64,000 nucleotides of DNA, taken from positions 1 to 64,000 of the forward strand of contig NZ_RDOJ01000017.1 in assembly GCF_003687725.1 (NCBI RefSeq). The letters run 5' to 3'. Every line of letters starts with the position of its first letter. The stretch's first letter is position 1. Shown piece by piece: positions 1-64,000 of this stretch. The translations under genes were made by a program, and so were the position numbers. Below the pieces are notes generated by a model. That model was not told the origin of the DNA and did no database searches. It worked only from the letters and a program-made list of their open reading frames with translations. This DNA is from Faecalibacter macacae (GTDB lineage Bacteria; Bacteroidota; Bacteroidia; Flavobacteriales; Weeksellaceae).

Positions 1-1281
1 TGGCGACACAACACCATCTCTATTTACTGTTATATAGTTATTACCGAAATTTTTATCATCTATTTTAAAATATGGTGTCCATACGAAGATTTTATTTACA
101 TCTAAGTTATGTTTAAAAAATTCAGTAACATTTAAATTTGAAGGATATGGATTTCCTATAAAATTGTAGCCATTGCTATTTTCAGATTTATTTACTGTTA
201 CTTTTATTTCTCCATTATTCAAAACTCCTTTAAACTCTCCGACAATAGACTCTTCAAAATCAACCGCAACTCCATGTTTTAAACGTATTGCAACCCCTTT
301 TCCTGCCTCAAATTTTACATCTGATGAATTAGCTGATGTAAAAACTGTTTTATAATTTGATGTATTTTCATTATAGTACCAAAAACGATTGTATAATGTT
401 TCTGGAGAAAACGCTCTTATAAATTGACCCGTAACTGGTGATGACCAGTGCGTCATGTCATTACGTTTCATTTTCTGACTCTTAACTTTAAACGTAACAT
501 TTCCTAAATTAACTGCCAGTGGATTTGTTTGTAAAAAATAAGATTTATCTTCAAAAATTACATTTTTGTTTAATGAATTATTAAACTCATTAACACTTTC
601 AATAGTTATTCCTTTAGGAATTGTGATATCACTTTCTATTTTATACGATTTAGCTACTACTTTTCCATTTGAATCTGCAAATCCAGAATTATAACCTCCT
701 CTAATAATAGCATCTAATTCTGAATTAGGTATTCCATTAGACCATGAAGTTCCGTTCCAAATTGTTGATGTTGGAATATTGTAATATACCTTAATTGACT
801 TAACCTTAACACTTGATCTTTCTGCAGAAGTTAATCTGAAAAATCTATAATTAGAATCTTCTGGTAATTTATATGAAATTTTATTTGGTAAAATTTCAAC
901 AATATTACTTATTAAAACAAAATTATTATTACTTGATACTTCTAATTTAAATCGGTCAATAATATTTTCAGTAAACTCAACTTCTATCTTTACTATAGAA
1001 AAATCTAAGATATCTGTATTACTAATATTTGAACTTTGATGACTTGTAAAGATAATTGAGGAAACATCCTTAGTCACTTTAAACGATTTAAAACGTTTCT
1101 GAGGTGTATTTTGGTACCACTCTGAATGTGCATTAGGTTTATCAAATTTAGCAGAAGATGCATTTATTTCAAACCCCAAAAGCCTTCCATTAGGAGAGTA
1201 AAAATTTTGTGCATTTAAAACAATATTAGTTAATAGTAAAACAAAAGTCATTAAAAACCTTTTTGTTATTTCTTTTTTCAT
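1..1281 (-). CDS. T9SS-secreted surface protein, 3' end outside window
   Basis: The frame is open from an ATG at 1281 to the window edge, giving 427 codons of a longer protein. The N-terminus (MKKEITKRFLMTFVLLLTNI, then VLNAQ) is a Sec signal peptide ending in A-Q, typical of T9SS cargo. From about residue 271 it enters the block shared with its three neighbours: RNDMTHWSSPVTGQ, then LYNRFW, then GNPYPS, then VWTPYFK. The sorting domain would lie outside the window. Residues about 30-220 match none of the neighbours and look like a beta-sandwich or discoidin-like region. Function is unknown; it is probably a surface adhesin or carbohydrate-binding protein. It is the first member of a tandem array, all on this strand. 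Confidence 0.8.
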   Translation of the reverse strand, partial: MKKEITKRFLMTFVLLLTNIVLNAQNFYSPNGRLLGFEINASSAKFDKPNAHSEWYQNTPQKRFKSFKVTKDVSSIIFTSHQSSNISNTDILDFSIVKIEVEFTENIIDRFKLEVSSNNNFVLISNIVEILPNKISYKLPEDSNYRFFRLTSAERSSVKVKSIKVYYNIPTSTIWNGTSWSNGIPNSELDAIIRGGYNSGFADSNGKVVAKSYKIESDITIPKGITIESVNEFNNSLNKNVIFEDKSYFLQTNPLAVNLGNVTFKVKSQKMKRNDMTHWSSPVTGQFIRAFSPETLYNRFWYYNENTSNYKTVFTSANSSDVKFEAGKGVAIRLKHGVAVDFEESIVGEFKGVLNNGEIKVTVNKSENSNGYNFIGNPYPSNLNVTEFFKHNLDVNKIFVWTPYFKIDDKNFGNNYITVNRDGVVSP

Positions 1282-1857
1282 AATGTAGGATTACATTTTT
1301 TTGTTAGTTAATTTCATCTAAAATCAAATAAATTAATTCAAATGCATTTCTCATAAATCGGAGTAATTACTCTTAATTACTGCAAACTTTTAAATCACAT
1401 TTTTTAATAAAATCTACTTGATTTTTCGGCCTGCAAATATACACAGTTTTTATACATACAAAAATATTTTTATTGTTTTTTACACACAAAACATAAACAG
1501 TTGGTTACTAGGTGCATATGTGTTTTTATTAACCAAATAACAAATATTTAATTGCTATATTTATTTTTATAACTATTTAAAAATATCATATTAGGACAAA
1601 AACATCTGAATAAAGAAGCCTTTAAAATTGATACCTATAGAAATAAAACTACAATAAACAATACACTAATACAGATAAATAAAAATTACTATAAACTATT
1701 ATATACTTATTTAAAAAATAAAAAAAATTTAAGTAAAAAATTGTATATTTTTTATGTTATTTATTATTTCAAACCGATTATTTTATAAATTGCAATTTAA
1801 TCTGCTCCACTTATTTTATTTCAAAAAATATTTTTTCATTTTACTAAACATAAAAAA
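1282..1857. other. AT-rich intergenic region
   Basis: This 576-base stretch holds the promoter at 1434-1461 and otherwise only very AT-rich sequence. It lies between the partial T9SS gene and the truncated C-terminal cassette. I see no convincing gene; a frame of about 70 codons on the plus strand lacks any start codon. It may be the scar of a deletion that removed the front of the cassette gene. Confidence 0.5.
1434..1461 (-). promoter_or_regulatory. Bacteroidota-type promoter for the partial T9SS gene
   Basis: On the minus strand TTG (1461-1459) is followed after 17 bases by TATATTTG (1441-1434), an exact match to the -33/-7 form TTG / TAnnTTTG. Transcription would start near 1427 and leave a leader of about 145 bases before the ATG at 1281. 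Confidence 0.6.
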
Positions 1858-2229
1858 TTACTTTACTAAAACTTTTACAGCTTTGGGATCATTATTATTT
1901 AATTTTAATTTCACAAAATAAACTCCACTTTGTAAAACTAACTGCACTTTATTTTTATTAATTGATTTTTCTGATCTAATAAAACGCCCAGAAACATCTA
2001 AAACTTCTATCTCATTAATTAATTTATCCTCACTTATGATATATGTTAAACCACCCGATTGATATACTTTAACTTCATTAGAATTTGTAACTTCAGGTGT
2101 TACAGATAAAGATTTCGAATTATAAACAATTTCAAATCGATCATCAAACTTCGTTATCTCAGAATCAAATATATAAGGAGACTCAGTTAAATTATGCACA
2201 ACACCTAAAACTTTATCATTTATATATAT
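1858..2229 (-). pseudogene. C-terminal remnant of a T9SS array protein
   Basis: About 124 codons match the end of the next gene (2460-6173) almost residue for residue, from YINDK / YLNDK through DRFEIVY to the last residues KVLVK. The matching frame runs upstream to an in-frame TAA at 2230-2232, so the homology begins immediately after a stop. The only usable start is a GTG at 2199, inside the homologous region, and it would give 113 aa without a signal peptide, so the product could not reach T9SS. Nucleotide similarity to the downstream gene is also high. I read it as a decayed paralogue or a silent recombination cassette. Confidence 0.8.
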
Positions 2230-2410
2230 TTAATAATCAAACAATTTATTAGATCTTAAAAAAGATTATAATTTTCACTATAATAATCACAAGACCTTTC
2301 TTACTTAAATCAAATTATTTTAAAAATTCAAATTCATTTAATTAAACACTTATTACATTATCAAACTAACATCTCATAAATTATACATTTAAATTCCTAT
2401 ATTAAAACAT

Positions 2411-2442
2411 AAAAAAAAGGACTCCAATGGAGTCCTTTTTTT
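2411..2442 (-). terminator. Hairpin terminator of the 1237-aa T9SS gene
   Basis: The stem AAAGGACTCC / GGAGTCCTTT with a 3-base loop is flanked by A and T runs on both sides, so it can work on either strand. It sits 18 bases past the stop codon of the gene at 2460-6173. Confidence 0.8.
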
Positions 2443-2459
2443 ATGTTCTATTTTAATAA

Positions 2460-5400
2460 TTATTTCACTAAAGCTTTTACAGATATAATTTTATCCGTGT
2501 TTAATTTTATTTTTAAATAATAAACACCGCTTGTTAAATTCAATTGTACTTTATTTTGATTTAAAGATTTATCTGATTTAATTAAACGTCCTGAAACATC
2601 AACCACATCAATAGAATCAATTAAACCATTATCACTTACAACATATGTTAAGTTACCTGTTTGATAAACTTTAACTTCATTAGAGTTTGTCACCTCAGGT
2701 GTAGTAGCTAATGATTTTGAAGCATAAACAATTTCAAAACGATCATTAAACTCACCTGCTGTAGTATCAAATGTATAAGACGAAGATGTTAAATCATGTT
2801 GAATATTTAAATCCTTATCATTTAAATAAACTGTTTCTCCATTGTTAAAAACTCCTTCTAATTGATCTATATCTAAAGTCAATCTACCACTTTCATCTGT
2901 AGTATATCCTAAGATTACCGCTTCATTAACATCTGTATGTGATAATCTAGATTGAATTGAATATTTTTTTCCTTCTATTAATGAATATAATCTTGTAGCT
3001 CCATTCTCTACCGACTCAGCATCATATTGATGATCTACTCCATTAGTAGATTCTGAATCATAACTTACTAAAATTTGATTTGATTTTGAATTTCCTTTTG
3101 ATAATCCAATCCAATATCTATTATTTTCGTTAGCAACTCTTTGAAAAGCAGTTGGATTTGCTTTTCTCATACTATTGTTAAAACTGATAATTCCTTGATT
3201 TGCTGTTTGTACAAAAAATCCTTGACCTGCAGCAATTTCATTCATTACAATCGCTCCTTCTCTTGGACTAATTGTTCCAGCTTTAGTAATAGTAATATAG
3301 TTATTATCAAAATCTGCAGAACCTACTTTAAAATAAGGTGTCCAAATAAAAATTTTCTCTACATCTTTATTTTCTTCAAAAAACTCTGCAATTCCTATTG
3401 GAGACGGGTATGGATTACCTATTAAATTATAACCATCTTTATTTTTAGTTACTGAGACAGTTAAATCACCATTAAAAAGTTGACCATTAAACTCCCCTAT
3501 TGTTGGTTCATTATAATCTGCCGGAATATCAAATTTCACACGCATTGCAATTCCTTTACCAGCTTCAAATAATTTATCTGTAGCAGTGTTAGAAGAGAAT
3601 ATCGTTCTATAAAGTGATGTATTTTCGTTGTAAGTCCAAAAACGATTATATAAAGTACCTGGCGAAAAAGCACGAATGTGTTGTCCAATCACTGGAGAAG
3701 ACCAATGCGACATATCATTACGCATCATATTCTGAGAACGAACTTTATACACAACATTACCTACATTAATTGCATCTGCATTATTTTGTAAGAAATATGC
3801 TTCTGGCTCAAATGTTAATTTGAAATTATCAGCAACTTCGATATTTTCCTCAACTTCTAAAACAGTTCCACTTGGTACGATTACATCTTTTCCTACTTTA
3901 ATATTTTTAGCTTTAATATAAGAAGAAGCATTAACCAAATCTCCCATTAAAATTGCTTCTAATGTTGAATTAGGCTCACCGATAGACCAAGTTTGTCCAT
4001 CCCAAATCGTTGTATTCGTTAATTTAAATAATTTTAAAGCTTGCTTATTTCCGTTATCAAATGCAGCAAAACCTGAAAGACTTGCATCATAAGATAATTG
4101 TTTTGAAGAATTCGCTATATTATTTACAGTAAATTTCCCATTCTGGAAATTAAAAGTCCATTTTGTATTATCTGTTAATGCATTGGCTAAAGTAACTCCA
4201 TCACCAGTAGCCCAACTTACAAATAATTCTGTTCCTGTTGTTGCATTAGAAATTGTTCTACCATTTCCATTTGATTTAATTTCCCAAACATTAGTTATTA
4301 ATGGGTTTACAATTAAATTTCTATTGTCAACATTCGATAATTTAGGTAAAAAGTACCCTGCTGTTTCATTGTTATTTCTACCAATAGACATTAAATATTC
4401 CGAAGTTTCATTCGTAATTACATAATACCCATCAACTAAATCAGTTACTTTCGTAACTAAAGCAAAAATACCTTCACCTTTATACTCACCAGCAACAGCG
4501 TATGGATTATATACAGTTACAGTAAAAGTAGATTCGTAAGCTTTGTAGTTTCTGTTTTCTGCCACTACTGCTTTTATAGTTCCACTTCCAACTTCTTTAT
4601 TAATGATTTTATTAGCTACTAAATCAATTGCTGTTCCGTCAATTTTCGAATAAGTAATCGCATCTCCTGCTACTGTAAATTTCGGTAAATTAACCTCATC
4701 ATAGATATAACCTGATATATCAGTTAAAGCTGGTAATATTTTTTGATCAGCTTGTTTTACTACTAAATTTACTGAAGTTTCAAATGGTAAAAATTCAACA
4801 TCTCCTTCATTTGAAGCATTAATAATAGCTTCTCCTGCTCCATTAATTGTTAAAATATTTCCTTCAATTGTTGCAACACTCGCGTCAGAAGTTGAGTATG
4901 ATAATACAACCCCATCATTAGTTGTTAATGGCAATTCGATTGGATTATCTCCGTAAACTTTTACTAAATCTACTAGATCATCTAACCTTTGTTCTTTTCT
5001 TGAAACAACAACTTCAAATTCTCCATTTTCTAAGTTGCTATTGTAGTAATCAGAAAGCTCATCATTAATAACATAAGAAATTGTAGCTACCCCTTCAGAT
5101 AAATAAAGTAATTGCCCTCCTGAAACTATTGCTACATCAGGATTTGAAGATGTATAAGAAATTGTATTTGCTTCAAAACTTGTATTAGATTCATTAATTG
5201 TCGTATTAGGTAACTCTAATAAATCGTATACAAATCCGTATTTTGTTTCATTAGGCATTTCAATAAGAACCTGATTTGCCTTAATAAAATTAAATGTAAA
5301 TAACTCTGGTAAACCTTGTCCTAAGACATTAGTCGCAGATACAGAAATTGTAGTAGATCCAACTTCACTTACCTGTCCAGATAATGCTCCAGTTTTTGTA

Positions 5401-6173
5401 TCTATTAAAATACCATAACCTTGCAACACAGCTTGATCTTCTGCTGATATATTCCAACTTGTTGGGAAATTTGATGCCTGAAAAGTATCTCTCATTAAAG
5501 TACCATACGCAAAATCCGTTTTCGTTTGTTTTTTAACAACAGGTTTATCAAATACGTTTAGCTTTAAATCACTTGCAGATGTTAATTTCACATCTCTAAC
5601 ACGTATAATCCCTGTAGATCCTCCGTAAACATGTAAACGAATTGTTAATTTTTGCGTAGTTACATTTCCTGGTCTAGCAATTGTTCTTGATACCAAAGTA
5701 GGTCCAGTTGTTAAATCACTAATCTCTGTAATAGCCTGTCCTGCATTCGAAAAACTACCAGTTGTTCCCCATCTATATTTAACAAGAATATTTCTTGGTG
5801 ATGTTGTCAAATCATCAACCAAAGTTGATAAATCTAATTTTAACACATCATTCTCAAAAGTATATTCATTGTCTGCAGTAATAGAAAACTCCATGTATCT
5901 ATTCTCACTTTGAGAAACTGGCCATCCACTTGATCTATGGTCTGAATCTGCTTGCAATCCTCGGCCTCCCGTGACTACAAAATTACTGATTACAGCTTTT
6001 GAACTAATATCAGATAATCTTACAGAGTTCTGATTCACGTAGTTTGTAGTATAATTGGCATTTGACTGGTTAGTACCAAAATTCCAATGTACAAAAGTGG
6101 TTTGTCCAAAAATAGTGGTCGAAAAAGTAGTTAGTAAGGTGGTTAATAAGGTAAAAAATAGATTTTTATTCAT
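2460..6173 (-). CDS. T9SS-secreted multidomain surface protein (1237 aa)
   Basis: The start MNKNLFFTLLTTLLTTFSTT, followed by IFGQ, is a signal peptide cut near residue 24. Residues about 60-200 look like a carbohydrate- or discoidin-type beta-sandwich. Residues about 220-560 are a chain of Ig-like repeats, each with the pattern ISYTSSNPDVAIVSG / LTINGAGEAIINA, resembling BIG-type modules. A separate module at about 570-720 (DGYYVITNE ... SIGRNNNE) is also present at the N-terminus of the next gene. The array-wide block starts at MMRNDMSHWSSPV (residue 816) and runs to about 1150. The last 75 residues, with VVDVSGRLIKSDK and the ending KALVK, form a T9SS sorting domain of the type A/C kind. 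The ligand is unknown; cell-surface location is inferred from the sorting domain. Confidence 0.85.
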   Translation of the reverse strand: MNKNLFFTLLTTLLTTFSTTIFGQTTFVHWNFGTNQSNANYTTNYVNQNSVRLSDISSKAVISNFVVTGGRGLQADSDHRSSGWPVSQSENRYMEFSITADNEYTFENDVLKLDLSTLVDDLTTSPRNILVKYRWGTTGSFSNAGQAITEISDLTTGPTLVSRTIARPGNVTTQKLTIRLHVYGGSTGIIRVRDVKLTSASDLKLNVFDKPVVKKQTKTDFAYGTLMRDTFQASNFPTSWNISAEDQAVLQGYGILIDTKTGALSGQVSEVGSTTISVSATNVLGQGLPELFTFNFIKANQVLIEMPNETKYGFVYDLLELPNTTINESNTSFEANTISYTSSNPDVAIVSGGQLLYLSEGVATISYVINDELSDYYNSNLENGEFEVVVSRKEQRLDDLVDLVKVYGDNPIELPLTTNDGVVLSYSTSDASVATIEGNILTINGAGEAIINASNEGDVEFLPFETSVNLVVKQADQKILPALTDISGYIYDEVNLPKFTVAGDAITYSKIDGTAIDLVANKIINKEVGSGTIKAVVAENRNYKAYESTFTVTVYNPYAVAGEYKGEGIFALVTKVTDLVDGYYVITNETSEYLMSIGRNNNETAGYFLPKLSNVDNRNLIVNPLITNVWEIKSNGNGRTISNATTGTELFVSWATGDGVTLANALTDNTKWTFNFQNGKFTVNNIANSSKQLSYDASLSGFAAFDNGNKQALKLFKLTNTTIWDGQTWSIGEPNSTLEAILMGDLVNASSYIKAKNIKVGKDVIVPSGTVLEVEENIEVADNFKLTFEPEAYFLQNNADAINVGNVVYKVRSQNMMRNDMSHWSSPVIGQHIRAFSPGTLYNRFWTYNENTSLYRTIFSSNTATDKLFEAGKGIAMRVKFDIPADYNEPTIGEFNGQLFNGDLTVSVTKNKDGYNLIGNPYPSPIGIAEFFEENKDVEKIFIWTPYFKVGSADFDNNYITITKAGTISPREGAIVMNEIAAGQGFFVQTANQGIISFNNSMRKANPTAFQRVANENNRYWIGLSKGNSKSNQILVSYDSESTNGVDHQYDAESVENGATRLYSLIEGKKYSIQSRLSHTDVNEAVILGYTTDESGRLTLDIDQLEGVFNNGETVYLNDKDLNIQHDLTSSSYTFDTTAGEFNDRFEIVYASKSLATTPEVTNSNEVKVYQTGNLTYVVSDNGLIDSIDVVDVSGRLIKSDKSLNQNKVQLNLTSGVYYLKIKLNTDKIISVKALVK

Positions 6174-6405
6174 TTTGTTTTTTCTTTTTACATAATCTTA
6201 GTTCATGTAATGTTAATGATTATTATAATTAGCTTATACACGCGAAAATATTGAAAAAAAACAGGAGATAAAAACCTAATATTATCTTTACCAAATAGAT
6301 AAATAAGTTAAAATCAATTACAAACACTTGTAAACAATTGATTACCTATATTATATAGTTATTTTTCCATAGAAAAAAGCAGTGATTTTTAATGAATAAA
6401 AATTC

Positions 6406-6437
6406 AAAAAAAAAGCGTTTCCTATTGGAAACGCTTC
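6406..6437 (-). terminator. Hairpin terminator of the 1175-aa T9SS gene
   Basis: The 10-bp stem AAGCGTTTCC / GGAAACGCTT has a 4-base loop. On the minus strand it is followed by a T run (A run at 6406-6414). It lies just past the stop at 6459. Confidence 0.85.
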
Positions 6438-6458
6438 TTAATAAACATGGAAAATACA

Positions 6459-9400
6459 TTAATTGCTTAATACTTTTTTAAACTCTTTTATATTATCATC
6501 TAAAATAACATTTAAGTAATAAACTCCTTTATTTAAATTTAACTGAGTTGTTTTACCTCTTATATTATCTACTTTTTTAACTAATCTACCATTGTTATCG
6601 TATACCAATATATATTGAATATTTGCATCTGTAGATTTTATTACTGTTAACTCTCCGTCACGATAAACCTGTACTTGTTTATTCGCTGCAACTTCCGAAA
6701 CATTTAATGTTTTATCTAAATAAATAATTTCAAAACGATCGTTAACATTTAATTCTTCAGTTGTAAATACATAAGGAGAAGTTGATAAACTATGAATAAT
6801 TTCTAATTTTTTATCCTCGATAAATATTTCTTGCGATGTATTAAAAATACCTTGCGCATTATTTAAAGCAATTGTTAACTGACCAGCTTCGTTTGTTACT
6901 AATCCTAATCTAACTCTGTCATTCACATTTAACGGATAAGGTCTTGCTTGGATAGAGTATGCTGCATTATCAATAATAGTATATAATCTTGATGCTCCTG
7001 TTTCTACTGCGCCTGCCTCGTATTGGAAATCTACACCTTCTGTAGTTCCTTCACTATAACCAACTAAAATTTCGTTTGTTTGTACATCATTCTTACTTAA
7101 ACCTAACCAAAATCTATTTTCTTCTTCATTTCTTTGGAAAGTTGTCGCAGCTCCTTGTCTCATTGCGTTATTAAACGTAATTGTTCCTGCACTTGTAACT
7201 TGCACAAAGAATCCTTGTCCTGCAGCAATCTGGTTCATTGTAACTGCACTACCACGCGGACTTGTTGCTCCAGCTCTTGTAATTGTAATGTAGTTATTAC
7301 CAAACTCTGGATGATTAATTTTGTGAAATGGTGTCCAAATAAATAACTTATCTACATTAGGATTTGCATTAAAAAACTCTGTTACTCCGATTGGCGACGG
7401 ATAAGGATTACCAACTAAATTATAACCATCTTTATTATTAGTAACCGCAACAGTTAAATCTCCGTTAAATAATTGTCCTTTAAACTCTCCAATTGTTGGT
7501 TTATTGTAGTTAGACGAAATATCAAATTTTACACGCATTGCTACACCTTTACCAGCTTCAAATAATTGATCTGCGGCAGTGTTACTTGCAAAAATTGTTT
7601 TATATAAAGATGTATTCTCGTTATATGTCCAGAAACGATTATATAAAGTACCTGGCGAAAATGCACGGATGTATTGCCCAGTTACCGGAGACGACCAATG
7701 CGACATATCGTTACGCATCATTTTTTGCGAACGTACTTTGTAAACTACATTTCCTGTATTAACAGCCGTTTCATTATTTTGTAAGAAATAAGCTTCTGGC
7801 TCGAAAGTTAATGTTGCATTATCTGCAATTTCTATGTTATCTTCTACTTCTATAGTTGTATTACTTGGTACAATTGCATTATTGTAAACAAAAATCTTTT
7901 TGGCTTTGATATGAGTACCTGCTGCAGTTGTTAAGTTAGATAACACTAACGCATCTTTAACTTCTGTTGGCGCACCATTTATCCAAGTTGTACCATTCCA
8001 AATACTTCTGTCATCTATAGGTTCTACGATAGATTTTCCTGTAATTTTTATATTATCTAAACGGTTATTTTGAGAATCATTAACTGTTGCACCAGAAACT
8101 GTTAATTTTAAATAAATATTAGATAGGTTATTAACAGTTGTAATTGCTGACAAATCTACAGTTTGTGTAGTACTTGATATAGTTTTAGTTTCGACTGGTG
8201 TATAAGTTATACCATCTGTACTATAATCCCATTGATGAGTATTGTATCCAGTATTTGATTTTTGTACATTATAATTTAATATGATATCCTTGTACCCTAA
8301 AGTAGATACTTCTACTACGATATTACTATTATTATAATTTCTTCCGACTATAGATAAAGATTTTGAGCTAATTGTATTCCCACATACGTTTATACCAGTT
8401 AACCCATTATAAGACCCTGTTACAACATTAGTCAAATTTTCTCCTTCATTTACAATCGTAAAAGTACTAGAACCATACTCTCCATTTAAATAGATTTTAC
8501 CATTACCACAATCAGAATCAGTAACAAGTTGTACTGATGATGCTGTAGGAAAATGCCATCCAGCTAAAACTGTTGCATCTTTTAATGCTTGGTTAACAGT
8601 AAAATGCTTTTCGTATGCTGCATAAAGTTCATTAGCTGGAGCAGTTGCTTTAACTAAATAAATAATTGCATCTGAACCTGTAAATGTATTTTGATTCGTT
8701 GCCCCATTTGTCCCTTCTACAACTGTATATGTTAGTACATTGTTTTGTGCTGTAGATGTAGGAAGCGTTAATGGATTACCTATCCCATTATCATAATTAG
8801 AAGCCAATGTAGAATTCTGAATTCCTTTTGCAACGTTTAATGTAAATGTTTTCGTATTTGTTCTGCCAACTACATCTGTAATTGTTACATCAAAATTAAA
8901 CGTCCCTACTGCTGTAGGTGTACCACTTACTACAAAAGTTTGTGAATTAAAAGTTAACCATGATGGTAAATTAGACACTGCATAAGTAACAATTTCTCCT
9001 TCAGCATCTATTACTTCTTCAAAAGGCACTTGGTATGTTCCATTTAATGTTGCAGTATTCATTACAACTGGTACAGCAGGTAAAGGTTTTACCAATCCTG
9101 ATAAATTTACAACTACATCATTTTCTACACCACCTCCCGAAAGTGTTAAAGTCCCGCTTTTTACACCTTCTACTGATGAAGCTTTTAATCGTATATCAAA
9201 TTCTTGATTTGTAATTTTCCCGTTTGCTGAAAATAAAGTATACTGCTGGGTATACGCATTTTCTCCTTTACCACTTATCTCATAATCTGATGAAACTGTT
9301 AGTAAAACATTTGTACCATCTAAATTAGAACCATTAACCGCAACCGATTGAGGTAATGAAGCATACCCTTTGTAACTGCTAAAATCTACAAGTGTTGATG

Positions 9401-9986
9401 GTGTTAATTTTAATATAGGAAAACCACTTTCCTTTTTATATATGTAAACAGACTGTTGACCTGTTGTATACATTGAAAATATCTTAGGACTATTACCATT
9501 GTTAAATTTCAATAACCTATTATTAACTTTTTCAAGTTTAATTTCAGCTATTTTTGTAGTGGAATTAATAACTATAGTAAAAGTACCATCTTCTGTTAGT
9601 TCTTCATTTGAACGTAGATAGTTTTTATTATCAACACCATACAAATATTTTACCCCTCCATTGGAATTTACTTTTAAAGAAAATTTCTCATTATCAAATC
9701 CTCTTCCAAGTGTTATTACTTCCAAATTATTTACAAATTGTAAAGATGTTGGTAGTGAAGAAAAATTTCCCAAACTTATAGAACCTCTATTATTATTATT
9801 TTGATCTGTACTTAAAGCATGATAATTATCACTTGTACTATTTTCCTTAGCTACTATGATTATTTCATCATCTACAGATAAATTATTAACATCATTTACT
9901 AATATAAAAGTGTCTTGCCCATACAAATGGGTAGAAAACAAAGTAAGTATAGTTAGCCAGAGGCTAAAAAGTAGATTTTTTTTCAT
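6459..9986 (-). CDS. T9SS-secreted multidomain surface protein (1175 aa)
   Basis: A signal peptide (MKKNLLFSLWLTILTLFSTH, then LYGQ) is cut near residue 24. Residues about 25-185 carry the GDEIIIVAKE ... HALSTDQNNNNRG module that recurs in mid-protein in the preceding entry. Next come a beta-sandwich of the PSTLVDFSSYKG / SGTLTLSGGG kind common in Bacteroidota secreted proteins (about 190-300), a putative Ig domain of the He_PIG kind (PSWLTFNSQTFVVSGTP, about 310-385), and an unassigned region with a C-G-N-G motif (about 470-660). The conserved array block starts at MMRNDMSHW (residue 756). The C-terminal sorting domain has ILVYDNNGRLVKK and ends KKVLSN. It is a surface protein of unknown ligand, the closest sister of the 2460-6173 gene in the shared half. 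Confidence 0.85.
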   Translation of the reverse strand: MKKNLLFSLWLTILTLFSTHLYGQDTFILVNDVNNLSVDDEIIIVAKENSTSDNYHALSTDQNNNNRGSISLGNFSSLPTSLQFVNNLEVITLGRGFDNEKFSLKVNSNGGVKYLYGVDNKNYLRSNEELTEDGTFTIVINSTTKIAEIKLEKVNNRLLKFNNGNSPKIFSMYTTGQQSVYIYKKESGFPILKLTPSTLVDFSSYKGYASLPQSVAVNGSNLDGTNVLLTVSSDYEISGKGENAYTQQYTLFSANGKITNQEFDIRLKASSVEGVKSGTLTLSGGGVENDVVVNLSGLVKPLPAVPVVMNTATLNGTYQVPFEEVIDAEGEIVTYAVSNLPSWLTFNSQTFVVSGTPTAVGTFNFDVTITDVVGRTNTKTFTLNVAKGIQNSTLASNYDNGIGNPLTLPTSTAQNNVLTYTVVEGTNGATNQNTFTGSDAIIYLVKATAPANELYAAYEKHFTVNQALKDATVLAGWHFPTASSVQLVTDSDCGNGKIYLNGEYGSSTFTIVNEGENLTNVVTGSYNGLTGINVCGNTISSKSLSIVGRNYNNSNIVVEVSTLGYKDIILNYNVQKSNTGYNTHQWDYSTDGITYTPVETKTISSTTQTVDLSAITTVNNLSNIYLKLTVSGATVNDSQNNRLDNIKITGKSIVEPIDDRSIWNGTTWINGAPTEVKDALVLSNLTTAAGTHIKAKKIFVYNNAIVPSNTTIEVEDNIEIADNATLTFEPEAYFLQNNETAVNTGNVVYKVRSQKMMRNDMSHWSSPVTGQYIRAFSPGTLYNRFWTYNENTSLYKTIFASNTAADQLFEAGKGVAMRVKFDISSNYNKPTIGEFKGQLFNGDLTVAVTNNKDGYNLVGNPYPSPIGVTEFFNANPNVDKLFIWTPFHKINHPEFGNNYITITRAGATSPRGSAVTMNQIAAGQGFFVQVTSAGTITFNNAMRQGAATTFQRNEEENRFWLGLSKNDVQTNEILVGYSEGTTEGVDFQYEAGAVETGASRLYTIIDNAAYSIQARPYPLNVNDRVRLGLVTNEAGQLTIALNNAQGIFNTSQEIFIEDKKLEIIHSLSTSPYVFTTEELNVNDRFEIIYLDKTLNVSEVAANKQVQVYRDGELTVIKSTDANIQYILVYDNNGRLVKKVDNIRGKTTQLNLNKGVYYLNVILDDNIKEFKKVLSN

Positions 9987-10074
9987 CGAATTATTATAAT
10001 TAAATTAGGTTAATTGGCAACACAATAATAAAGTTACACAAATAGCAACCAACATATTGTTTTACATTTTGTTA

Positions 10075-10082
10075 CAAAAGTA
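10075..10082 (-). promoter_or_regulatory. -7 box upstream of the 1175-aa T9SS gene
   Basis: TACTTTTG on the minus strand matches TAnnTTTG. No clear -33 TTG is seen at the right distance, so this is only a partial match. It would give a leader of about 80 bases before the ATG at 9986. Confidence 0.3.
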
Positions 10083-10215
10083 TAAATATTATATAATTAA
10101 ATCATAAAAAAATTAACACAATAAACTATAAAAACACAATAAATGCTCTCCATAAATAAAGAAGTATCAAACTAGCTAATGCCATTATATTAAAAAAATA
10201 AACGATTATACCATA

Positions 10216-13200
10216 CTAATAAACCAACACTGGAGCGGTATGTAAATTATTTACGGTTTTTAACTGAATAATATATGATCCTTTTTCTGCTGAAAAACAT
10301 TTCTCTTGCTCTTTTGTAAATTCTTTATAAACAAGGGCGCCGTTAATAGAAAAAAGTTTAATCTGTTGTATATTATTATCAGTTAAAGATTTATAACATA
10401 ATTTATTTTTCATGTTATAAATTAAAACTTCATCATCAATATTCTTTTCATCAGTAGCTAAGGCTTCTTTGTAACCTATAACAAAACGATTATCAAACTG
10501 ACCATCTTCACTCCAAAAAACATAATCTTTAAGAGATAAATTATGGTTTTTACCTGTAATTGTATCTTTTAACCAAACTTGTTGTGTTGCATCAAAAATA
10601 CCTTCAACTTTTTCTAATCTAATTACATATTCATTTGCTTGGTTAACCTTTAAACCTAAATTTATTTGATCCATACGATCAAAAGGATACTGCCTTCCTT
10701 GAATAGAATATTTATCTTGATTGATTAACGAATACAAATAATTATCGCCAGCTTCAATCGATTTTGCATCATATTGTTCGTCTACTAAATTTGTACCTCC
10801 ATCAATATAACCAATCAAAATACGATTTACTAATTCGTTATTTTTACCTAAACTTATCCAAAATCTATCGTGTAAAGTATTTGTATTAAAATGTAAACTT
10901 GTAGGTTCTATACTTCGCATTAAGTTATTAAATTCAAACGGTACTGAAGTACTTTCAATCAACTTCACAAAAAAACCTTGCCCTTTTGCTATTTGGGTTA
11001 CATCATCACTATCTGCATTAGGAGATGTACTACCAACTCTGTTAATTGTGATATAATTATTTCCAAAACTGCTCGAATTAATTTTAAAATAAGGCGTCCA
11101 AATATAGACAGTAGATATATTAGGGTTTGCAAAAACAGAATGCTCTCCATACAAATTAATAGCAGAAGGATATGGATTTCCTATCAAGTTATAACCTTCA
11201 TATTCTTTAGTAACATCAACCAAATAAGTTCCGTTATTTAGTACACCTTTAAACTCTGCTAATGTAGATTCGTTGTAATCCTCAGCTACACCATGTTTTA
11301 AACGTATCGCTACACCTTTTGCAGGATTAAACACAACATCATCACTGTCATTTGTAGTAAAAATTGTTTTATATAAAGAAGTTGTTTCATTATACACCCA
11401 AAAACGATTGTACAATGTTCCTGGAGAAAACTGACGAATATATTGCCCTGTTACTGGCGAAGCCCATTGCGTCATATCATTTCGCATCATTGGCTGACTT
11501 AGCTCTTGTATGGTAACCAAACCTTCATTTTGTACATCAGCTAACTGTATTAAATTTGCTCTTGGCTCTACAATAAAATCAAGAGGATCCTGAGAAGAAA
11601 TAATACTATTTTCAACCGTTAAATTCGAATTTGATTTCAGTAAAAGACTTCCTCCATTTTCTATTGTTATATCTTTTGCAAAAACATTTTCAGGATAAAA
11701 TTCACCAATCACATAAGCATCTCTTAAAACAACTGGTTTTGTTATTGCAGGTAAACCATTAGACCAATATCCATGCTCTATAATGGTTACAAGATTATCT
11801 TCTTCGCAGTTAATTTTAAGATGATCTACACGCCAATAAGCAGTTGTATTTGATACTTTTTCTAATTTGATAAAATTTGTATTGACAGGCAAATGCAAAA
11901 ATACTTCTTGAAATTGATCTGTATCAAAAACTGTAAATTGACGTAATATCTCAAAGCTATTTCCATCTTCAGAAGTATAAACATTTAAAACTCTTGAAGA
12001 TGCTGTACTAGATCGTAATAAATCAAATTGTAAATGCAACGAATTCGGCGGAACAGGTAAGACAACACTACCATTATGCGTATTAAAATTTAAACTTCCG
12101 CTTGTAATATTTACTCCTATAAAAACCCAATTATTTGGTATTTGATTAGATGAGAAATTCTCGAAATAACAAACGTTTTCAGCAAGTGCATCTGCTCTAA
12201 ATTGCTGATTAAAACTATTATAATTGTCAGTACCGTTTGCTGACACATCTATTGTAGCAGTTCCAGGAGACTTAAACACCAATTGATTATCTATTATTTC
12301 TACTATATCATTATTAGAAGATTGATATGTAATTTCTATTCCTTGTTCTGTTATTAAGTTAGGTACATTACTTACTTGATTTATACTTCCAAAAACATCT
12401 ATTAATTGAGTTTCTAAAGTTTGTACTCCTTTTTCAACTCGAATCGTAACCTGACCTTGTAAAGCTGAATAATTTTGTGTTTCATCAGCTGAAAAAGTTA
12501 AAATCGCATCTCCAACTCCCTGCATTGTAAGTTCATTACCATTTACAGTTATTACATTTAAATTTGAAGATTGATAAGATATAATAGCTTCTTGATTTGT
12601 ATGACTTGGTAATAGATAAGTTTGTGTATTGAATTTTAGATTTAAATTCTGAAGATTAGTTACGGTCTGATCTCCTTTTTCTACTTGAATTGTTAATAAT
12701 GAAGACGCGGATGTACCATATTGATTTTCGGCCTGCAAAACAACTGTATTTAACCCCAATTGCAAAGGAATACCAGTTATTGTTTGATGATCTTGATTAT
12801 AAAAAACACCATCAATTGCTAACCCTTGTACATCAATTGTTGATGGATAATTGGTATAATGTAATTCGAAATTAATCGGTTTATTATACTTAAGATTTAA
12901 AACTGAACTGCCTAAGTATTGTGGAATTTCTTGTGTAGGAGCTTCAGACTCTATCAAAACATCAGTTAATCTAATTCTTGGTGAATCTGTCCCTGTAACA
13001 ACAAATGCATACCTAGCCATTGGCTTAGGTTCTACATTCATATGATACCATCTTAAATTTTCTTCATATATTTTAGTAGTAACTAAATCCCATGTTTGCC
13101 CTTGATTTAATGATTCAAACAAATGCAATTCATTCGGTTTTCCATAATTAGTTGCTGTTTTGATAGAAATAGTTTTAGGATAAGCTATATCCCATTCCAT

Positions 13201-13479
13201 TTCAAGTGAAGAACCTTCTCTGGTTGTCGGAAAAAATATATCCGAAACATATACTCGAGTATTACTTCCTAATCTAAAATCATTTCCCTGATGATATCTA
13301 GCACTTGATTTCCAAGGCTTATTATTTAAAATAAAACTTACATTTTCTGTATAACCAGATTGATTTGATGACTGACCAAAATTACTTTCATAATTCTGTC
13401 CATTAATTTCTATTCCAAGAAAAACAAAAACTATGAAACTAAAAATTTGGAAAGTAAAATTACAATTCATACCACACAA
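10216..13479 (-). CDS. T9SS-secreted multidomain surface protein (1087 aa)
   Basis: The start is either the ATG at 13479 or the one at 13470 (MNCNFTFQIF), which gives the more usual signal peptide ending INGQ. An N-terminal beta-sandwich (about 30-190) is followed by Ig-like repeats (about 200-430) of the form ISYQSSNLNVITVNG / MQGVGDAILTFSAD. A jellyroll-like domain follows at about 440-560 (CYFENFSSNQIPNNWVFIG). The shared block begins MMRNDMTQWASPV at residue 664. The C-terminal sorting domain (LFSINGALVYKEF) carries two cysteines, in NKLCYKS and QEKCFSA, which the other array members lack there. It is the most divergent complete member of the array, and its function is unknown. Confidence 0.83.
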   Translation of the reverse strand: MCGMNCNFTFQIFSFIVFVFLGIEINGQNYESNFGQSSNQSGYTENVSFILNNKPWKSSARYHQGNDFRLGSNTRVYVSDIFFPTTREGSSLEMEWDIAYPKTISIKTATNYGKPNELHLFESLNQGQTWDLVTTKIYEENLRWYHMNVEPKPMARYAFVVTGTDSPRIRLTDVLIESEAPTQEIPQYLGSSVLNLKYNKPINFELHYTNYPSTIDVQGLAIDGVFYNQDHQTITGIPLQLGLNTVVLQAENQYGTSASSLLTIQVEKGDQTVTNLQNLNLKFNTQTYLLPSHTNQEAIISYQSSNLNVITVNGNELTMQGVGDAILTFSADETQNYSALQGQVTIRVEKGVQTLETQLIDVFGSINQVSNVPNLITEQGIEITYQSSNNDIVEIIDNQLVFKSPGTATIDVSANGTDNYNSFNQQFRADALAENVCYFENFSSNQIPNNWVFIGVNITSGSLNFNTHNGSVVLPVPPNSLHLQFDLLRSSTASSRVLNVYTSEDGNSFEILRQFTVFDTDQFQEVFLHLPVNTNFIKLEKVSNTTAYWRVDHLKINCEEDNLVTIIEHGYWSNGLPAITKPVVLRDAYVIGEFYPENVFAKDITIENGGSLLLKSNSNLTVENSIISSQDPLDFIVEPRANLIQLADVQNEGLVTIQELSQPMMRNDMTQWASPVTGQYIRQFSPGTLYNRFWVYNETTSLYKTIFTTNDSDDVVFNPAKGVAIRLKHGVAEDYNESTLAEFKGVLNNGTYLVDVTKEYEGYNLIGNPYPSAINLYGEHSVFANPNISTVYIWTPYFKINSSSFGNNYITINRVGSTSPNADSDDVTQIAKGQGFFVKLIESTSVPFEFNNLMRSIEPTSLHFNTNTLHDRFWISLGKNNELVNRILIGYIDGGTNLVDEQYDAKSIEAGDNYLYSLINQDKYSIQGRQYPFDRMDQINLGLKVNQANEYVIRLEKVEGIFDATQQVWLKDTITGKNHNLSLKDYVFWSEDGQFDNRFVIGYKEALATDEKNIDDEVLIYNMKNKLCYKSLTDNNIQQIKLFSINGALVYKEFTKEQEKCFSAEKGSYIIQLKTVNNLHTAPVLVY

Positions 13480-13552
13480 CTTAATCGACTATAAATTAAT
13501 GAATTATACATAAATAAAATCTTTTTAAACATTTATCTTCAAATAATTTTTC

Positions 13553-13585
13553 ATAAAAAAAATCCGCTGGCATAACCAACGGATT
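13553..13585 (-). terminator. Terminator of the GAPDH gene
   Basis: AATCCGCTGG / CCAACGGATT form a stem with one mismatch and a 5-base loop. On the minus strand it runs into a T stretch (A run 13555-13562), 27 bases past the GAPDH stop. Confidence 0.75.
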
Positions 13586-13611
13586 CTATTAAATAAAGGG
13601 AAAAAATACTA

Positions 13612-15057
13612 TTAATAGTATGTATATCTTCTTACTTGAGCAATGTATTTCGCTAAACGCATAACTTGGTGGCTATATCCGTACTCGTTATCGTACCATA
13701 CGTACATTACCACGTTTTTACCATCAGCAGAAACAATTGTCGCGTTACTATCAAAAATAGATGGTGCAGAAGTTCCAACGATATCAGATGATACTAATTC
13801 GTTGTTTAAAGAATATTTAATTTGTTCAACTAAATTTCCTTCTAAAGCTGCATTTTTCATAATCTCGTTTAAACCTTCAACCGAAGTATCTTTACCAACT
13901 TCTAAGTTTAAAACTACTAAAGATCCGTTAGGAACTGGTACACGAATTGCGTTAGACGTTAATTTTCCAGCTAAAACTGGTAACGCTTTTGCTACTGCAC
14001 TTCCTGCTCCAGTTTCTGTAATAACCATATTTAAAGCAGCTGCACGACCACGACGGTATTTTTTGTGCATGTTATCTACTAAATTTTGGTCATTTGTATA
14101 CGCGTGGATAGTTTCTAAGTGTCCTTTAACAACACCTAAATTATCTTCAACAACTTTTAAGATTGGAGTAATTGCATTTGTAGTACAAGATGCTGCAGAG
14201 AAAATCTTAACTTCTTCTGGATTATACTCATCGTGGTTAACTCCATAAACGATATTTGGAACACCTTTACCTGGAGCTGTTAATAAAACTTGAGATGCAC
14301 CTTTTGCAACTAAGTGGCGAGATAATGCCGCTTCGTCTTTAAATACACCTGTATTATCAATGATTAACGCATCGTTAATTCCGTATGCTGTATAATCAAT
14401 ATCTTCTGGTTGAGCCGCAGAAATCATAGTAACAGGAACTCCGTTTACGATTAATGCATTGTTTTCAATATCAGTTTCAACAGTTCCATTGAAATCACCA
14501 TGAACTGAATCTAAACGTAATAAGGAAGCACGTTTTTCTAATAAAACAGCATCCATTTTATCACGAGTAACAACAGCTCTTAATCTTAACTGCCCTCCTT
14601 TACCTGCTTGTGTAGCTAATTCTCTTGCTAATAAACGACCAATACGTCCAAATCCGTATAATACAACATCTTTAGGAGCGATTGCTTTATAATTTTGGCT
14701 TTCACCTAATTTTGCAGTTACAAATGCTTCAACTGTATCAAAAGCATCTTTTTCAGCTACATATTCAGCAGCTAATTTTCCGATATCTAAACGTGAAGCT
14801 GGTAATTGAGTAGTTGCAATTGCTTTTGCAATTGCTAATGTATCATCAATTGAAATTGCTTTTCCTACAAATTCTTCAGCATATTGATGTAAGTTAATAA
14901 TGTCACTAACATTACGATCTACGATTGTGTTACGGAAAATAACTAATTCAATCGCTTGATCATACCATAAATCAGATACGATTTTGATGAATTCTACAAC
15001 CTTTTTATTCTTCTCTGTTTGTAAAGCAAGTTGTTGCTCATAAGAAGTATTACTCAT
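13612..15057 (-). CDS. gap: Glyceraldehyde-3-phosphate dehydrogenase, long form
   Basis: The enzyme oxidises and phosphorylates glyceraldehyde 3-phosphate to 1,3-bisphosphoglycerate with NAD(P) in glycolysis. The nucleotide-binding start is YGFGRIGRLLARELA (about residue 155) and the catalytic cysteine is Cys291 in SAASCTTNAITPI. The C-terminal signature WYDNEYGYSHQVMRLAKY is also present. At 481 aa it is about 140 residues longer than the classical enzyme because of a helical N-terminal extension (residues 1-150); I recall this long form from Bacteroidota and some proteobacteria. It is a single gene with its own terminator. Family assignment is secure; cofactor preference cannot be read from sequence. 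Confidence 0.95.
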   Translation of the reverse strand: MSNTSYEQQLALQTEKNKKVVEFIKIVSDLWYDQAIELVIFRNTIVDRNVSDIINLHQYAEEFVGKAISIDDTLAIAKAIATTQLPASRLDIGKLAAEYVAEKDAFDTVEAFVTAKLGESQNYKAIAPKDVVLYGFGRIGRLLARELATQAGKGGQLRLRAVVTRDKMDAVLLEKRASLLRLDSVHGDFNGTVETDIENNALIVNGVPVTMISAAQPEDIDYTAYGINDALIIDNTGVFKDEAALSRHLVAKGASQVLLTAPGKGVPNIVYGVNHDEYNPEEVKIFSAASCTTNAITPILKVVEDNLGVVKGHLETIHAYTNDQNLVDNMHKKYRRGRAAALNMVITETGAGSAVAKALPVLAGKLTSNAIRVPVPNGSLVVLNLEVGKDTSVEGLNEIMKNAALEGNLVEQIKYSLNNELVSSDIVGTSAPSIFDSNATIVSADGKNVVMYVWYDNEYGYSHQVMRLAKYIAQVRRYTYY

Positions 15058-15095
15058 TACAGATTTGTTTTATTGTGTTATTATTTATTTGCACA

Positions 15096-15103
15096 CAAAA
15101 ATA
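15096..15103 (-). promoter_or_regulatory. -7 box of the GAPDH gene
   Basis: TATTTTTG on the minus strand exactly matches TAnnTTTG and lies 39 bases upstream of the ATG. A -33 TTG is not obvious. Confidence 0.45.
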
Positions 15104-15267
15104 ATCAATTATAACGATTTCGTGACATATTTTTTTGATATCTAATAATAATCATATTAATGAGTAAAAAAAGTATATAACAATTAAGTGATTAAATTAA
15201 ATAATTTAATCACTAACAATAAATTAAACACTCAAATCAACCAACCAAACCATTCGTTTTCAGACTG

Positions 15268-18054
15268 TTAATTTTTATATTTAAGCAATACACTACCCGT
15301 AAAATTAGTATAACCAGGAATCTTAATTATATACCAATAACTATCTGACAATTGGAGTTTTTTGTTATATGTTCCATCCCAAACAACATTCTCATTATTC
15401 ATTGTTTTATCAACTAGTATTTTACCATAACGGTTATATATCTGTACTTCAACATCAGTAAATAACTCTAAACCATCAAGTTTCCATACGTCATTATACG
15501 AATCTGAATTTGGTGATAAAAAGTTAACCCACAAAAAGATAACTATATTTTTTTGCGTTATCACACAGCCTTTATCACTTTTAATAAATACAGTATAAAC
15601 TCCTGGCTGAAGATTTACGAAAACGTTTTCGTATTGCCAGTTTAAACCATCTAAACTATACTGTATACCATTTCCATTTGCTGTTACAACTATCTGATTA
15701 TTATCTAAGACTTTTATATCGACTATTTCAATTGGGGGATAATCTGAGACTGTAAACAATACTGATTTTTGACAACCATACTCATTTGTTAATACCAAAG
15801 TATAAGTACCCGGATTGATTACTTTAATTTCTTTTTCATCCAATGGTTGTTCTATGTCAATACCATTTAATCCATGCCACTGATAAGTATATCCTGTTGG
15901 AGCAGTAATTAGAATTGATTCGTTAGCACATTTAATTACATCTGGAATTACAATATTTGGAATAGTTGAAGGTTTAAAAGTTAATTCGATTACATCATCA
16001 CAAACAGATCCAAACACTTTTACTCTCGCGTAAATTTTTACTTCACGATCAAAAACAGAAAGTGTTGAAATAGAATTTCGATTTAAATCTAAATCAGCTA
16101 CAGAAGCGAAATAATCAATATTTATAATAGACGAATTATTTAATAATTCTTCTATCTTGACATTATAATTTGTAAGATAAACTAAAGTAGGACTTTCATC
16201 AACACAAATATATTCTGGCTGTAATTGGTATAATGAATTAGTAGAATGTTTCAACGTAATTGTTGTAAAGGTTGTACATAAAGCTACTGACGAAACACGA
16301 ACCCAAATCACCTCATTATTTGTAGTAGATTCATAAAAAGCTGGTAATTCATTCACTTGATCAATCGCATCCTGTTCAGTTTTGTAAAAGGAAAATGAAT
16401 AATTCTCATCCGAAATTTGACTTTTAGCTTGATTCAAATCAAATATAATTTTACCATCATTATCTGAATCGCACGCAATCAATTCAGCCGGAGAAGCTAC
16501 AGGATTACCATATACAATTGTAATATGATGCACATCTAACGATCCAAATTCAACTGTATTAACGGTTAATTGCACATTAAAAGCTCCAGCACTTGTGTAA
16601 TAATGAATTGGAGCTTCTTCTGTAGATGTTTCTCCGTCTCCAAAGTCCCATTTATATGATGTAATGGTCATATCTTCTTCCTGAAAGAAAGAAAATTGAA
16701 CTCCGTTTCCTAAACAAATTGCTGATAAACCTCCTAATGGTACAGATTCTATATGGTATGCTCCAGAATTGATAAAGGGAGGTAGACCATAGCGTGTATT
16801 AACATTGTATGAATAAAAAGGAAACAATACGCCTACTTCTTCGAACTGAGGATAACCATAATTATCAGCGTCTTTAATGTGCGATAAATGATTTTTGTAT
16901 TCCCTGCTTAAATATATCCTTTTATTAATTGCCAATTGTAGTGCACCACGAGCTGAAAATAAATTACTCGATGTATCTAAATCTGTATAATTTCTTAAAA
17001 TTCTTTTTGTTGCCTTAATCGGATCTGCTCCGCCCAAATAACTTTGATCATTTAATAAATTTTTAAATACCATTAATTCGCCATGATGCCATTCTCCAAC
17101 ATTATTCGAACTAATTGTGTGATAATCTATATTGGCATAAAAATTCTCATTATTACTAGAAAATTCTATTCCATATGGAGAGCCAGTATTATCTAATATG
17201 GTTTCATCAGAAACTATTCCTGTTAAATTATCAAATCGATATAAACCTAAATAACCTGGAAACGAATTCGCATAAGGACCATTCGTCGGATAATAATCAT
17301 CAGTTACTGTCATATTTCCAAACGGAATTTTATCATAATTTAAGTTAGATAAATGTGCAATTCCTAACGTCTTACCATTTGGTGAAATCTTTAAATACCC
17401 ACGTGCATTTACAGGGTATGAACGAATATCAATATCAGGTCCTATCTTAGATAAAACCGGACTGAGAGAAACACCATTACGTGTAACTAAATAGCTATAA
17501 AATTTATCACCAAAATGAGTAACAACCCAAAAATCTTTCAGATTACGATGCCTTACTGCAGCTATTTTTTCAGATACTAAGGGTAATAGATTATTATTTG
17601 CAGGATGAATTACAGCTCCTAAACCACCATCTAATTGCATATCTACAATATAATAATTCAATCCTTCATTTGTTGTGTATTCCGGTGTTGCACGGTCATC
17701 TGCACCAACCGTAAAGATGAAGTATTTCTTCTCATTTTCTGGATAAGGAACTACAATTGCAGATTGGGTACTTGAAGAATTACCTTTAAGATTGGTACCG
17801 TATAACATCACTTGATGATTGCGATTATATACTGTAGTTCCATCTGTATAAAACTGTAAATTTCCTTGCTTATCTGAAATTGAAGCACATCCTTCGCCTG
17901 TATATAATTGACCTCCTTCAACAGGTATTGCTTGATTCCCTTCAAAACGTAAGCCCATGTATTGACCAAAATACCAATTCACAGTTTCTAACTGTGCCTG
18001 AAGTCCAGAACATAATAATACTACAAGAAGAAAATAGTATTTTTTAAAAGTCAT
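15268..18054 (-). CDS. PKD-domain protein with T9SS type B sorting domain
   Basis: The signal peptide is MTFKKYYFLLVVLLCSGLQA. Residues about 25-430 look like a beta-propeller (NWYFGQYMGLRF, then repeated strands such as YLKISPNGKTLGIAHL). A PKD domain follows at about 455-520, with the hallmark WDFGDGETSTEEAP. Then come further Ig-like strands, including YTYQWHGLNG. The last 85 residues (FLSPNSDSYNDVWKLDGLEL ... IYNRYGK ... WDGTYN) are the gliding-motility-associated C-terminal domain, a type B T9SS signal. Such proteins are surface-anchored or released by T9SS, and many work with SprF-like partners; none is visible here. Substrate is unknown. Confidence 0.88.
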   Translation of the reverse strand: MTFKKYYFLLVVLLCSGLQAQLETVNWYFGQYMGLRFEGNQAIPVEGGQLYTGEGCASISDKQGNLQFYTDGTTVYNRNHQVMLYGTNLKGNSSSTQSAIVVPYPENEKKYFIFTVGADDRATPEYTTNEGLNYYIVDMQLDGGLGAVIHPANNNLLPLVSEKIAAVRHRNLKDFWVVTHFGDKFYSYLVTRNGVSLSPVLSKIGPDIDIRSYPVNARGYLKISPNGKTLGIAHLSNLNYDKIPFGNMTVTDDYYPTNGPYANSFPGYLGLYRFDNLTGIVSDETILDNTGSPYGIEFSSNNENFYANIDYHTISSNNVGEWHHGELMVFKNLLNDQSYLGGADPIKATKRILRNYTDLDTSSNLFSARGALQLAINKRIYLSREYKNHLSHIKDADNYGYPQFEEVGVLFPFYSYNVNTRYGLPPFINSGAYHIESVPLGGLSAICLGNGVQFSFFQEEDMTITSYKWDFGDGETSTEEAPIHYYTSAGAFNVQLTVNTVEFGSLDVHHITIVYGNPVASPAELIACDSDNDGKIIFDLNQAKSQISDENYSFSFYKTEQDAIDQVNELPAFYESTTNNEVIWVRVSSVALCTTFTTITLKHSTNSLYQLQPEYICVDESPTLVYLTNYNVKIEELLNNSSIINIDYFASVADLDLNRNSISTLSVFDREVKIYARVKVFGSVCDDVIELTFKPSTIPNIVIPDVIKCANESILITAPTGYTYQWHGLNGIDIEQPLDEKEIKVINPGTYTLVLTNEYGCQKSVLFTVSDYPPIEIVDIKVLDNNQIVVTANGNGIQYSLDGLNWQYENVFVNLQPGVYTVFIKSDKGCVITQKNIVIFLWVNFLSPNSDSYNDVWKLDGLELFTDVEVQIYNRYGKILVDKTMNNENVVWDGTYNKKLQLSDSYWYIIKIPGYTNFTGSVLLKYKN

Positions 18055-18204
18055 AAATGATATAAATGTTAATTATTTACAAATTTATATGAATCATTCG
18101 TTTTTAGTCTATATATCTAAAGAAAAACTTTATCTATTATATTACTGTTCTACAATTGATTAAATATTTTATTTAAAATAATATAATATTTTTCATCAAA
18201 AACA

Positions 18205-18235
18205 TTTGCAAAAACAAAAAAGCGTTCTATATTTG
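18205..18235 (+). promoter_or_regulatory. Promoter of tRNA-Ser
   Basis: TTTG at 18205-18208 and TATATTTG at 18228-18235, 19 bases apart, match the Bacteroidota -33/-7 consensus. Transcription would start near 18242, about 30 bases before the tRNA. Confidence 0.7.
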
Positions 18236-18271
18236 CACTCGCAATAACGCAATAGACCAGCGTTTACAACT

Positions 18272-18356
18272 GGAGAGTTGGCAGAGTGGTCGAATGCGGC
18301 AGTCTTGAAAACTGTTGAGGGTCATACCTCCGGGGGTTCGAATCCCTCACTCTCCG
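18272..18356 (+). tRNA. tRNA-Ser (anticodon UGA)
   Basis: The 85-base RNA folds with acceptor GGAGAGT / ACTCTCC and discriminator G. The anticodon arm GCAGT-CTTGAAA-ACTGT carries TGA at 18306-18308. The variable arm is long, as expected for a class II serine tRNA, and the T arm contains GGTTCGAATCC. CCA is not encoded. It decodes UCA and, with wobble, other UCN codons. Its 3' end is the left copy of a direct repeat whose second copy is at 20474, so the gene appears to be an integration site that stayed functional. Confidence 0.97.
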
Positions 18357-18407
18357 CTAAAAGCCTTGAAGTTTATCCTTCGAGGCTTTTTTTATGGAAT
18401 AAAATTA
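18345..18407 (+). repeat. Left direct repeat (candidate attL) at tRNA-Ser 3' end
   Basis: The sequence starts CCTCACTCTCCGCTAAA and continues through the tRNA terminator hairpin to GGAATAAAATTA. It reappears at 20474-20534 with one substitution and a two-base deletion. The first 12 bases are the tRNA 3' end, the rest is flanking sequence. A tRNA 3' end repeated at the far side of a gene cluster is the classical trace of tyrosine-integrase insertion. Confidence 0.8.
18358..18395 (+). terminator. Terminator of tRNA-Ser
   Basis: AAAGCCTTGAAG pairs with CTTCGAGGCTTT around a short loop and is followed by a T run. It starts two bases after the mature tRNA. A second copy lies at 20489-20520. Confidence 0.85.
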
Positions 18408-18499
18408 CTTCATCAATCATCCCTATTACAAATTTGTAATAAACCCTTACCGAAATTAATTTTAAATATTTATATTTATCTTATCGTAAAATTTAATGA

Positions 18500-19657
18500 T
18501 TGAGGATTTTAAGTTTAAATATAATATCTCCTTTCGGTTTAAAACACACAGGATATCAACCTTTACAACAAGTAATTATTACACCAACAGATCCAATAAA
18601 TGGTGCGCGTACATCAATTGTTGCTAAAGCTGCTATTGGTGGTGATTTTGGTTTAATTGAAAATACTCCTATTACAGGTTCTGCAACGTACAATTACAAA
18701 TACAATGGTAAAGAACTACAAGAGGAGTTCAACATAAATCTTTACGACTACGGCGCAAGAAACTACGATCCTGCAATTGGACGTTGGTTCAACATTGACC
18801 CGCTGGCGGAGAAAATGAGACGCCACTCGCCTTACAACTACGCTTTTAATAATCCCGTTTTCTTCATAGACCCTGATGGGATGCAGGCTGAAGGTTGGGG
18901 TAATAGAATAGATAAAAATGGTACGTCATATTGGGAATACAGTAAACATATAACTAAAGATAATTTTGAAAGTTTAGGATTTTCTGAATATATGGAATCG
19001 GGAAATATATTTAGTACAACAAATGGTGAAGCTGATGGTAATTATAACTATTCCTTAAATGCTGATGGTTCAGTTATAGATAATCAAGGTTCATCTATGA
19101 GTAGTGAATTTAAAACAGGGGCAGGAACTGTAATATCAAATATAGATAATGATACCTCAATGACAGGGTTTGCCCGCAGAGCTTACATGAGTGGTAATTA
19201 TGATTCTAGATTTTCACCATACAATCCTGATGCTTTGAGTTTAGGAACAGGAGTTACTCTAACCAAGTATAATGTTAGCTATTCATTTGAAGGAGGAATT
19301 ATTTTTGCTCCTGGAGATATAGGATTATATTCTTCTTCTTCAATTTCAAGGGGATACGGAACAACACCTGGAATAGGATTTCATGGGGTGAATATTGGAT
19401 ATCACGATAGACTAGAAGGTAATGATCAAAAAAATATGTTAAAGAATATAGCTGGTACTTCTGTTAATGCCTTTATAGATGGTGGACCTATTGGATATAG
19501 TCATGGGCGAAGCTTAGACGAGCGAAAAGAATTAGATAGCAGAGGAACTATGAGTAATACAATAACTTTAGGAGTTGGAAAATTTTCAGGAGTTGGTGCA
19601 GGAGTTTCAGTTTCAGAAACACGAATTATCTCTTTAGTAACAGGTATAACATATTAA
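18500..19657 (+). CDS. RHS-core fragment with unassigned C-terminal (toxin-like) domain
   Basis: Residues about 10-20 ([11 protein letters not shown]) and the signature [20 protein letters not shown] (about 84-103), followed by [19 protein letters not shown], are the end of an RHS-repeat core. This is the shell that normally encloses and self-cleaves a C-terminal toxin. The large repeat region is missing; the frame opens with a TTG at 18500 and has no signal peptide. The 255 residues after DPDGM are hypervariable-tail material: glycine-rich, with [15 protein letters not shown] and a last segment of alternating strands ([18 protein letters not shown]). I do not recognise a known nuclease or deaminase motif. 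Ten bases downstream is a small lipoprotein, a plausible immunity partner. It is probably an orphan cassette that can recombine into a full RHS gene, or a decayed remnant. Confidence 0.75.
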
Positions 19658-19666
19658 ATTTAGATA

Positions 19667-20032
19667 ATGATGTATAGATTAATTATTTTTAGTATTATAT
19701 TATTTTTATATTCTTGTAAAATTGATTATAAACATATTAAAGAAAAAGAATTAGAATATTCCGTAAATATTATTTCTAATAAAAATTATAAAGATGATAG
19801 ATTCCAGCCTCCTTTTTTTTCAATTATAGGAAAAAATCCAGAAACAAATAAAATAGATACGTTTGAGGATGGAAGATGGTTTTCTAGTATTAGTGATTCA
19901 ATAGAAATAGGAGACACTGTTTATAAAAAGAAAGGAGATAATTTCTTTTTAATTAAGAAAAAGAACCTTATTTTAAAAGTAAAAGATAAATCAAATAAAA
20001 AAGGAGAATTTATTGAAATTTTAAAAAGATAA
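19667..20032 (+). CDS. Small putative lipoprotein, possible RHS immunity partner
   Basis: The 121-aa product begins MMYRLIIFSIILFLYSC, a signal peptide with the lipobox LYSC, so Cys17 would be lipidated. The rest is lysine-rich and hydrophilic, with WFSSISDSIEIGDTVYKKKG as the most distinctive stretch; similar I-G-D-S/T motifs occur, as I recall, in small lipoproteins next to RHS genes of Flavobacteriia. It starts 9 bases after the RHS-tail stop and must be co-transcribed. An immunity function against the upstream tail is inferred from position and cell-envelope location only. No known domain is recognised. Confidence 0.6.
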   Translation: MMYRLIIFSIILFLYSCKIDYKHIKEKELEYSVNIISNKNYKDDRFQPPFFSIIGKNPETNKIDTFEDGRWFSSISDSIEIGDTVYKKKGDNFFLIKKKNLILKVKDKSNKKGEFIEILKR

Positions 20033-20087
20033 TAATTAAACAAAACTCCGCTCCCGCACGATTGTATCGTGTGGCAAGTAATAATAA

Positions 20088-20122
20088 AACAATCCTACAA
20101 AGTAATATTTGTGGGGTTTGTT
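20088..20122 (+). terminator. Hairpin downstream of the RHS/lipoprotein pair
   Basis: AACAATCCTACAAA pairs with TTTGTGGGGTTTGTT around GTAATA with one mismatch and a bulge, then a T-rich stretch follows. It probably ends the RHS-lipoprotein transcript. Confidence 0.55.
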
Positions 20123-20175
20123 ATTTTATAAAAACTATTATTTTTTAATATCTTCAACTAAATACCTAAGACTAA

Positions 20176-20267
20176 TGAGCAGAAATTATAAATTTCATAA
20201 TCCCAACGGATTATATTTTGTCAATTTTGCTGTGGTAGAATGGTTAGATGTCTTTACTAGGAAATAA
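20176..20267 (+). pseudogene. N-terminal remnant of a REP-associated (Y1) transposase
   Basis: From ATG at 20176 the sequence encodes MSRNYKFHNPNGLYF and then, possibly after a one-base shift near 20220, VNFAVVEWLDVFTRK before a TAA near 20265. I recognise this as the start of the Bacteroidota Y1_Tnp (IS200-like, RAYT) transposases, which continue for about 150 more residues to a H-V-H motif and catalytic tyrosine. Nothing after the TAA continues the match, so only the first 30 codons remain. It shows the island was once richer in mobile genes. Confidence 0.65.
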
Positions 20268-20344
20268 TATTCTACATCATAATTTTTAACGATTACCTTA
20301 CCAAATTTTGGCTAAGTAAATCACAATAAAAACATTAGAATTTG

Positions 20345-20413
20345 TACCTTTGTAACTCAATCAAGAAGTTCATTTTACATAAATTTTTAGAAATAAGCGA
20401 CCAAATAGCGACC
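20345..20413 (+). promoter_or_regulatory. Orphan -7 box and paired AGCGACC repeats near right boundary
   Basis: TACCTTTG (20345-20352) matches TAnnTTTG but no gene follows before the right att copy. Downstream AGCGACC occurs twice (20396-20402, 20407-20413), 11 bases apart, one helical turn. This layout fits the promoter and arm-type binding sites of a lost integrase. That reading is inference. Confidence 0.35.
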
Positions 20414-20473
20414 TTTTAAAACCGAAGGTTTTCATTCAGCTATTAATGGTACTTTCAAAATATAGTTACGGAG

Positions 20474-20534
20474 CCTCACTCTCCGCTAAAGGCCTTGAAG
20501 TTTACTTCGAGGCTTTTTTTATGGAATAAAATTA
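20474..20534 (+). repeat. Right direct repeat (candidate attR)
   Basis: CCTCACTCTCCGCTAAA, a terminator hairpin and GGAATAAAATTA repeat the sequence at 18345-18407. The last three bases are the stop codon of guanine deaminase, so this copy sits at the native chromosomal junction. Its hairpin serves as terminator of the deaminase gene. Confidence 0.8.
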
Positions 20535-21002
20535 ATATTCCGTTTTATCTGCTTTATCTTCCCATAAATTAAATGCTTGTATTGCTTCATTTCGCATCAT
20601 TTGAATTATTGGTATCTTTCGTTCAGGTATAGGTAAAGCAATCTCATCGTAAATAAAAGAGTCGTCAAAACCAATATTCTTTGCATCTATCTTGGTGTTT
20701 GCATAATATATCTTATCTATTCTTGCCCAATAAATCGCACTTAAACACATCGGGCATGGTTCACAGGAAGTATAGATTTCACAACCTGATAAATTAAAAT
20801 TATTCAAATACTTTGCAGCATTCCTAATAGCTACTACTTCAGCATGCGCTGTTGGATCGTTATTTGCCGTAACCCTATTAGATCCTTCAGCTATTATTAC
20901 TCCATCTTTTACGATTACAGCTCCAAAAGGTCCGCCATCATTTTTAATATTATCACATGAACAAGCTATAGCTTTTTTCATGAAAAATTCATTTGTATTC
21001 AT
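20532..21002 (-). CDS. guaD: Guanine deaminase (cytidine deaminase fold)
   Basis: It converts guanine to xanthine in purine salvage. The zinc site is complete: His53 and Glu55 in PTAHAEV, Cys83 and Cys86 in SCEPCPMC. Substrate-specific features also match the Bacillus guanine deaminase as I know it: GGPFGAVIVKDG near the start, IYWAR, GFDDSFIY and a C-terminus ending in EY. The length, 156 aa, equals that enzyme. It stands alone, with no purine genes nearby, and its terminator is the copy of the tRNA-Ser terminator at the island boundary. Other CDA-fold deaminases (TadA) are excluded by the FDDSFIY segment and C-terminus. Confidence 0.92.
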   Translation of the reverse strand: MNTNEFFMKKAIACSCDNIKNDGGPFGAVIVKDGVIIAEGSNRVTANNDPTAHAEVVAIRNAAKYLNNFNLSGCEIYTSCEPCPMCLSAIYWARIDKIYYANTKIDAKNIGFDDSFIYDEIALPIPERKIPIIQMMRNEAIQAFNLWEDKADKTEY

Positions 21003-21106
21003 ACTAAAGTGTTAATTTATTATTTTTCAATAAACTAAAAATACAAAAGTATTTTAAGTATTTTTAAGAAATTATATTTTAATCTTTATTTGAATAAAAA
21101 TTACAA

Positions 21107-21445
21107 ATGAAAAAAAAATGTCAACGATGCAGTGAAAATTTTGACTGTTCAGATAATAAAATTGAAAATTGCTCGTGTAAGAATATAGAGCTAACAAAAG
21201 AATCAAAAAATTACCTCTCTAAAACTAACTACGATTGTTTATGCACTAATTGCTTAGAAGAAATAAATAATTATTCTAATTTAGAAAAACAATATCCTTT
21301 TCCTAATCATCCATCAAAATATATAGAAGGTATACATTACTATATTGAAGGAAATTACTGGGTTTTTACAAATTACTATCATTACCTAAAAGGAAGTTGT
21401 TGCAAGAATAATTGCAGACATTGCGCTTACGGATTTGGTAAATAA
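21107..21445 (+). CDS. Cysteine-rich CWC-DUF5522 fusion protein
   Basis: The first half has a CxxC-rich knuckle (CQRCSENFDC, NCSCKN, CLCTNC) of the cysteine-rich CWC type. The second half (HPSKYIEGIHYYIEG, then NYWVFTNYYHYLKG, then CCKNNCRHCAYGF) is the DUF5522 pattern, ending with four clustered cysteines. Both probably bind zinc or an iron-sulfur cluster; function is unknown. The two modules are often separate neighbouring genes, so the 112-aa fusion is consistent with a shared role. It is cytoplasmic: no signal peptide. Confidence 0.75.
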   Translation: MKKKCQRCSENFDCSDNKIENCSCKNIELTKESKNYLSKTNYDCLCTNCLEEINNYSNLEKQYPFPNHPSKYIEGIHYYIEGNYWVFTNYYHYLKGSCCKNNCRHCAYGFGK

Positions 21446-21524
21446 TTATTTAGAATCTTTTAAAATTAACTTTTATTTAAATTTTAGCATAGTTATTGTG
21501 AGTAGCAATAAAAAATAATCTAAA

Positions 21525-21989
21525 ATGAAAAAATTATTATTCGCTTCTATCTTAGCTTTAGGTGTAGGACAATTAAATGCTCAAAATTACAACAACGCAT
21601 TAGGTGTAGTTGTTGATTTAGGTGATGGGGAAACTTTAGTAGGTCCTCAATACAAGCACTCTTTTGATGGTAAAAACGCAGGTAACGTACAAGTAATGTT
21701 TGCAGATAATATTACTGTTTTAGGTGCTGATTACACATACAATCAAAACTTCTCAGGAACAAACGGATTAGGATGGTACGTAGGAGTTGGACCTCAGTTA
21801 TCTTTCGTAGATCACGGATATGATGATAAAACATACTTTGCTATTCGTCCACAAGTTGGTTTAGAGTACAAAATTCCATCTGCTCCATTAGCAATGCATT
21901 TTGACTGGAAACCTTGGTGGAATTTAACAAATGAATCTAATTTTGAAGCAGGACGTTTCTCTTTAGGATTTAAATACGTTTTCAACTAA
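21525..21989 (+). CDS. Small outer-membrane beta-barrel-like protein
   Basis: A signal peptide (MKKLLFASILALGVGQLNA) is followed by about 134 residues of alternating strands rich in G, Y and F, such as YVGVGPQLSFVDHGYDD and FSLGFKYVFN. The final phenylalanine-containing strand (KYVFN) is typical of outer-membrane barrels. It resembles small opacity-type or porin-like proteins, with enough residues for roughly eight strands. It is a single gene sharing its terminator with oxyR. Function unknown. Confidence 0.65.
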   Translation: MKKLLFASILALGVGQLNAQNYNNALGVVVDLGDGETLVGPQYKHSFDGKNAGNVQVMFADNITVLGADYTYNQNFSGTNGLGWYVGVGPQLSFVDHGYDDKTYFAIRPQVGLEYKIPSAPLAMHFDWKPWWNLTNESNFEAGRFSLGFKYVFN

Positions 21990-21998
21990 AAAATAAAT

Positions 21999-22032
21999 AA
22001 AAAAACCGCTTCAAATTTGAAGCGGTTTTTTT
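21999..22032. terminator. Bidirectional terminator between barrel gene and oxyR
   Basis: A perfect palindrome, AAAACCGCTTCAAA / TTTGAAGCGGTTTT, sits between convergent stops. It is flanked by A and T runs and works on both strands. Confidence 0.9.
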
Positions 22033-22040
22033 ATATCAAA

Positions 22041-22991
22041 TTATTTCTTTGGTAAAGAAATAAGGTTCGAATCTAATTTTGCATCTTTCTCTAAGAAGAT
22101 TTTCCCTCTTAAAATACTTTGTATAGTATTAATTAATTCTTTTTCGAAAGAATCTCTTAATTGAGATTGGTGGAAAACTAAAGAAACTTCTCTAGTCGGA
22201 ACTGGAGATTCAAAACTTTTCACGTTTTTCTTTAAATTCTCTGGCAAATCCTCAGCCACTAAAGATGGTAACAATGTCATTCCATACCCATCATTAGATA
22301 GTTTGATTAAAGCTTCAAAACTACCACTCTCTAATTTAATTGGGCGTAATTTCATTTTACTTGAATCACATAATGCCAAAACATTATTACGGAAACAGTG
22401 ACCTTCTTGTAAAATTAATAAATCAGCCGAGTCTAAATCCGTTTCTAAAATCTTTTCCTGATCATGTAAACGATGAATTGGTGGCACATAAGCAACCAAT
22501 GGTTCATAGTATAATGGTTTTTCAACGATCTGATCCTCATAAAGAGGTGATACAACAATTCCAAAATCTAATGATCCATCCTTAATTCCTTTAATAATCT
22601 TATCCGTTTGCAATTCTTTAATGATCAAATTGGATTTTGGATTATTTTTTTGAAATGTCTTATAGAATAAAGGCACTAAAGATGGTAAAATCGTAGGAAT
22701 TACTCCAATAACAAAGTCACCTTCTAGTAAACCTTTCTCTTCGTTTACTAAATGCTTCATACGATTAGCTTCCATCAGAATGATTTTAGCCTGAGAAACT
22801 ATTTTCTCTCCTATTTGCGTTATTTTGATAGGGTGCGATGTACGATCAAAAATTTCGATGTTTAACTCTTTTTCCAACTTCTGAATTTGCATACTTAACG
22901 TTGGTTGAGTAACAAATGATTTGTCAGCTGCGACTGTAAAATTCTTGTGTTCAGCAACCGCCAATACATATTGTAATTGTACTAATGTCAT
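22041..22991 (-). CDS. oxyR: OxyR, hydrogen-peroxide-sensing LysR regulator
   Basis: The N-terminal helix-turn-helix (LQYVLAVAEHKNFTVAADKS, then TQPTLSMQIQKLE) and the two-lobed effector domain are those of a LysR-type regulator. The peroxide switch is present: Cys199 in LLILQEGHCFRNN and Cys208 in LALC, the same numbering and spacing as the disulfide-forming pair of E. coli OxyR. Oxidation should alter binding at catalase and peroxidase promoters. No such target is adjacent, so targets lie elsewhere. It stands alone and is convergent with the barrel-protein gene. Confidence 0.9.
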   Translation of the reverse strand: MTLVQLQYVLAVAEHKNFTVAADKSFVTQPTLSMQIQKLEKELNIEIFDRTSHPIKITQIGEKIVSQAKIILMEANRMKHLVNEEKGLLEGDFVIGVIPTILPSLVPLFYKTFQKNNPKSNLIIKELQTDKIIKGIKDGSLDFGIVVSPLYEDQIVEKPLYYEPLVAYVPPIHRLHDQEKILETDLDSADLLILQEGHCFRNNVLALCDSSKMKLRPIKLESGSFEALIKLSNDGYGMTLLPSLVAEDLPENLKKNVKSFESPVPTREVSLVFHQSQLRDSFEKELINTIQSILRGKIFLEKDAKLDSNLISLPKK

Positions 22992-23082
22992 AATAATGAA
23001 TAAAATTACCCCTTATAAAGTTTTGTGATAAAGATAAAACTTATTATATGAATAACTTATAATTATATCATAAATATTTATA

Positions 23083-23111
23083 ATAAAAAAAGCTCGGAAA
23101 TAATTCCGAGC
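23083..23111 (-). terminator. Terminator of the 134-aa lipoprotein gene
   Basis: GCTCGGAA / TTCCGAGC with a 4-base loop, followed on the minus strand by a T run (A run at 23084-23091). Confidence 0.85.
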
Positions 23112-23133
23112 CAATAACTTATTTCCTTAAGTC

Positions 23134-23538
23134 TTATTGTACAGTTTTTTGTAACTCAGTTACAAAATCTTGTAATTTTTTAGCATCTTCTGCTGATAAT
23201 TTCTGAGTAATACCTTGTAATTCTTTCTGGAAATCAACTGCTTTAGCTGTTAATTCAGTTAATTTTGCTTGATCTCCTTTTGCAGCTACAGCTTTTAAAT
23301 CTCCTACATAATCAGAAAATTTTTGTGCGTATGCAGCAGCTTCTGGACTTGTAAAAGTTGGTAAAGCACTTGCTACAGCAGCTGAAGTCTCTTGTGCAGC
23401 AACAACTGCATCATTAGCTGTTTCTTCAATAGCTGTTTGTGTTTGATTTACGTTATCTACTACTTTCTCTTTTTCAGATTTACAAGATGTTAATGATACT
23501 ACTCCTAATACAGTAGCTGTTAATAATATTTTCTTCAT
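23134..23538 (-). CDS. Small helical lipoprotein
   Basis: The signal peptide MKKILLTATVLGVVSLTSC ends in a lipobox with Cys19. The mature part is alanine- and lysine-rich and almost certainly all helical (for example VVAAQETSAAVASAL and KKLQDFVTELQKTV). No catalytic motif or known domain is recognised. It is a periplasm-facing lipoprotein, monocistronic between oxyR and the ABC exporter. Confidence 0.6.
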   Translation of the reverse strand: MKKILLTATVLGVVSLTSCKSEKEKVVDNVNQTQTAIEETANDAVVAAQETSAAVASALPTFTSPEAAAYAQKFSDYVGDLKAVAAKGDQAKLTELTAKAVDFQKELQGITQKLSAEDAKKLQDFVTELQKTVQ

Positions 23539-23603
23539 TGTTGGTGTGTTTATTTATTAAATATAAGGGTTTTATTTATTATAAATCAGACAATTAACAA
23601 AAG

Positions 23604-25370
23604 CTAATTGTTAATTTTAGAAAATTGAACTTCGTATAGATTAGAATAGTAACCTTTAGCAGCCAATAAACTCTCATGTGTACCTTTTTCAACAATCATT
23701 CCATTATCCATTACAATGATTTGATCTGCATTCTGAATAGTTGCTAATCGGTGCGCAATAATAATTGATGTCCTACCTTCCGTTAATTTTTCTGTCGCAC
23801 GTTGAATCATTTCTTCAGAATTTGAATCAATTGAAGAAGTTGCTTCATCTAATACTAAAATTTCTGGATTGTAAATATATGCACGTAAAAATGAAATTAA
23901 CTGACGTTGACCTACTGATAGTGTACTTCCACGCTCCGATACTTCAGCATAATAGCCTTTTGGTAAAGATTCAATAAAATCATGAATTCCGATGACTTTC
24001 GCTGCAGCCTTTACTTGATCTAAAGTAATCTCTTTATTTCCTAAAACGATGTTATCAAAAATAGTCGTATTAAATAAGAAAACATCTTGTAAAACAACGG
24101 CAACGTGTTTACGAAGACTCACCAAATCCATTTCATAGATATCAACTCCATCAATTTTTATTAAACCAGAATCAATATCATAAAATCGACTTAAAAGATT
24201 AATAATCGTAGATTTTCCTGCTCCGGTAGAACCAACAATTGCAATTGTTTCTCCTGGTTTTGTCGAAAAATTAATTCCTTTTAAAACAGGATTATTTGGA
24301 ACATATGAAAAAACTACATTTTCAAAATCAATCTGACCTTTTACTTTTTCTAATTTCTTAGTTCCGTTATCTGGTAAAGTTTCATCTGCATCCAAAATAT
24401 TAAATACACGATCTGCTCCTACCAATCCACGCTGAATCGAATTAAATCGTTCTGCAATTGCGCGCATTGGCGTAGTTAGCATCGTAATAAACTGTGTAAA
24501 AGCAATTAAATTACCCACAGTAACATCTCCAGCTACAGCTGTTCTTAATCCTCCAAACCAAATTAAACTTCCTGTTGCTAAAGCCGAAACGATATCAACT
24601 ACCGGAAAAAGAAGGGAAAAATATAAAACTGTTTTTAAATAATTCTTTTTTAAATCATTATTAATTGAAACAAACTTATCATATTCTGCTTGCTGACGAT
24701 TAAAAACCTGAATAATATTCATTCCTGTTAATCGCTCTTGAACAAAAGTATTCAACTTCGCTACTAACGTTCTTTCGTCCTGATAAACATCTTTTAAAGC
24801 TTTCTGAAAATAACGCGTAATAATCATCATTAACGGCAGAATTACAATTACAATCGTGGCCAAAACCCAGTTCATGTAATACATCATCGCAACAATAAAA
24901 ATAATTTTTAATGCATCTCCTAAAAGTACTAAAATCCCATCATTAAAAACCTCCGCAATCGTCTCAACATCAGATACAGAACGCGTAACTAAAACTCCAT
25001 TTGGAGTTTTATCAAAGTAACCTAATTTGAATTTGATTAAATGATTATATAATCGTACACGAAGTTCGCGTATAACACGTTGTGCAACGACATTAGCTAA
25101 ATAAACCGTAAAAAATGCAAGAATACCTTCAAAAACCAAAATAATTATCAACTTAATTATCTCAGATTTTAAACCTAGTAAATCTTTATTTAAAATGTAA
25201 TTATCAATTACATCTCCTGTTAAATATGGACGATAAACAGAAAAACATGCACTGAAAACTGCAATAAAAATTACAGTTAAAAACAGACCTTTACTTTGCG
25301 AAAGCCCTAATGCAATAACACGTTTTAAACCTGTAAAATCAAACGATTGTCCCGTTTTATTTGAACTCAT
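23604..25370 (-). CDS. ABC exporter, fused permease and ATPase
   Basis: Six membrane segments in the first 320 residues form an ABC type-1 exporter domain. The ATPase half has Walker A GSTGAGKS (380-387), Q-loop VLQDVFLF, signature LSVGQRQ, Walker B ILVLDEATSSID and the H-loop in IIIAHRLATI. It works as a homodimer or with a second half-transporter; MsbA-like lipid or drug export is possible but not provable. I use the ATG at 25370 (MSSNKTGQS, 588 aa) rather than one 30 bases upstream, which leaves a 14-base overlap with truA and suggests translational coupling. Confidence 0.88.
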   Translation of the reverse strand: MSSNKTGQSFDFTGLKRVIALGLSQSKGLFLTVIFIAVFSACFSVYRPYLTGDVIDNYILNKDLLGLKSEIIKLIIILVFEGILAFFTVYLANVVAQRVIRELRVRLYNHLIKFKLGYFDKTPNGVLVTRSVSDVETIAEVFNDGILVLLGDALKIIFIVAMMYYMNWVLATIVIVILPLMMIITRYFQKALKDVYQDERTLVAKLNTFVQERLTGMNIIQVFNRQQAEYDKFVSINNDLKKNYLKTVLYFSLLFPVVDIVSALATGSLIWFGGLRTAVAGDVTVGNLIAFTQFITMLTTPMRAIAERFNSIQRGLVGADRVFNILDADETLPDNGTKKLEKVKGQIDFENVVFSYVPNNPVLKGINFSTKPGETIAIVGSTGAGKSTIINLLSRFYDIDSGLIKIDGVDIYEMDLVSLRKHVAVVLQDVFLFNTTIFDNIVLGNKEITLDQVKAAAKVIGIHDFIESLPKGYYAEVSERGSTLSVGQRQLISFLRAYIYNPEILVLDEATSSIDSNSEEMIQRATEKLTEGRTSIIIAHRLATIQNADQIIVMDNGMIVEKGTHESLLAAKGYYSNLYEVQFSKINN

Positions 25371-26112
25371 TTCTAAATAATTCTTTTGGATATTGCACAT
25401 CTACAAGATATAGACCTTGTGCTGGTGCAGATGCTCCTGCTGATCCTCGGTTTTGATCTTCGATGATTTGGACTAAATCTTCTTTTGTAATTTTCCCAAT
25501 TCCGACCTCAACTAAAGTACCAACAATTGCACGAACCATATTACGTAAAAAACGATCGGCAGTTATCTGAAAAACAAATTGTCCTTCTTCATTTACACGC
25601 CAAAAAGCTTCCCTTACATCACATATATTCGTTTTAACATCTGTATGCAATTTAGCAAAACTTCCGAAATCTCCCTTCTTAATTAACAATTGTGCCGCAT
25701 CATTCATTTTATCTAAATCTAATTCGCGATTAAAAACCCATGCTCCTTCGAAAGTGAATGGATTTTTTTGTGGAGAAATAAAATAATTATATGAACGTGA
25801 AGTCGCATCAAAACGAGCATGAGCTTCTGGGTCCATCTCATGAATCTTATAAATAGCTATGTCTTTTGGCAAAAATGAATTTAGATGCCTAACTAAATCT
25901 TTTTTCAATTCGCCATCAAAATCAAAATGAGCATACATTTTCTTTGCATGTACACCTGTATCTGTTCGACCCGCTCCTACTATTGAAATTTTTTGACCTA
26001 ATATTTTTGATAAACGTGTTTCGATAGCTTCTTGAACAGAAATTTGATTGGGCTGAACTTGCCAACCAAAATAGTTTTTTCCGTTATATGCTAATTCTAA
26101 AAAGTAACGCAA
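25357..26112 (-). CDS. truA: tRNA pseudouridine synthase A
   Basis: The enzyme isomerises uridines 38-40 in tRNA anticodon arms. The catalytic aspartate is Asp51 in GAGRTDTGVHA; RSYNYFI, FLRNMVRAIVGTL and the SAGASAPAQGLYL C-terminal motif also match. I place the start at a TTG (26112), because the family begins with the equivalent of M-R-Y-F-L-E-L-A-Y-N-G and a -7 box at 26132-26139 would start the mRNA about 13 bases upstream. A start at 26175 would lie before that promoter and inside the divergent gene. The ABC exporter overlaps its 3' end. Confidence 0.93.
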   Translation of the reverse strand: MRYFLELAYNGKNYFGWQVQPNQISVQEAIETRLSKILGQKISIVGAGRTDTGVHAKKMYAHFDFDGELKKDLVRHLNSFLPKDIAIYKIHEMDPEAHARFDATSRSYNYFISPQKNPFTFEGAWVFNRELDLDKMNDAAQLLIKKGDFGSFAKLHTDVKTNICDVREAFWRVNEEGQFVFQITADRFLRNMVRAIVGTLVEVGIGKITKEDLVQIIEDQNRGSAGASAPAQGLYLVDVQYPKELFRNEFK

Positions 26113-26118
26113 TTGTTG

Positions 26119-26126
26119 TAAATTTG
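26119..26126 (+). promoter_or_regulatory. -7 box for the phosphoesterase gene
   Basis: TAAATTTG matches TAnnTTTG exactly. Transcription would begin near 26133, 14 bases before the TTG start at 26147. No clear -33 element. Confidence 0.5.
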
Positions 26127-26131
26127 AATAG

Positions 26132-26139
26132 CAAAAATA
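26132..26139 (-). promoter_or_regulatory. -7 box for truA
   Basis: TATTTTTG on the minus strand matches TAnnTTTG exactly and points away from the plus-strand box 5 bases to its left. The two predicted start sites cross each other by about 8 bases. Confidence 0.5.
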
Positions 26140-26146
26140 CAACCTT

Positions 26147-26638
26147 TTGAAGAAAATTCTTTTACTTTCAGACACACATTCTTACATCGATGACAGAATT
26201 ATAGCATATGCCGAACAAGCTGACGAAATATGGCATGCTGGAGATATTGGGGATATTGATGTAATGGATCAGTTAGAAAAAATAAAACCTGTACGTGCTG
26301 TCTATGGAAACATTGATGACCAAACAGTAAGAGCTGTTTACCCATTAAATAATCGATTTACGATAGAAGGTGTAGATGTTTGGATTACACATATTGGTGG
26401 ATATCCTGGGAAATACAATCCGAAAATTAGGAAAGAAATTACAGAAAATCCACCTAAAGTTTTTATCTGTGGGCATTCGCATATTCTGAAAGTTATTCCT
26501 GACAAACAATTAGGTTTAATTCATCTAAATCCTGGTGCGGTTGGTAAACATGGTTTTCATCAAGTAAGAACAATGCTTCGATTTGAAGTAAGTAATGGAA
26601 AATTAGAGAATTTAGAAGTTATTGAATTTAAGAAATAA
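26147..26638 (+). CDS. YfcE/MJ0936-type metallophosphoesterase
   Basis: The two-metal site is complete: Asp9 and His11 in SDTHSY, Asp33 in HAGDIGD, Asn55 in GNIDD, then HIGG and CGHSHI, and finally NPGAVGKHGF. The family hydrolyses phosphodiesters such as bis-p-nitrophenyl phosphate in vitro; the cellular substrate is unknown. The start is a TTG directly before KKILLLSDTH, which is where the family begins. It is divergent from truA with only 34 bases between start codons, and shares its terminator with the lipoprotein gene downstream. Confidence 0.88.
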   Translation: MKKILLLSDTHSYIDDRIIAYAEQADEIWHAGDIGDIDVMDQLEKIKPVRAVYGNIDDQTVRAVYPLNNRFTIEGVDVWITHIGGYPGKYNPKIRKEITENPPKVFICGHSHILKVIPDKQLGLIHLNPGAVGKHGFHQVRTMLRFEVSNGKLENLEVIEFKK

Positions 26639-26671
26639 ATAAAAGCGACTCAAAGAGTCGCTTTTATTTAT
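26633..26671. terminator. Shared terminator, phosphoesterase and hydrolase lipoprotein
   Basis: A 15-bp stem AAATAAAAGCGACTC / GAGTCGCTTTTATTT with a 3-base loop overlaps both convergent stop codons. Confidence 0.85.
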
Positions 26672-27711
26672 TTCGCTAATTTGAATTTCTTTAGAATTTC
26701 CTTGAATTTAGGATTATTGATATAATCTTTGAAATCATGGGATTTTTGACCTGTAAAATCTGTTGCATCGCATAAATTATACTGCGAAGCTATTTTTTGT
26801 TGTGTCTCTGGATCAAAACCAAAATCTGTCGATGTTAATCTTTTCGATAAGATTCCTGTTTTTCCTTTTCCTAAAACAAAATCTGTTTTATTAATCGTAG
26901 AATGTATTGTTTTAAGCTGTGGCGTAAAAACTTTAAAAACACCTTGATCATCTTTAAAGTCGTCTTCACCAATTGCTGGCGCTAACATTATACTATATAT
27001 TTTATTCCCATTTTCTTTCAATTCTTGATCTTCAACAATATCTAAATGGTGGAATTTTTCAGCAATTCTTTTTTCTGTGGAAGATAAAACTGGATTTTTT
27101 AACGCACTTAATACAACAGAAGCTCCTCTACTATGAGAGATAATGTAAATCTCTTTGTTTTTAATCGAATTTAAAATTCTTCTTAATCCAAATTCTCCTG
27201 CTAATTGGCTATTTGTAGTTGCACTAATCCAAACTTTTGCTGCACCGAAAATACTCGATGTCTTTAGACCATCCCAATAGAAATTAACCACCTCATCTTT
27301 TTGCAGATTTAGATCCATATACGTTCTGGCTTTGTTATAATTGGTTAAACTCGCCATATAATCGTTATTGATACCATGTACAAAGATGATGATGCGTTTC
27401 TTATTTTTTACGCGATCTGCAAATCCTTTTAATTGCGTCGTTTCAAATTTTGTTAAATCAGCTTCAAAACCACTTTCTGTTGCAATTTTCATCAAAGAAT
27501 ATTCTTTACGAGTTGCATTTTTTGGTGGCGTTCCGTACTTCGTTTTCCATTGATTTGGAAAAAAATTACCATTCTGATCTACATAACTACTTGTTATGTT
27601 TGGATTAATAAAATTATTCGGAACTTGAGAAGTCGGTACATTATGAGAAACTGTACATGATGTAATGAATACTGCAAGTAAGGTAAAATATATAAAGTTT
27701 TTTAAATTCAT
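26668..27711 (-). CDS. Alpha/beta-hydrolase lipoprotein (DUF900-like)
   Basis: The N-terminus MNLKNFIYFTLLAVFITSC is a lipoprotein signal with Cys19. An oxyanion-loop motif IIIFVHGINNDY (about 110-121) and a nucleophile elbow ISHSRGAS with Ser194 identify an alpha/beta hydrolase of the DUF900/lipase-like group. A downstream acid and histidine cannot be assigned with certainty. It probably acts on an ester in the periplasm or at the outer membrane; the substrate is unknown. It is a single gene ending in the bidirectional terminator at 26633-26671. Confidence 0.72.
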   Translation of the reverse strand: MNLKNFIYFTLLAVFITSCTVSHNVPTSQVPNNFINPNITSSYVDQNGNFFPNQWKTKYGTPPKNATRKEYSLMKIATESGFEADLTKFETTQLKGFADRVKNKKRIIIFVHGINNDYMASLTNYNKARTYMDLNLQKDEVVNFYWDGLKTSSIFGAAKVWISATTNSQLAGEFGLRRILNSIKNKEIYIISHSRGASVVLSALKNPVLSSTEKRIAEKFHHLDIVEDQELKENGNKIYSIMLAPAIGEDDFKDDQGVFKVFTPQLKTIHSTINKTDFVLGKGKTGILSKRLTSTDFGFDPETQQKIASQYNLCDATDFTGQKSHDFKDYINNPKFKEILKKFKLAK

Positions 27712-27795
27712 AGGATTAGTTTAACTATTGATTTTAAAATAAAAAAAATTAAATCTCATCAAATTTCAAACCCAAATTTAAGATAATAGCATATA

Positions 27796-27829
27796 ATAAA
27801 AAACCGCTTGAAATAATTTTCAAACGGTT
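27796..27829 (-). terminator. Terminator of mnmA
   Basis: AACCG-TTGAAA pairs with TTTCAA-CGGTT (one mismatch), followed on the minus strand by a T run (A run at 27798-27803). Confidence 0.75.
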
Positions 27830-27855
27830 AAATATATCTGATTAAAATCTTTTTA

Positions 27856-29049
27856 TTAATAATTGATAACTCCAGAACCTGCTAATTCATCACCAATATG
27901 CCATGCACAGAATTGACCTTCAGTAATTGCAGATTGAGGATTTAAGAATTCAACATACATTCCTTCTTTTGCTTTGTGTAAAGTTGCAACTTGTAATGGT
28001 TGACGGTAACGGATACGCGCCATCACTTCCATTGTTTCTCCTTCTTTTAAAGCTAAATCTTCGCGAACCCAGTGTACTTCTTCTTCTTTGATAAATAAAG
28101 CTTTCTTTAATAATCCTGGATGATTAGCACCTTGTCCTGTGTAGATGATGTTTTCTTTTACATCTGTATCAATCACAAATAAAGGCTCTACCTTTCCTCC
28201 TACACCAAGACCTTTACGTTGTCCTCTTGTAAAATAGTGCGCTCCTTGGTGTGTACCAACAACTTCGCCACTATCTTTAGTGTAAGAAAAACCACGAGCT
28301 TCAAAATCTAAAGCTTCATATTTATTATTAAAAGTCGGAACTTCTCTTTCAAAACCTTTCCAATCTTTAGCTACTTCTATAATTTCTCCTTTTTTAGCTT
28401 TTAATTGTTGCTGTAAGAATTCTGGTAAACTTACTTTTCCAATAAAACATAAACCTTGAGAATCTTTTTTATCTGCAGTTACTAAACCTTGTTCTTTCGC
28501 AATGCGACGAACTTCTGGTTTTTCTAATTCACCAATTGGGAATAATGCTTTAGATAATTGCTCTTGTGATAATTGACACAAGAAATACGATTGATCTTTA
28601 TTATTATCAACACCTTTTAGTAATTGAAAAACTTCGTTACCATTCGCATCAACAGTAGTTGATTTACGAGCATAATGACCTGTAGCTACATAATCTGCAC
28701 CTAATCCTAAAGCTGTTTTTAAGAATAAATCGAATTTAATTTCGCGGTTACATAAAACATCTGGATTTGGCGTTCTACCCTGCTTATATTCATTAAACAT
28801 ATAGTCAACAATACGCTCCTTATACGATTCAGACATATCAATTACCTGAAAAGGAATACCTAACTTTTCAGCAATTAATAAAGCATCTGCACTATCTTCG
28901 ATCCATGGACATTCATCTTCCAATGTCACCGAAGCATCGTTCCAGTTACGCATAAATAAACCAATCACATCATAACCTTGTTCTTTTAAAAGGTATGCTG
29001 TAACGCTTGAATCTACTCCTCCAGAAAGTCCTACGACAACTCTTTTCAT
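27856..29049 (-). CDS. mnmA: tRNA-specific 2-thiouridylase MnmA
   Basis: MnmA thiolates U34 of tRNAs for Lys, Glu and Gln using ATP and a persulfide relay. The PP-loop is [12 protein letters not shown] (7-18), the first catalytic cysteine is Cys100 in [12 protein letters not shown], and the second is Cys201 in [27 protein letters not shown] and the C-terminal beta-barrel follow. Length (397 aa) fits, including an insertion around residues 235-265 that lengthens it over the E. coli enzyme. MnmD at 54653, also in the window, modifies the same nucleotide. Monocistronic with its own terminator. Confidence 0.96.
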
Positions 29050-29112
29050 TCTATTAATTTTCAGACTACAAAATTACAAAATATTATTCGATGCAGTCTT
29101 ATCATAAATCAA

Positions 29113-30435
29113 TTAGATTGGTTTTGATGATTTTTTATTAATAAACAAAATAAAAATTAACACACAAATACCTGTAAGAAAAGGATAATATAAATTAGAA
29201 ATAACGTCTAAAGGCGAGACCATAAACGTATTGTCCTTAGCTATTTTAGTTACAGCTACCGCTGCTAAAATCTGTGCTCCATAAGGTATTACACCTTGAA
29301 CAAAACATGAAACAGTATCTAAAATACTTGCCACACGTTTTGGCTCTAAATCATGTTCGTTTGAGATTTCTTTTGCTACACGACCAACAATTAAAATTGC
29401 AATTGTATTATTCGCCAAAGCCGCATCAGCTAATGCAATTAAACCTGCAATACTTAACTCAGCTTGTTTTTTTGATTTGATATTCTTCGTTAATTTCTCA
29501 ATAATGTATTCTAAACCTCCGTTATAACGAATGATTCCGACAACTCCACCGATGATTAGACAAAGAATACTTAATTCAAACATTCCTGTAAAACCGTTAT
29601 TAATACTTGTAACTAATTCTAAAAATGGTATAGATTGATAAAAAATTCCGATAGCTAAAAATGATAAAATTCCGATAATTAAAGACCAGATAACATTAAC
29701 TCCACCTATTGCTAATCCAAAAACTAATAAATATGGAACAATAGTTAATAAGTCATAATCAAGATTCTTTCCTTCTATATTAACAACGTTAAAATTCTGA
29801 GATAAAAAATAATACAATAGTATTGAGAAGATTGCCGCAGGTAAAACAATTTTAAAATTGGCTTTAAACTTAGACTTCATATCAACCTCTTGTGTACGTG
29901 TAGCAGCAATCGTTGTATCCGAAATAAAAGATAAATTATCACCAAACATAGCTCCTCCTACAACAGCTCCCAGCAACATTGCCATAGAACCCGGAATCAT
30001 TTTTTCCATTTCTACCGCAATTGGTGCCAAAGTAACAATTGTACCAACCGAAGTCCCGATTGAAACCGATATAAAACAAGCAATTAAAAAGAATCCAACT
30101 ACAATAAAACCTGGTGGTAAAAAAGAAACAAACATATTAACTGTTGAAGCAACCGCACCAGTAGTTGAACCCAAGCTACCAAAAGCACCAGCCAAAAGAA
30201 ATATTAAAATCATCAACACAATTGTTTCCTCACCAGCGCCTTTACAAAACGCTTCAATTTTAGCATTAAAGCTAACTTTAGGGAATTGAACCATTGCAAT
30301 TATTAACGCAACCATAAAAACTACAATAGCTGGAACTGCGTAAAAATCGTTAAGAATTACTGATGATGTGAAATAAATTAAAATAAATGCGATTAAAGGT
30401 AATAATGCCCAAAAATTTCCTTTTTTACTTTTCAT
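29113..30435 (-). CDS. Na+/H+ antiporter, NhaC family
   Basis: About eleven hydrophobic segments span the 440 residues. Conserved membrane motifs of the NhaC family are visible: GTSVGTIVTLAPIAVEM, GGAMFGDNLSFISDTTIAAT, and ALADAALANNTIAILIVG with a charged aspartate in the membrane. NhaC proteins exchange Na+ for H+, and some relatives exchange organic anions, so the exact substrates are open. The gene is just upstream of mnmA on the same strand (63 bases apart), possibly co-transcribed. Confidence 0.82.
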   Translation of the reverse strand: MKSKKGNFWALLPLIAFILIYFTSSVILNDFYAVPAIVVFMVALIIAMVQFPKVSFNAKIEAFCKGAGEETIVLMILIFLLAGAFGSLGSTTGAVASTVNMFVSFLPPGFIVVGFFLIACFISVSIGTSVGTIVTLAPIAVEMEKMIPGSMAMLLGAVVGGAMFGDNLSFISDTTIAATRTQEVDMKSKFKANFKIVLPAAIFSILLYYFLSQNFNVVNIEGKNLDYDLLTIVPYLLVFGLAIGGVNVIWSLIIGILSFLAIGIFYQSIPFLELVTSINNGFTGMFELSILCLIIGGVVGIIRYNGGLEYIIEKLTKNIKSKKQAELSIAGLIALADAALANNTIAILIVGRVAKEISNEHDLEPKRVASILDTVSCFVQGVIPYGAQILAAVAVTKIAKDNTFMVSPLDVISNLYYPFLTGICVLIFILFINKKSSKPI

Positions 30436-30542
30436 AAAGTGTTATTTACCGAAAAAATTTCGACAAAGATGAGATTTCTAGCACGAAATTAAAAATGCTA
30501 AAATATTAGTAATGATGTTAATTAAGTATATCAAACAAAAAA

Positions 30543-30570
30543 AACGGAATATCTGTTATGATATTCCGTT
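30543..30570 (-). terminator. Terminator of the cupin gene
   Basis: AACGGAATATC / GATATTCCGTT, an 11-bp perfect stem with a 6-base loop, lies past the stop at 30600 and is followed by a T stretch on the minus strand (A run 30537-30544). Confidence 0.8.
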
Positions 30571-30599
30571 CTGTTGAAAATTTTTCGGTGTTTACTAAA

Positions 30600-31466
30600 T
30601 TATTTAGTAATTAATTTATTAGTATCTATAATTGCTCTTTCATTCTTTTCATCAATCCAAGCTTGACCTTTTAACTTTCTCATTACGTTATCAATATTTC
30701 TCATGATAAAAATATTGTAAATTGCTTCTGAAAAATTCTTTGGTTTATGAGCTAATGAACGTAAACTTACAGAGAATCCTGGAGTTATATATTTCATATA
30801 ATGCCACCAACCTTCTGGCATATATAACATTTCTCCATGCTTTAAATCAGCAACCATAGGATTAATATTTTTTAGGGCTGGCCATTTCTCAAAATCAGGA
30901 TTATCGAAATCAATATCCTCACGACAAATTACCGAATAAGGAATTTTATACATGTATTTTGAATCTTGTGGCGGAACAATTACACATTTCTTTTCTCCTG
31001 CAAAATGGAAGTGTAAAATATTCGCTAAATCTATATCGTAATGCATAAAAACATTAGAACCTGCTCCTCCAAAAAATAGCATAGGCATAGATTTGAATAA
31101 ATTCAAACCTAAATCAGGCATTTTATAATCTTTTTGTAATTCAGGAACTTGGCTCATTAAATTATATAAGAAAATACGTAAATCTGTTGGTCCATTATGT
31201 AAAAGATCAACATATTCAGACATTTTCATTCTTGCAACAGGTTCGTTAACTTTCTTAGAATAATCTACGGGATCATTGTTGTACAATGGTACAATTTTAT
31301 CACCTGCAACCTGCTTTATATATTCAAAATTCCATTTTTCATACGCTGGCCAATCTTCTGTAATCCGTTCAATTACTACTGGCTTTTGTGGTTTTACATA
31401 ATATTTCTGGAAATCCTTTGCTGAAATCGTTTCTACTCTTTCAACTTCAGTGAAATTAAATCCCAT
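30600..31466 (-). CDS. JmjC/cupin_8-like dioxygenase
   Basis: The protein (288 aa from the ATG at 31466, MGFNFTEVERVETIS) fits the cupin_8/JmjC group, close to FIH-like hydroxylases. The Fe(II) triad is His142 and Asp144 in FMHYDIDLANILHFH, and His222 in MPEGWWHYMKY. A 2-oxoglutarate-binding lysine is plausible in GEKKCVIVPP. Such enzymes hydroxylate proteins or tRNA; the target is unknown. A start 18 bases upstream is possible but lacks family support. Its 5' end is divergent from the VWA gene, about 100 bases away. Confidence 0.8.
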   Translation of the reverse strand: MGFNFTEVERVETISAKDFQKYYVKPQKPVVIERITEDWPAYEKWNFEYIKQVAGDKIVPLYNNDPVDYSKKVNEPVARMKMSEYVDLLHNGPTDLRIFLYNLMSQVPELQKDYKMPDLGLNLFKSMPMLFFGGAGSNVFMHYDIDLANILHFHFAGEKKCVIVPPQDSKYMYKIPYSVICREDIDFDNPDFEKWPALKNINPMVADLKHGEMLYMPEGWWHYMKYITPGFSVSLRSLAHKPKNFSEAIYNIFIMRNIDNVMRKLKGQAWIDEKNERAIIDTNKLITK

Positions 31467-31570
31467 TTTATTAAAAATTTGCACAAAATTAATAAAGATT
31501 TTTGTTAAATTTTCTTATTATAATTATTCTTGTCAATCGAAATATATAAAAAAATCTATAGCTAACTTTT

Positions 31571-33808
31571 ATGCGGTTTTTACTCCAATTTATTTTTCTA
31601 TTATTAGGAAATTTACATCTTACTCACGCACAATCTACTTTCCCTTATTTAGAGGTAAAAAACAACGAAGATATTGCTAAAATTAGCTCAGATTCTGTTC
31701 AATCAACCTATCAATTCAATCATTTTTTAGGCGACATTCAACATACATTTTATTATAAAAATATTTCAAATGAAACGGTTGATTTACGATTTATTGTTCC
31801 GCAACATCATTCGCAAAACGTGTATCATTTGGCTGCAAATTATAATAATCAAGAATCAAATTTGTCAGCAAAGCCTATTGTAACGGTAAGACAAGAAATT
31901 AAAAGCTTAAAATCAAAAAGTGGGTACGATAATCAGACTAAAACACAAAATTTAATTCTGAATCTGAATCAAGTGAAAGCCGGAGAAATTATTACAGTTT
32001 CTCTTAAGGTTTCTAAAATCATCGAAACCTCAACATTAGATTATCAAGTTGAAATTCCTGAAATAAAAACTATCCGTACTGAACAATTCACATCTTTAGG
32101 AATCAACGAACAAGTTGGATTACCAACAAAAGCTTATCAAACCTATAATTTTATAGGAAGTATTCCTTTGAATGCTGTTTTAATAAATGATCAAAATCCG
32201 TCTATAAATAAAACTTCTAATTTCAATTGGACAACAAAAAAGAATACCACAAAAAAAGAATCTATTTTATATAATTACGAAGCCAAACAGATTAATTCGG
32301 CCATACAACATTTTACAGAAGATGGTTGCGATTATATTTTAGGAATCGTTCAGCCTCCTAAGGATTCAAAAGTAATTTATCCGCGCGAATATATTTTTGT
32401 TGTAGATGCTTCAGGCTCGATGAAAGGTCGTCCTATTACGGAAGTCAAGAAAATGATGACTTCAACTTTGAAACAATTAAAAACAAACGAATTATTCAAC
32501 ATCGTATTATATGGAACGAATCAAGAAAACTTTGCTCCAACTTCTATAGAAGCCACAAAAGAAAATGTTGATAAAGCGATTATTTATATAGACAAAGAAT
32601 ATGGTAGAGGTACTACAAAGTTGAATGAAGCGATTGATCGTATTCAGACTTTTAAAGCAAATTCTAATCATAACAGAATCATCACAATTATTTCTGATGG
32701 TGATTTAGATATTAATCAGAATTTACATCTCTCGATTAAATCTCACCTAAAATCAGCTCAATTTTTTATTTTAGGAATAGGAAATTCGATTGATTATCGC
32801 GCGATGAATTTTCTTTCATTAACTACAGGAACGCAACCATTGGTAGTTAACAACGAATATGAGTTAGGTTTTAAAATTTCTCAATTTCAAAAACAAATTC
32901 TTAGACCATTATTACGAAATGTACAAGTTCAGTCTAAAACATTAAATCTTTCAGAAACATATCCGAAAAATTTCAATGGATTTTTATCAACAAATCCGAT
33001 TCATTTCGTTTCGAAAGATTGTAAAAAAGTCTATCCAAAACAATTAGAAATTACAGCTAAAAATGGAATTGATAACTACAATCAGAAATTCGATATTAAA
33101 AACTCAAATTCCTCTAATCTAACTGAAGCTATTAAGTTTTATTGGGCGAAACAAAAAATTGATTTTTTATTGAAAGATGAAGATCGTTGCGGTGAAATTT
33201 GCCAAAAAGATGGCCGATACAGAAAAGAAATTGAAAAGATTGGTATGTCATTCAATTTATCAACTCCTTACACTGTTTTGATTCAGAATAATGATACTAC
33301 GAATTTCAATCAAGATTATGATACAGATGGCGACGGAATTGCTGATTGGTTTGACGAATGTATTAACGAAAAAGGAACTCTATTAACAAAAGGTTGTCCT
33401 GTTGAAAAATTGGAAGGAAACTCGAAAAATGTGTATGTACAAGATTTTTCGAATGAATTAATTAGAACGATTGAATTTGATTTTGATCAAACATTTATTC
33501 GACCTATTGATTATCCAATTTTAGATCGTATTGTAAAGAGTATGAAAGCTAATTCGCATCTTAAATTTTATGTTGAAGGACATACAGATGCTATGGGAAA
33601 TAGCGAATACAACAAGAATTTATCTCTTAATCGTTCCAAAGCTGTTGTTGAATATTTTGCTTCTAAAGGTTTAGATAAAAATCGATTTACGATAATCGGA
33701 AAAGGCGATACAGAATTGAAACATCCCACGTGTAGACCAGCTGAAAAATGTGAAGCTTGGAAAAACTTACAAAATAGACGAGTTGAATTTAAAATAAAAA
33801 AGGATTGA
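31571..33808 (+). CDS. VIT-VWA-TSP3-OmpA envelope protein
   Basis: A signal peptide (MRFLLQFIFLLLGNLHLTHA) leads into a VIT domain (about 30-250; HTFYYKNISNETVDLRFIVP). Next is a VWA domain with an intact metal-ion site, Asp279-A-Ser-G-Ser in FVVDASGSMKGRP, and IISDGDLD. A thrombospondin-3 calcium repeat (DTDGDGIADWFDECINEKG) comes at about 584. The last 120 residues are an OmpA peptidoglycan-binding domain (VEGHTDAMGNSEYNKNLSLN, then NRRVEFKI). VIT and VWA usually sit in secreted adhesins; joining them to OmpA should anchor the ligand-binding head to peptidoglycan. Single gene sharing a terminator with the next one. Confidence 0.88.
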   Translation: MRFLLQFIFLLLGNLHLTHAQSTFPYLEVKNNEDIAKISSDSVQSTYQFNHFLGDIQHTFYYKNISNETVDLRFIVPQHHSQNVYHLAANYNNQESNLSAKPIVTVRQEIKSLKSKSGYDNQTKTQNLILNLNQVKAGEIITVSLKVSKIIETSTLDYQVEIPEIKTIRTEQFTSLGINEQVGLPTKAYQTYNFIGSIPLNAVLINDQNPSINKTSNFNWTTKKNTTKKESILYNYEAKQINSAIQHFTEDGCDYILGIVQPPKDSKVIYPREYIFVVDASGSMKGRPITEVKKMMTSTLKQLKTNELFNIVLYGTNQENFAPTSIEATKENVDKAIIYIDKEYGRGTTKLNEAIDRIQTFKANSNHNRIITIISDGDLDINQNLHLSIKSHLKSAQFFILGIGNSIDYRAMNFLSLTTGTQPLVVNNEYELGFKISQFQKQILRPLLRNVQVQSKTLNLSETYPKNFNGFLSTNPIHFVSKDCKKVYPKQLEITAKNGIDNYNQKFDIKNSNSSNLTEAIKFYWAKQKIDFLLKDEDRCGEICQKDGRYRKEIEKIGMSFNLSTPYTVLIQNNDTTNFNQDYDTDGDGIADWFDECINEKGTLLTKGCPVEKLEGNSKNVYVQDFSNELIRTIEFDFDQTFIRPIDYPILDRIVKSMKANSHLKFYVEGHTDAMGNSEYNKNLSLNRSKAVVEYFASKGLDKNRFTIIGKGDTELKHPTCRPAEKCEAWKNLQNRRVEFKIKKD

Positions 33809-33827
33809 GCTTACACTCAATCCTTTT
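33798..33827. terminator. Shared terminator, VWA-OmpA gene and methyltransferase
   Basis: AAAAGGATTGAG / CTCAATCCTTTT with a 6-base loop overlaps the stop codon of the plus-strand gene and lies 21 bases past that of the minus-strand gene. Confidence 0.85.
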
Positions 33828-33848
33828 ATTATATCTATAAGTATATTC

Positions 33849-35054
33849 TTAAGAAACACGCTCAATTAACGCCATATAGAAACCATCGTATCCGTTTTCA
33901 GAAGGATAGTAAGTTTTATCGTTAATTAATTTATAGTTTTCGTTATTCGCTAAGAATTTCTCAACTTGCTCTTGATTTTCTGATGGTAAAATAGAACATG
34001 TAGCATAAACCATTAATCCACCAACTTTAATAATTTTGGCGTAATCGTTTAAGATCATTGCTTGTGTTTCTCTAATACGATCTAAGAATGGTTGATCTAA
34101 TTTCCATTTCGCATCTGGGTTACGACGTAAAACTCCAAAACCAGAACATGGCGCATCAATTAATAATCGATCAGCAGAATTTGCCATCTTTTTAATTGTT
34201 TTTGCTTCAATTAATCTAGTCTGAACATTTTGAACATCATTACGAGAAGCACGACGTTTTAGCTCTTTTAATTTCCACTCGTGGATATCCATTGCAATAA
34301 TTTGCCCTTTATTATTCATTAAAGAAGCAAGGTGTAATGTTTTTCCTCCAGCTCCAGCACACGCATCAACAACACGCATACCTGGCTCTACACGTAAAAA
34401 TGGTGCAATCATCTGAGAACCTGCATCCTGAACTTCAAAAAATCCATTCTGGAATTCATCAGTTCTAAAGATATTTGTTTTCTCTTCTAATTCTAATGCA
34501 TCTTGATATTTAGATAAAACTTTTGTTTTAATTTGACGTTGCTTTAATAACTTCTGTAATTCTTTACGATCAGTTTTTAAACTATTAACACGTAATACAG
34601 TTGGTGCAGGAATATTCATCGCCTGAGCTTCTTCTAGCCAACGATCACCTAATTCAGCTTTTCCAACTTCAAACATCCAATCTGGATAAGATTCAGCTAC
34701 AGCTGGATTTTTAGCAGATTGATGGTGTCTTTTTAAAATTTCTTTGTGGTTAATACGAGCGAATTCTTCCCACATTGGTAATTTTTCTTCAGGATCTAGG
34801 GCAAACCAAGTTCCTACAAATTCCCATAACGTATCTGGTGATAATGGTCTTGCCATTGCACCTTCTACTAATCTCTTCCATCGTACTAAATCATAAACTG
34901 TTTCAGCAATAAATGCACGATCTTTTGCTCCCCACTGTTTATTTGACTTTAGAGTACGTTCAACTTCTTTATCAGCATATTTTCCTTCAAAGAAAATATT
35001 ATTTAATGTACCGGTAATCCCGATGAACAAATTTTTGTATGGTAAAATCTTCAT
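33849..35054 (-). CDS. RsmB/NOP2-family RNA m5C methyltransferase
   Basis: The SAM-binding core has VVDACAGAGGKTLHLASLM (about 223-241), AMDIHEWKLKELKRRA, then DAPCSGFGVLRRNPDAKW, and YATCSILPSENQEQV. The two cysteines in APCSG and ATCSI are the release and catalytic cysteines of RNA C5-cytosine methyltransferases. The N-terminal region (1-200) carries an RsmB/NusB-like helical part. Target could be 16S rRNA C967 or another cytosine; the sequence does not decide. No operon partner is obvious. Confidence 0.9.
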   Translation of the reverse strand: MKILPYKNLFIGITGTLNNIFFEGKYADKEVERTLKSNKQWGAKDRAFIAETVYDLVRWKRLVEGAMARPLSPDTLWEFVGTWFALDPEEKLPMWEEFARINHKEILKRHHQSAKNPAVAESYPDWMFEVGKAELGDRWLEEAQAMNIPAPTVLRVNSLKTDRKELQKLLKQRQIKTKVLSKYQDALELEEKTNIFRTDEFQNGFFEVQDAGSQMIAPFLRVEPGMRVVDACAGAGGKTLHLASLMNNKGQIIAMDIHEWKLKELKRRASRNDVQNVQTRLIEAKTIKKMANSADRLLIDAPCSGFGVLRRNPDAKWKLDQPFLDRIRETQAMILNDYAKIIKVGGLMVYATCSILPSENQEQVEKFLANNENYKLINDKTYYPSENGYDGFYMALIERVS

Positions 35055-35101
35055 AATTCACTGCAAATTTACAAAGACTAAATTGTTTTGTTTGTATCAA
35101 T

Positions 35102-35521
35102 TTAGTTTTTAAATGCTTTTTTCACTTCTTCTGGTACTTCTACCACTTTATTTTTATGATAATCGAAGGTTACAATACCGGTTTTTACTTTAGCTATTAA
35201 TTTATCTCCACATGTTATTTGATAAAACAAATCGAAACTAACTCTTGTAAAATCTCCTGCAGTTATTGAAATTTCTAACTGATCATTGTAATAAGCCTGA
35301 TTTTTATATTCTATTGCTACATCTGCCATAATTGATCCAACGCCTGCTAAATTCATTTCGTTCCATCCAAAATGATTAAAAAACTGAACTCTTGCTTCAT
35401 GGATAATAGACAGAACTTTATCATTAGCTAAATGATTGCCATAATTAAGATCTGTTATTCGTACTGGAATTGTTGTATTGAAAAGAAATTCTGAAGGTAG
35501 ATTTATTTTTATTCGAGCCAT
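35102..35521 (-). CDS. 4-hydroxybenzoyl-CoA thioesterase-fold protein (FadM/YbgC-like)
   Basis: The 139-aa hot-dog-fold protein has the family motif TDLNYGNHLANDKVLSIIHE (about residues 17-36), where the asparagine and histidine replace the more common D-x-x-G-H pattern. It continues with RVQFFNHFGW and VDFAIEYKN-like strands. It should hydrolyse acyl-CoA thioesters; chain preference unknown. I choose the ATG at 35521 (MARIKINLPSEF), not the one 24 bases upstream, because the fold begins there. It lies upstream of the methyltransferase, 47 bases apart, possibly in one transcript. Confidence 0.75.
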   Translation of the reverse strand: MARIKINLPSEFLFNTTIPVRITDLNYGNHLANDKVLSIIHEARVQFFNHFGWNEMNLAGVGSIMADVAIEYKNQAYYNDQLEISITAGDFTRVSFDLFYQITCGDKLIAKVKTGIVTFDYHKNKVVEVPEEVKKAFKN

Positions 35522-35862
35522 TTTAGTGTAAAATTTAGATCTCAAATATACTATAAAAAAGAAAGGGTTTTAGTTTTACAACTAAAACCCAATTGATTTT
35601 TAAACTTACTCTCGCAAGCATAATTTAACATTAAAAAAAATCAATCTTACTCTCTACTACCTATTGCTAATTTATAACGTAAAATTCTATTTACAAAATA
35701 TTTACACAATAAAATTCAATATTTTTTAGCAAAAATTCATAAATACCTAGATATAGGTATTAATTTCATGATTTGATCAAAACATAAAAAAACCTCTATT
35801 TATAAGACATTCCATATTAATAGTTCTTAAAAATTTGTACTTTGCACGTTTAATTTTTCTAT
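35522..35862. other. Intergenic region with orphan terminator and palindrome
   Basis: Between the divergent thioesterase and tex genes lie a strong minus-strand terminator hairpin (35551-35590) with no minus-strand gene to its right, and a perfect palindrome AATACCTA-GATA-TAGGTATT (35742-35761). Just before tex, TTGTACTTTGCA (35835-35846) is close to a -7 box. No protein-coding gene is convincing. Confidence 0.5.
35551..35590 (-). terminator. Orphan minus-strand terminator
   Basis: GGGTTTTAGTT / AACTAAAACCC, an 11-bp perfect stem, TTAC loop, is followed on the minus strand by CTTTCTTTTTTATAG. The nearest minus-strand gene to its right is beyond tex, so the transcript it ends must start within about 270 bases. 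Confidence 0.6.
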
Positions 35863-37995
35863 ATGGATTTGACTAACTTTATTAAAAATTCTTTACCAAC
35901 GGTTTCTGAAAAATCTATTTTAAACGTTATCAAATGTTTAAATGAAGATTTCTCTATTCCTTTTATTGCTAGATATCGCAAGGAAATGACTGGAAACTTA
36001 GATGAAGTTGCAATTTCTACAATTAAAAAACTAAAATCTAATTACGAAGAAATTATCAGTCGTAAAGAATTTATACTTGAAACATTAAAAGAATTAAATG
36101 TATTAACAAGTGAAATTGAATCAAAAATCAATAAATCTTTTGATTCAAATCAATTGGAAGATATTTACTTACCATATAAGAAAAAGAAAAAAACTAAAGC
36201 GACAATTGCAAAAGAAAAAGGTTTAGAACCTTTGGCTAAAATCATAATGAAACAAAATAACATTAATGATTTAGACGAGTTAATTAGTCGATATATTACT
36301 GATGAAGTTCCTACTAACGAAGATGCTTTAGAGGGTGTAAATCATATTATAGCAGAATGGATTAATGAAAATGAATATGTTCGTCATCGCTTACGCGAAA
36401 TGTTTAGACGACAAGCGACAATTCAATCCAAAGTTGTAAAAGCAAAAATTAATGAAGAAGATGCGAAAGTATATTCTAATTATTTTGAGCATGAAGAAGC
36501 TTTAAAAAAATGTGCATCGCATCGTTTATTAGCTATGTTACGTGGAGAACGTGAAGGATTTTTAAAAATATCTGTAGACATTGACAAAAAAGATGCTTTT
36601 AAATTCTTAGAGTACACTTTAGTAAAATCGCTTCAGCCAGAAATTTCTTGGATAATAGAGGAAGCTATAAAAGATAGTTATAAACGATTATTATCTCCTT
36701 CTATATCAAATGAAGTTTTAAAAGAGGCTAAATTAAACGCAGATATCACTTCTATTAATGTTTTCTCTAAAAATCTGAACCAATTATTGTTGGCACCACC
36801 ATTAGGAGAAAAAAGAATTTTAGCTATTGACCCAGGATATAAATCAGGTTGTAAAATTGTTTGTCTAGACGAACAAGGAGATTTATTACACAATGAAAAT
36901 ATATATCCACACGCCCCACAAAATGATAAAACTGGTGCAATTAAAAAATTAAAATCGTTAGTTAATGCCTATTCTATTGAAGCAATTTCAATCGGAAATG
37001 GAACTGCCTCTCGCGAAACTGAAAACTTGGTTCAAAATATTGCTTTTGACAGACCTTTAAAAGTTTTTGTAGTAAATGAAGCTGGAGCTTCAGTTTATTC
37101 TGCATCAAAAATTGCTCGTGAAGAATTCCCAGATAAAGATGTTACCGTTCGTGGTGCTGTTTCTATAGGAAGACGTTTACAAGATCCGTTAGCTGAATTG
37201 GTTAAAATTGACCCAAAATCAATTGGAGTTGGTCAGTACCAGCATGATGTAGACCAAACTTTATTGAAAAACGAATTGGATGAAGTGGTTTCGTCTTGTG
37301 TAAATAAAGTTGGTGTAAATCTAAATACTGCGAGTAAACATTTACTGAATTACGTTTCTGGAATTGGAGAAAAATTAGCTGAAAACATTGTAACTTATCG
37401 AACTGAAAATGGTCCTTTCGAAAGTCGTGAAGAACTTAAAAAAGTTCCTCGATTAGGTGGAAAAGCTTTTCAGCAAGCTTCTGCTTTCTTACGAATTAAA
37501 GACGCAAAAAATCCATTAGACAATTCAGCAGTTCATCCAGAATCTTATTCTATTGTCAAAAAGATGGCGAAAGATTTAAAAGTTGATGTACAAGATTTGA
37601 TACTAAACAAAGAGTTAATCGCTAAAATTGACATTACTAAATATATTACAGATGAAGTTGGAATTCCGACTTTAGAAGATATTTTAAAAGAGTTAGAAAA
37701 ACCAGGTTTAGATCCACGTTCGACAGCCAAAGTGTTTAGTTTTGATAGCCGATTAAAGAAATTTGAAGATTTGAGTTTAGGCATGAAAGTTCCTGGAATC
37801 ATCAATAACATTACAAACTTCGGTTGTTTTGTTGATATAGGTTTAAAGGAAAATGGATTGGTACATATTTCTAAAATTTGTAACGAATTTATTTCTGATG
37901 TTTCAACTAAAGTACATTTACAACAACAAGTTGAAGTTACTGTAATTGGAATTGACACAGAAAAAAGAAAAATACAATTGTCACTTATTGATTAA
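35863..37995 (+). CDS. tex: Tex-family RNA-binding transcription accessory protein
   Basis: All Tex modules are present in order: N-terminal helical domain (IPFIARYRKEMTGNLDE, about 25), the ERFLPYKKKKKT-like segment (IYLPYKKKKKTKATIAKEKG), a YqgF/RNase H-like domain (ILAIDPGYKSGCKI, about 321), helix-hairpin-helix motifs (NYVSGIGEKLAENIVTYR, about 495), and a C-terminal S1 RNA-binding domain (VPGIINNITNFGCFVDIG to the end). It binds nucleic acid and affects transcription and stress survival. At 710 aa it is somewhat shorter than the E. coli-type protein. The following gene starts on the last base of its stop codon. Confidence 0.93.
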   Translation: MDLTNFIKNSLPTVSEKSILNVIKCLNEDFSIPFIARYRKEMTGNLDEVAISTIKKLKSNYEEIISRKEFILETLKELNVLTSEIESKINKSFDSNQLEDIYLPYKKKKKTKATIAKEKGLEPLAKIIMKQNNINDLDELISRYITDEVPTNEDALEGVNHIIAEWINENEYVRHRLREMFRRQATIQSKVVKAKINEEDAKVYSNYFEHEEALKKCASHRLLAMLRGEREGFLKISVDIDKKDAFKFLEYTLVKSLQPEISWIIEEAIKDSYKRLLSPSISNEVLKEAKLNADITSINVFSKNLNQLLLAPPLGEKRILAIDPGYKSGCKIVCLDEQGDLLHNENIYPHAPQNDKTGAIKKLKSLVNAYSIEAISIGNGTASRETENLVQNIAFDRPLKVFVVNEAGASVYSASKIAREEFPDKDVTVRGAVSIGRRLQDPLAELVKIDPKSIGVGQYQHDVDQTLLKNELDEVVSSCVNKVGVNLNTASKHLLNYVSGIGEKLAENIVTYRTENGPFESREELKKVPRLGGKAFQQASAFLRIKDAKNPLDNSAVHPESYSIVKKMAKDLKVDVQDLILNKELIAKIDITKYITDEVGIPTLEDILKELEKPGLDPRSTAKVFSFDSRLKKFEDLSLGMKVPGIINNITNFGCFVDIGLKENGLVHISKICNEFISDVSTKVHLQQQVEVTVIGIDTEKRKIQLSLID

Positions 37996-38482
37996 TGATT
38001 GAGATTTTAGATTATATATTAAGAATTTTATTTTTGTAATAACTGTCGTTATTATATTTGGATATTTACTATTTAATTCAAATCTTAATAATGATGAATC
38101 GAGTGAAGAAAAAATTGAAAACTTCATTAAACATGTTTCCAACAAATGGTTTTATATTCCTCTTTCAATTTTATTAATGAATTTTCTTGCACGAATGGTT
38201 GTTTATGATGTCTATGATAAAAAAGTCTATGCCAAATTTATTTCAAAAATAGAAGCTAAATCTAATCTTCAAATTGATTTTAAAACATATGATATAATTC
38301 AAAGTTCCAGAAGTAAAACTAATACTGATCAAGAAATTATAATTCAATTAGATAAAGATTATGAAATCGAATTAAAACGAAATGTAGACGACACAACCTC
38401 CTACTATATTTTTGTTCCAAAATATCACGAAGCTTCGTACAACACAATAGCATATATCACAAAAAAGCCACTTCAAAACTGA
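37995..38482 (+). pseudogene. Frameshifted small membrane protein coupled to tex
   Basis: An ATG at 37995 overlaps the tex stop (TAATG) and encodes MIEILDYILRILFL before a TAA at 38037. One frame over, an open frame continues from 38003 as VITVVIIFGYLLFNSNLN and runs to 38482. Adding one T to the five-T run at 38031-38035 joins them into a 162-aa protein with two membrane segments (about 8-27 and 58-75) and a hydrophilic tail. Without the repair, only an internal ATG at 38177 (101 aa, no first helix) is available. The fold is not recognised. Either the gene is recently broken or the run is misassembled. Confidence 0.7.
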
Positions 38483-38496
38483 AGTGGCTTTTCTTT
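38461..38496. terminator. Shared terminator after the tex operon
   Basis: AAAAGCCACTTCA / TGAAGTGGCTTTT (13 bp, loop AAAC) contains the stop codon of the membrane protein and lies just past that of the minus-strand lipoprotein gene. Confidence 0.85.
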
Positions 38497-38512
38497 TATA
38501 ATAAAATATGAT

Positions 38513-39034
38513 TTAGTCAAATTTTACTTTGTATTGTTTATCAAACTCTACTCTTTCAGCATCTGACAATTGATTTCTCATGTATTTTACAGAGTAACCA
38601 CCAATCATACGTGCTACAGTATCGTTTGGTTCTAACTTATAAAACATCCAATCCGAAATCTTTTTCTCGTCAATAACGATTGTATCGTTTAACTTTACTT
38701 CTTTCGTTACTTGTGGTTGATTATCAACTATACCTTTTAAAACATTTCCATCTTGATGCACATCACGAATCCATAAATGCTCTTGTTGGCTACGATCTCC
38801 ATTTTTTACAATAAACTCTTCTTTAACAATAAAATTAGTCATTGTAGAGTCTTTCATTTCTAAAGCCAATTTAAAGTCATCAAAAGTACGTCTCGCCTCT
38901 TGTGTAATACTATCTAATTGCGCTAATTCGTTTTCTTGTTTCTCTAAACCTTTATATGCGTCTTTTGCAATATTCTTTTTATCACAAGCTACTAAAGCAA
39001 AACCTGCTAACAATACTAAAAGTGTTTTTTTCAT
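38513..39034 (-). CDS. Lipoprotein of unknown function
   Basis: The signal MKKTLLVLLAGFALVAC has a lipobox ending at Cys17. The 156 following residues include a coiled-coil-like stretch (LEKQENELAQLDSITQEARR) and then beta-rich sequence with VKLNDTIVIDEKKISDWMFY and GGYSVKYMRNQL. The Y-K-x-x-D-x-M-F segment recalls proteins that have lost or kept a DUF2314-like fold: that domain typically contains W-M-Y/F and G-x-T-x-R. Assignment to DUF2314 is only a suggestion. It lies downstream of the HTTM gene, 34 bases away. Confidence 0.5.
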   Translation of the reverse strand: MKKTLLVLLAGFALVACDKKNIAKDAYKGLEKQENELAQLDSITQEARRTFDDFKLALEMKDSTMTNFIVKEEFIVKNGDRSQQEHLWIRDVHQDGNVLKGIVDNQPQVTKEVKLNDTIVIDEKKISDWMFYKLEPNDTVARMIGGYSVKYMRNQLSDAERVEFDKQYKVKFD

Positions 39035-39068
39035 AGTAAGGAATTTATTTTTTATAAAGTTAAGTATT

Positions 39069-40451
39069 TTAATAAAGATACGATAAATTTAGTTCTTTAG
39101 GTTTATTCTTTAACCAATTCTGATGTCCAAAATAACTCCATTTCATGGCTGCAATATTAACATCTGGATTCGTGTATTGATAATAACTACTTCCGTTAAT
39201 AGAAACTTTACTATCAACAAAAACCTTTACGTTTTTAATACCCTTTTTATCGTAATCTGCTTTAACAAATTGAGCAAATTGCCAAATCATATCAGCAGAA
39301 ATCGCAAATCTTTTTTCTTGTTTATATGTTAAATAATTTGATAAGTTGACTTTTTCTCTTGGTTGATATTTTCCATTTTTGTCTGGAATAGAAACATAAA
39401 CATGTACATCAGCAGATTTTTTTCTTAACATCATTCGCCAAGAAAGTCGATGCCCTTCTTCTGTCCAAAAAACATTTCCAGGAATATGTAAATGACGCAC
39501 TGGCAAATATATTTGCCAAATAATATAAAAGACTACCAAATAAGAAAAGGCTATTCTACGAGTATTAATCAACCCATCCTCATCATTACGATCCATCATA
39601 AATGATTTCGTTTTGAAGAACAATTCTTGTACTTTAATTGGATCATAAAAGAAAATCATCATTGCTAATGAAAAGAACGGGAAAATTCCGATTCCGAATA
39701 TAACTGAATTGAATAAGTGAAAAAATATTGCACATTTTATCGCTATACCTCTTGTACGAGGCGCTAACATTGCCGGAATAATTAATAAATCAAAAAAGAA
39801 ACCTAACCAAGCGATTACTTGCGAAAATTCTAAACTTCCTACGATTTGTGCTAGACCATTTAATTGGTATTTGCTACTTAAAATATATTCGTAATTAACA
39901 AAATGTTGATTTAAAAAAACACCATTAAACCAATCTGGATATAACTTTTGTAAAGCTGCAAAAGTATAAACGATAAACAACTGAGCGATAAATAATACTC
40001 TAACCCAATTTTTACAAGTTAAGCGTTTTAATTTCGGAAATATTAAACTATCTATTGAAAAAAACTGATGTGCAGGCATAATAGTCATCATCCACGAAAC
40101 TAGCATGAACAAGTAATAATGATTATTATAACTCGTTTTTTGCATAAAATAACTTAACGACCACATGATCGCAAAAGATATAATCGCAAATCTGTATAAA
40201 CCACCTATTGCAATAAAGATTCCTAACAATCCCATTATTCCATAATAGTAAATCATGTTTGGACCCAATAAGTTATTTAACCACTCGAATCCAATAAATG
40301 TGAAAGTCAATTTAGGTTCAACTAAATTAGCATTTACCCAACCTGTAAAAATTGCTCCCCAACATTCTGCAACAATCAATAATCCAAATAAGATTCGGAA
40401 AATCACCAACGGAGAATTATCAATTTTTCTAAATAAATATTCGCTAAACAT
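39069..40451 (-). CDS. HTTM-domain (vitamin K-dependent gamma-carboxylase-like) membrane protein
   Basis: At least eight hydrophobic segments fill residues 15-330. The start MFSEYLFRKIDNSPLVIFRI, followed by a G-x-L-x-x-E-like LIVAECWG, and the later FMQKTSYNNHYYLFMLVSW belong to the HTTM/VKGC-like family, seen in proteins related to eukaryotic gamma-carboxylase. The C-terminal 130 residues are soluble (HRLSWRMMLRKKSADVHVYV). A bacterial HTTM role is unproven; modification of a membrane substrate is plausible. The gene is divergent from a DCC-family thiol oxidoreductase 74 bases away, an association worth noting. Confidence 0.8.
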   Translation of the reverse strand: MFSEYLFRKIDNSPLVIFRILFGLLIVAECWGAIFTGWVNANLVEPKLTFTFIGFEWLNNLLGPNMIYYYGIMGLLGIFIAIGGLYRFAIISFAIMWSLSYFMQKTSYNNHYYLFMLVSWMMTIMPAHQFFSIDSLIFPKLKRLTCKNWVRVLFIAQLFIVYTFAALQKLYPDWFNGVFLNQHFVNYEYILSSKYQLNGLAQIVGSLEFSQVIAWLGFFFDLLIIPAMLAPRTRGIAIKCAIFFHLFNSVIFGIGIFPFFSLAMMIFFYDPIKVQELFFKTKSFMMDRNDEDGLINTRRIAFSYLVVFYIIWQIYLPVRHLHIPGNVFWTEEGHRLSWRMMLRKKSADVHVYVSIPDKNGKYQPREKVNLSNYLTYKQEKRFAISADMIWQFAQFVKADYDKKGIKNVKVFVDSKVSINGSSYYQYTNPDVNIAAMKWSYFGHQNWLKNKPKELNLSYLY

Positions 40452-40525
40452 GTTTATGTTTTGTTTTGCGCTAATTTATAAATTTACAGTAGGTGTATTG
40501 TTATACTTTTCAATATATTTATTCC

Positions 40526-40927
40526 ATGAAAACGAAGAAAATTATCCTTTTTGATGGCGTTTGTAATCTGTGTAATTCTTCCGTTCAGTTTATAATTGAA
40601 CGAGATACAAAAAACGTATTTCTTTTTTCTTCTTTACAATCAGATTTTGGACAAAAAATATTGAAAGAAAACAACCTCAACGAAGAAAATTTCGATTCGA
40701 TTATTTTGATTGATGAGGATAAAATTTATCAAAAATCTGATGCTGCTTTGCGAATCGCAAAAGAACTTCAATCACCAATAAAGTATTTCAATCTTTTTTT
40801 AATTCTACCCCAATTTTTAAGAGATTTTGGATATGATTTAATTGCAAAAAATAGGTACAAGTTTTTCGGAAAACAAGAAAGTTGTTGGATTCCTACTGAA
40901 GAATTAAAAAATAAGTTTTTGAATTAA
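40526..40927 (+). CDS. DCC-family thiol-disulfide oxidoreductase (DUF393)
   Basis: The 133-aa thioredoxin-like protein begins KTKKIILFDGVCNLCNSSV, with the family-naming D-G-V-C-x-x-C redox motif, and continues with FLFSSLQSDFGQ, DAALRIAKEL and KNRYKFFGKQESC. I start at the ATG at 40526 just before KTKK; an upstream in-frame ATG would add 11 residues the family lacks. Expected to exchange thiols in the cytoplasm or at the membrane. It is divergent from the HTTM gene, and its stop overlaps the next minus-strand stop by 4 bases. Confidence 0.85.
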   Translation: MKTKKIILFDGVCNLCNSSVQFIIERDTKNVFLFSSLQSDFGQKILKENNLNEENFDSIILIDEDKIYQKSDAALRIAKELQSPIKYFNLFLILPQFLRDFGYDLIAKNRYKFFGKQESCWIPTEELKNKFLN

Positions 40928-41331
40928 AATAGAGCATTCTTTATATACAGAATCACTCTTCTAACGAATAAAATATTCAATAAAATAGCAGCTGAAACTA
41001 AAAAAAGTAATATAAAATTTCCGTTTTCTATCGTAGTAAAATAATCTCCCATTTGTGGAATTATAAATGAAAAATTAATAAAGATTAGTGCAATTCCTAA
41101 AACGTAATATTTTCTTTTGACGAAAATACTTATTAGAAAGAAAAATAAAGCAGACGTTCCTGCTAAAAATGCAAAAGCATCATCATCACTCCCTGAAGAA
41201 TGTAACTCTGTTACATATCTAAATTCTAGACCATCATCATATCCCAAACCTGTAGAATGATATAGAAAAAGATAACTTGTAATTAAAATTACAAGGTAAA
41301 GAAATTCTATAATTGAAAAATGAATTTTCAT
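40924..41331 (-). CDS. Small membrane protein, four helices
   Basis: Four hydrophobic segments (about residues 8-25, 47-66, 72-88, 100-125) cover most of the 135 aa. A glycine- and serine-rich loop (STGLGYDDGLEFRYVTEL, then HSSGSDDDA) lies between the first two. No known domain is recognised. The ATG follows the M48 protease stop by three bases, so the two are in one operon and it may assist the protease or share its location. Confidence 0.6.
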   Translation of the reverse strand: MKIHFSIIEFLYLVILITSYLFLYHSTGLGYDDGLEFRYVTELHSSGSDDDAFAFLAGTSALFFFLISIFVKRKYYVLGIALIFINFSFIIPQMGDYFTTIENGNFILLFLVSAAILLNILFVRRVILYIKNALF

Positions 41332-41334
41332 TAA

Positions 41335-42117
41335 CTAAAAACTGTTCTTATATTTTTCTATTGAAGCTTCTATTTTTGCACGACGATTTGCTGGAGATGG
41401 ATGCGAACTTTGATATTCCGGAACATTACTTCCTCCAGACGCTTCTTCTAAAATATGCATTACACCAATTAATGCAGTAGGATCGTAACCAGCCTGAATC
41501 ATAAAACGAACACCTAAATCGTCAGATTCCAATTCATCTTCACGACCATATTTCATGTTTACCATATTGGCTACAACTTGTGCGTAGTATGCAGAATTAA
41601 CATCGCCAGCTGCAACACCTGCCGCACCAGCAATTCCTTGCGTTAATTCTTGTTTCGACATTTGTTCAGCACTATGACGAGCAATTACATGCCCAATTTC
41701 ATGACCTAATACTCCTGCTAATTGATCTTCATTTTGTAAGCGAGTCAATAAAGCTTCAGTGATAAAAATTGGTCCACCAGGTAAAGCAAAAGCATTTACA
41801 GTACGTTGATCAGCCAATACATAAAACTGAAATGGATACTGTGTTTTCCCTGCATCACTTGTTTTTACTATTTTCTCGCCAATGGATTTTACCAATTGTT
41901 GATATTGAGAATTTTGAGACAATCCACCAAATTCTTGCGCCATTTGTGGAGCAGAATTTATTCCCATCGCTACTTCTTGCTCTTTTGATAGAGAAATATA
42001 TTGTTTTTCTCCAGTTATCTCGTTTACTTCCGAGCTAGCGAAATATTTAACAACAGAAAAAATAACGATAGCAGCTGCTACAAGAAATTTTATTGATGAT
42101 GAACCGCCTTTTTGCAT
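41335..42117 (-). CDS. M48-family metalloprotease
   Basis: A membrane segment near the N-terminus (about 8-26) is followed by a periplasmic peptidase domain. The zinc site is H139-E-I-G-H143 in GHEIGHVIARHSAEQ, with the third ligand in EDELESDDLGVRFMIQAGYD. PGGPIFITEALL and QSSHPSPANRRAKIEA are family motifs. It belongs to the BepA/HtpX-like group that degrades misfolded envelope proteins, and is shorter than BepA because the TPR part is absent. The next gene downstream encodes a small membrane protein, 3 bases away. Confidence 0.88.
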   Translation of the reverse strand: MQKGGSSSIKFLVAAAIVIFSVVKYFASSEVNEITGEKQYISLSKEQEVAMGINSAPQMAQEFGGLSQNSQYQQLVKSIGEKIVKTSDAGKTQYPFQFYVLADQRTVNAFALPGGPIFITEALLTRLQNEDQLAGVLGHEIGHVIARHSAEQMSKQELTQGIAGAAGVAAGDVNSAYYAQVVANMVNMKYGREDELESDDLGVRFMIQAGYDPTALIGVMHILEEASGGSNVPEYQSSHPSPANRRAKIEASIEKYKNSF

Positions 42118-42141
42118 AGTCTATTAGTGTTGGTAATTATT

Positions 42142-42480
42142 TTACTTTTTATGTCTTTTTTTTAAAATTTCAAGAACATCTTTTAACTCAAATCCTCTAT
42201 CGTGCAAAGCCATTAAGTAGTAAAAAAATACGTCAGCAGATTCTTCTAAAAAAGCCTGGTCATCATCTTGCGAAGACGCTATAACCATTTCTACAGCTTC
42301 TTCTCCCATTTTTTTAGCAATCTGAGATGTACCTTTTTTATGCACACGCTTCATTTTAGATTTTTTTGCGTCCTGAAGTTTTGCCTCTTCCATCATCAGC
42401 TCTAACTTCTTCAAAAAAGGAAACTTTTTTTCCTTCTTGACTTCTGTAGTTTCTATATTATGTAGATTATTTAAATCCAT
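42142..42480 (-). CDS. hisE: Phosphoribosyl-ATP pyrophosphohydrolase (HisE) domain protein
   Basis: Residues 49-112 (SQIAKKMGEEAVEMVIAS ... FLEESADVFFYYLMAL ... ELKDVLEILKKRH) match HisE, which removes pyrophosphate from phosphoribosyl-ATP in the second step of histidine synthesis. The metal-binding acidic residues E-E-A-x-E and E-x-A-D are present. The first 48 residues are a lysine-rich extension unlike other HisE proteins. No other his gene is near, and no HisI domain is fused. It could serve histidine synthesis in trans or act on another nucleotide. Confidence 0.78.
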   Translation of the reverse strand: MDLNNLHNIETTEVKKEKKFPFLKKLELMMEEAKLQDAKKSKMKRVHKKGTSQIAKKMGEEAVEMVIASSQDDDQAFLEESADVFFYYLMALHDRGFELKDVLEILKKRHKK

Positions 42481-42833
42481 AGGTTTGTTTTCCTTGAGTA
42501 AAATTAATTAATCAGAAGTAAATTCAACAATTTATTTGCCAAAATGTGATTTCTTTAAAATAATTTCATTTTTATACTTCAATATCAAAAACTTAGAACC
42601 TATTTAAATCTTCCTAAAACTTAATTTATTCAAGTTAAATAATATTTAAAACAAATAAAAACTATTATTTTTTATCAAAAATTTAATCAATTTAAACGCT
42701 ACAATAGTGATAACACGTGGTTTCTTTATTTTTTAAATATTATTACGCTATATAAAGTACGATTTATCCTTCCAAATTTTATAATGAATAGAAATAATCT
42801 TAAATTTACGCTCAAATAAAACAAGCGCAAACA
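42481..42833. other. Intergenic region upstream of gcvP
   Basis: This 353-base AT-rich stretch separates the divergent hisE and gcvP genes. TAAATTTACG (42803-42812) resembles a -7 box with one mismatch. I looked for the conserved core of a glycine riboswitch and do not see it. Confidence 0.5.
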
Positions 42834-45695
42834 ATGAACACAAACGACTTTTCCATTCGTCATATTGGAAATAATGCTAAGCAAGCAGCAGAGATGCTTG
42901 CTGTGATCGGGAAAGATTCTATCGATTCTTTAGTAGAGGCAACATTACCTCAGAATATTAGATTAAAAAAAGAATTAGAATTACCAGAGGCGTTATCAGA
43001 ATTTGAAGCAACAAATCACTTAGCTGAATTAGCTTCATTGAACCAAAAAGTTAAAAATTATTTAGGATACGGATACTATGGTACAATTTTACCAGCTCCA
43101 ATTCAACGTAATGTTTTAGAAAATCCAGGTTGGTATACTGCTTACACACCTTACCAAGCAGAAATTGCTCAAGGTCGTTTAGAAGCTTTATTAAACTTCC
43201 AAACTGTTATATCTGATTTAACAGGTTTACCTATTGCAAATGCATCTTTATTAGATGAAGGTACTGCATGTGGTGAGGCAATGCACATGTTATTTGAATC
43301 TCGTTCTAGAGATCAAAAGAAAAATAATGTAAATAAATTCTTTATTGCTGATAATTTATTCCCACAATCTGTTGCTGTTTTAGAAACTAAAGCACACGGA
43401 TTAGGAATTGAAGTTGTTATTGGTAATTTTGAAACTACAGAAATTACAGAAGAATTCTTCGGAGCTATTGTTCAATACATCGGTAAAGGAGGACAAATTA
43501 ATAACTACAAATCATTTGTAGAAAAAGCAAACGCTGTTGGAGTTAAAGTTGCAGTTGCTACAGATTTATTAGCTTTAACTTTATTAACACCTCCAGGTGA
43601 ATGGGGAGCTGATATTACTATTGGTACATCTCAACGTTTTGGAGTTCCTATGGGATACGGTGGACCACACGCTGCTTTTATGTCTTGTACGGAAGATTAC
43701 AAACGTGTAATTCCAGGTCGTATTATCGGAGTTTCTCAAGATCGCTTAGGAAACTACGCTTTACGTATGGCTTTACAAACACGTGAGCAACACATCAAAC
43801 GTGAAAAAGCAACTTCTAACATTTGTACTGCACAAGTATTATTAGCTGTTATGGCTTCTTTCTACGCGGTTTACCACGGGAAAGATGGATTAAAATTCAT
43901 TGCTGAAGAAATCCACACAAAAGCTGCAATTTTACACGGAGGATTACAACACTTAGGTTACAATTTAGTAAATACAAATTTCTTTGATACAGTACAAATC
44001 GCTGTTGAAAATTCTGACGAAATCGTTAAGATTTTTGCTGATGAAGAAATTAACGTAAACGGATTTGAGAAAGGTAAAGTTTCTATCACTGTTGATGAAA
44101 TGACTTCTGAAGAAGATATCTTCGAAATCTTAAGCGTGTTTGCTACAATCAATAATACAGAAGAAGGTTTTGAATTTGAAGTTGATGAATCATTTTTACC
44201 AGCTGACTTAATCAGAACAACTGATTTCTTAACTCATCCAAACTTTAATTCATTCCATACAGAAACTGAATTAATGCGTTACATCAAGCGTTTAGAGCGT
44301 AAAGATTTAGCTTTAAATCAATCGATGATTGCATTAGGTTCTTGTACAATGAAGTTAAATGCAGCTACACAATTGTTACACATGTCTTGGGAAAGAATGG
44401 GGAATGTACATCCATTTACTCCAAAAGAACAAGTAGAAGGTTACCAAACATTAATCAAAAACTTAGAAGATTACTTATCTGAAATTACAGGTTTTGACGC
44501 GACATCTTTACAACCAAACTCTGGTGCACAAGGTGAATACGCTGGTTTAATGGTTATCCGCTCTTACTTTGAATCTAAAGGAGAAGGACATCGTAATGTT
44601 GCATTAATTCCACAATCGGCACACGGAACAAACCCTGCTTCTGCTGCTATGGCTGGAATGAAAGTAGTAGTTGTTAAAAACTTAGAATCTGGAGAAACAG
44701 ATTTAGAAGATTTAAAAGCAAAATGTGAGTTACACAAAGATAACTTAGCTGCTTTAATGATTACTTACCCTTCTACATACGGTGCTTTTGATAGCAATAT
44801 TGAAGAGGTAACAACAATGATCCACGAATACGGAGGACAAGTTTACATGGACGGTGCAAACATGAATGCGCAAGTTGGTTTAACTTCTCCTGGTAATATT
44901 GGTGCAGACGTTTGTCACTTAAACTTACACAAAACATTTGCTATTCCTCACGGTGGTGGTGGACCTGGTGTTGGACCAATCTGTGTTAAATCACACTTAG
45001 CTCCATTCTTAGGATCATCTCCATTAATTGAAACTGGAGGAAAAGAAACTACAAATACATTTGCTGCTGCTCCTTACGGATCTGCTTTCATATTACCAAT
45101 TTCTTACACTTACATCTTAATGTTAGGTGCTGAAGGTTTATTGAAATCGACACAAGGTGCGATCTTAAATGCAAACTATATGAAAACTCGTTTAGAAGGT
45201 CATTACGATATTCTTTACACGAATGCTCAAAATGTAGTAGCGCACGAGTTTATCTTAGATTGTCGTCCATTTAAGAAAGTAGGAGTTGAAGTTACCGATA
45301 TCGCAAAACGTTTAATCGATTACGGATTCCACGCGCCAACGGTTTCTTTCCCTGTTGCAGGAACTTTAATGGTTGAACCAACAGAATCTGAAACTAAAGC
45401 TGAATTAGATCGTTTTTGTGATGCATTAATTGCTATTCGTCAAGAAATTGATGAAGTTGCAAATGGAGATTTCCCTGTTGACAACAACGTTTTACACAAT
45501 GCTCCTCACCCACAGCATTTATTAACTGCTGATGAGTGGGAATATCCTTATACTCGTTCTAAGGCTGCATTCCCATTAGAGTGGGTTCGTGAGCGTAAAT
45601 TCTTCGCTACAGTTTCTCGTATCGATGATGCTTACGGTGACCGTAACTTAATGTGTACTTGTGCACCAATCGAAGATTATATTGATCAAGACTAA
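42834..45695 (+). CDS. gcvP: Glycine dehydrogenase (decarboxylating), P protein
   Basis: The P protein of the glycine cleavage system decarboxylates glycine with pyridoxal phosphate and passes the aminomethyl group to the H protein. The 953-aa single-chain form has both halves. The start is MNTNDFSIRHIGNNAKQAAE; GTSQRFGVPMGYGGPHAAF lies in the first half; the PLP lysine is Lys700 in NLHKTFAIPHGGGGPG. The C-terminus is TCAPIEDY. The gene stands alone; the H and T proteins must be elsewhere. It uses a higher share of GC-rich codons than its neighbours, consistent with high expression. Confidence 0.97.
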   Translation: MNTNDFSIRHIGNNAKQAAEMLAVIGKDSIDSLVEATLPQNIRLKKELELPEALSEFEATNHLAELASLNQKVKNYLGYGYYGTILPAPIQRNVLENPGWYTAYTPYQAEIAQGRLEALLNFQTVISDLTGLPIANASLLDEGTACGEAMHMLFESRSRDQKKNNVNKFFIADNLFPQSVAVLETKAHGLGIEVVIGNFETTEITEEFFGAIVQYIGKGGQINNYKSFVEKANAVGVKVAVATDLLALTLLTPPGEWGADITIGTSQRFGVPMGYGGPHAAFMSCTEDYKRVIPGRIIGVSQDRLGNYALRMALQTREQHIKREKATSNICTAQVLLAVMASFYAVYHGKDGLKFIAEEIHTKAAILHGGLQHLGYNLVNTNFFDTVQIAVENSDEIVKIFADEEINVNGFEKGKVSITVDEMTSEEDIFEILSVFATINNTEEGFEFEVDESFLPADLIRTTDFLTHPNFNSFHTETELMRYIKRLERKDLALNQSMIALGSCTMKLNAATQLLHMSWERMGNVHPFTPKEQVEGYQTLIKNLEDYLSEITGFDATSLQPNSGAQGEYAGLMVIRSYFESKGEGHRNVALIPQSAHGTNPASAAMAGMKVVVVKNLESGETDLEDLKAKCELHKDNLAALMITYPSTYGAFDSNIEEVTTMIHEYGGQVYMDGANMNAQVGLTSPGNIGADVCHLNLHKTFAIPHGGGGPGVGPICVKSHLAPFLGSSPLIETGGKETTNTFAAAPYGSAFILPISYTYILMLGAEGLLKSTQGAILNANYMKTRLEGHYDILYTNAQNVVAHEFILDCRPFKKVGVEVTDIAKRLIDYGFHAPTVSFPVAGTLMVEPTESETKAELDRFCDALIAIRQEIDEVANGDFPVDNNVLHNAPHPQHLLTADEWEYPYTRSKAAFPLEWVRERKFFATVSRIDDAYGDRNLMCTCAPIEDYIDQD

Positions 45696-45717
45696 TCTTA
45701 GGATTTAGATATAAATT

Positions 45718-45749
45718 AAAAGCGTACTGAATTTCAGTACGCTTTTTTT
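45718..45749. terminator. Terminator of gcvP, shared with the DinB-like pseudogene
   Basis: AAAAGCGTACTGA / TCAGTACGCTTTT with a 3-base loop, then a T run. It lies between the two convergent stops. Confidence 0.9.
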
Positions 45750-45750
45750 A

Positions 45751-46302
45751 TTATTTATTAATATACTCTTCCGTAAAATGTATTTTAGATTTCTCTTGAT
45801 TAAATTTTTCTTGATTATAATTAGATGATTGATTTTTGGGAATTGATAACGATAACCATTCATCATTTTTAATCATCTTTCCGATAAATATGATTTGACC
45901 AATATGATAAGGATAATGAGCCAACTGACGTTGCAAAGCTTCTAAAACCGTATGACCTTGATTTCTTATATAAATTATTTGATCTAAATCTTCATCGCTT
46001 TTTATTAGATCCATCGCGTCTAAAAAACAACTCCAGCCTTTTTCCCAATAAGAGATAACCTCATCTTTAGAATGAAAAATCTTTCTCGAATTCTTGATCT
46101 CTATTTCGCCATTCTTTTTCACCATCTCTTGTTAGAAAATCAGTCCATCTCGATAACATATTTCCAGCGATATGATTTACAATAATCGCAATACTATTAG
46201 ATTCGTTATTATATTGCCAAAAAAATCTTTCTCACTTAATTGTTCAAATGTATTTTCTCCTAATAACTTATAATATAAGAATTGATTCTTTATATTATTC
46301 AC
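45751..46302 (-). pseudogene. DinB-like DUF1572 gene broken by two homopolymer slips
   Basis: Reading from a GTG at 46302, the first part encodes NNIKNQFLYYKLLGENTFEQ and then LSEKDFF. At a seven-A run (46219-46225) one base is missing; the next frame gives WQYNNESNSIAIIVNHIAGN, then MLSRWTDFLTRDGEKEW and EFEKDF. At a five-A run (46075-46079) one extra base restores the first frame: HSKDEVISYWEKGWSCFLDA to the end, including HTVLEALQRQLAHYPYHIGQ. Together this is a complete DUF1572 protein (about 183 aa) of the DinB superfamily, with its histidines. The two shifts cancel, but the middle reads into a stop in the first frame. Without repair only the last 124 codons can be translated. Confidence 0.8.
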
Positions 46303-46318
46303 TTACTGATTTTGTAAA

Positions 46319-46843
46319 TTAATTTGCACCTTCTAAATTTTTATGGTTATGTTTTCGTTTATAATGTGTTTGTTTTAAATTATCATCACCAGAAATAATA
46401 GATATATTTCCGTCAATTTCTAACATTGCTAGTTTTACATCTTTTATATGTTCAACACCATGCTCTCTCATTGCTTCAAATAACTCATCTGAAGAAATTC
46501 CTAATATTCCCAATTTTTCAAAATTAGCTTTCCCTTTATGAATTAATATTTCAGGATCTTGTTCAATTAATTTTCTGAAAGATTTATTTTTATACATTAA
46601 CTTTTTCATACCAAAATTCAAAACGAATAAAATAAAAGCAGCTAATAATCCACCCTCCAAACTTACATTTGGACCAACCATTGCGTTTTGAACGGCATTA
46701 CTTATTAATAAAATTAAAATAACATCTGCTGTATTAAGTTGCGATAATTCTTTTTTACCAAAAATTCGTAATGCTATTAGCATGAATAAATAAACGGATA
46801 CACAGCGAAGTATAATTCCAAAATAACCTTCCATAATAAACAA
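46319..46843 (-). CDS. YetF-family membrane protein (DUF421)
   Basis: Three hydrophobic segments (about 7-25, 38-52, 63-80) precede a cytoplasmic domain with GKANFEKLGILGISSDELFEAMREHGVEHIKDVKLAMLEIDGNIS, split here as GKANFEKLGILGISSDELFE and HIKDVKLAMLEIDGNISII. This is the YetF/DUF421 layout; family members affect spore or stress biology in Bacillus, with no established biochemical activity. It ends 16 bases before the broken DinB-like gene and starts after the terminator at 46866. Confidence 0.78.
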   Translation of the reverse strand: MFIMEGYFGIILRCVSVYLFMLIALRIFGKKELSQLNTADVILILLISNAVQNAMVGPNVSLEGGLLAAFILFVLNFGMKKLMYKNKSFRKLIEQDPEILIHKGKANFEKLGILGISSDELFEAMREHGVEHIKDVKLAMLEIDGNISIISGDDNLKQTHYKRKHNHKNLEGAN

Positions 46844-46865
46844 CTTAATTTCAGTAGAATATATA

Positions 46866-46895
46866 AAAAAATCCGTTCATTTCTGAACGGATTTT
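46866..46895 (-). terminator. Terminator of the M28 operon
   Basis: AAAATCCGTTCA / TGAACGGATTTT (12 bp, loop TTTC), followed by a T run on the minus strand. It is just past the stop at 46901. Confidence 0.88.
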
Positions 46896-46900
46896 ACTAT

Positions 46901-47086
46901 TTATTTTACTTCTTTTTTCTTGTAATAATTAGAGAAAACTCGCATCACAATATAGATAATTGCTAAGTAGAATTTCTTTTCGTAAAATAATTCTAATCCT
47001 TCAATCGGAAAAAAATTTTCAGATAAGAATCCGAATAACAAGATTACTAAAATTGCAATACTCGCTGTGTTTAATATTTTAACCAT
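46901..47086 (-). CDS. Small two-helix membrane protein
   Basis: The 61-aa product has helices at about 5-24 (NTASIAILVILLFGFLSENF) and 36-52 (KKFYLAIIYIVMRVFS), and ends in lysines (YYKKKEVK), so both termini are probably cytoplasmic. It begins 5 bases after the M28 peptidase stop and is in its operon. No family is recognised. Supported as a gene by position, start spacing and its own terminator. Confidence 0.55.
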   Translation of the reverse strand: MVKILNTASIAILVILLFGFLSENFFPIEGLELFYEKKFYLAIIYIVMRVFSNYYKKKEVK

Positions 47087-47091
47087 TTATA

Positions 47092-48000
47092 TTATTTGTT
47101 GTAAGAAGGCTTAATCCCTTTCTTGATTAATTTATTTGAAACACGACCAACACCTTCTGTAATTGTTGATAAATTATCCATATCAATTACTTTAAACTCG
47201 TCGCTTGGTTGATGATAATGTTTTGCAGTTTTCATGTTTACAGAAGATAATGAGTGAGAAACAACTCCTTTCTTAAAAAAGTGAACATTATCTGAGCGCA
47301 TAAATAAATTCTGACCTAAATAAGGATCATCATTTACAGAAAATGTTTTACACGTATTATCATTCATTATTTTCATTAAATCTGAACGATCACTACCTGT
47401 CATATAAACTTTCCCTGATCCAAATTCAGAAACTGTTCCTAACATTTCTAAATTATACATCACTTCCATTTTTGGCAAATAAGTTGCGAAATCTGGATTT
47501 TCTACTAATTTCCCTGATCCAATCAAACCAATTTCTTCAGCATCAAATGCCATGTACATAATCGTTTTCTTTGGTTTTTTCTTTTTATAATAATCAGAAA
47601 TTGCCATTACTGCTGAAGTTCCACTTGCATTATCATCTGCACCATTAAAGATTTTATCTTCTCCTTTTCCGTTAGCACCAACATGATCAAAGTGAGCTCC
47701 GAAAGCTACAATTTCGTCAGATTTACCTTCCTGAATTCCACATACATTATAACCAGTTTGTTCTTTATGTTCAAAAGTAATTAGGAACGAATCTCCAACA
47801 CAAGGTTTTAAGTTGTTATTTTTAAAATGAGTTGCGATATAATCTGCTGCTTTTTTAGCTCCTTCAGTTCCAAACATACGTCCTTCCATCTCATCAGAAG
47901 CTAATGTTTTTACATATTCTGTTTGTTTCTCTTTAGAATATTGTGCATTAGCAAATGAACCTAGAACTCCTGCTATTAATAGAAATGTGAATTTATTCAT
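47092..48000 (-). CDS. Secreted M28-family aminopeptidase-like protein
   Basis: The signal peptide is MNKFTFLLIAGVLGSFANA. The two-zinc site of M28 peptidases is visible: AFGAHFDHVG (histidine and aspartate), FNGADDNASGTSA (bridging aspartate), AFDAEEIGLIGS (catalytic and ligand glutamates) and MRSDNVHFF. The family includes aminopeptidases and glutaminyl cyclases; the GADDNASG context favours peptidase. No C-terminal T9SS domain is present, so it is probably periplasmic. It heads a two-gene operon with the small membrane protein. Confidence 0.88.
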   Translation of the reverse strand: MNKFTFLLIAGVLGSFANAQYSKEKQTEYVKTLASDEMEGRMFGTEGAKKAADYIATHFKNNNLKPCVGDSFLITFEHKEQTGYNVCGIQEGKSDEIVAFGAHFDHVGANGKGEDKIFNGADDNASGTSAVMAISDYYKKKKPKKTIMYMAFDAEEIGLIGSGKLVENPDFATYLPKMEVMYNLEMLGTVSEFGSGKVYMTGSDRSDLMKIMNDNTCKTFSVNDDPYLGQNLFMRSDNVHFFKKGVVSHSLSSVNMKTAKHYHQPSDEFKVIDMDNLSTITEGVGRVSNKLIKKGIKPSYNK

Positions 48001-48086
48001 TGTGTTTTTTTATTTGTTGAAAGATAATTAAAATTAATTAAACATTCCCTGCATCTTACTAATAGGGAATAATCAAAAGTATTAGA

Positions 48087-48755
48087 CTACTTTTTCTTTT
48101 CAAACATCAAATCTTTAACTTTCTCCTTATCTTCTTTTTCTTTATCTAAATCGAACATTGTTCCGAAGACACGATCCCAAAAAGTATTCGAAACTCCAAA
48201 ACCAAGCTCTTCATCTTTATAATGATGCAAATGATGATTGCGCCACAATGGTTTCATAAATTTAAAAGGAGGAGCGACAGCATGAATCAAATAATGCATC
48301 GAAGCATACAATAAATAACCTATCATAAAACCAGGAAAAAAAATGAAAGTGTATTTTCCTAATATTACATATTGAACCAAAAATATAATTGAAGCTAAAA
48401 TTAAACTAGGAATTGGAGGCATAAACAAACGTTGTTTATCCCTTGGATAATGATGATGATTTCCATGAAAAATATAAACTATTCTCTGAAATTTTGGATG
48501 TTGCGTTGTCCAATGAAATAAATATCGATGAGCAAAATATTCAAACAATGTCCAAAAAGTCATTGCTCCAAAAAATAAAATAACGACCTGTACAAAAGAA
48601 AATTCAAACGTTTTGCATCCATGATAAATACTATAGGAAAGTATCGGAATATACATTCCCCAAATAACAGCAGGATGTCCTTTGGTTAACATTTCTAAGT
48701 ATTTATTCTCAAAAAGTTGTGCTTGTCCTTTATTATTTATTTTTTCAAATTTCAT
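48087..48755 (-). CDS. Fatty acid hydroxylase / sterol desaturase-like protein
   Basis: The 222-aa membrane protein carries the histidine clusters of the di-iron hydroxylases: HRYLFHW (about 82), HGNHHHYPRD (about 101), HYLIH and HHLHHYKDEELGFG. Four hydrophobic segments surround them. Similar proteins hydroxylate fatty acids of sphingolipids or desaturate carotenoids. The ATG at 48755 (MKFEKINNKGQAQL) gives the expected length; another 66 bases upstream would add a basic tail that does not fit the family. Ends shortly before the M28 gene region. Confidence 0.85.
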   Translation of the reverse strand: MKFEKINNKGQAQLFENKYLEMLTKGHPAVIWGMYIPILSYSIYHGCKTFEFSFVQVVILFFGAMTFWTLFEYFAHRYLFHWTTQHPKFQRIVYIFHGNHHHYPRDKQRLFMPPIPSLILASIIFLVQYVILGKYTFIFFPGFMIGYLLYASMHYLIHAVAPPFKFMKPLWRNHHLHHYKDEELGFGVSNTFWDRVFGTMFDLDKEKEDKEKVKDLMFEKKK

Positions 48756-48821
48756 TTTTAAGGTTTTTAGTTCTCTTAAAATTAAACAATTACGTTTAAA
48801 ATTCAAAAAATTATAAAGCAC

Positions 48822-48855
48822 AAAAAAAACTCCAAGAAACTAATCTTGGAGTTTT
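48822..48855 (-). terminator. Terminator of gltA
   Basis: AAAACTCCAAGA / TCTTGGAGTTTT (12 bp, 6-base loop) precedes a T run on the minus strand. It lies 22 bases past the citrate synthase stop. Confidence 0.88.
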
Positions 48856-48877
48856 ATAAAATATAATGTAGAATTTA

Positions 48878-50161
48878 TTATCTAGCAGACATTTCAACGT
48901 AATCACGAGTTGCAGCACCAGTGTATAACTGACGTGGACGTCCAATTGGTTGATTTGTTTGACGCATTTCCATCCATTGAGCAATCCATCCTGGTAAACG
49001 ACCTACAGCAAACATTACTGTAAACATTTCAGTTGGAATTTCTAATGCTTTGTAAATAATTCCTGAGTAGAAATCTACGTTAGGGTATAATTTACGAGCT
49101 TTGAAGTAATCGTCTTCTAAACAAGCTTGCTCTAATCCTTTTGCAATATCTAAAATAGGATCGTTGATTCCTAAAGTAGTTAATACGTTATCAGCAGCAA
49201 CTTTGATAATACGAGCACGTGGATCGAAGTTTTTGTAAACACGGTGACCGAATCCCATTAAACGGAATGGATCTTCTTTATCTTTTGCTTTTGCAATAAA
49301 TTTAGCAACATCTCCACCATCATTTTGGATAGCTTCTAACATTTCTAATACTGCTTGGTTAGCACCACCATGTAATGGTCCCCATAAAGCAGAGATACCT
49401 GCAGCGATTGAAGCGAAGATACCTGCATGAGAAGAACCTACTAAACGTACAGTTGAAGCAGAACAGTTTTGCTCGTGATCAGCATGTAAGATTAATAATT
49501 TATCAAATGCATCAACAATTACTGGATCAGCTTTGTAACCTTCAGAACCATCATTGAATAACATTTGGTAGAAGTTTTCTACGTATGATAATGAACTATC
49601 TGATTTTACTAATGGTAAACCTTTAATTTTACGTTGAGACCAAGCTGCGATTACTGGGAATTGACCTAATAATGTAACAGCTGCATCATACATTTCTTCT
49701 TCAGTAGCAACATTTACTTTCTCTGGGTTAAACGCAGATAAAGCAGATGTTAAAGCTGAAATAATTCCCATTGGGTGAGAACCTTCAGGAAATGCATTTA
49801 ACATTTGAACTAACTCTTCAGCAACTTCAGTATTTTTTCTAATATCAGCTACAAATCCTTCTAACTCTGTTTGAGTTGGTAATTCTCCTTTTAATAAAAG
49901 ATACATTACTTCTTCAAAGTTAGATTTGTCTGCTATTTGTTCGATTGGATATCCTCTATACAATAACTTTCCTTCTTCACCATCTAAGAAAGTGATTTTA
50001 GATTCACAAGATCCCGTGTTTTTGTAACCTGGGTCCATTGTGATTAATCCTGTTGCACCTCTTAACTTAGAAATATCAATTGACTTTTCGTCCATTGATC
50101 CTGTTGAAACTGGAAGCTCCAACTCCTTTCCATCGTAACTTAATACTACCTTGTCTGACAT
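48878..50161 (-). CDS. gltA: Citrate synthase
   Basis: Condenses acetyl-CoA with oxaloacetate at the entry of the TCA cycle. The hexameric type II form is indicated by the N-terminal beta domain (residues 1-60) and the length of 427 aa. Active-site regions are visible: ILHADHEQNCSASTVRLVGS, LWGPLHGGANQAVLEML, LMGFGHRVYKNFDPRA and the final arginine-rich IGRPRQLYTG. It lies 82 bases downstream of eno on the same strand; a large palindrome at 50208-50240 sits between them. Confidence 0.96.
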   Translation of the reverse strand: MSDKVVLSYDGKELELPVSTGSMDEKSIDISKLRGATGLITMDPGYKNTGSCESKITFLDGEEGKLLYRGYPIEQIADKSNFEEVMYLLLKGELPTQTELEGFVADIRKNTEVAEELVQMLNAFPEGSHPMGIISALTSALSAFNPEKVNVATEEEMYDAAVTLLGQFPVIAAWSQRKIKGLPLVKSDSSLSYVENFYQMLFNDGSEGYKADPVIVDAFDKLLILHADHEQNCSASTVRLVGSSHAGIFASIAAGISALWGPLHGGANQAVLEMLEAIQNDGGDVAKFIAKAKDKEDPFRLMGFGHRVYKNFDPRARIIKVAADNVLTTLGINDPILDIAKGLEQACLEDDYFKARKLYPNVDFYSGIIYKALEIPTEMFTVMFAVGRLPGWIAQWMEMRQTNQPIGRPRQLYTGAATRDYVEMSAR

Positions 50162-50207
50162 TTTTTAGTTTATATTATTTAACGCGTAATTTACAATATA
50201 TTTTATT

Positions 50208-50240
50208 AATTCCGGACTGATAAATATCAGTGTTGGAATT
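50208..50240. repeat. Large palindrome between eno and gltA
   Basis: AATTCC-GG-ACTGATA-AA-TATCAGT-GTT-GGAATT forms 13 base pairs with a small internal loop. It begins 3 bases past the eno stop. It lacks a T run, so it is not a standard terminator; an mRNA-stabilising stem or operator is possible. Confidence 0.5.
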
Positions 50241-50243
50241 ACA

Positions 50244-51542
<1,299 letters not shown>

Positions 51543-51803
51543 TTATGTTTTGTTTGATAATATTTTAATCTTTCAAAAATAACGATTATGTACTTTTTAT
51601 ACAACGAAAATAGAATCTTTTAAATTTTTCCGAGGGAAAAGATAATCAATATTTTCTATTCATGCATAATAATTTTACTATTTAATACACAATTTAGCAA
51701 AATAGATACACAACAAAAAAGAACTATATAAAAGTAAAATCATTTATATATAATATTAATAATCATCAGTCTTAACTGAATAAAAAATGATTAAATTTAT
51801 AAA

Positions 51804-52259
51804 TTAATTTGTGATAAATAATTGATCTCCGTTACGAATTGCTTGATAAGTTCTTGGTGCACGATTTGAAACTTTTGTTGGTTGACCTGTCGTTAAAATC
51901 CATTCAGCCCCATCTTCTTCACAATACATTTTAATATCATCTATTACATATATAGTAGATTTTTGAGTAGGACAAATATGCGGTGCATTACGGTCATACG
52001 CTTTATATCCTACTCCTGTATTTACAACAATTAAACCTCTTGTACCTGTATTAACACCTTCTAAATAAATCCAACCTCCAGGATTATTAAGGTTTACATA
52101 TAAAGGTAAGTTTAAATTAATAGACCTACTTACTGTTGTTGTAGGCACACAACTTACTGCTCCATCATCTGTAGAACATGAAAATGCTACGAATAAAAAC
52201 ATTAGAACTAAAACCTTATTTAGAATCGTTTTAATAAACTTCATAATTTTTAATTTCAA
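51804..52259 (-). CDS. Rieske-like lipoprotein with altered ligand set
   Basis: A signal with lipobox LFVAFSC (Cys28 from the first ATG; an alternative ATG at 52244 is equally plausible). The mature part follows a family I recall from Flavobacteriia: GYKAYDRNAPHICP, then IKMYCEEDGAEW, then a G-Q-P segment and YQAIRNGDQLFITN. It resembles a Rieske [2Fe-2S] fold, but where C-x-H and C-x-x-H would be expected it has His94-x-Cys96 and Cys113-x-x-Asp116. So a cluster, if bound, has unusual ligands. Divergent from greA. Confidence 0.6.
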   Translation of the reverse strand: MKLKIMKFIKTILNKVLVLMFLFVAFSCSTDDGAVSCVPTTTVSRSINLNLPLYVNLNNPGGWIYLEGVNTGTRGLIVVNTGVGYKAYDRNAPHICPTQKSTIYVIDDIKMYCEEDGAEWILTTGQPTKVSNRAPRTYQAIRNGDQLFITN

Positions 52260-52272
52260 ATAAAATAATTAC

Positions 52273-52280
52273 TATCTTTG
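52273..52280 (+). promoter_or_regulatory. -7 box of greA
   Basis: TATCTTTG matches TAnnTTTG exactly. Transcription would start near 52287, just before a hairpin in the leader. Confidence 0.55.
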
Positions 52281-52289
52281 CTTCTATAG

Positions 52290-52330
52290 TCCTGCACATA
52301 CTTTGTTATGCGTAGGATTATTTATTTTTT
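52290..52330 (+). promoter_or_regulatory. Hairpin and T-rich stretch in the greA leader
   Basis: TCCTGCACATA pairs with TATGCGTAGGA (9 of 11) around CTTTGT and is followed by TTATTTATTTTTT. It looks like an attenuator at the very start of the transcript. E. coli greA has a comparable leader-terminated RNA (GraL); relatedness here is inference. Confidence 0.4.
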
Positions 52331-52367
52331 ATGAAATAACGAAAAATTTTACAACTAATACATTATT

Positions 52368-52847
52368 ATGGCAAATATACAATATGTAACAAAAGAAGGT
52401 TTAGATAAACTTCGTGCAGAATTACACGAGTTAGAAACATTTGAACGTCCAAAAATTTCACAACAAATCGCAGAAGCTCGTGATAAAGGAGATTTATCTG
52501 AAAATGCAGAATACGATGCTGCTAAAGAAGCCCAAGGTTTATTGGAAGTTCGTATCGCTCGTTTAAAAGAAAACATTGGAAATTCAAGAATTATTGACGA
52601 GAGTAAATTAGACGCTTCTAAAGTTTCTATTTTATCAATTGTTAAAATTAAAAACTTAGCGAATAACCAAGAAATGGTTTATACTTTAGTACCAGAAACT
52701 GAAGCTGATTTAGCTAAAGCACGTATTTCTGTAAATACACCAATTGCTAAAGGTTTATTAGGAAAATCTGTAAATGATATTGCTGATATTACTTTACCTA
52801 ACGGAATGACTTTAAAATTCGAAATTTTAGAAATATCTTTGAGCTAA
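52368..52847 (+). CDS. greA: Transcription elongation factor GreA
   Basis: Rescues backtracked RNA polymerase by stimulating transcript cleavage. The N-terminal coiled coil (residues 5-75) carries the acidic tip in ARDKGDLSENAEYDAAKEAQ, whose D and E residues act in the secondary channel. The C-terminal FKBP-like domain includes ISVNTPIAKGLLGKSVND. 159 aa is the normal length. Followed 19 bases later by the HIT gene, probably in one operon with the two genes after it. Confidence 0.96.
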   Translation: MANIQYVTKEGLDKLRAELHELETFERPKISQQIAEARDKGDLSENAEYDAAKEAQGLLEVRIARLKENIGNSRIIDESKLDASKVSILSIVKIKNLANNQEMVYTLVPETEADLAKARISVNTPIAKGLLGKSVNDIADITLPNGMTLKFEILEISLS

Positions 52848-52866
52848 AATTTAAAATATAAATTTT

Positions 52867-53259
52867 ATGGCTAGCATATTTACAAAAATCATCAACGGAG
52901 AAATTCCATCATACAAAATCGCTGAAAACGATCAATATATTGCTATTTTAGATGCTTTTCCTTTAGTAGAAGGACATGTATTAGTAATTCCTAAGCAAGA
53001 AGTTGATAAAATCTTTGATTTGGATAAAGAAACCTATTCTGGTTTAATGGATTTCGCTTACGATATTGCAAAAGCCATAGAAAAAGCAATCCCATGTCTT
53101 CGTGTGGGTGTTGCAGTTGTTGGGTTAGAGGTACCACATGTACACGTACATTTGGTACCACTAAACTCAATGGACGACATTAATTTTAAGAATCCTAAAC
53201 TACAATTGGATTCAACCCAAATGTATGTCATCGCAGAAAAAATCAAATCATCTTTATAA
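52867..53259 (+). CDS. HIT-family nucleotide hydrolase (HINT-like)
   Basis: Start MASIFTKIINGEIPSYKIAE is the family signature, and the histidine triad is H91-V-H93-V-H95 in VPHVHVHLVPL. HINT-like enzymes hydrolyse nucleoside phosphoramidates such as AMP-lysine. 130 aa fits. It sits between greA and a membrane TPR-like gene with gaps under 20 bases, suggesting an operon of general upkeep genes. Confidence 0.92.
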   Translation: MASIFTKIINGEIPSYKIAENDQYIAILDAFPLVEGHVLVIPKQEVDKIFDLDKETYSGLMDFAYDIAKAIEKAIPCLRVGVAVVGLEVPHVHVHLVPLNSMDDINFKNPKLQLDSTQMYVIAEKIKSSL

Positions 53260-53267
53260 TTTATAAA

Positions 53268-53843
53268 ATGAATAAATACATTAAATTAGTAATCGCCACT
53301 GTATTAGTAGCCTTAGCAATATTTTTATTTGCTGATCGTGAATACGGTTGGGGATTTTGTGCTTTATTAATAGCTGTATTTCCAGTTATTTTTTACTTCA
53401 GAAACGAAAACATCTTGATAGCATTTTGGTTCTTACGCAAAGAAGACATGCCAAAAACTAAAAGTTGGTTAAATAGAATTACAAATCCAGAAACGCAATT
53501 AATTCCTAAACAAATGGGATACTTTAATTACATGAAAGGAATTGTTGCTGCACAAGATAATGATCTTGCAGGTTCTGAAAAACATATGAGAGATGCTTTA
53601 GACTTCGGTTTATCTTTCGATCACGACCGTGCTATGGCTAACTTATCTTTAGCGGGTGCAGCGATGTCAAGAGGTAAAAAACGTGATGCTGAAACTTACA
53701 TTAAAGAAGCAAAGAAAAACGACACAAAAGGTATGTTTGCTGATCAAATCAAAATGATGAATGATCAAATGAAACGTTTTTCTAATGTAAATGTAAATCA
53801 ATTACAGAATCCAAACATGCGTCACAGAGGACGTAAATTTTAA
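53268..53843 (+). CDS. Membrane protein with TPR-like C-terminus
   Basis: Two membrane segments (about 5-20 and 26-44) precede a cytoplasmic helical part that resembles tetratricopeptide repeats: DNDLAGSEKHMRDALDFGLS, then RAMANLSLAGAAMSRGKKRD, then AETYIKEAKK. The C-terminus is basic (NMRHRGRKF). No enzyme motif. The family appears conserved in Flavobacteriia next to HIT genes as far as I recall, function unknown. Starts 8 bases after HIT. Confidence 0.6.
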   Translation: MNKYIKLVIATVLVALAIFLFADREYGWGFCALLIAVFPVIFYFRNENILIAFWFLRKEDMPKTKSWLNRITNPETQLIPKQMGYFNYMKGIVAAQDNDLAGSEKHMRDALDFGLSFDHDRAMANLSLAGAAMSRGKKRDAETYIKEAKKNDTKGMFADQIKMMNDQMKRFSNVNVNQLQNPNMRHRGRKF

Positions 53844-53848
53844 TCGAA

Positions 53849-54232
53849 ATGGATTTAAACGAAATTAATTTTCAACAACCATCTAATCATGAGAAGTGGA
53901 AAAAAATTGAAGGATTTTTTGAAACTAACTTCACAGACGGTGAGACTCCAGATTTAGATACCATTTTGTTTTTAATCGGTGTTCAGGAATTAGGAAAAGG
54001 AAAAATCAAATTCAAAAAAGACGATAAATTAAACCTGTTACATATTGCAGTTTGCCGCGTATTAGAGCCTTTTGGTTTTTATCGTTTTGATGGATTAGAT
54101 CCAGATGGATGGCCACACTTCGAGTTATTAGAAGAGTTACCTCCACTTAAAACCAACGAACAAACATTATTAATGAAACATGCGGTTATTCAATACTTTG
54201 AAGACCAAAAGATATTAAACTTCGAATCTTAA
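53849..54232 (+). CDS. Conserved hypothetical protein
   Basis: The 127-aa soluble protein has motifs TPDLDTILFLIGVQELGKGK, then AVCRVLEPFGFYRFDGLDPD, then GWPHFELLEELP. I do not recognise a characterised family, though the sequence reads like a Bacteroidota-wide conserved protein. It begins 5 bases after the membrane TPR-like gene and ends in the convergent overlap with the Nudix gene (4 bases). Confidence 0.6.
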   Translation: MDLNEINFQQPSNHEKWKKIEGFFETNFTDGETPDLDTILFLIGVQELGKGKIKFKKDDKLNLLHIAVCRVLEPFGFYRFDGLDPDGWPHFELLEELPPLKTNEQTLLMKHAVIQYFEDQKILNFES

Positions 54233-54660
54233 GATTCGAAGTTTTTCTTTTTATATAAATCAACTACAATTTTATCAGCTGCTAAAGTCATCTCATCAGC
54301 ATTTAAATCTGAAATTGGTTGCCAAATTAAAGCTTGGATATCTTCATCTATAACTTTCAAATCTTTTAAAGCTTCGTCAGTCGTTTTGGCTTTATAGTAG
54401 ATCAAAAGAATTTGTTCTGCTGAATTAAACGCATTCTGCTGAAAAAAATCTTGCGTATAAAAATGCTCTCCAATTTCAACTTCAAGATTTAATTCTTCTT
54501 TAAATTCTCTAATCAAACAATCTCTTGTTCCTTCACCAAATTCTAATCCTCCACCTGGAAACTTATAGATTAATTGATTTTGAAAAGGCTCATGTATAAT
54601 TAAAACTTTGCCTTTATGCTCCAACAATGCATAAACACGTACATTGAAAGGTTTACTCAT
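54229..54660 (-). CDS. Nudix hydrolase
   Basis: The Nudix box is GGLEFGEGTRDCLIREFKEE followed by LNLEVE, with the R-E-x-x-E-E core intact (residues about 36-58). It hydrolyses a nucleoside diphosphate linked to another group; the substrate is not readable. 143 aa, single domain. It begins inside the end of mnmD (8-base overlap), so the two are translated from one mRNA. It could act on an oxidised nucleotide or a product of RNA turnover. Confidence 0.87.
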   Translation of the reverse strand: MSKPFNVRVYALLEHKGKVLIIHEPFQNQLIYKFPGGGLEFGEGTRDCLIREFKEELNLEVEIGEHFYTQDFFQQNAFNSAEQILLIYYKAKTTDEALKDLKVIDEDIQALIWQPISDLNADEMTLAADKIVVDLYKKKNFES

Positions 54661-55366
54661 AAGTAAAATTTTTAAATGCGACCATCATTTCTCTTTTTCC
54701 TGGAGGACCAGGTCGTTTTTTAACAGTAAAACCATTCGCTTTCATTCCACGCTTAAAAGTTCCTTTCGCTGCATAAGTTGTAATAATGCTAATTTCTTTG
54801 GTTAAATTTGCTACTATTGTTAACAATTCTTCTTCCCATAAATCAGGCTGAACTTGCGATCCAAACGCATCAAAATAAACCAAATCAAAATCAGAATCCG
54901 AGCTATCTTTTAAATCAAAAAAATCTTTCTCAACTTTTTTTAATGTAAAATTTGAAGAAATTTTTATTTCATTTTCCCATTCAGCATTAAACATTTTTTG
55001 ATAATAAGTATAAAATTCTTCTCTTCTAGATTCAAACTCAGGATAAAATTTAAAAACATCATCAAAATAATTTATGACTTCAAATTCTTCTGCAGAAACT
55101 GGATATTTTTCTACACCAATATATGTAATATTTAACTGTTTTTTTTCCGATTCTAACAACGTAATAAAAGAATTTAATCCTGTACCTAAGCCAATTTCTA
55201 GAATTTTTATAGGTTTTTTTAGTTCAAAAAAGAAATTTAATCCGTTATTAATAAAAACATGGAAAGCTTCCTGCACAGCCCCATGAATAGAGTGATAGGT
55301 TTCGTTCAAGTCCTCAATATGAATGGTTTTAGAACCGTCCTCTGTCTCTACGATTATTCGTTTCAT
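54653..55366 (-). CDS. mnmD: tRNA 5-aminomethyl-2-thiouridine methyltransferase MnmD
   Basis: The SAM-binding motif KILEIGLGTGLNSFITLLES (about 58-77), FDLVYFDAFGSQVQPDLW, ITTYAAKGTFKRGMKANGF and KKRPGPPGKREMM are those of the methyltransferase half of MnmC, here as a stand-alone MnmD. It converts nm5s2U34 to mnm5s2U34 in tRNA. 237 aa fits a lone domain. It acts on the same nucleotide as MnmA (27856-29049). Overlaps the Nudix gene by 8 bases, giving translational coupling. Confidence 0.92.
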   Translation of the reverse strand: MKRIIVETEDGSKTIHIEDLNETYHSIHGAVQEAFHVFINNGLNFFFELKKPIKILEIGLGTGLNSFITLLESEKKQLNITYIGVEKYPVSAEEFEVINYFDDVFKFYPEFESRREEFYTYYQKMFNAEWENEIKISSNFTLKKVEKDFFDLKDSSDSDFDLVYFDAFGSQVQPDLWEEELLTIVANLTKEISIITTYAAKGTFKRGMKANGFTVKKRPGPPGKREMMVAFKNFTYE

Positions 55367-55411
55367 CGGGTCAAGTTATGAATTTTATTATGTTTTGGAG
55401 CAAAATAAACG

Positions 55412-55419
55412 TATATTTG
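55412..55419 (+). promoter_or_regulatory. -7 box of ilvE
   Basis: TATATTTG matches TAnnTTTG exactly, 29 bases upstream of the ATG. A TTG lies 14 bases further upstream, shorter than the usual spacing. Confidence 0.5.
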
Positions 55420-55447
55420 GTATCGCAACAAACAAATTTACACTTCA

Positions 55448-56515
55448 ATGATTATAGAGAAAATTGCTGAATCAAGATTTAACGATTCAGTATTTGAGTC
55501 TAAAGTTTTTGGTAAAAACTTTACTGACCACATGCTTGTGGCAACATATAAAGATGGACAATGGAGCGAACCTAAAATTATGCCTTACGGGCCTTTAGAA
55601 TTTACTCCTGCTGCAATGGCGTTCCACTACGGACAAGCAATTTTCGAGGGAATGAAAGCTTACAAAAATGAAAATGATGAAGTTTTTATTTTCCGTCCAG
55701 AAAAAAACTTTGAACGTTTTAATTTATCTGCAGAGCGTTTAAATATGCCAACTATTCCAGAAGAAATCTTCATGGATGGTATCAAAACAATCGTAGATTT
55801 AGATCGTCAATGGGTTCCAAAAAATTACGGAACTTCATTATACATTCGTCCTACAATGTTCGCTACAGAAGAAGCTGTTTCTGCAAGAGCTTCTAACGAA
55901 TACATGTTCGTAGTTTTATTAGCTTATGCTCCTAACTACTACGATAAACCTTTATCAGTAAAAATTGCTGATTACTTTAGCCGTTCGGCTCAAGGTGGTG
56001 TTGGTTTCGCTAAGTGTGCAGGAAATTACGCTGCATCTTTTTACCCTGCTACGCAAGCACAAAAAGAAGGTTATGACCAAGTGATTTGGACAGATTCTAT
56101 CGAGCACAAATACATTGAAGAAGCTGGTACAATGAACGTAATGGTACGTATCGGTGACAAATTATTAACTGCTCCTACTTCAGAAAGAATCTTAAATGGT
56201 GTAACTCGTGATTCTATCTTAACATTAGCTAAAGATGCAGGTTTAGATGTAGAAGTTCGTCCAATTTCTGTTCAAGAAATGTACGACGCTCACAAAGAAG
56301 GTCAATTAAAAGAAGTCTTCGGATGTGGTACAGCTGTTGTTATTAATGCATATAATGCAGTTGGATTTGGAGAAGAAAGAGCTGAAATTGAATTATTATC
56401 AGAAACAGAATCTTTCGCTTCTATTTTAAAGAATAAATTAAAAGACATTCAGTACGGATTAATTGAAGATCCTTACGGATGGAGAATCAAAATCGAAGAA
56501 AGTGTAACAGCTTAA
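55448..56515 (+). CDS. ilvE: Branched-chain amino acid aminotransferase
   Basis: Class IV PLP enzyme that interconverts leucine, isoleucine and valine with their keto acids. Motifs: FHYGQAIFEGMKAYKNENDE, RPEKNFERFNLSAERLNMP, SLYIRPTMFATE, GNYAASFYPATQAQKEGYDQ, then EEAGTMNVMVRI and GCGTAVV. The PLP lysine is in GGVGFAKCAGNYAAS, within the type II BCAT group (355 aa, no N-terminal extension). Monocistronic, ended by the hairpin at 56542-56566. Confidence 0.95.
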   Translation: MIIEKIAESRFNDSVFESKVFGKNFTDHMLVATYKDGQWSEPKIMPYGPLEFTPAAMAFHYGQAIFEGMKAYKNENDEVFIFRPEKNFERFNLSAERLNMPTIPEEIFMDGIKTIVDLDRQWVPKNYGTSLYIRPTMFATEEAVSARASNEYMFVVLLAYAPNYYDKPLSVKIADYFSRSAQGGVGFAKCAGNYAASFYPATQAQKEGYDQVIWTDSIEHKYIEEAGTMNVMVRIGDKLLTAPTSERILNGVTRDSILTLAKDAGLDVEVRPISVQEMYDAHKEGQLKEVFGCGTAVVINAYNAVGFGEERAEIELLSETESFASILKNKLKDIQYGLIEDPYGWRIKIEESVTA

Positions 56516-56541
56516 TTTTCGAAAAGATTTAACAATATAAT

Positions 56542-56571
56542 AAGCTGACATTTTAGATGTCAGCTTTTTTT
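56542..56571 (+). terminator. Terminator of ilvE
   Basis: AAGCTGACA / TGTCAGCTT (9 bp, 7-base loop) followed by a T run to 56571. Confidence 0.85.
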
Positions 56572-56618
56572 GGCACAATTTTTATTATTATGTTATACAA
56601 AGTACTATCTTTATACTT

Positions 56619-57641
56619 ATGAATGTAATTCAAAAATTTTTAGTGATTTGCTCAGGTAGCAGCACAGAAATATTAAAGAAAACTCCAACTGATGTTAACA
56701 AACATGTAGGGATTGGTGGTGTTATTCTTTTTACAGGTATTTTAGCCGCATTATCTTCTGGATATGCGCTGTATACCATTTTTGATAATATGTATGCTGC
56801 CGTTGGTTTTGGAGCATTATGGGGTTTAATGATTTTTAATTTAGACCGATATATCGTAACCTCAATGAAAAAACAAGGGAATTGGTTTCGTCAATTTTTT
56901 ATTGCATTACCACGTATTGCCGTTGCTATTTTATTAGGAATTGTCATTTCAAAACCTTTAGAATTAAAAATTTTCGAAAAAGAAATCAATAAGCAATTAA
57001 ACGTAATCGTCAACCGAAACAAAGCAGAATTACAAAAAAGCATAGATGCCAGATATGTTGATTTAGCAAAACCTGTTGATGAAGAACGAAAGAAAATTTA
57101 CGCGCAAATTGATACACTCCGTAATCAATACAATTTAGCTTCTGCCGAATTAGAAAAAGAAGTTGTTGGTACACAAACTGAAACTACAACTGGACGCGAA
57201 GGTTACGGTCCAAATGCAAAACGTAAGGCTGAATTAAAAGAGCAAAAATTTGCAGAAATGCAACAATATGCTGACCAAATGAAACCTCGTTTAGATGAAC
57301 TGAATAAAGAAATAGATAAATTAATCGCTCAAAAGGAAAAAGAATTGACAGATGCAAAACCAACAGAAGAAAACTACAATGGTTTTGCTGCTCGAATGCA
57401 GGCCTTGAACGAATTAAGTGCGAATAATCCAATTCTTGGTACAGCTGCTATTTTTATCGCTCTGGTTTTTATTTCATTAGAAACTGCTCCGGTTTTAGTC
57501 AAATTAATTGCACCAAAAGGACCTTATGATTTCTTGTTAGAAAAACACGAACATAGTTTTAAAATCTTTGCAAAAGAAAGCATCGAAATCATGGATATAA
57601 AATCAGATCGACGCATACAAAAAGAAATTAGTCAAATATAA
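56619..57641 (+). CDS. DUF4407 membrane protein with periplasmic or cytoplasmic coiled coil
   Basis: Membrane segments at about 34-52, 58-77 and 94-115 precede a long coiled coil (about 120-255; KAELQKSIDARYVDLAKPVD, then EKEVVGTQTETTTGREGYGP, then AKRKAELKEQKFAEMQQYAD). A fourth membrane segment follows at about 270-290. The start MNVIQKFLVICSGSSTEILK and the segment LWGLMIFNLDRYIVTSMKKQ match DUF4407, whose function is not established. The terminator for this gene is the hairpin at 57653, which reaches right up to the next start codon. Confidence 0.82.
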   Translation: MNVIQKFLVICSGSSTEILKKTPTDVNKHVGIGGVILFTGILAALSSGYALYTIFDNMYAAVGFGALWGLMIFNLDRYIVTSMKKQGNWFRQFFIALPRIAVAILLGIVISKPLELKIFEKEINKQLNVIVNRNKAELQKSIDARYVDLAKPVDEERKKIYAQIDTLRNQYNLASAELEKEVVGTQTETTTGREGYGPNAKRKAELKEQKFAEMQQYADQMKPRLDELNKEIDKLIAQKEKELTDAKPTEENYNGFAARMQALNELSANNPILGTAAIFIALVFISLETAPVLVKLIAPKGPYDFLLEKHEHSFKIFAKESIEIMDIKSDRRIQKEISQI

Positions 57642-57652
57642 TTGATCAAATC

Positions 57653-57695
57653 AACGTTCAAATTGTTTATCTTTAAACAACTTGAACGTTTTTTT
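57653..57695 (+). terminator. Terminator placed directly before the next start codon
   Basis: AACGTTCAA-A-TTGTTTA / TAAACAA-C-TTGAACGTT (16 bp, TCTT loop) followed by seven Ts that end at the ATG at 57696. It ends the DUF4407 transcript and leaves no room for a conventional leader or ribosome-binding site of the downstream gene. Confidence 0.85.
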
Positions 57696-58628
57696 ATGAA
57701 TAGACGAGAATTACTAAAAACCATTGGACTTTCTTCCATTGCACTTCCTTTATTAAGTGCCACATCTGAATTTACAGCCAAAGCAATTCAGTCAACTGCA
57801 CTTAACTTTAAATTTGGCGAATTAGAATTGTTTTTATTTTCTGATGGTGCAAATGTTTTAAAAGAACCTTTTCCTTTAATTGCTCCTAATAAAACGGAAA
57901 AAGATTATCTAAATGCACGCAAAGAATGTTATTTGGATCAGCCGATGGCATTTTCATTGAATATTTTATTGATAAAAAAAGATGAAAAATACATCCTATT
58001 TGACACTGGAAATGGTTTAGGAAAAAACGAAAATGTAGGAAAATTATTAGAACAAATGCAAGCTTCTAATATTCCGGCAAATTTAATAACTGATATCATT
58101 TTAACCCATGCGCATGGCGATCATATTGGGGGAATTCTTTTACCTGATGGAAATTTTGCTTTTAAAAATGCAAATTATTACATCGGTCAGAAAGAATTTG
58201 ATTTTTGGATGAAGGAAAACAACGAATCAACAAAAAACATTCTGAATAAAATTCAAACCAAATTAACTTTCATTAAACAAAGTGATATTTTATTTGATTG
58301 CATTAAAGTTGAAGAAACTATTGGACATACACCAGGACATTTAGCTTTTGAAATTACGCAAAACGGCAAAATTTTAAAACATATTGCTGATGTTGTTCAT
58401 TCGCCTATCTTGATTCGATATCCTGAATATGGAATTAAATATGACCGAGATTTCGAGACCGCTGTAACCACTCGAAAGAAAGTATTAGAAGAAGCGTATC
58501 AAAAACGACAATTGCTTGTAGCGATGCATTTACCTTGGCCAGGAATTGGATATATTGGTAAACGTGATAATAAATATGATTGGATTCCACTATCTTTTGC
58601 CTCAAATTTGAAACAAATAGAACTTTAA
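57696..58628 (+). CDS. MBL-fold hydrolase with Tat-like signal
   Basis: The start MNRRELLKTIGLSSIALPLL has a twin-arginine-like motif (N-R-R-E-L-L-K) followed by a hydrophobic stretch, so export by Tat is plausible. The metal site is LTHAHGDHIGG (His138, His140, Asp142, His143), with later histidines in ETIGHTPGHLAFE and PWPGIG. Family members include quorum-quenching lactonases and a wide range of hydrolases; substrate unknown. I prefer the ATG at 57696 over one 54 bases upstream, which would begin inside the hairpin region and precede the twin-arginine motif. Confidence 0.82.
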   Translation: MNRRELLKTIGLSSIALPLLSATSEFTAKAIQSTALNFKFGELELFLFSDGANVLKEPFPLIAPNKTEKDYLNARKECYLDQPMAFSLNILLIKKDEKYILFDTGNGLGKNENVGKLLEQMQASNIPANLITDIILTHAHGDHIGGILLPDGNFAFKNANYYIGQKEFDFWMKENNESTKNILNKIQTKLTFIKQSDILFDCIKVEETIGHTPGHLAFEITQNGKILKHIADVVHSPILIRYPEYGIKYDRDFETAVTTRKKVLEEAYQKRQLLVAMHLPWPGIGYIGKRDNKYDWIPLSFASNLKQIEL

Positions 58629-58643
58629 AATAAAAGCTTTTCG

Positions 58644-58651
58644 TAATTTTG
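58644..58651 (+). promoter_or_regulatory. -7 box of the 141-aa gene
   Basis: TAATTTTG matches TAnnTTTG exactly, 18 bases before the ATG at 58669, so the leader would be only about 10 bases. No -33 TTG is clear. Confidence 0.45.
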
Positions 58652-58668
58652 CGACAAGAAAATAGATT

Positions 58669-59094
58669 ATGTACAAAATTGAGATATACGGAGAAAGTAA
58701 AGAGGATCTTTTAATTGATTTAGAACAAATTGTTCAGCCAATTCAATCAATTGAAGGATATTCTTGGAAACTTCTTTGGATTGATGGTGAGAGTGAAACA
58801 GACGAATATTCTGTTTTCGAATTACAAGAGGTAATCGATCAACAAGATGGAATTATCGTTGACCATGATGCTTTAGTTAATTTAAGTCATAAAATGGAAA
58901 CAGTTACTGAAGCTTTAATCATCGGAGATCGTAACGAAAAAAATCTTTATGTAAATATTGAAGATGAAAATTTATACGAAAACGAAGTTGTTTTAGAATT
59001 AGTAAAAGATTCGCATTGGCAAGTTATCGCAAAAGAACAAATCATCATTGATACATTTAAAGTTGAATTTCCGAACAGTGAAATTATTGACTAA
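58669..59094 (+). CDS. Hypothetical acidic protein
   Basis: The 141-aa product is acidic and soluble, with YSWKLLWIDGESETDEYSVF, LSHKMETVTEALIIGDRNEK and DSHWQVIAKEQIIIDTFKVE as its best-ordered stretches. No signal peptide, membrane segment or known motif is seen. It has its own promoter and shares the bidirectional terminator with folP. I do not recognise it. Confidence 0.55.
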   Translation: MYKIEIYGESKEDLLIDLEQIVQPIQSIEGYSWKLLWIDGESETDEYSVFELQEVIDQQDGIIVDHDALVNLSHKMETVTEALIIGDRNEKNLYVNIEDENLYENEVVLELVKDSHWQVIAKEQIIIDTFKVEFPNSEIID

Positions 59095-59097
59095 AAA

Positions 59098-59133
59098 TAA
59101 AAACCTCGAAGTGAACTTCGAGGTTTTCTTTTT
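59098..59133. terminator. Shared terminator, hypothetical gene and folP
   Basis: AAAACCTCGAAG / CTTCGAGGTTTT (12 bp, 4-base loop) lies between convergent stops and is flanked by A and T runs. Confidence 0.88.
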
Positions 59134-59964
59134 TTAATACTTTCCTTTCAAAGCATTATATATTTGTAACGTTTCTTTCGCTTCTTTAACATCATGTACA
59201 CGTAAAATTGTTGCACCTTTTTGTAAAGCAACCATGTTCAACGCAGTTGTGCCATTTAATGCGTCTTGCGGAGTTGAACCAAACATTTTATAAATCATCG
59301 ATTTTCTCGAAATTCCGACCAATAATGGATAATCACCAAAACCTAAAACCTCCAAATTATTAAATAATTCATAATTATGTTCTAACGTTTTTGCAAAACC
59401 AAAACCAGGATCTAGAATTATATCATTCACACCCAATGCACGTAAAGCGGCTATTTTCTCTGAAAAATATTGATTAACCTCTAAAGTAACATCATCATAC
59501 GTCGGGTTATCTTGCATCGTTTGTGGCGTTCCTTTCATGTGCATTAAAATATACGGAACTTTTAAATCACCAACAGTTGATAACATATTTTCGTCCAATT
59601 CAAATCCCGAAACATCATTAATAATTGAGGCTCCAACTTTAACCGCTTCTTTCGCTACATTACCACGGAACGTATCAACAGAAATAATTAATTCAGGATA
59701 TTTTTCAATAATTTTTTCGATCACTGGCGCAGTACGATCAATTTCTTCTTGTTCAGAAACCACTTCTGCACCTGGTTTTGTTGAATATCCACCAATATCC
59801 AGAATATCAGCACCACCATTCAAATGTTTTTCAACTTTTTGAAAAATTAAATCCATCGAATGATTGCTGCCTCCATCATAAAAAGAATTTGGAGTTGTAT
59901 TCAGAATTCCCATAATTTTAGGTTCTGATAAATCGATTAATCGACCATTACAATTAATTGTCAT
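59134..59964 (-). CDS. folP: Dihydropteroate synthase
   Basis: Joins p-aminobenzoate to dihydropterin pyrophosphate in folate synthesis; sulfonamides act here. Motifs: IMGILNTTPNSFYDGGSNHS (about 17-36), ILDIGGYSTKPGAE, VDTFRGNVAKEAVKVGASII, NDVSGF, LILMHMKGTPQTMQ-like (YILMHMKGTPQTMQDN), ILDPGFGFAKTLEHN and GISRKSMI. 276 aa is the normal length. Monocistronic, ending in the shared hairpin. Confidence 0.96.
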   Translation of the reverse strand: MTINCNGRLIDLSEPKIMGILNTTPNSFYDGGSNHSMDLIFQKVEKHLNGGADILDIGGYSTKPGAEVVSEQEEIDRTAPVIEKIIEKYPELIISVDTFRGNVAKEAVKVGASIINDVSGFELDENMLSTVGDLKVPYILMHMKGTPQTMQDNPTYDDVTLEVNQYFSEKIAALRALGVNDIILDPGFGFAKTLEHNYELFNNLEVLGFGDYPLLVGISRKSMIYKMFGSTPQDALNGTTALNMVALQKGATILRVHDVKEAKETLQIYNALKGKY

Positions 59965-60023
59965 ATCTTAGAAGTTGTATTCTTTAACGAATTCTATTTA
60001 TTTTTGAATTCTATTACGAAATT

Positions 60024-60566
60024 ATGAAAAATACGTCAAAACAATTCAATGAAATAATTGCCCAATGTAGGGATTTATATACTAAAAAATTACAAGATTA
60101 CGGAGCAGCTTGGCGTGTATTGCGTTTACCGTCTTTAACAGATCAAATCTTTATTAAAGCGAGTCGCATTAGAACTTTGCAAGAATCTACTGAACGAATG
60201 GTAGATGAAGGTGAAGAAAGCGAGTTTATCGGAATTATTAATTATGCGATTATGGCTTTGGTTCAATTGGAATTGGGTTATGCAGATCAACCTGATTTAT
60301 CACCAGAACAAGCGTCTGAATTTTATGATAAATATGCTACGATGGCGCACGACCTTATGATGAAAAAGAATCATGATTACGGTGAGGCTTGGCGCGATAT
60401 GCGTGTAAGTTCTATTACAGATTTGATTTATCAAAAAGTATTACGCACAAAAAGTATCGAAGATAATAAAGGAGAAACAATCGTATCTGAAGGTTTAGAT
60501 GCTAATTATTTAGATATGATCAACTATTCAATTTTCGCATTAATATTAATTAACGAACAAAAATAA
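60024..60566 (+). CDS. DUF1599 protein with internal duplication
   Basis: Two similar halves are visible. Residues 1-90 have CRDLYTKKLQDYGAAWRVLR followed by SLTDQIFIKASRIRTLQE; residues 95-180 have AHDLMMKKNHDYGEAWRDMR followed by SSITDLIYQKVLRTKSIED. Each has K-x-x-D-Y-G-x-A-W-R-x-x-R, the DUF1599 core; related to MazG-like all-alpha nucleotide hydrolases by motif pattern, which is only a possibility. Cytoplasmic. The next gene begins 3 bases after its stop, in a run of plus-strand genes up to tpiA. Confidence 0.8.
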   Translation: MKNTSKQFNEIIAQCRDLYTKKLQDYGAAWRVLRLPSLTDQIFIKASRIRTLQESTERMVDEGEESEFIGIINYAIMALVQLELGYADQPDLSPEQASEFYDKYATMAHDLMMKKNHDYGEAWRDMRVSSITDLIYQKVLRTKSIEDNKGETIVSEGLDANYLDMINYSIFALILINEQK

Positions 60567-60569
60567 TCT

Positions 60570-61688
60570 ATGAGGTATTTGGTTCATTTGTCTCGCATCA
60601 TTGTTGGTGTATTATTTATCATTTCTGGTTTTGTAAAAGTTGTAGATCCAATCGGATTAAGCTTTAAACTAGAAGAATATTTTTCGCCAGGTGTGCTTAA
60701 CATTCCATTTTTAATGGATTTGAGTTTACCATTGGCAACATTTTTTGCCGTATTCGAAATCTTTTTAGGAATTTTATTGTTGTTAGGTGTTTGGAAAAAA
60801 TTTACAATTTATTCCCTTTTATTAACAATAATATTTTTTACGTTCCTAACCTTCTATTCAGCATACTTCAATAAAGTAACGGATTGTGGATGTTTTGGTG
60901 ATGCCTTAAAATTAGAACCATGGACATCATTTTACAAAGATGTTGTATTATTAGTTTTAATCTTAATTTTACTAATTGGTCAAAAATTCATTCAACCACT
61001 ATTTATCAAGCCTCTTAATATAGGTCTTGTAACATTAGGAACAATTGGATCTTTAATTTTAGCTTATATTGGAATTAATCATTTACCTGTAATCGATTTC
61101 AGAGCTTATGCTGTTGGAAAAGATCTGGTACATGGGATGAAATCTGCTGAAGAATTAGGTTTAAAACCGACAACGTATAAAACATTATTTACGTTAAAAA
61201 ATAAGTTAGATGGATCTGAAATTATAGTTGATGATAAAAAATATATCAGTCAAAAATTATATCAAGATACATCCGTTTGGGAAATGTTAGTTGATAAAAC
61301 ACGTAACGAAATCGATCAGAAAGGTTACGAAGCGCCAATTCATGATTTCTATTTTGATTGCAATGGAGAAGATAAAACTTCATACTATTTACAACATCCA
61401 AAAGTTGTATTAATTGTTGTTCCTTTTGCTGAAAAAATCACAACTGAACAAACTAATAAAATCAACAGCTTAGCGAAAGAAGCAAAATCTAAAGGCTACG
61501 AATTTGTAACAGTTTCTAATAATCCTATTCAAAATTTAGAATCAGAATTATGCTTTATGGATCAAACAACCATGAAAACGATCATTCGTTCTAATCCTGG
61601 AATTGTTTTAATTTCAAATGGAATTGTTAAAGCAAAATTCCACGACAACGACTTTCCTACTGTTCAACAATTAGATCAAAAATTATAA
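60570..61688 (+). CDS. DoxX-like membrane protein, BT_3928 family
   Basis: Four membrane segments (about 5-22, 48-72, 77-95, 113-145) with RIIVGVLFIISGFVKVVDPI and the cysteine motif TDCGCFGDALKLEPW form the DoxX/MauE-like core. The C-terminal 210 residues are soluble (KTTYKTLFTLKNKLDGSEI, then VSNNPIQNLESELCF) with a thioredoxin-like look. The name BT_3928 family is from memory. It may take part in redox chemistry at the membrane, in view of the C-G-C motif. Starts 3 bases after the DUF1599 gene and ends 3 bases before the ABC permease. Confidence 0.78.
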   Translation: MRYLVHLSRIIVGVLFIISGFVKVVDPIGLSFKLEEYFSPGVLNIPFLMDLSLPLATFFAVFEIFLGILLLLGVWKKFTIYSLLLTIIFFTFLTFYSAYFNKVTDCGCFGDALKLEPWTSFYKDVVLLVLILILLIGQKFIQPLFIKPLNIGLVTLGTIGSLILAYIGINHLPVIDFRAYAVGKDLVHGMKSAEELGLKPTTYKTLFTLKNKLDGSEIIVDDKKYISQKLYQDTSVWEMLVDKTRNEIDQKGYEAPIHDFYFDCNGEDKTSYYLQHPKVVLIVVPFAEKITTEQTNKINSLAKEAKSKGYEFVTVSNNPIQNLESELCFMDQTTMKTIIRSNPGIVLISNGIVKAKFHDNDFPTVQQLDQKL

Positions 61689-61691
61689 CAG

Positions 61692-62774
61692 ATGATAAGT
61701 TATATCATCAATAAATTATTCTACGGTTTTCTGACACTTTTCGGAGTGGTAACCGTAGTTTTTCTTTTATTTACTGTACTTCCAGGAGATCCGGCACGTA
61801 TGATGTTGGATCAAAAAGAAGATCCTGAACAATTGGCTCAAATTAGAAAAAATCTAGGTTTAGATCAACCCGTTTGGAAACAATATTTGTATTATTTAAA
61901 CGATTTATCACCTATTTCTATTCATGATAATCATCCGAAAGAAGAAACATATACTTCTTTATCTTCTGGAAAATATGATTATTCAAAAATTGCAGATTTA
62001 GGCGATCAAACTTTAGTTGTTAAAAAACCTTTTCTTAGAAATTCGTTCCAAAAACAAGGAAAATCTGTCGCAACGATTATTGGCGAAACTTTACCTAATA
62101 CAATAGTTTTAGCTGTTTCTGCTATTATTATTGCTACTGTAATTGGAGTTGCTTTAGGAATAGTTTCAGCTTTAGTAAAAGACAGTTGGATTGACCGAAC
62201 ATTGTTAGTTATTACAAGTTTTGGTATGAGTATTCCATCATTCTTTTCAGCTATTATTATTGCTTATATTTTTGCATTCTTATTGCACGAATTTACTTCA
62301 TTGAACATGATTGGAAGTTTGTACGAAGTAGATGATTTAGGCGAAGGAAAACATTTAACGTTAAAAAATTTAATACTTCCTGCAATTACCTTAGGTTCTC
62401 GTCCATTGGCTGTTTTTACGCAGTTGACTCGAAATTCTTTATTAGAAGTTTTAAGTCAAGATTACATCCGTACCGCTTATGCAAAAGGTTTATCAAAGAA
62501 AACTGTAATCTTAAAACATGCTTTACGTAATGCGTTAAATCCTGTAGTAACTGCAATTTCTGGTTGGTTTGCATCCATGCTTGCAGGTGCCGTTTTTGTT
62601 GAATTTGTTTTCGGATGGAACGGATTAGGGAAAGAAATCGTAAATGCTTTAAACACTTTAGATCTACCTATTGTTATGGGAGCTGTATTAGTTATCGCAG
62701 TAATGTTTATCATCATTAATATTATTATCGATATTCTTTACGGTGTATTAGATCCAAGAGTTAGAATAAAATAA
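61692..62774 (+). CDS. ABC transporter permease, oligopeptide (DppB-like) family
   Basis: An N-terminal helix (ISYIINKLFYGFLTLFGVVT) with VLPGDPARMML and then five more membrane segments (from about 135 to 355) form a DppB/OppB-type permease. The EAA loop that contacts the ATPase is AYAKGLSKKTVILKHALRNA followed by LNPVVT. Between residues 60 and 130 is an insert not found in short DppB proteins, as in other Bacteroidota family members. It imports peptides or nickel. The partner permease and ATPases are not in the window. Starts 3 bases after the DoxX-like gene. Confidence 0.88.
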   Translation: MISYIINKLFYGFLTLFGVVTVVFLLFTVLPGDPARMMLDQKEDPEQLAQIRKNLGLDQPVWKQYLYYLNDLSPISIHDNHPKEETYTSLSSGKYDYSKIADLGDQTLVVKKPFLRNSFQKQGKSVATIIGETLPNTIVLAVSAIIIATVIGVALGIVSALVKDSWIDRTLLVITSFGMSIPSFFSAIIIAYIFAFLLHEFTSLNMIGSLYEVDDLGEGKHLTLKNLILPAITLGSRPLAVFTQLTRNSLLEVLSQDYIRTAYAKGLSKKTVILKHALRNALNPVVTAISGWFASMLAGAVFVEFVFGWNGLGKEIVNALNTLDLPIVMGAVLVIAVMFIIINIIIDILYGVLDPRVRIK

Positions 62775-62805
62775 CTAATTATAAACAAATAAAAAACATA
62801 AATAT

Positions 62806-63561
62806 ATGAGAGATAAAATTGTAGCTGGAAACTGGAAAATGAACTTGACATTTGAACAAGCATTACAATTAGCGAATGACATCAACACATGGGCTTCGGA
62901 AAACAAGCCAAATGCAAAAGTGATCATTGCTCCTACTTCTATTTATTTACAAGCAATTCAAGAAACTGTTGACGAAGAATTTGTACAAGTTGCTTCACAA
63001 GACGTTTCTAACACTGAAAAAGGTGCTTTTACAGGTGATATATCGGCTGAACAATTAGATAGTATCGGAATTAATTGCGCAATTGTTGGACATTCTGAAA
63101 GAAGAGAATATCAACAAGAAACTGATGCAGTTATTGCTCAGAAATTAGAACAACTTTTTAATAAAGATATTACGCCAATTTTATGTGTTGGTGAAAAATT
63201 AGAGGAACGCGAAGCTGATAAACATTTTGAGGTTGTAAAATCTCAAATTTTAAATGCTTTAAATCCTCAGAAAACTGAAAACTTATCAAAATTAGTTATT
63301 GCTTATGAACCAGTTTGGGCTATTGGAACAGGTGTAACAGCTTCTCCTGAGCAAGCTCAAGAAATTCATGCATTTATTCGTTCTGTTTTAAACGACGCTT
63401 ACGGAGCTGATGTTGCTGAAGGAACTTCAATTCTTTACGGTGGAAGTGTTAATGCTGCAAATGCTGAAGAGTTATTCGCACAAGCTGATATTGATGGTGG
63501 ATTAGTTGGTGGCGCTTCTTTAAAAGTTGAAGATTTTTCTAAAATTATTTCTGCTTTTTAA
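62806..63561 (+). CDS. tpiA: Triosephosphate isomerase
   Basis: Interconverts dihydroxyacetone phosphate and glyceraldehyde 3-phosphate. The barrel signature residues are Lys11 in AGNWKMN, His96 in IVGHSERREY, and Glu168 in AYEPVWAIGTG; the phosphate-binding YGGSVNAANAEELF follows. 251 aa is normal. It starts 31 bases after the permease and may be co-transcribed with it. The terminator that follows contains the promoter of the next gene. Confidence 0.97.
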   Translation: MRDKIVAGNWKMNLTFEQALQLANDINTWASENKPNAKVIIAPTSIYLQAIQETVDEEFVQVASQDVSNTEKGAFTGDISAEQLDSIGINCAIVGHSERREYQQETDAVIAQKLEQLFNKDITPILCVGEKLEEREADKHFEVVKSQILNALNPQKTENLSKLVIAYEPVWAIGTGVTASPEQAQEIHAFIRSVLNDAYGADVAEGTSILYGGSVNAANAEELFAQADIDGGLVGGASLKVEDFSKIISAF

Positions 63562-63906
63562 TAGTAAAATTTATTGATTTTAGTGTTCGGTTTTAATAAT
63601 TCTTCGACAGACTCAAAATCACTTATTCATCATCCGAATTTATTTCAGGATAACATGAAGAATTAAAACGACATATAAATCTATGACGTTTATAAATTAA
63701 ATAGCATGAAGGATTAAAATGAATTAGTGAGCGAATGCGAATCATTTAATTCATTTCCGAAATGAGATTTAATTTTAGTCAAATAGATTTAAAGTCTTGA
63801 TTTTTTTGATTCGTTTTTTCATCAAGGAAAAAATGAATACTAATCTTTTAAAAAAAATAACTTCATCCATTAATAATCTAGGATTAAGATATTTTAAACA
63901 TATTTT

Positions 63907-63967
63907 AAGCTTGTTTTAAATTCCAAGTCGTAAATTTGCACTTGGCTTTTATAACAAGCTTTTTTTA
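63907..63967 (+). terminator. Nested hairpin, terminator of tpiA, with promoter inside
   Basis: An outer stem AAGCTTGTT / AACAAGCTT and an inner stem CCAAGT / ACTTGG fold together and are followed by a T run (63960-63966). The loop of the inner stem contains the -7 box of the next gene's promoter (63931-63938). Confidence 0.6.
63911..63938 (+). promoter_or_regulatory. Promoter upstream of the last gene
   Basis: TTG (63911-63913), 17 bases, then TAAATTTG (63931-63938), an exact match to the -33/-7 form. Transcription would start near 63945, 33 bases before the ATG at 63978. Confidence 0.7.
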
Positions 63968-63977
63968 ATAAAATTGT

Positions 63978-64000
63978 ATGACAAACTATATCGAATATAA
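63978..64000 (+). CDS. Start of a CDS, possibly prmA (ribosomal protein L11 methyltransferase)
   Basis: Only the first codons are in the window: M-T-N-Y-I-E-Y. A clear promoter precedes them, so this is a real gene start. The prmA call rests on these seven residues and on the recalled tpiA-prmA order in Flavobacteriia, so it is weak. Confidence 0.35.

What the first reader, a model, noticed from the sequence alone, without database searches (positions are those of the whole stretch)
18500..20032. Orphan RHS toxin tail with possible lipoprotein immunity partner
Seen: the end of an RHS core (with DPDGM) fused to a 255-residue unassigned tail, no repeat region, no signal peptide, followed 9 bases later by a lipoprotein gene. 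Known: RHS proteins enclose a variable toxin, and orphan tails with cognate immunity genes serve as recombination cassettes. Inferred: this is a cassette of a toxin/immunity pair; a lipoprotein immunity protein would imply a toxin acting in the envelope. The tail ([15 protein letters not shown] and a glycine-rich end) has no motif I know.
Basis: partly seen in the sequence, partly recalled or inferred. Interest (0 to 1): 0.7.

Follow-up and report, generated by a model that had tools for sequence, protein, structure and literature searches.

The report
Vap-like RHS toxin tip with immunity
A silent spare part for a bacterial weapon: a toxin tip whose predicted shape resembles a membrane-damaging virulence protein of a horse pathogen, stored beside a membrane-anchored protein that probably protects its owner, in an exchangeable cassette next to a tRNA gene.

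The parts
18272..18357 (+). tRNA-Ser (anticodon TGA), anchor of the cassette
   Evidence: ARAGORN
18345..18407 (+). Left direct repeat: last 13 nt of tRNA-Ser plus the terminator-like DNA after it
   Evidence: the repeat finder; 95% over 63 nt to the right copy; recurs beside RHS tips in G008 and G001
18472..18529 (+). Leader DNA fused to the truncated RHS gene; similar leaders precede orphan RHS tips in G001 and G008
   Evidence: left ends printed and compared by eye; 93% to C12 of the own genome over window 18472-18530
18530..18883 (+). Truncated RHS core, from PFGLKH to DPDGM
   Evidence: TIGR03696; 93% DNA identity to the C11 RHS gene over 18530-19234; motif positions
18884..19213 (+). Pre-toxin linker, shared with the full-length C11 RHS gene
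   Evidence: blastn, protein alignment
19214..19234 (+). SPYNPDA codons: the junction where the exchanged block begins
   Evidence: C11 homology ends at 19234; G006 and G011 cassette homology begins at 19217
19235..19654 (+). Variable toxin-like domain; the modelled stretch is 19181-19654 and is predicted as an eight-stranded Vap-like beta-barrel
19667..20032 (+). Lipoprotein, probable cognate immunity protein
   Evidence: family found downstream of the tip in 24 of 24 loci
20048..20470 (+). Right-end DNA shared with the end of the C11 tRNA-Ser island (96% and 92%), with an internal deletion at about 20265
   Evidence: blastn
20175..20267 (+). 30-codon remnant of a transposase-like gene whose longer reading frame is at L004 9784-9527
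   Evidence: the transposase name is recalled, not searched
20397..20413 (+). GCGACC direct-repeat motif, also at both ends of the C11 island and in L165; possible recombinase arm site (inference)
20474..20534 (+). Right direct repeat of the tRNA-Ser 3' end and terminator-like DNA

Best explanation
This is a displaced, silent cassette of a polymorphic RHS toxin system: a truncated RHS core, an exchangeable toxin tip and its immunity gene. SHOWN by comparison: the tip plus lipoprotein is one exchange unit, from the SPYNPDA codons to just after the lipoprotein stop, set between DNA nearly identical to the genome's full-length RHS locus; and in every locus found this tip family is followed by this lipoprotein family. 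PREDICTED: the tip folds as an eight-stranded barrel like the Vap proteins of Rhodococcus equi. INFERRED: a full-length RHS protein, which has a signal-like N-terminus and sits in a gene row with a T9SS-sorted protein, carries such a tip to a neighbouring cell's envelope, where the barrel inserts in or permeabilises a membrane. The envelope-anchored lipoprotein binds the barrel in the producer and blocks it. The window copy has no visible export signal, so its toxin is silent, while the lipoprotein may still protect the cell. Homologous recombination with the C11 RHS gene (about 700 bp at 93% on one side, about 490 bp at 92-96% on the other) could swap toxin and immunity together.
Against: No toxicity, secretion or binding data. 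The Vap link is structural only: the PF05526 model did not match the tips in the 13 tip-bearing genomes searched (of 20), and gave only 6 sub-threshold matches in 395 order genomes; Foldseek alone gave no hit at E 1e-3 or better. One model of one tip was tested. A shared fold does not prove shared activity; VapB has the fold but permeabilises membranes more weakly (PMC10100859). Lipoprotein relatives often stand alone. 4 of the 13 seeds of A3 were picked because they lay upstream of a lipoprotein. One weak A1 hit (G125, E 8.3e-4) has no lipoprotein match and was not recovered by A3. The Mantel correlation can reflect shared ancestry. The genome tool scored only up to 13 lipoprotein candidates per genome, so some lipoproteins may be missed. 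My counts use the 101 lipoprotein rows with E up to 5.9e-7; weaker rows were left out.
Confidence: 0.62

Rival explanations
1. Toxin/immunity pair, but the barrel is not membrane-active: it binds a periplasmic or surface ligand (lipid, peptidoglycan precursor or outer-membrane protein) and kills by blocking it.
For: Vap papers suggest a binding function from the barrel and its loops (PMC4089522, passages; PMC8329714, start of abstract in the listing). VapB shares the fold but is less membrane-active (PMC10100859). All genetic evidence for the pair fits equally.
Against: VapA and VapN are reported to neutralise phagosome pH and VapA to permeabilise liposomes (PMC10100859).
Confidence: 0.25
2. 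The tip is a surface adhesin or ligand-binding domain and the lipoprotein an assembly or anchoring partner, with no toxin involved.
For: T9SS-sorted protein in the same gene row; no known catalytic family matched; the fold resembles binding proteins.
Against: Polymorphism at the RHS tip, unit exchange of tip plus small gene, tandem partner genes and orphan partner genes are the pattern of toxin/immunity systems (PMC3482391, passages).
Confidence: 0.1
3. The window copy is only decay: the right end of a tRNA-Ser island left after a large deletion, with no role as a reservoir.
For: Truncated RHS gene, transposase-like remnant, internal deletion against C11, no start codon known to be used (first in-frame ATG at 18815). 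Another orphan tip of the genome (L004 4623-3637) does not share the same RHS start point.
Against: Both reading frames are intact. Six orphan tips in three genomes start at the same RHS point after a similar leader, and most lie between the same repeats, so these end points are not random.
Confidence: 0.3

Closest known systems
RHS / CDI polymorphic toxin systems with orphan toxin-immunity cassettes (Zhang et al. 2012, PMC3482391; passages seen)
   Same: RHS core, variable C-terminal domain, immunity gene directly after it, displaced cassettes, tandem and orphan immunity genes
   Different: Tip and immunity match no Pfam or NCBIfam family credibly; Vap-like barrel predicted; envelope-anchored immunity; cassette bracketed by tRNA-Ser repeats. 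The words Vap, VapA and Rhodococcus equi do not occur in the held part of that text (300,000 of 357,715 characters).
Rhodococcus equi Vap family (VapA, VapB, VapD, VapG; PF05526)
   Same: Predicted eight-stranded barrel, short helix between strands 4 and 5, glycine-rich
   Different: No sequence match to PF05526 at the tips; fused to an RHS core instead of following a signal peptide and a disordered region; has a paired immunity-like gene; the window tip lacks the C-terminal tryptophan described for Vaps (PMC4118825)
TANFOR polymorphic toxins of Bacteroidetes (PMC7073777; outline and one section read)
   Same: Bacteroidota, immunity gene downstream, T9SS-sorted neighbours
   Different: The full-length protein here carries DUF6443 and RHS repeats; TANFOR was not among the hits
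tRNA-integrated genomic islands and att-flanked cis-mobilizable segments (terms recalled)
   Same: tRNA 3'-end direct repeats on both sides; the same genome has a 38 kb segment with an integrase-like gene at another tRNA-Ser copy
   Different: No integrase-like frame was seen in the 2.1 kb segment; excision not tested

Membership tests
RHS polymorphic toxin-immunity system | RHS-associated core domain | tested here: met
   TIGR03696 E 6.8e-17, over cut-off
RHS polymorphic toxin-immunity system | C-terminal domain varies on a constant core by recombination | tested here: met
   mosaic with sharp border at SPYNPDA
RHS polymorphic toxin-immunity system | specific small gene directly downstream of the tip | tested here: met
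   24 of 24 loci; genus 6 of 6 against 0 of 87
RHS polymorphic toxin-immunity system | export route for the full toxin | tested here: inconclusive
   none visible in the window copy; the C11 copy has a signal-like N-terminus by inspection and a T9SS-sorted protein in its gene row; no signal predictor was run
RHS polymorphic toxin-immunity system | tip is toxic and the partner neutralises it | not testable with these tools
   needs expression
R. equi Vap family (PF05526) | eight-stranded two-Greek-key barrel with helix between strands 4 and 5 | tested here: met
R. equi Vap family (PF05526) | sequence match to the family model | tested here: not met
   no match at the tips in 13 of the 20 tip-bearing genomes; best 0.42, elsewhere. 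In 395 order genomes 6 matches at E up to 0.01, none over cut-off.
R. equi Vap family (PF05526) | own signal peptide, disordered N-terminus, C-terminal Trp after glycines | tested here: not met
   RHS fusion; the window tip ends ...VTGITY, by inspection; disorder was not predicted
R. equi Vap family (PF05526) | membrane permeabilisation | not testable with these tools
   needs liposome or cell assay
Outer-membrane meander barrels (NspA, OmpX type) | next-neighbour eight-stranded barrel | tested here: inconclusive
TANFOR toxins | N-terminal TANFOR domain | tested here: inconclusive
   no such hit in three C11 proteins; I did not check that the libraries hold the model
tRNA-integrated att-flanked element | direct repeats of the tRNA 3' end on both sides | tested here: met
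tRNA-integrated att-flanked element | excision or integration by a recombinase | not testable with these tools
   no integrase-like frame in the 2.1 kb segment; empty site not found

The most novel reading that the evidence does not exclude
The Vap barrel, known as a virulence fold of R. equi acting on macrophage membranes, is also used as an interbacterial toxin: Weeksellaceae RHS proteins carry Vap-like barrels that permeabilise a competitor's membrane, and a dedicated envelope-anchored immunity protein blocks the barrel. Cassettes are stored and exchanged at tRNA-Ser.
Probability: 0.45. Interest if true: 0.78.

Novelty: new variant of a known kind. Interest (0 to 1): 0.64.

Why it matters
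How the Vap barrel acts on membranes is unsettled; [quoted passage not shown] A bacterial system with the same predicted fold and a natural partner that probably inhibits it would make the question testable in harmless laboratory bacteria and liposomes. It would also add a toxin family and an immunity family, now without a Pfam or NCBIfam model that matches them, to Bacteroidota RHS weapons, and show how such cassettes are stored beside tRNA genes and carried on plasmids.

Tried and rejected

Claims about print rest on the held library and on the rows shown: 20 of 95 papers listed; 1 of 1; 11 of 11; 10 of 22; 2 of 2; 12 of 29; 0; 10 of 24. None of the listed titles and abstract starts joins Vap proteins to RHS toxins; I opened five papers (PMC3482391, PMC7073777, PMC10100859, PMC4118825, PMC4089522) and searched a sixth (PMC10903876) for terms. 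Subscription papers and preprints are not covered.

Full report
What is there. The window holds a tRNA-Ser gene (18272-18357), a truncated RHS gene (18500-19657) and, 9 bases on, a lipoprotein gene (19667-20032). The RHS part begins at PFGLKH (18530) and carries the end of the RHS core (TIGR03696, E 6.8e-17) up to DPDGM. No signal peptide is visible, and the first in-frame ATG is at 18815. Direct repeats of the tRNA-Ser 3' end and the terminator-like DNA after it lie at 18345-18407 and 20474-20534, 2.13 kb apart.

A cassette by comparison. The same genome has a full-length RHS gene on contig C11 (1206 aa; DUF6443, RHS repeat, TIGR03696), followed by a homologous lipoprotein, in a row with a 1064-aa RHS-repeat protein and a T9SS type A sorting protein. 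Window 18530-19234 is 93% identical to it. Window 20048-20269 and 20262-20533 are 96% and 92% identical to the DNA beyond its lipoprotein. Between these, window 19217-20034 matches instead, at 72%, the tip plus lipoprotein of G006 and G011. The left border falls on the codons for SPYNPDA (19214-19234) and the right one just after the lipoprotein stop. So the exchange unit is the last ~147 residues of the RHS tip plus the lipoprotein, and the roughly 110 residues before it are a constant linker.

Pairing. Profile A3 (13 tips) found 24 tip loci in 20 of 320 family genomes (26 rows, two pairs merged). Profile A2 (7 lipoproteins) found matches in 95 of 320. All 24 tip loci have a lipoprotein match downstream on the same strand, smallest gap -4 to 121 bases. 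Eleven of the 24 loci were not seeds of A3, and 11 of 11 hold; 4 of the 13 seeds had been chosen because they lay upstream of a lipoprotein, so the full count is partly circular. In the 14 genus genomes (93 RHS cores), 6 of 6 cores with this tip and 0 of 87 others have the lipoprotein within 1.7 kb (Fisher 1.3e-9). These counts use the 101 lipoprotein rows with E up to 5.9e-7; weaker rows were left out. The tool scored at most 13 lipoprotein candidates per genome, so misses are possible; a local HMM scan of fetched loci, without that limit, gave 6 of 6 against 0 of 17 RHS frames with the lipoprotein directly downstream. Distances of tips and partners correlate (Mantel r 0.75, 19 pairs), which shared ancestry could also produce.

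Results against. The lipoprotein family often stands alone: of the 24 matches counted in the genus, 10 follow this tip, 2 more have an RHS core within 4.5 kb, and 12 have neither. A weak A1 hit in G125 (E 8.3e-4) has no lipoprotein match and is not among the A3 hits. Orphan and tandem immunity genes are described for polymorphic toxins (PMC3482391, passages); here four tandem lipoproteins follow the tip in L027 and two in L028. L027 lies on G012:C8, which has the length of Empedobacter tilapiae contig 16 (44480), and L028 on G006:C42, which has that of Faecalibacter rhinopitheci scaffold 7 (179963).

The immunity candidate. 25 aligned relatives share G55, G82, D83, T84, K87 and K98. 23 of the 25 have the cysteine of the lipobox; the other two, and some relatives outside the alignment (L092, L094), have an N-terminal hydrophobic anchor instead (by inspection). 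Either anchor puts the protein at a membrane. No interpretable fold match was found.

Where cassettes live and move. On C11 a tRNA-Ser (54678-54763) is followed by an integrase-like gene, other cargo and the RHS row, and the tRNA 3' end repeats at 16849-16909, outlining a 38 kb island. The window's right end matches that island's right end. Of 16 matches to the repeat pattern in 3 of 14 genus genomes, 5 lie in intact tRNA-Ser genes and 8 of the other 11 lie within 1.3 kb of an RHS tip or its partner gene. Six orphan tips in three genomes start at the same RHS point, PFGLKH or PFGLKY, after a similar leader (by eye). This was not a full survey: one of the six (L163 11540) has no repeat directly before it, and the second orphan tip on C11 (L004 4623-3637) reaches further up the RHS gene. 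A motif GCGACC-n-AATAGCGACC (up to 2 mismatches) sits near both ends of the C11 island, near the window's right end and before a repeat in L165. I could not tell site-specific insertion from homologous exchange or deletion. One of the two cassettes closest to the window's lies on the E. stercoris plasmid pLPY02, which has relaxase and mobilization genes as well as T9SS-sorting and DUF6443 proteins (PLSDB calls it non-mobilizable).

Verdict. Toxin/immunity cassette: about 0.85. Envelope as the site of action: about 0.7. Vap-like fold: about 0.8. Membrane permeabilisation blocked by the lipoprotein: about 0.45. All functional steps are inferred.

Noticed in passing
L004 4623-3293 (G000 C11): A second orphan RHS tip with a different glycine-rich tail, followed by a 113-aa membrane protein, in the same genome.
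   Followed up: partly
L004 8938-8402: 178-aa frame that runs through the island's right repeat and encodes a membrane protein whose end resembles the immunity proteins by eye; similar DNA follows the tRNA-Ser in L167.
   Followed up: no
G000 C11:16849-54763 (L106, L107, L004): 38 kb tRNA-Ser island carrying what look like type I restriction genes and DUF262/GmrSD-like genes (names recalled, not searched) along with the RHS row.
   Followed up: no
L166 4421-7566 (G001): Segments between tRNA-Ser repeats holding small membrane-protein genes, including one nearly identical to the gene after the tips in L162 and L163.
   Followed up: no
L164 4305-12385 (G008): Segment between tRNA-Ser repeats with what look like a regulator and efflux-type genes (by inspection), so the repeats bracket other cargo too.
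   Followed up: no
L023 12185-12488 (G000 C12): 300 bp with the left leader (93%) and the right flank (79%) of the cassette but no RHS tip between them: a possible emptied site.
   Followed up: partly
L027 5092-13211 (G012): Locus with several RHS tips, one followed by four tandem lipoproteins, another by two related membrane proteins.
   Followed up: partly
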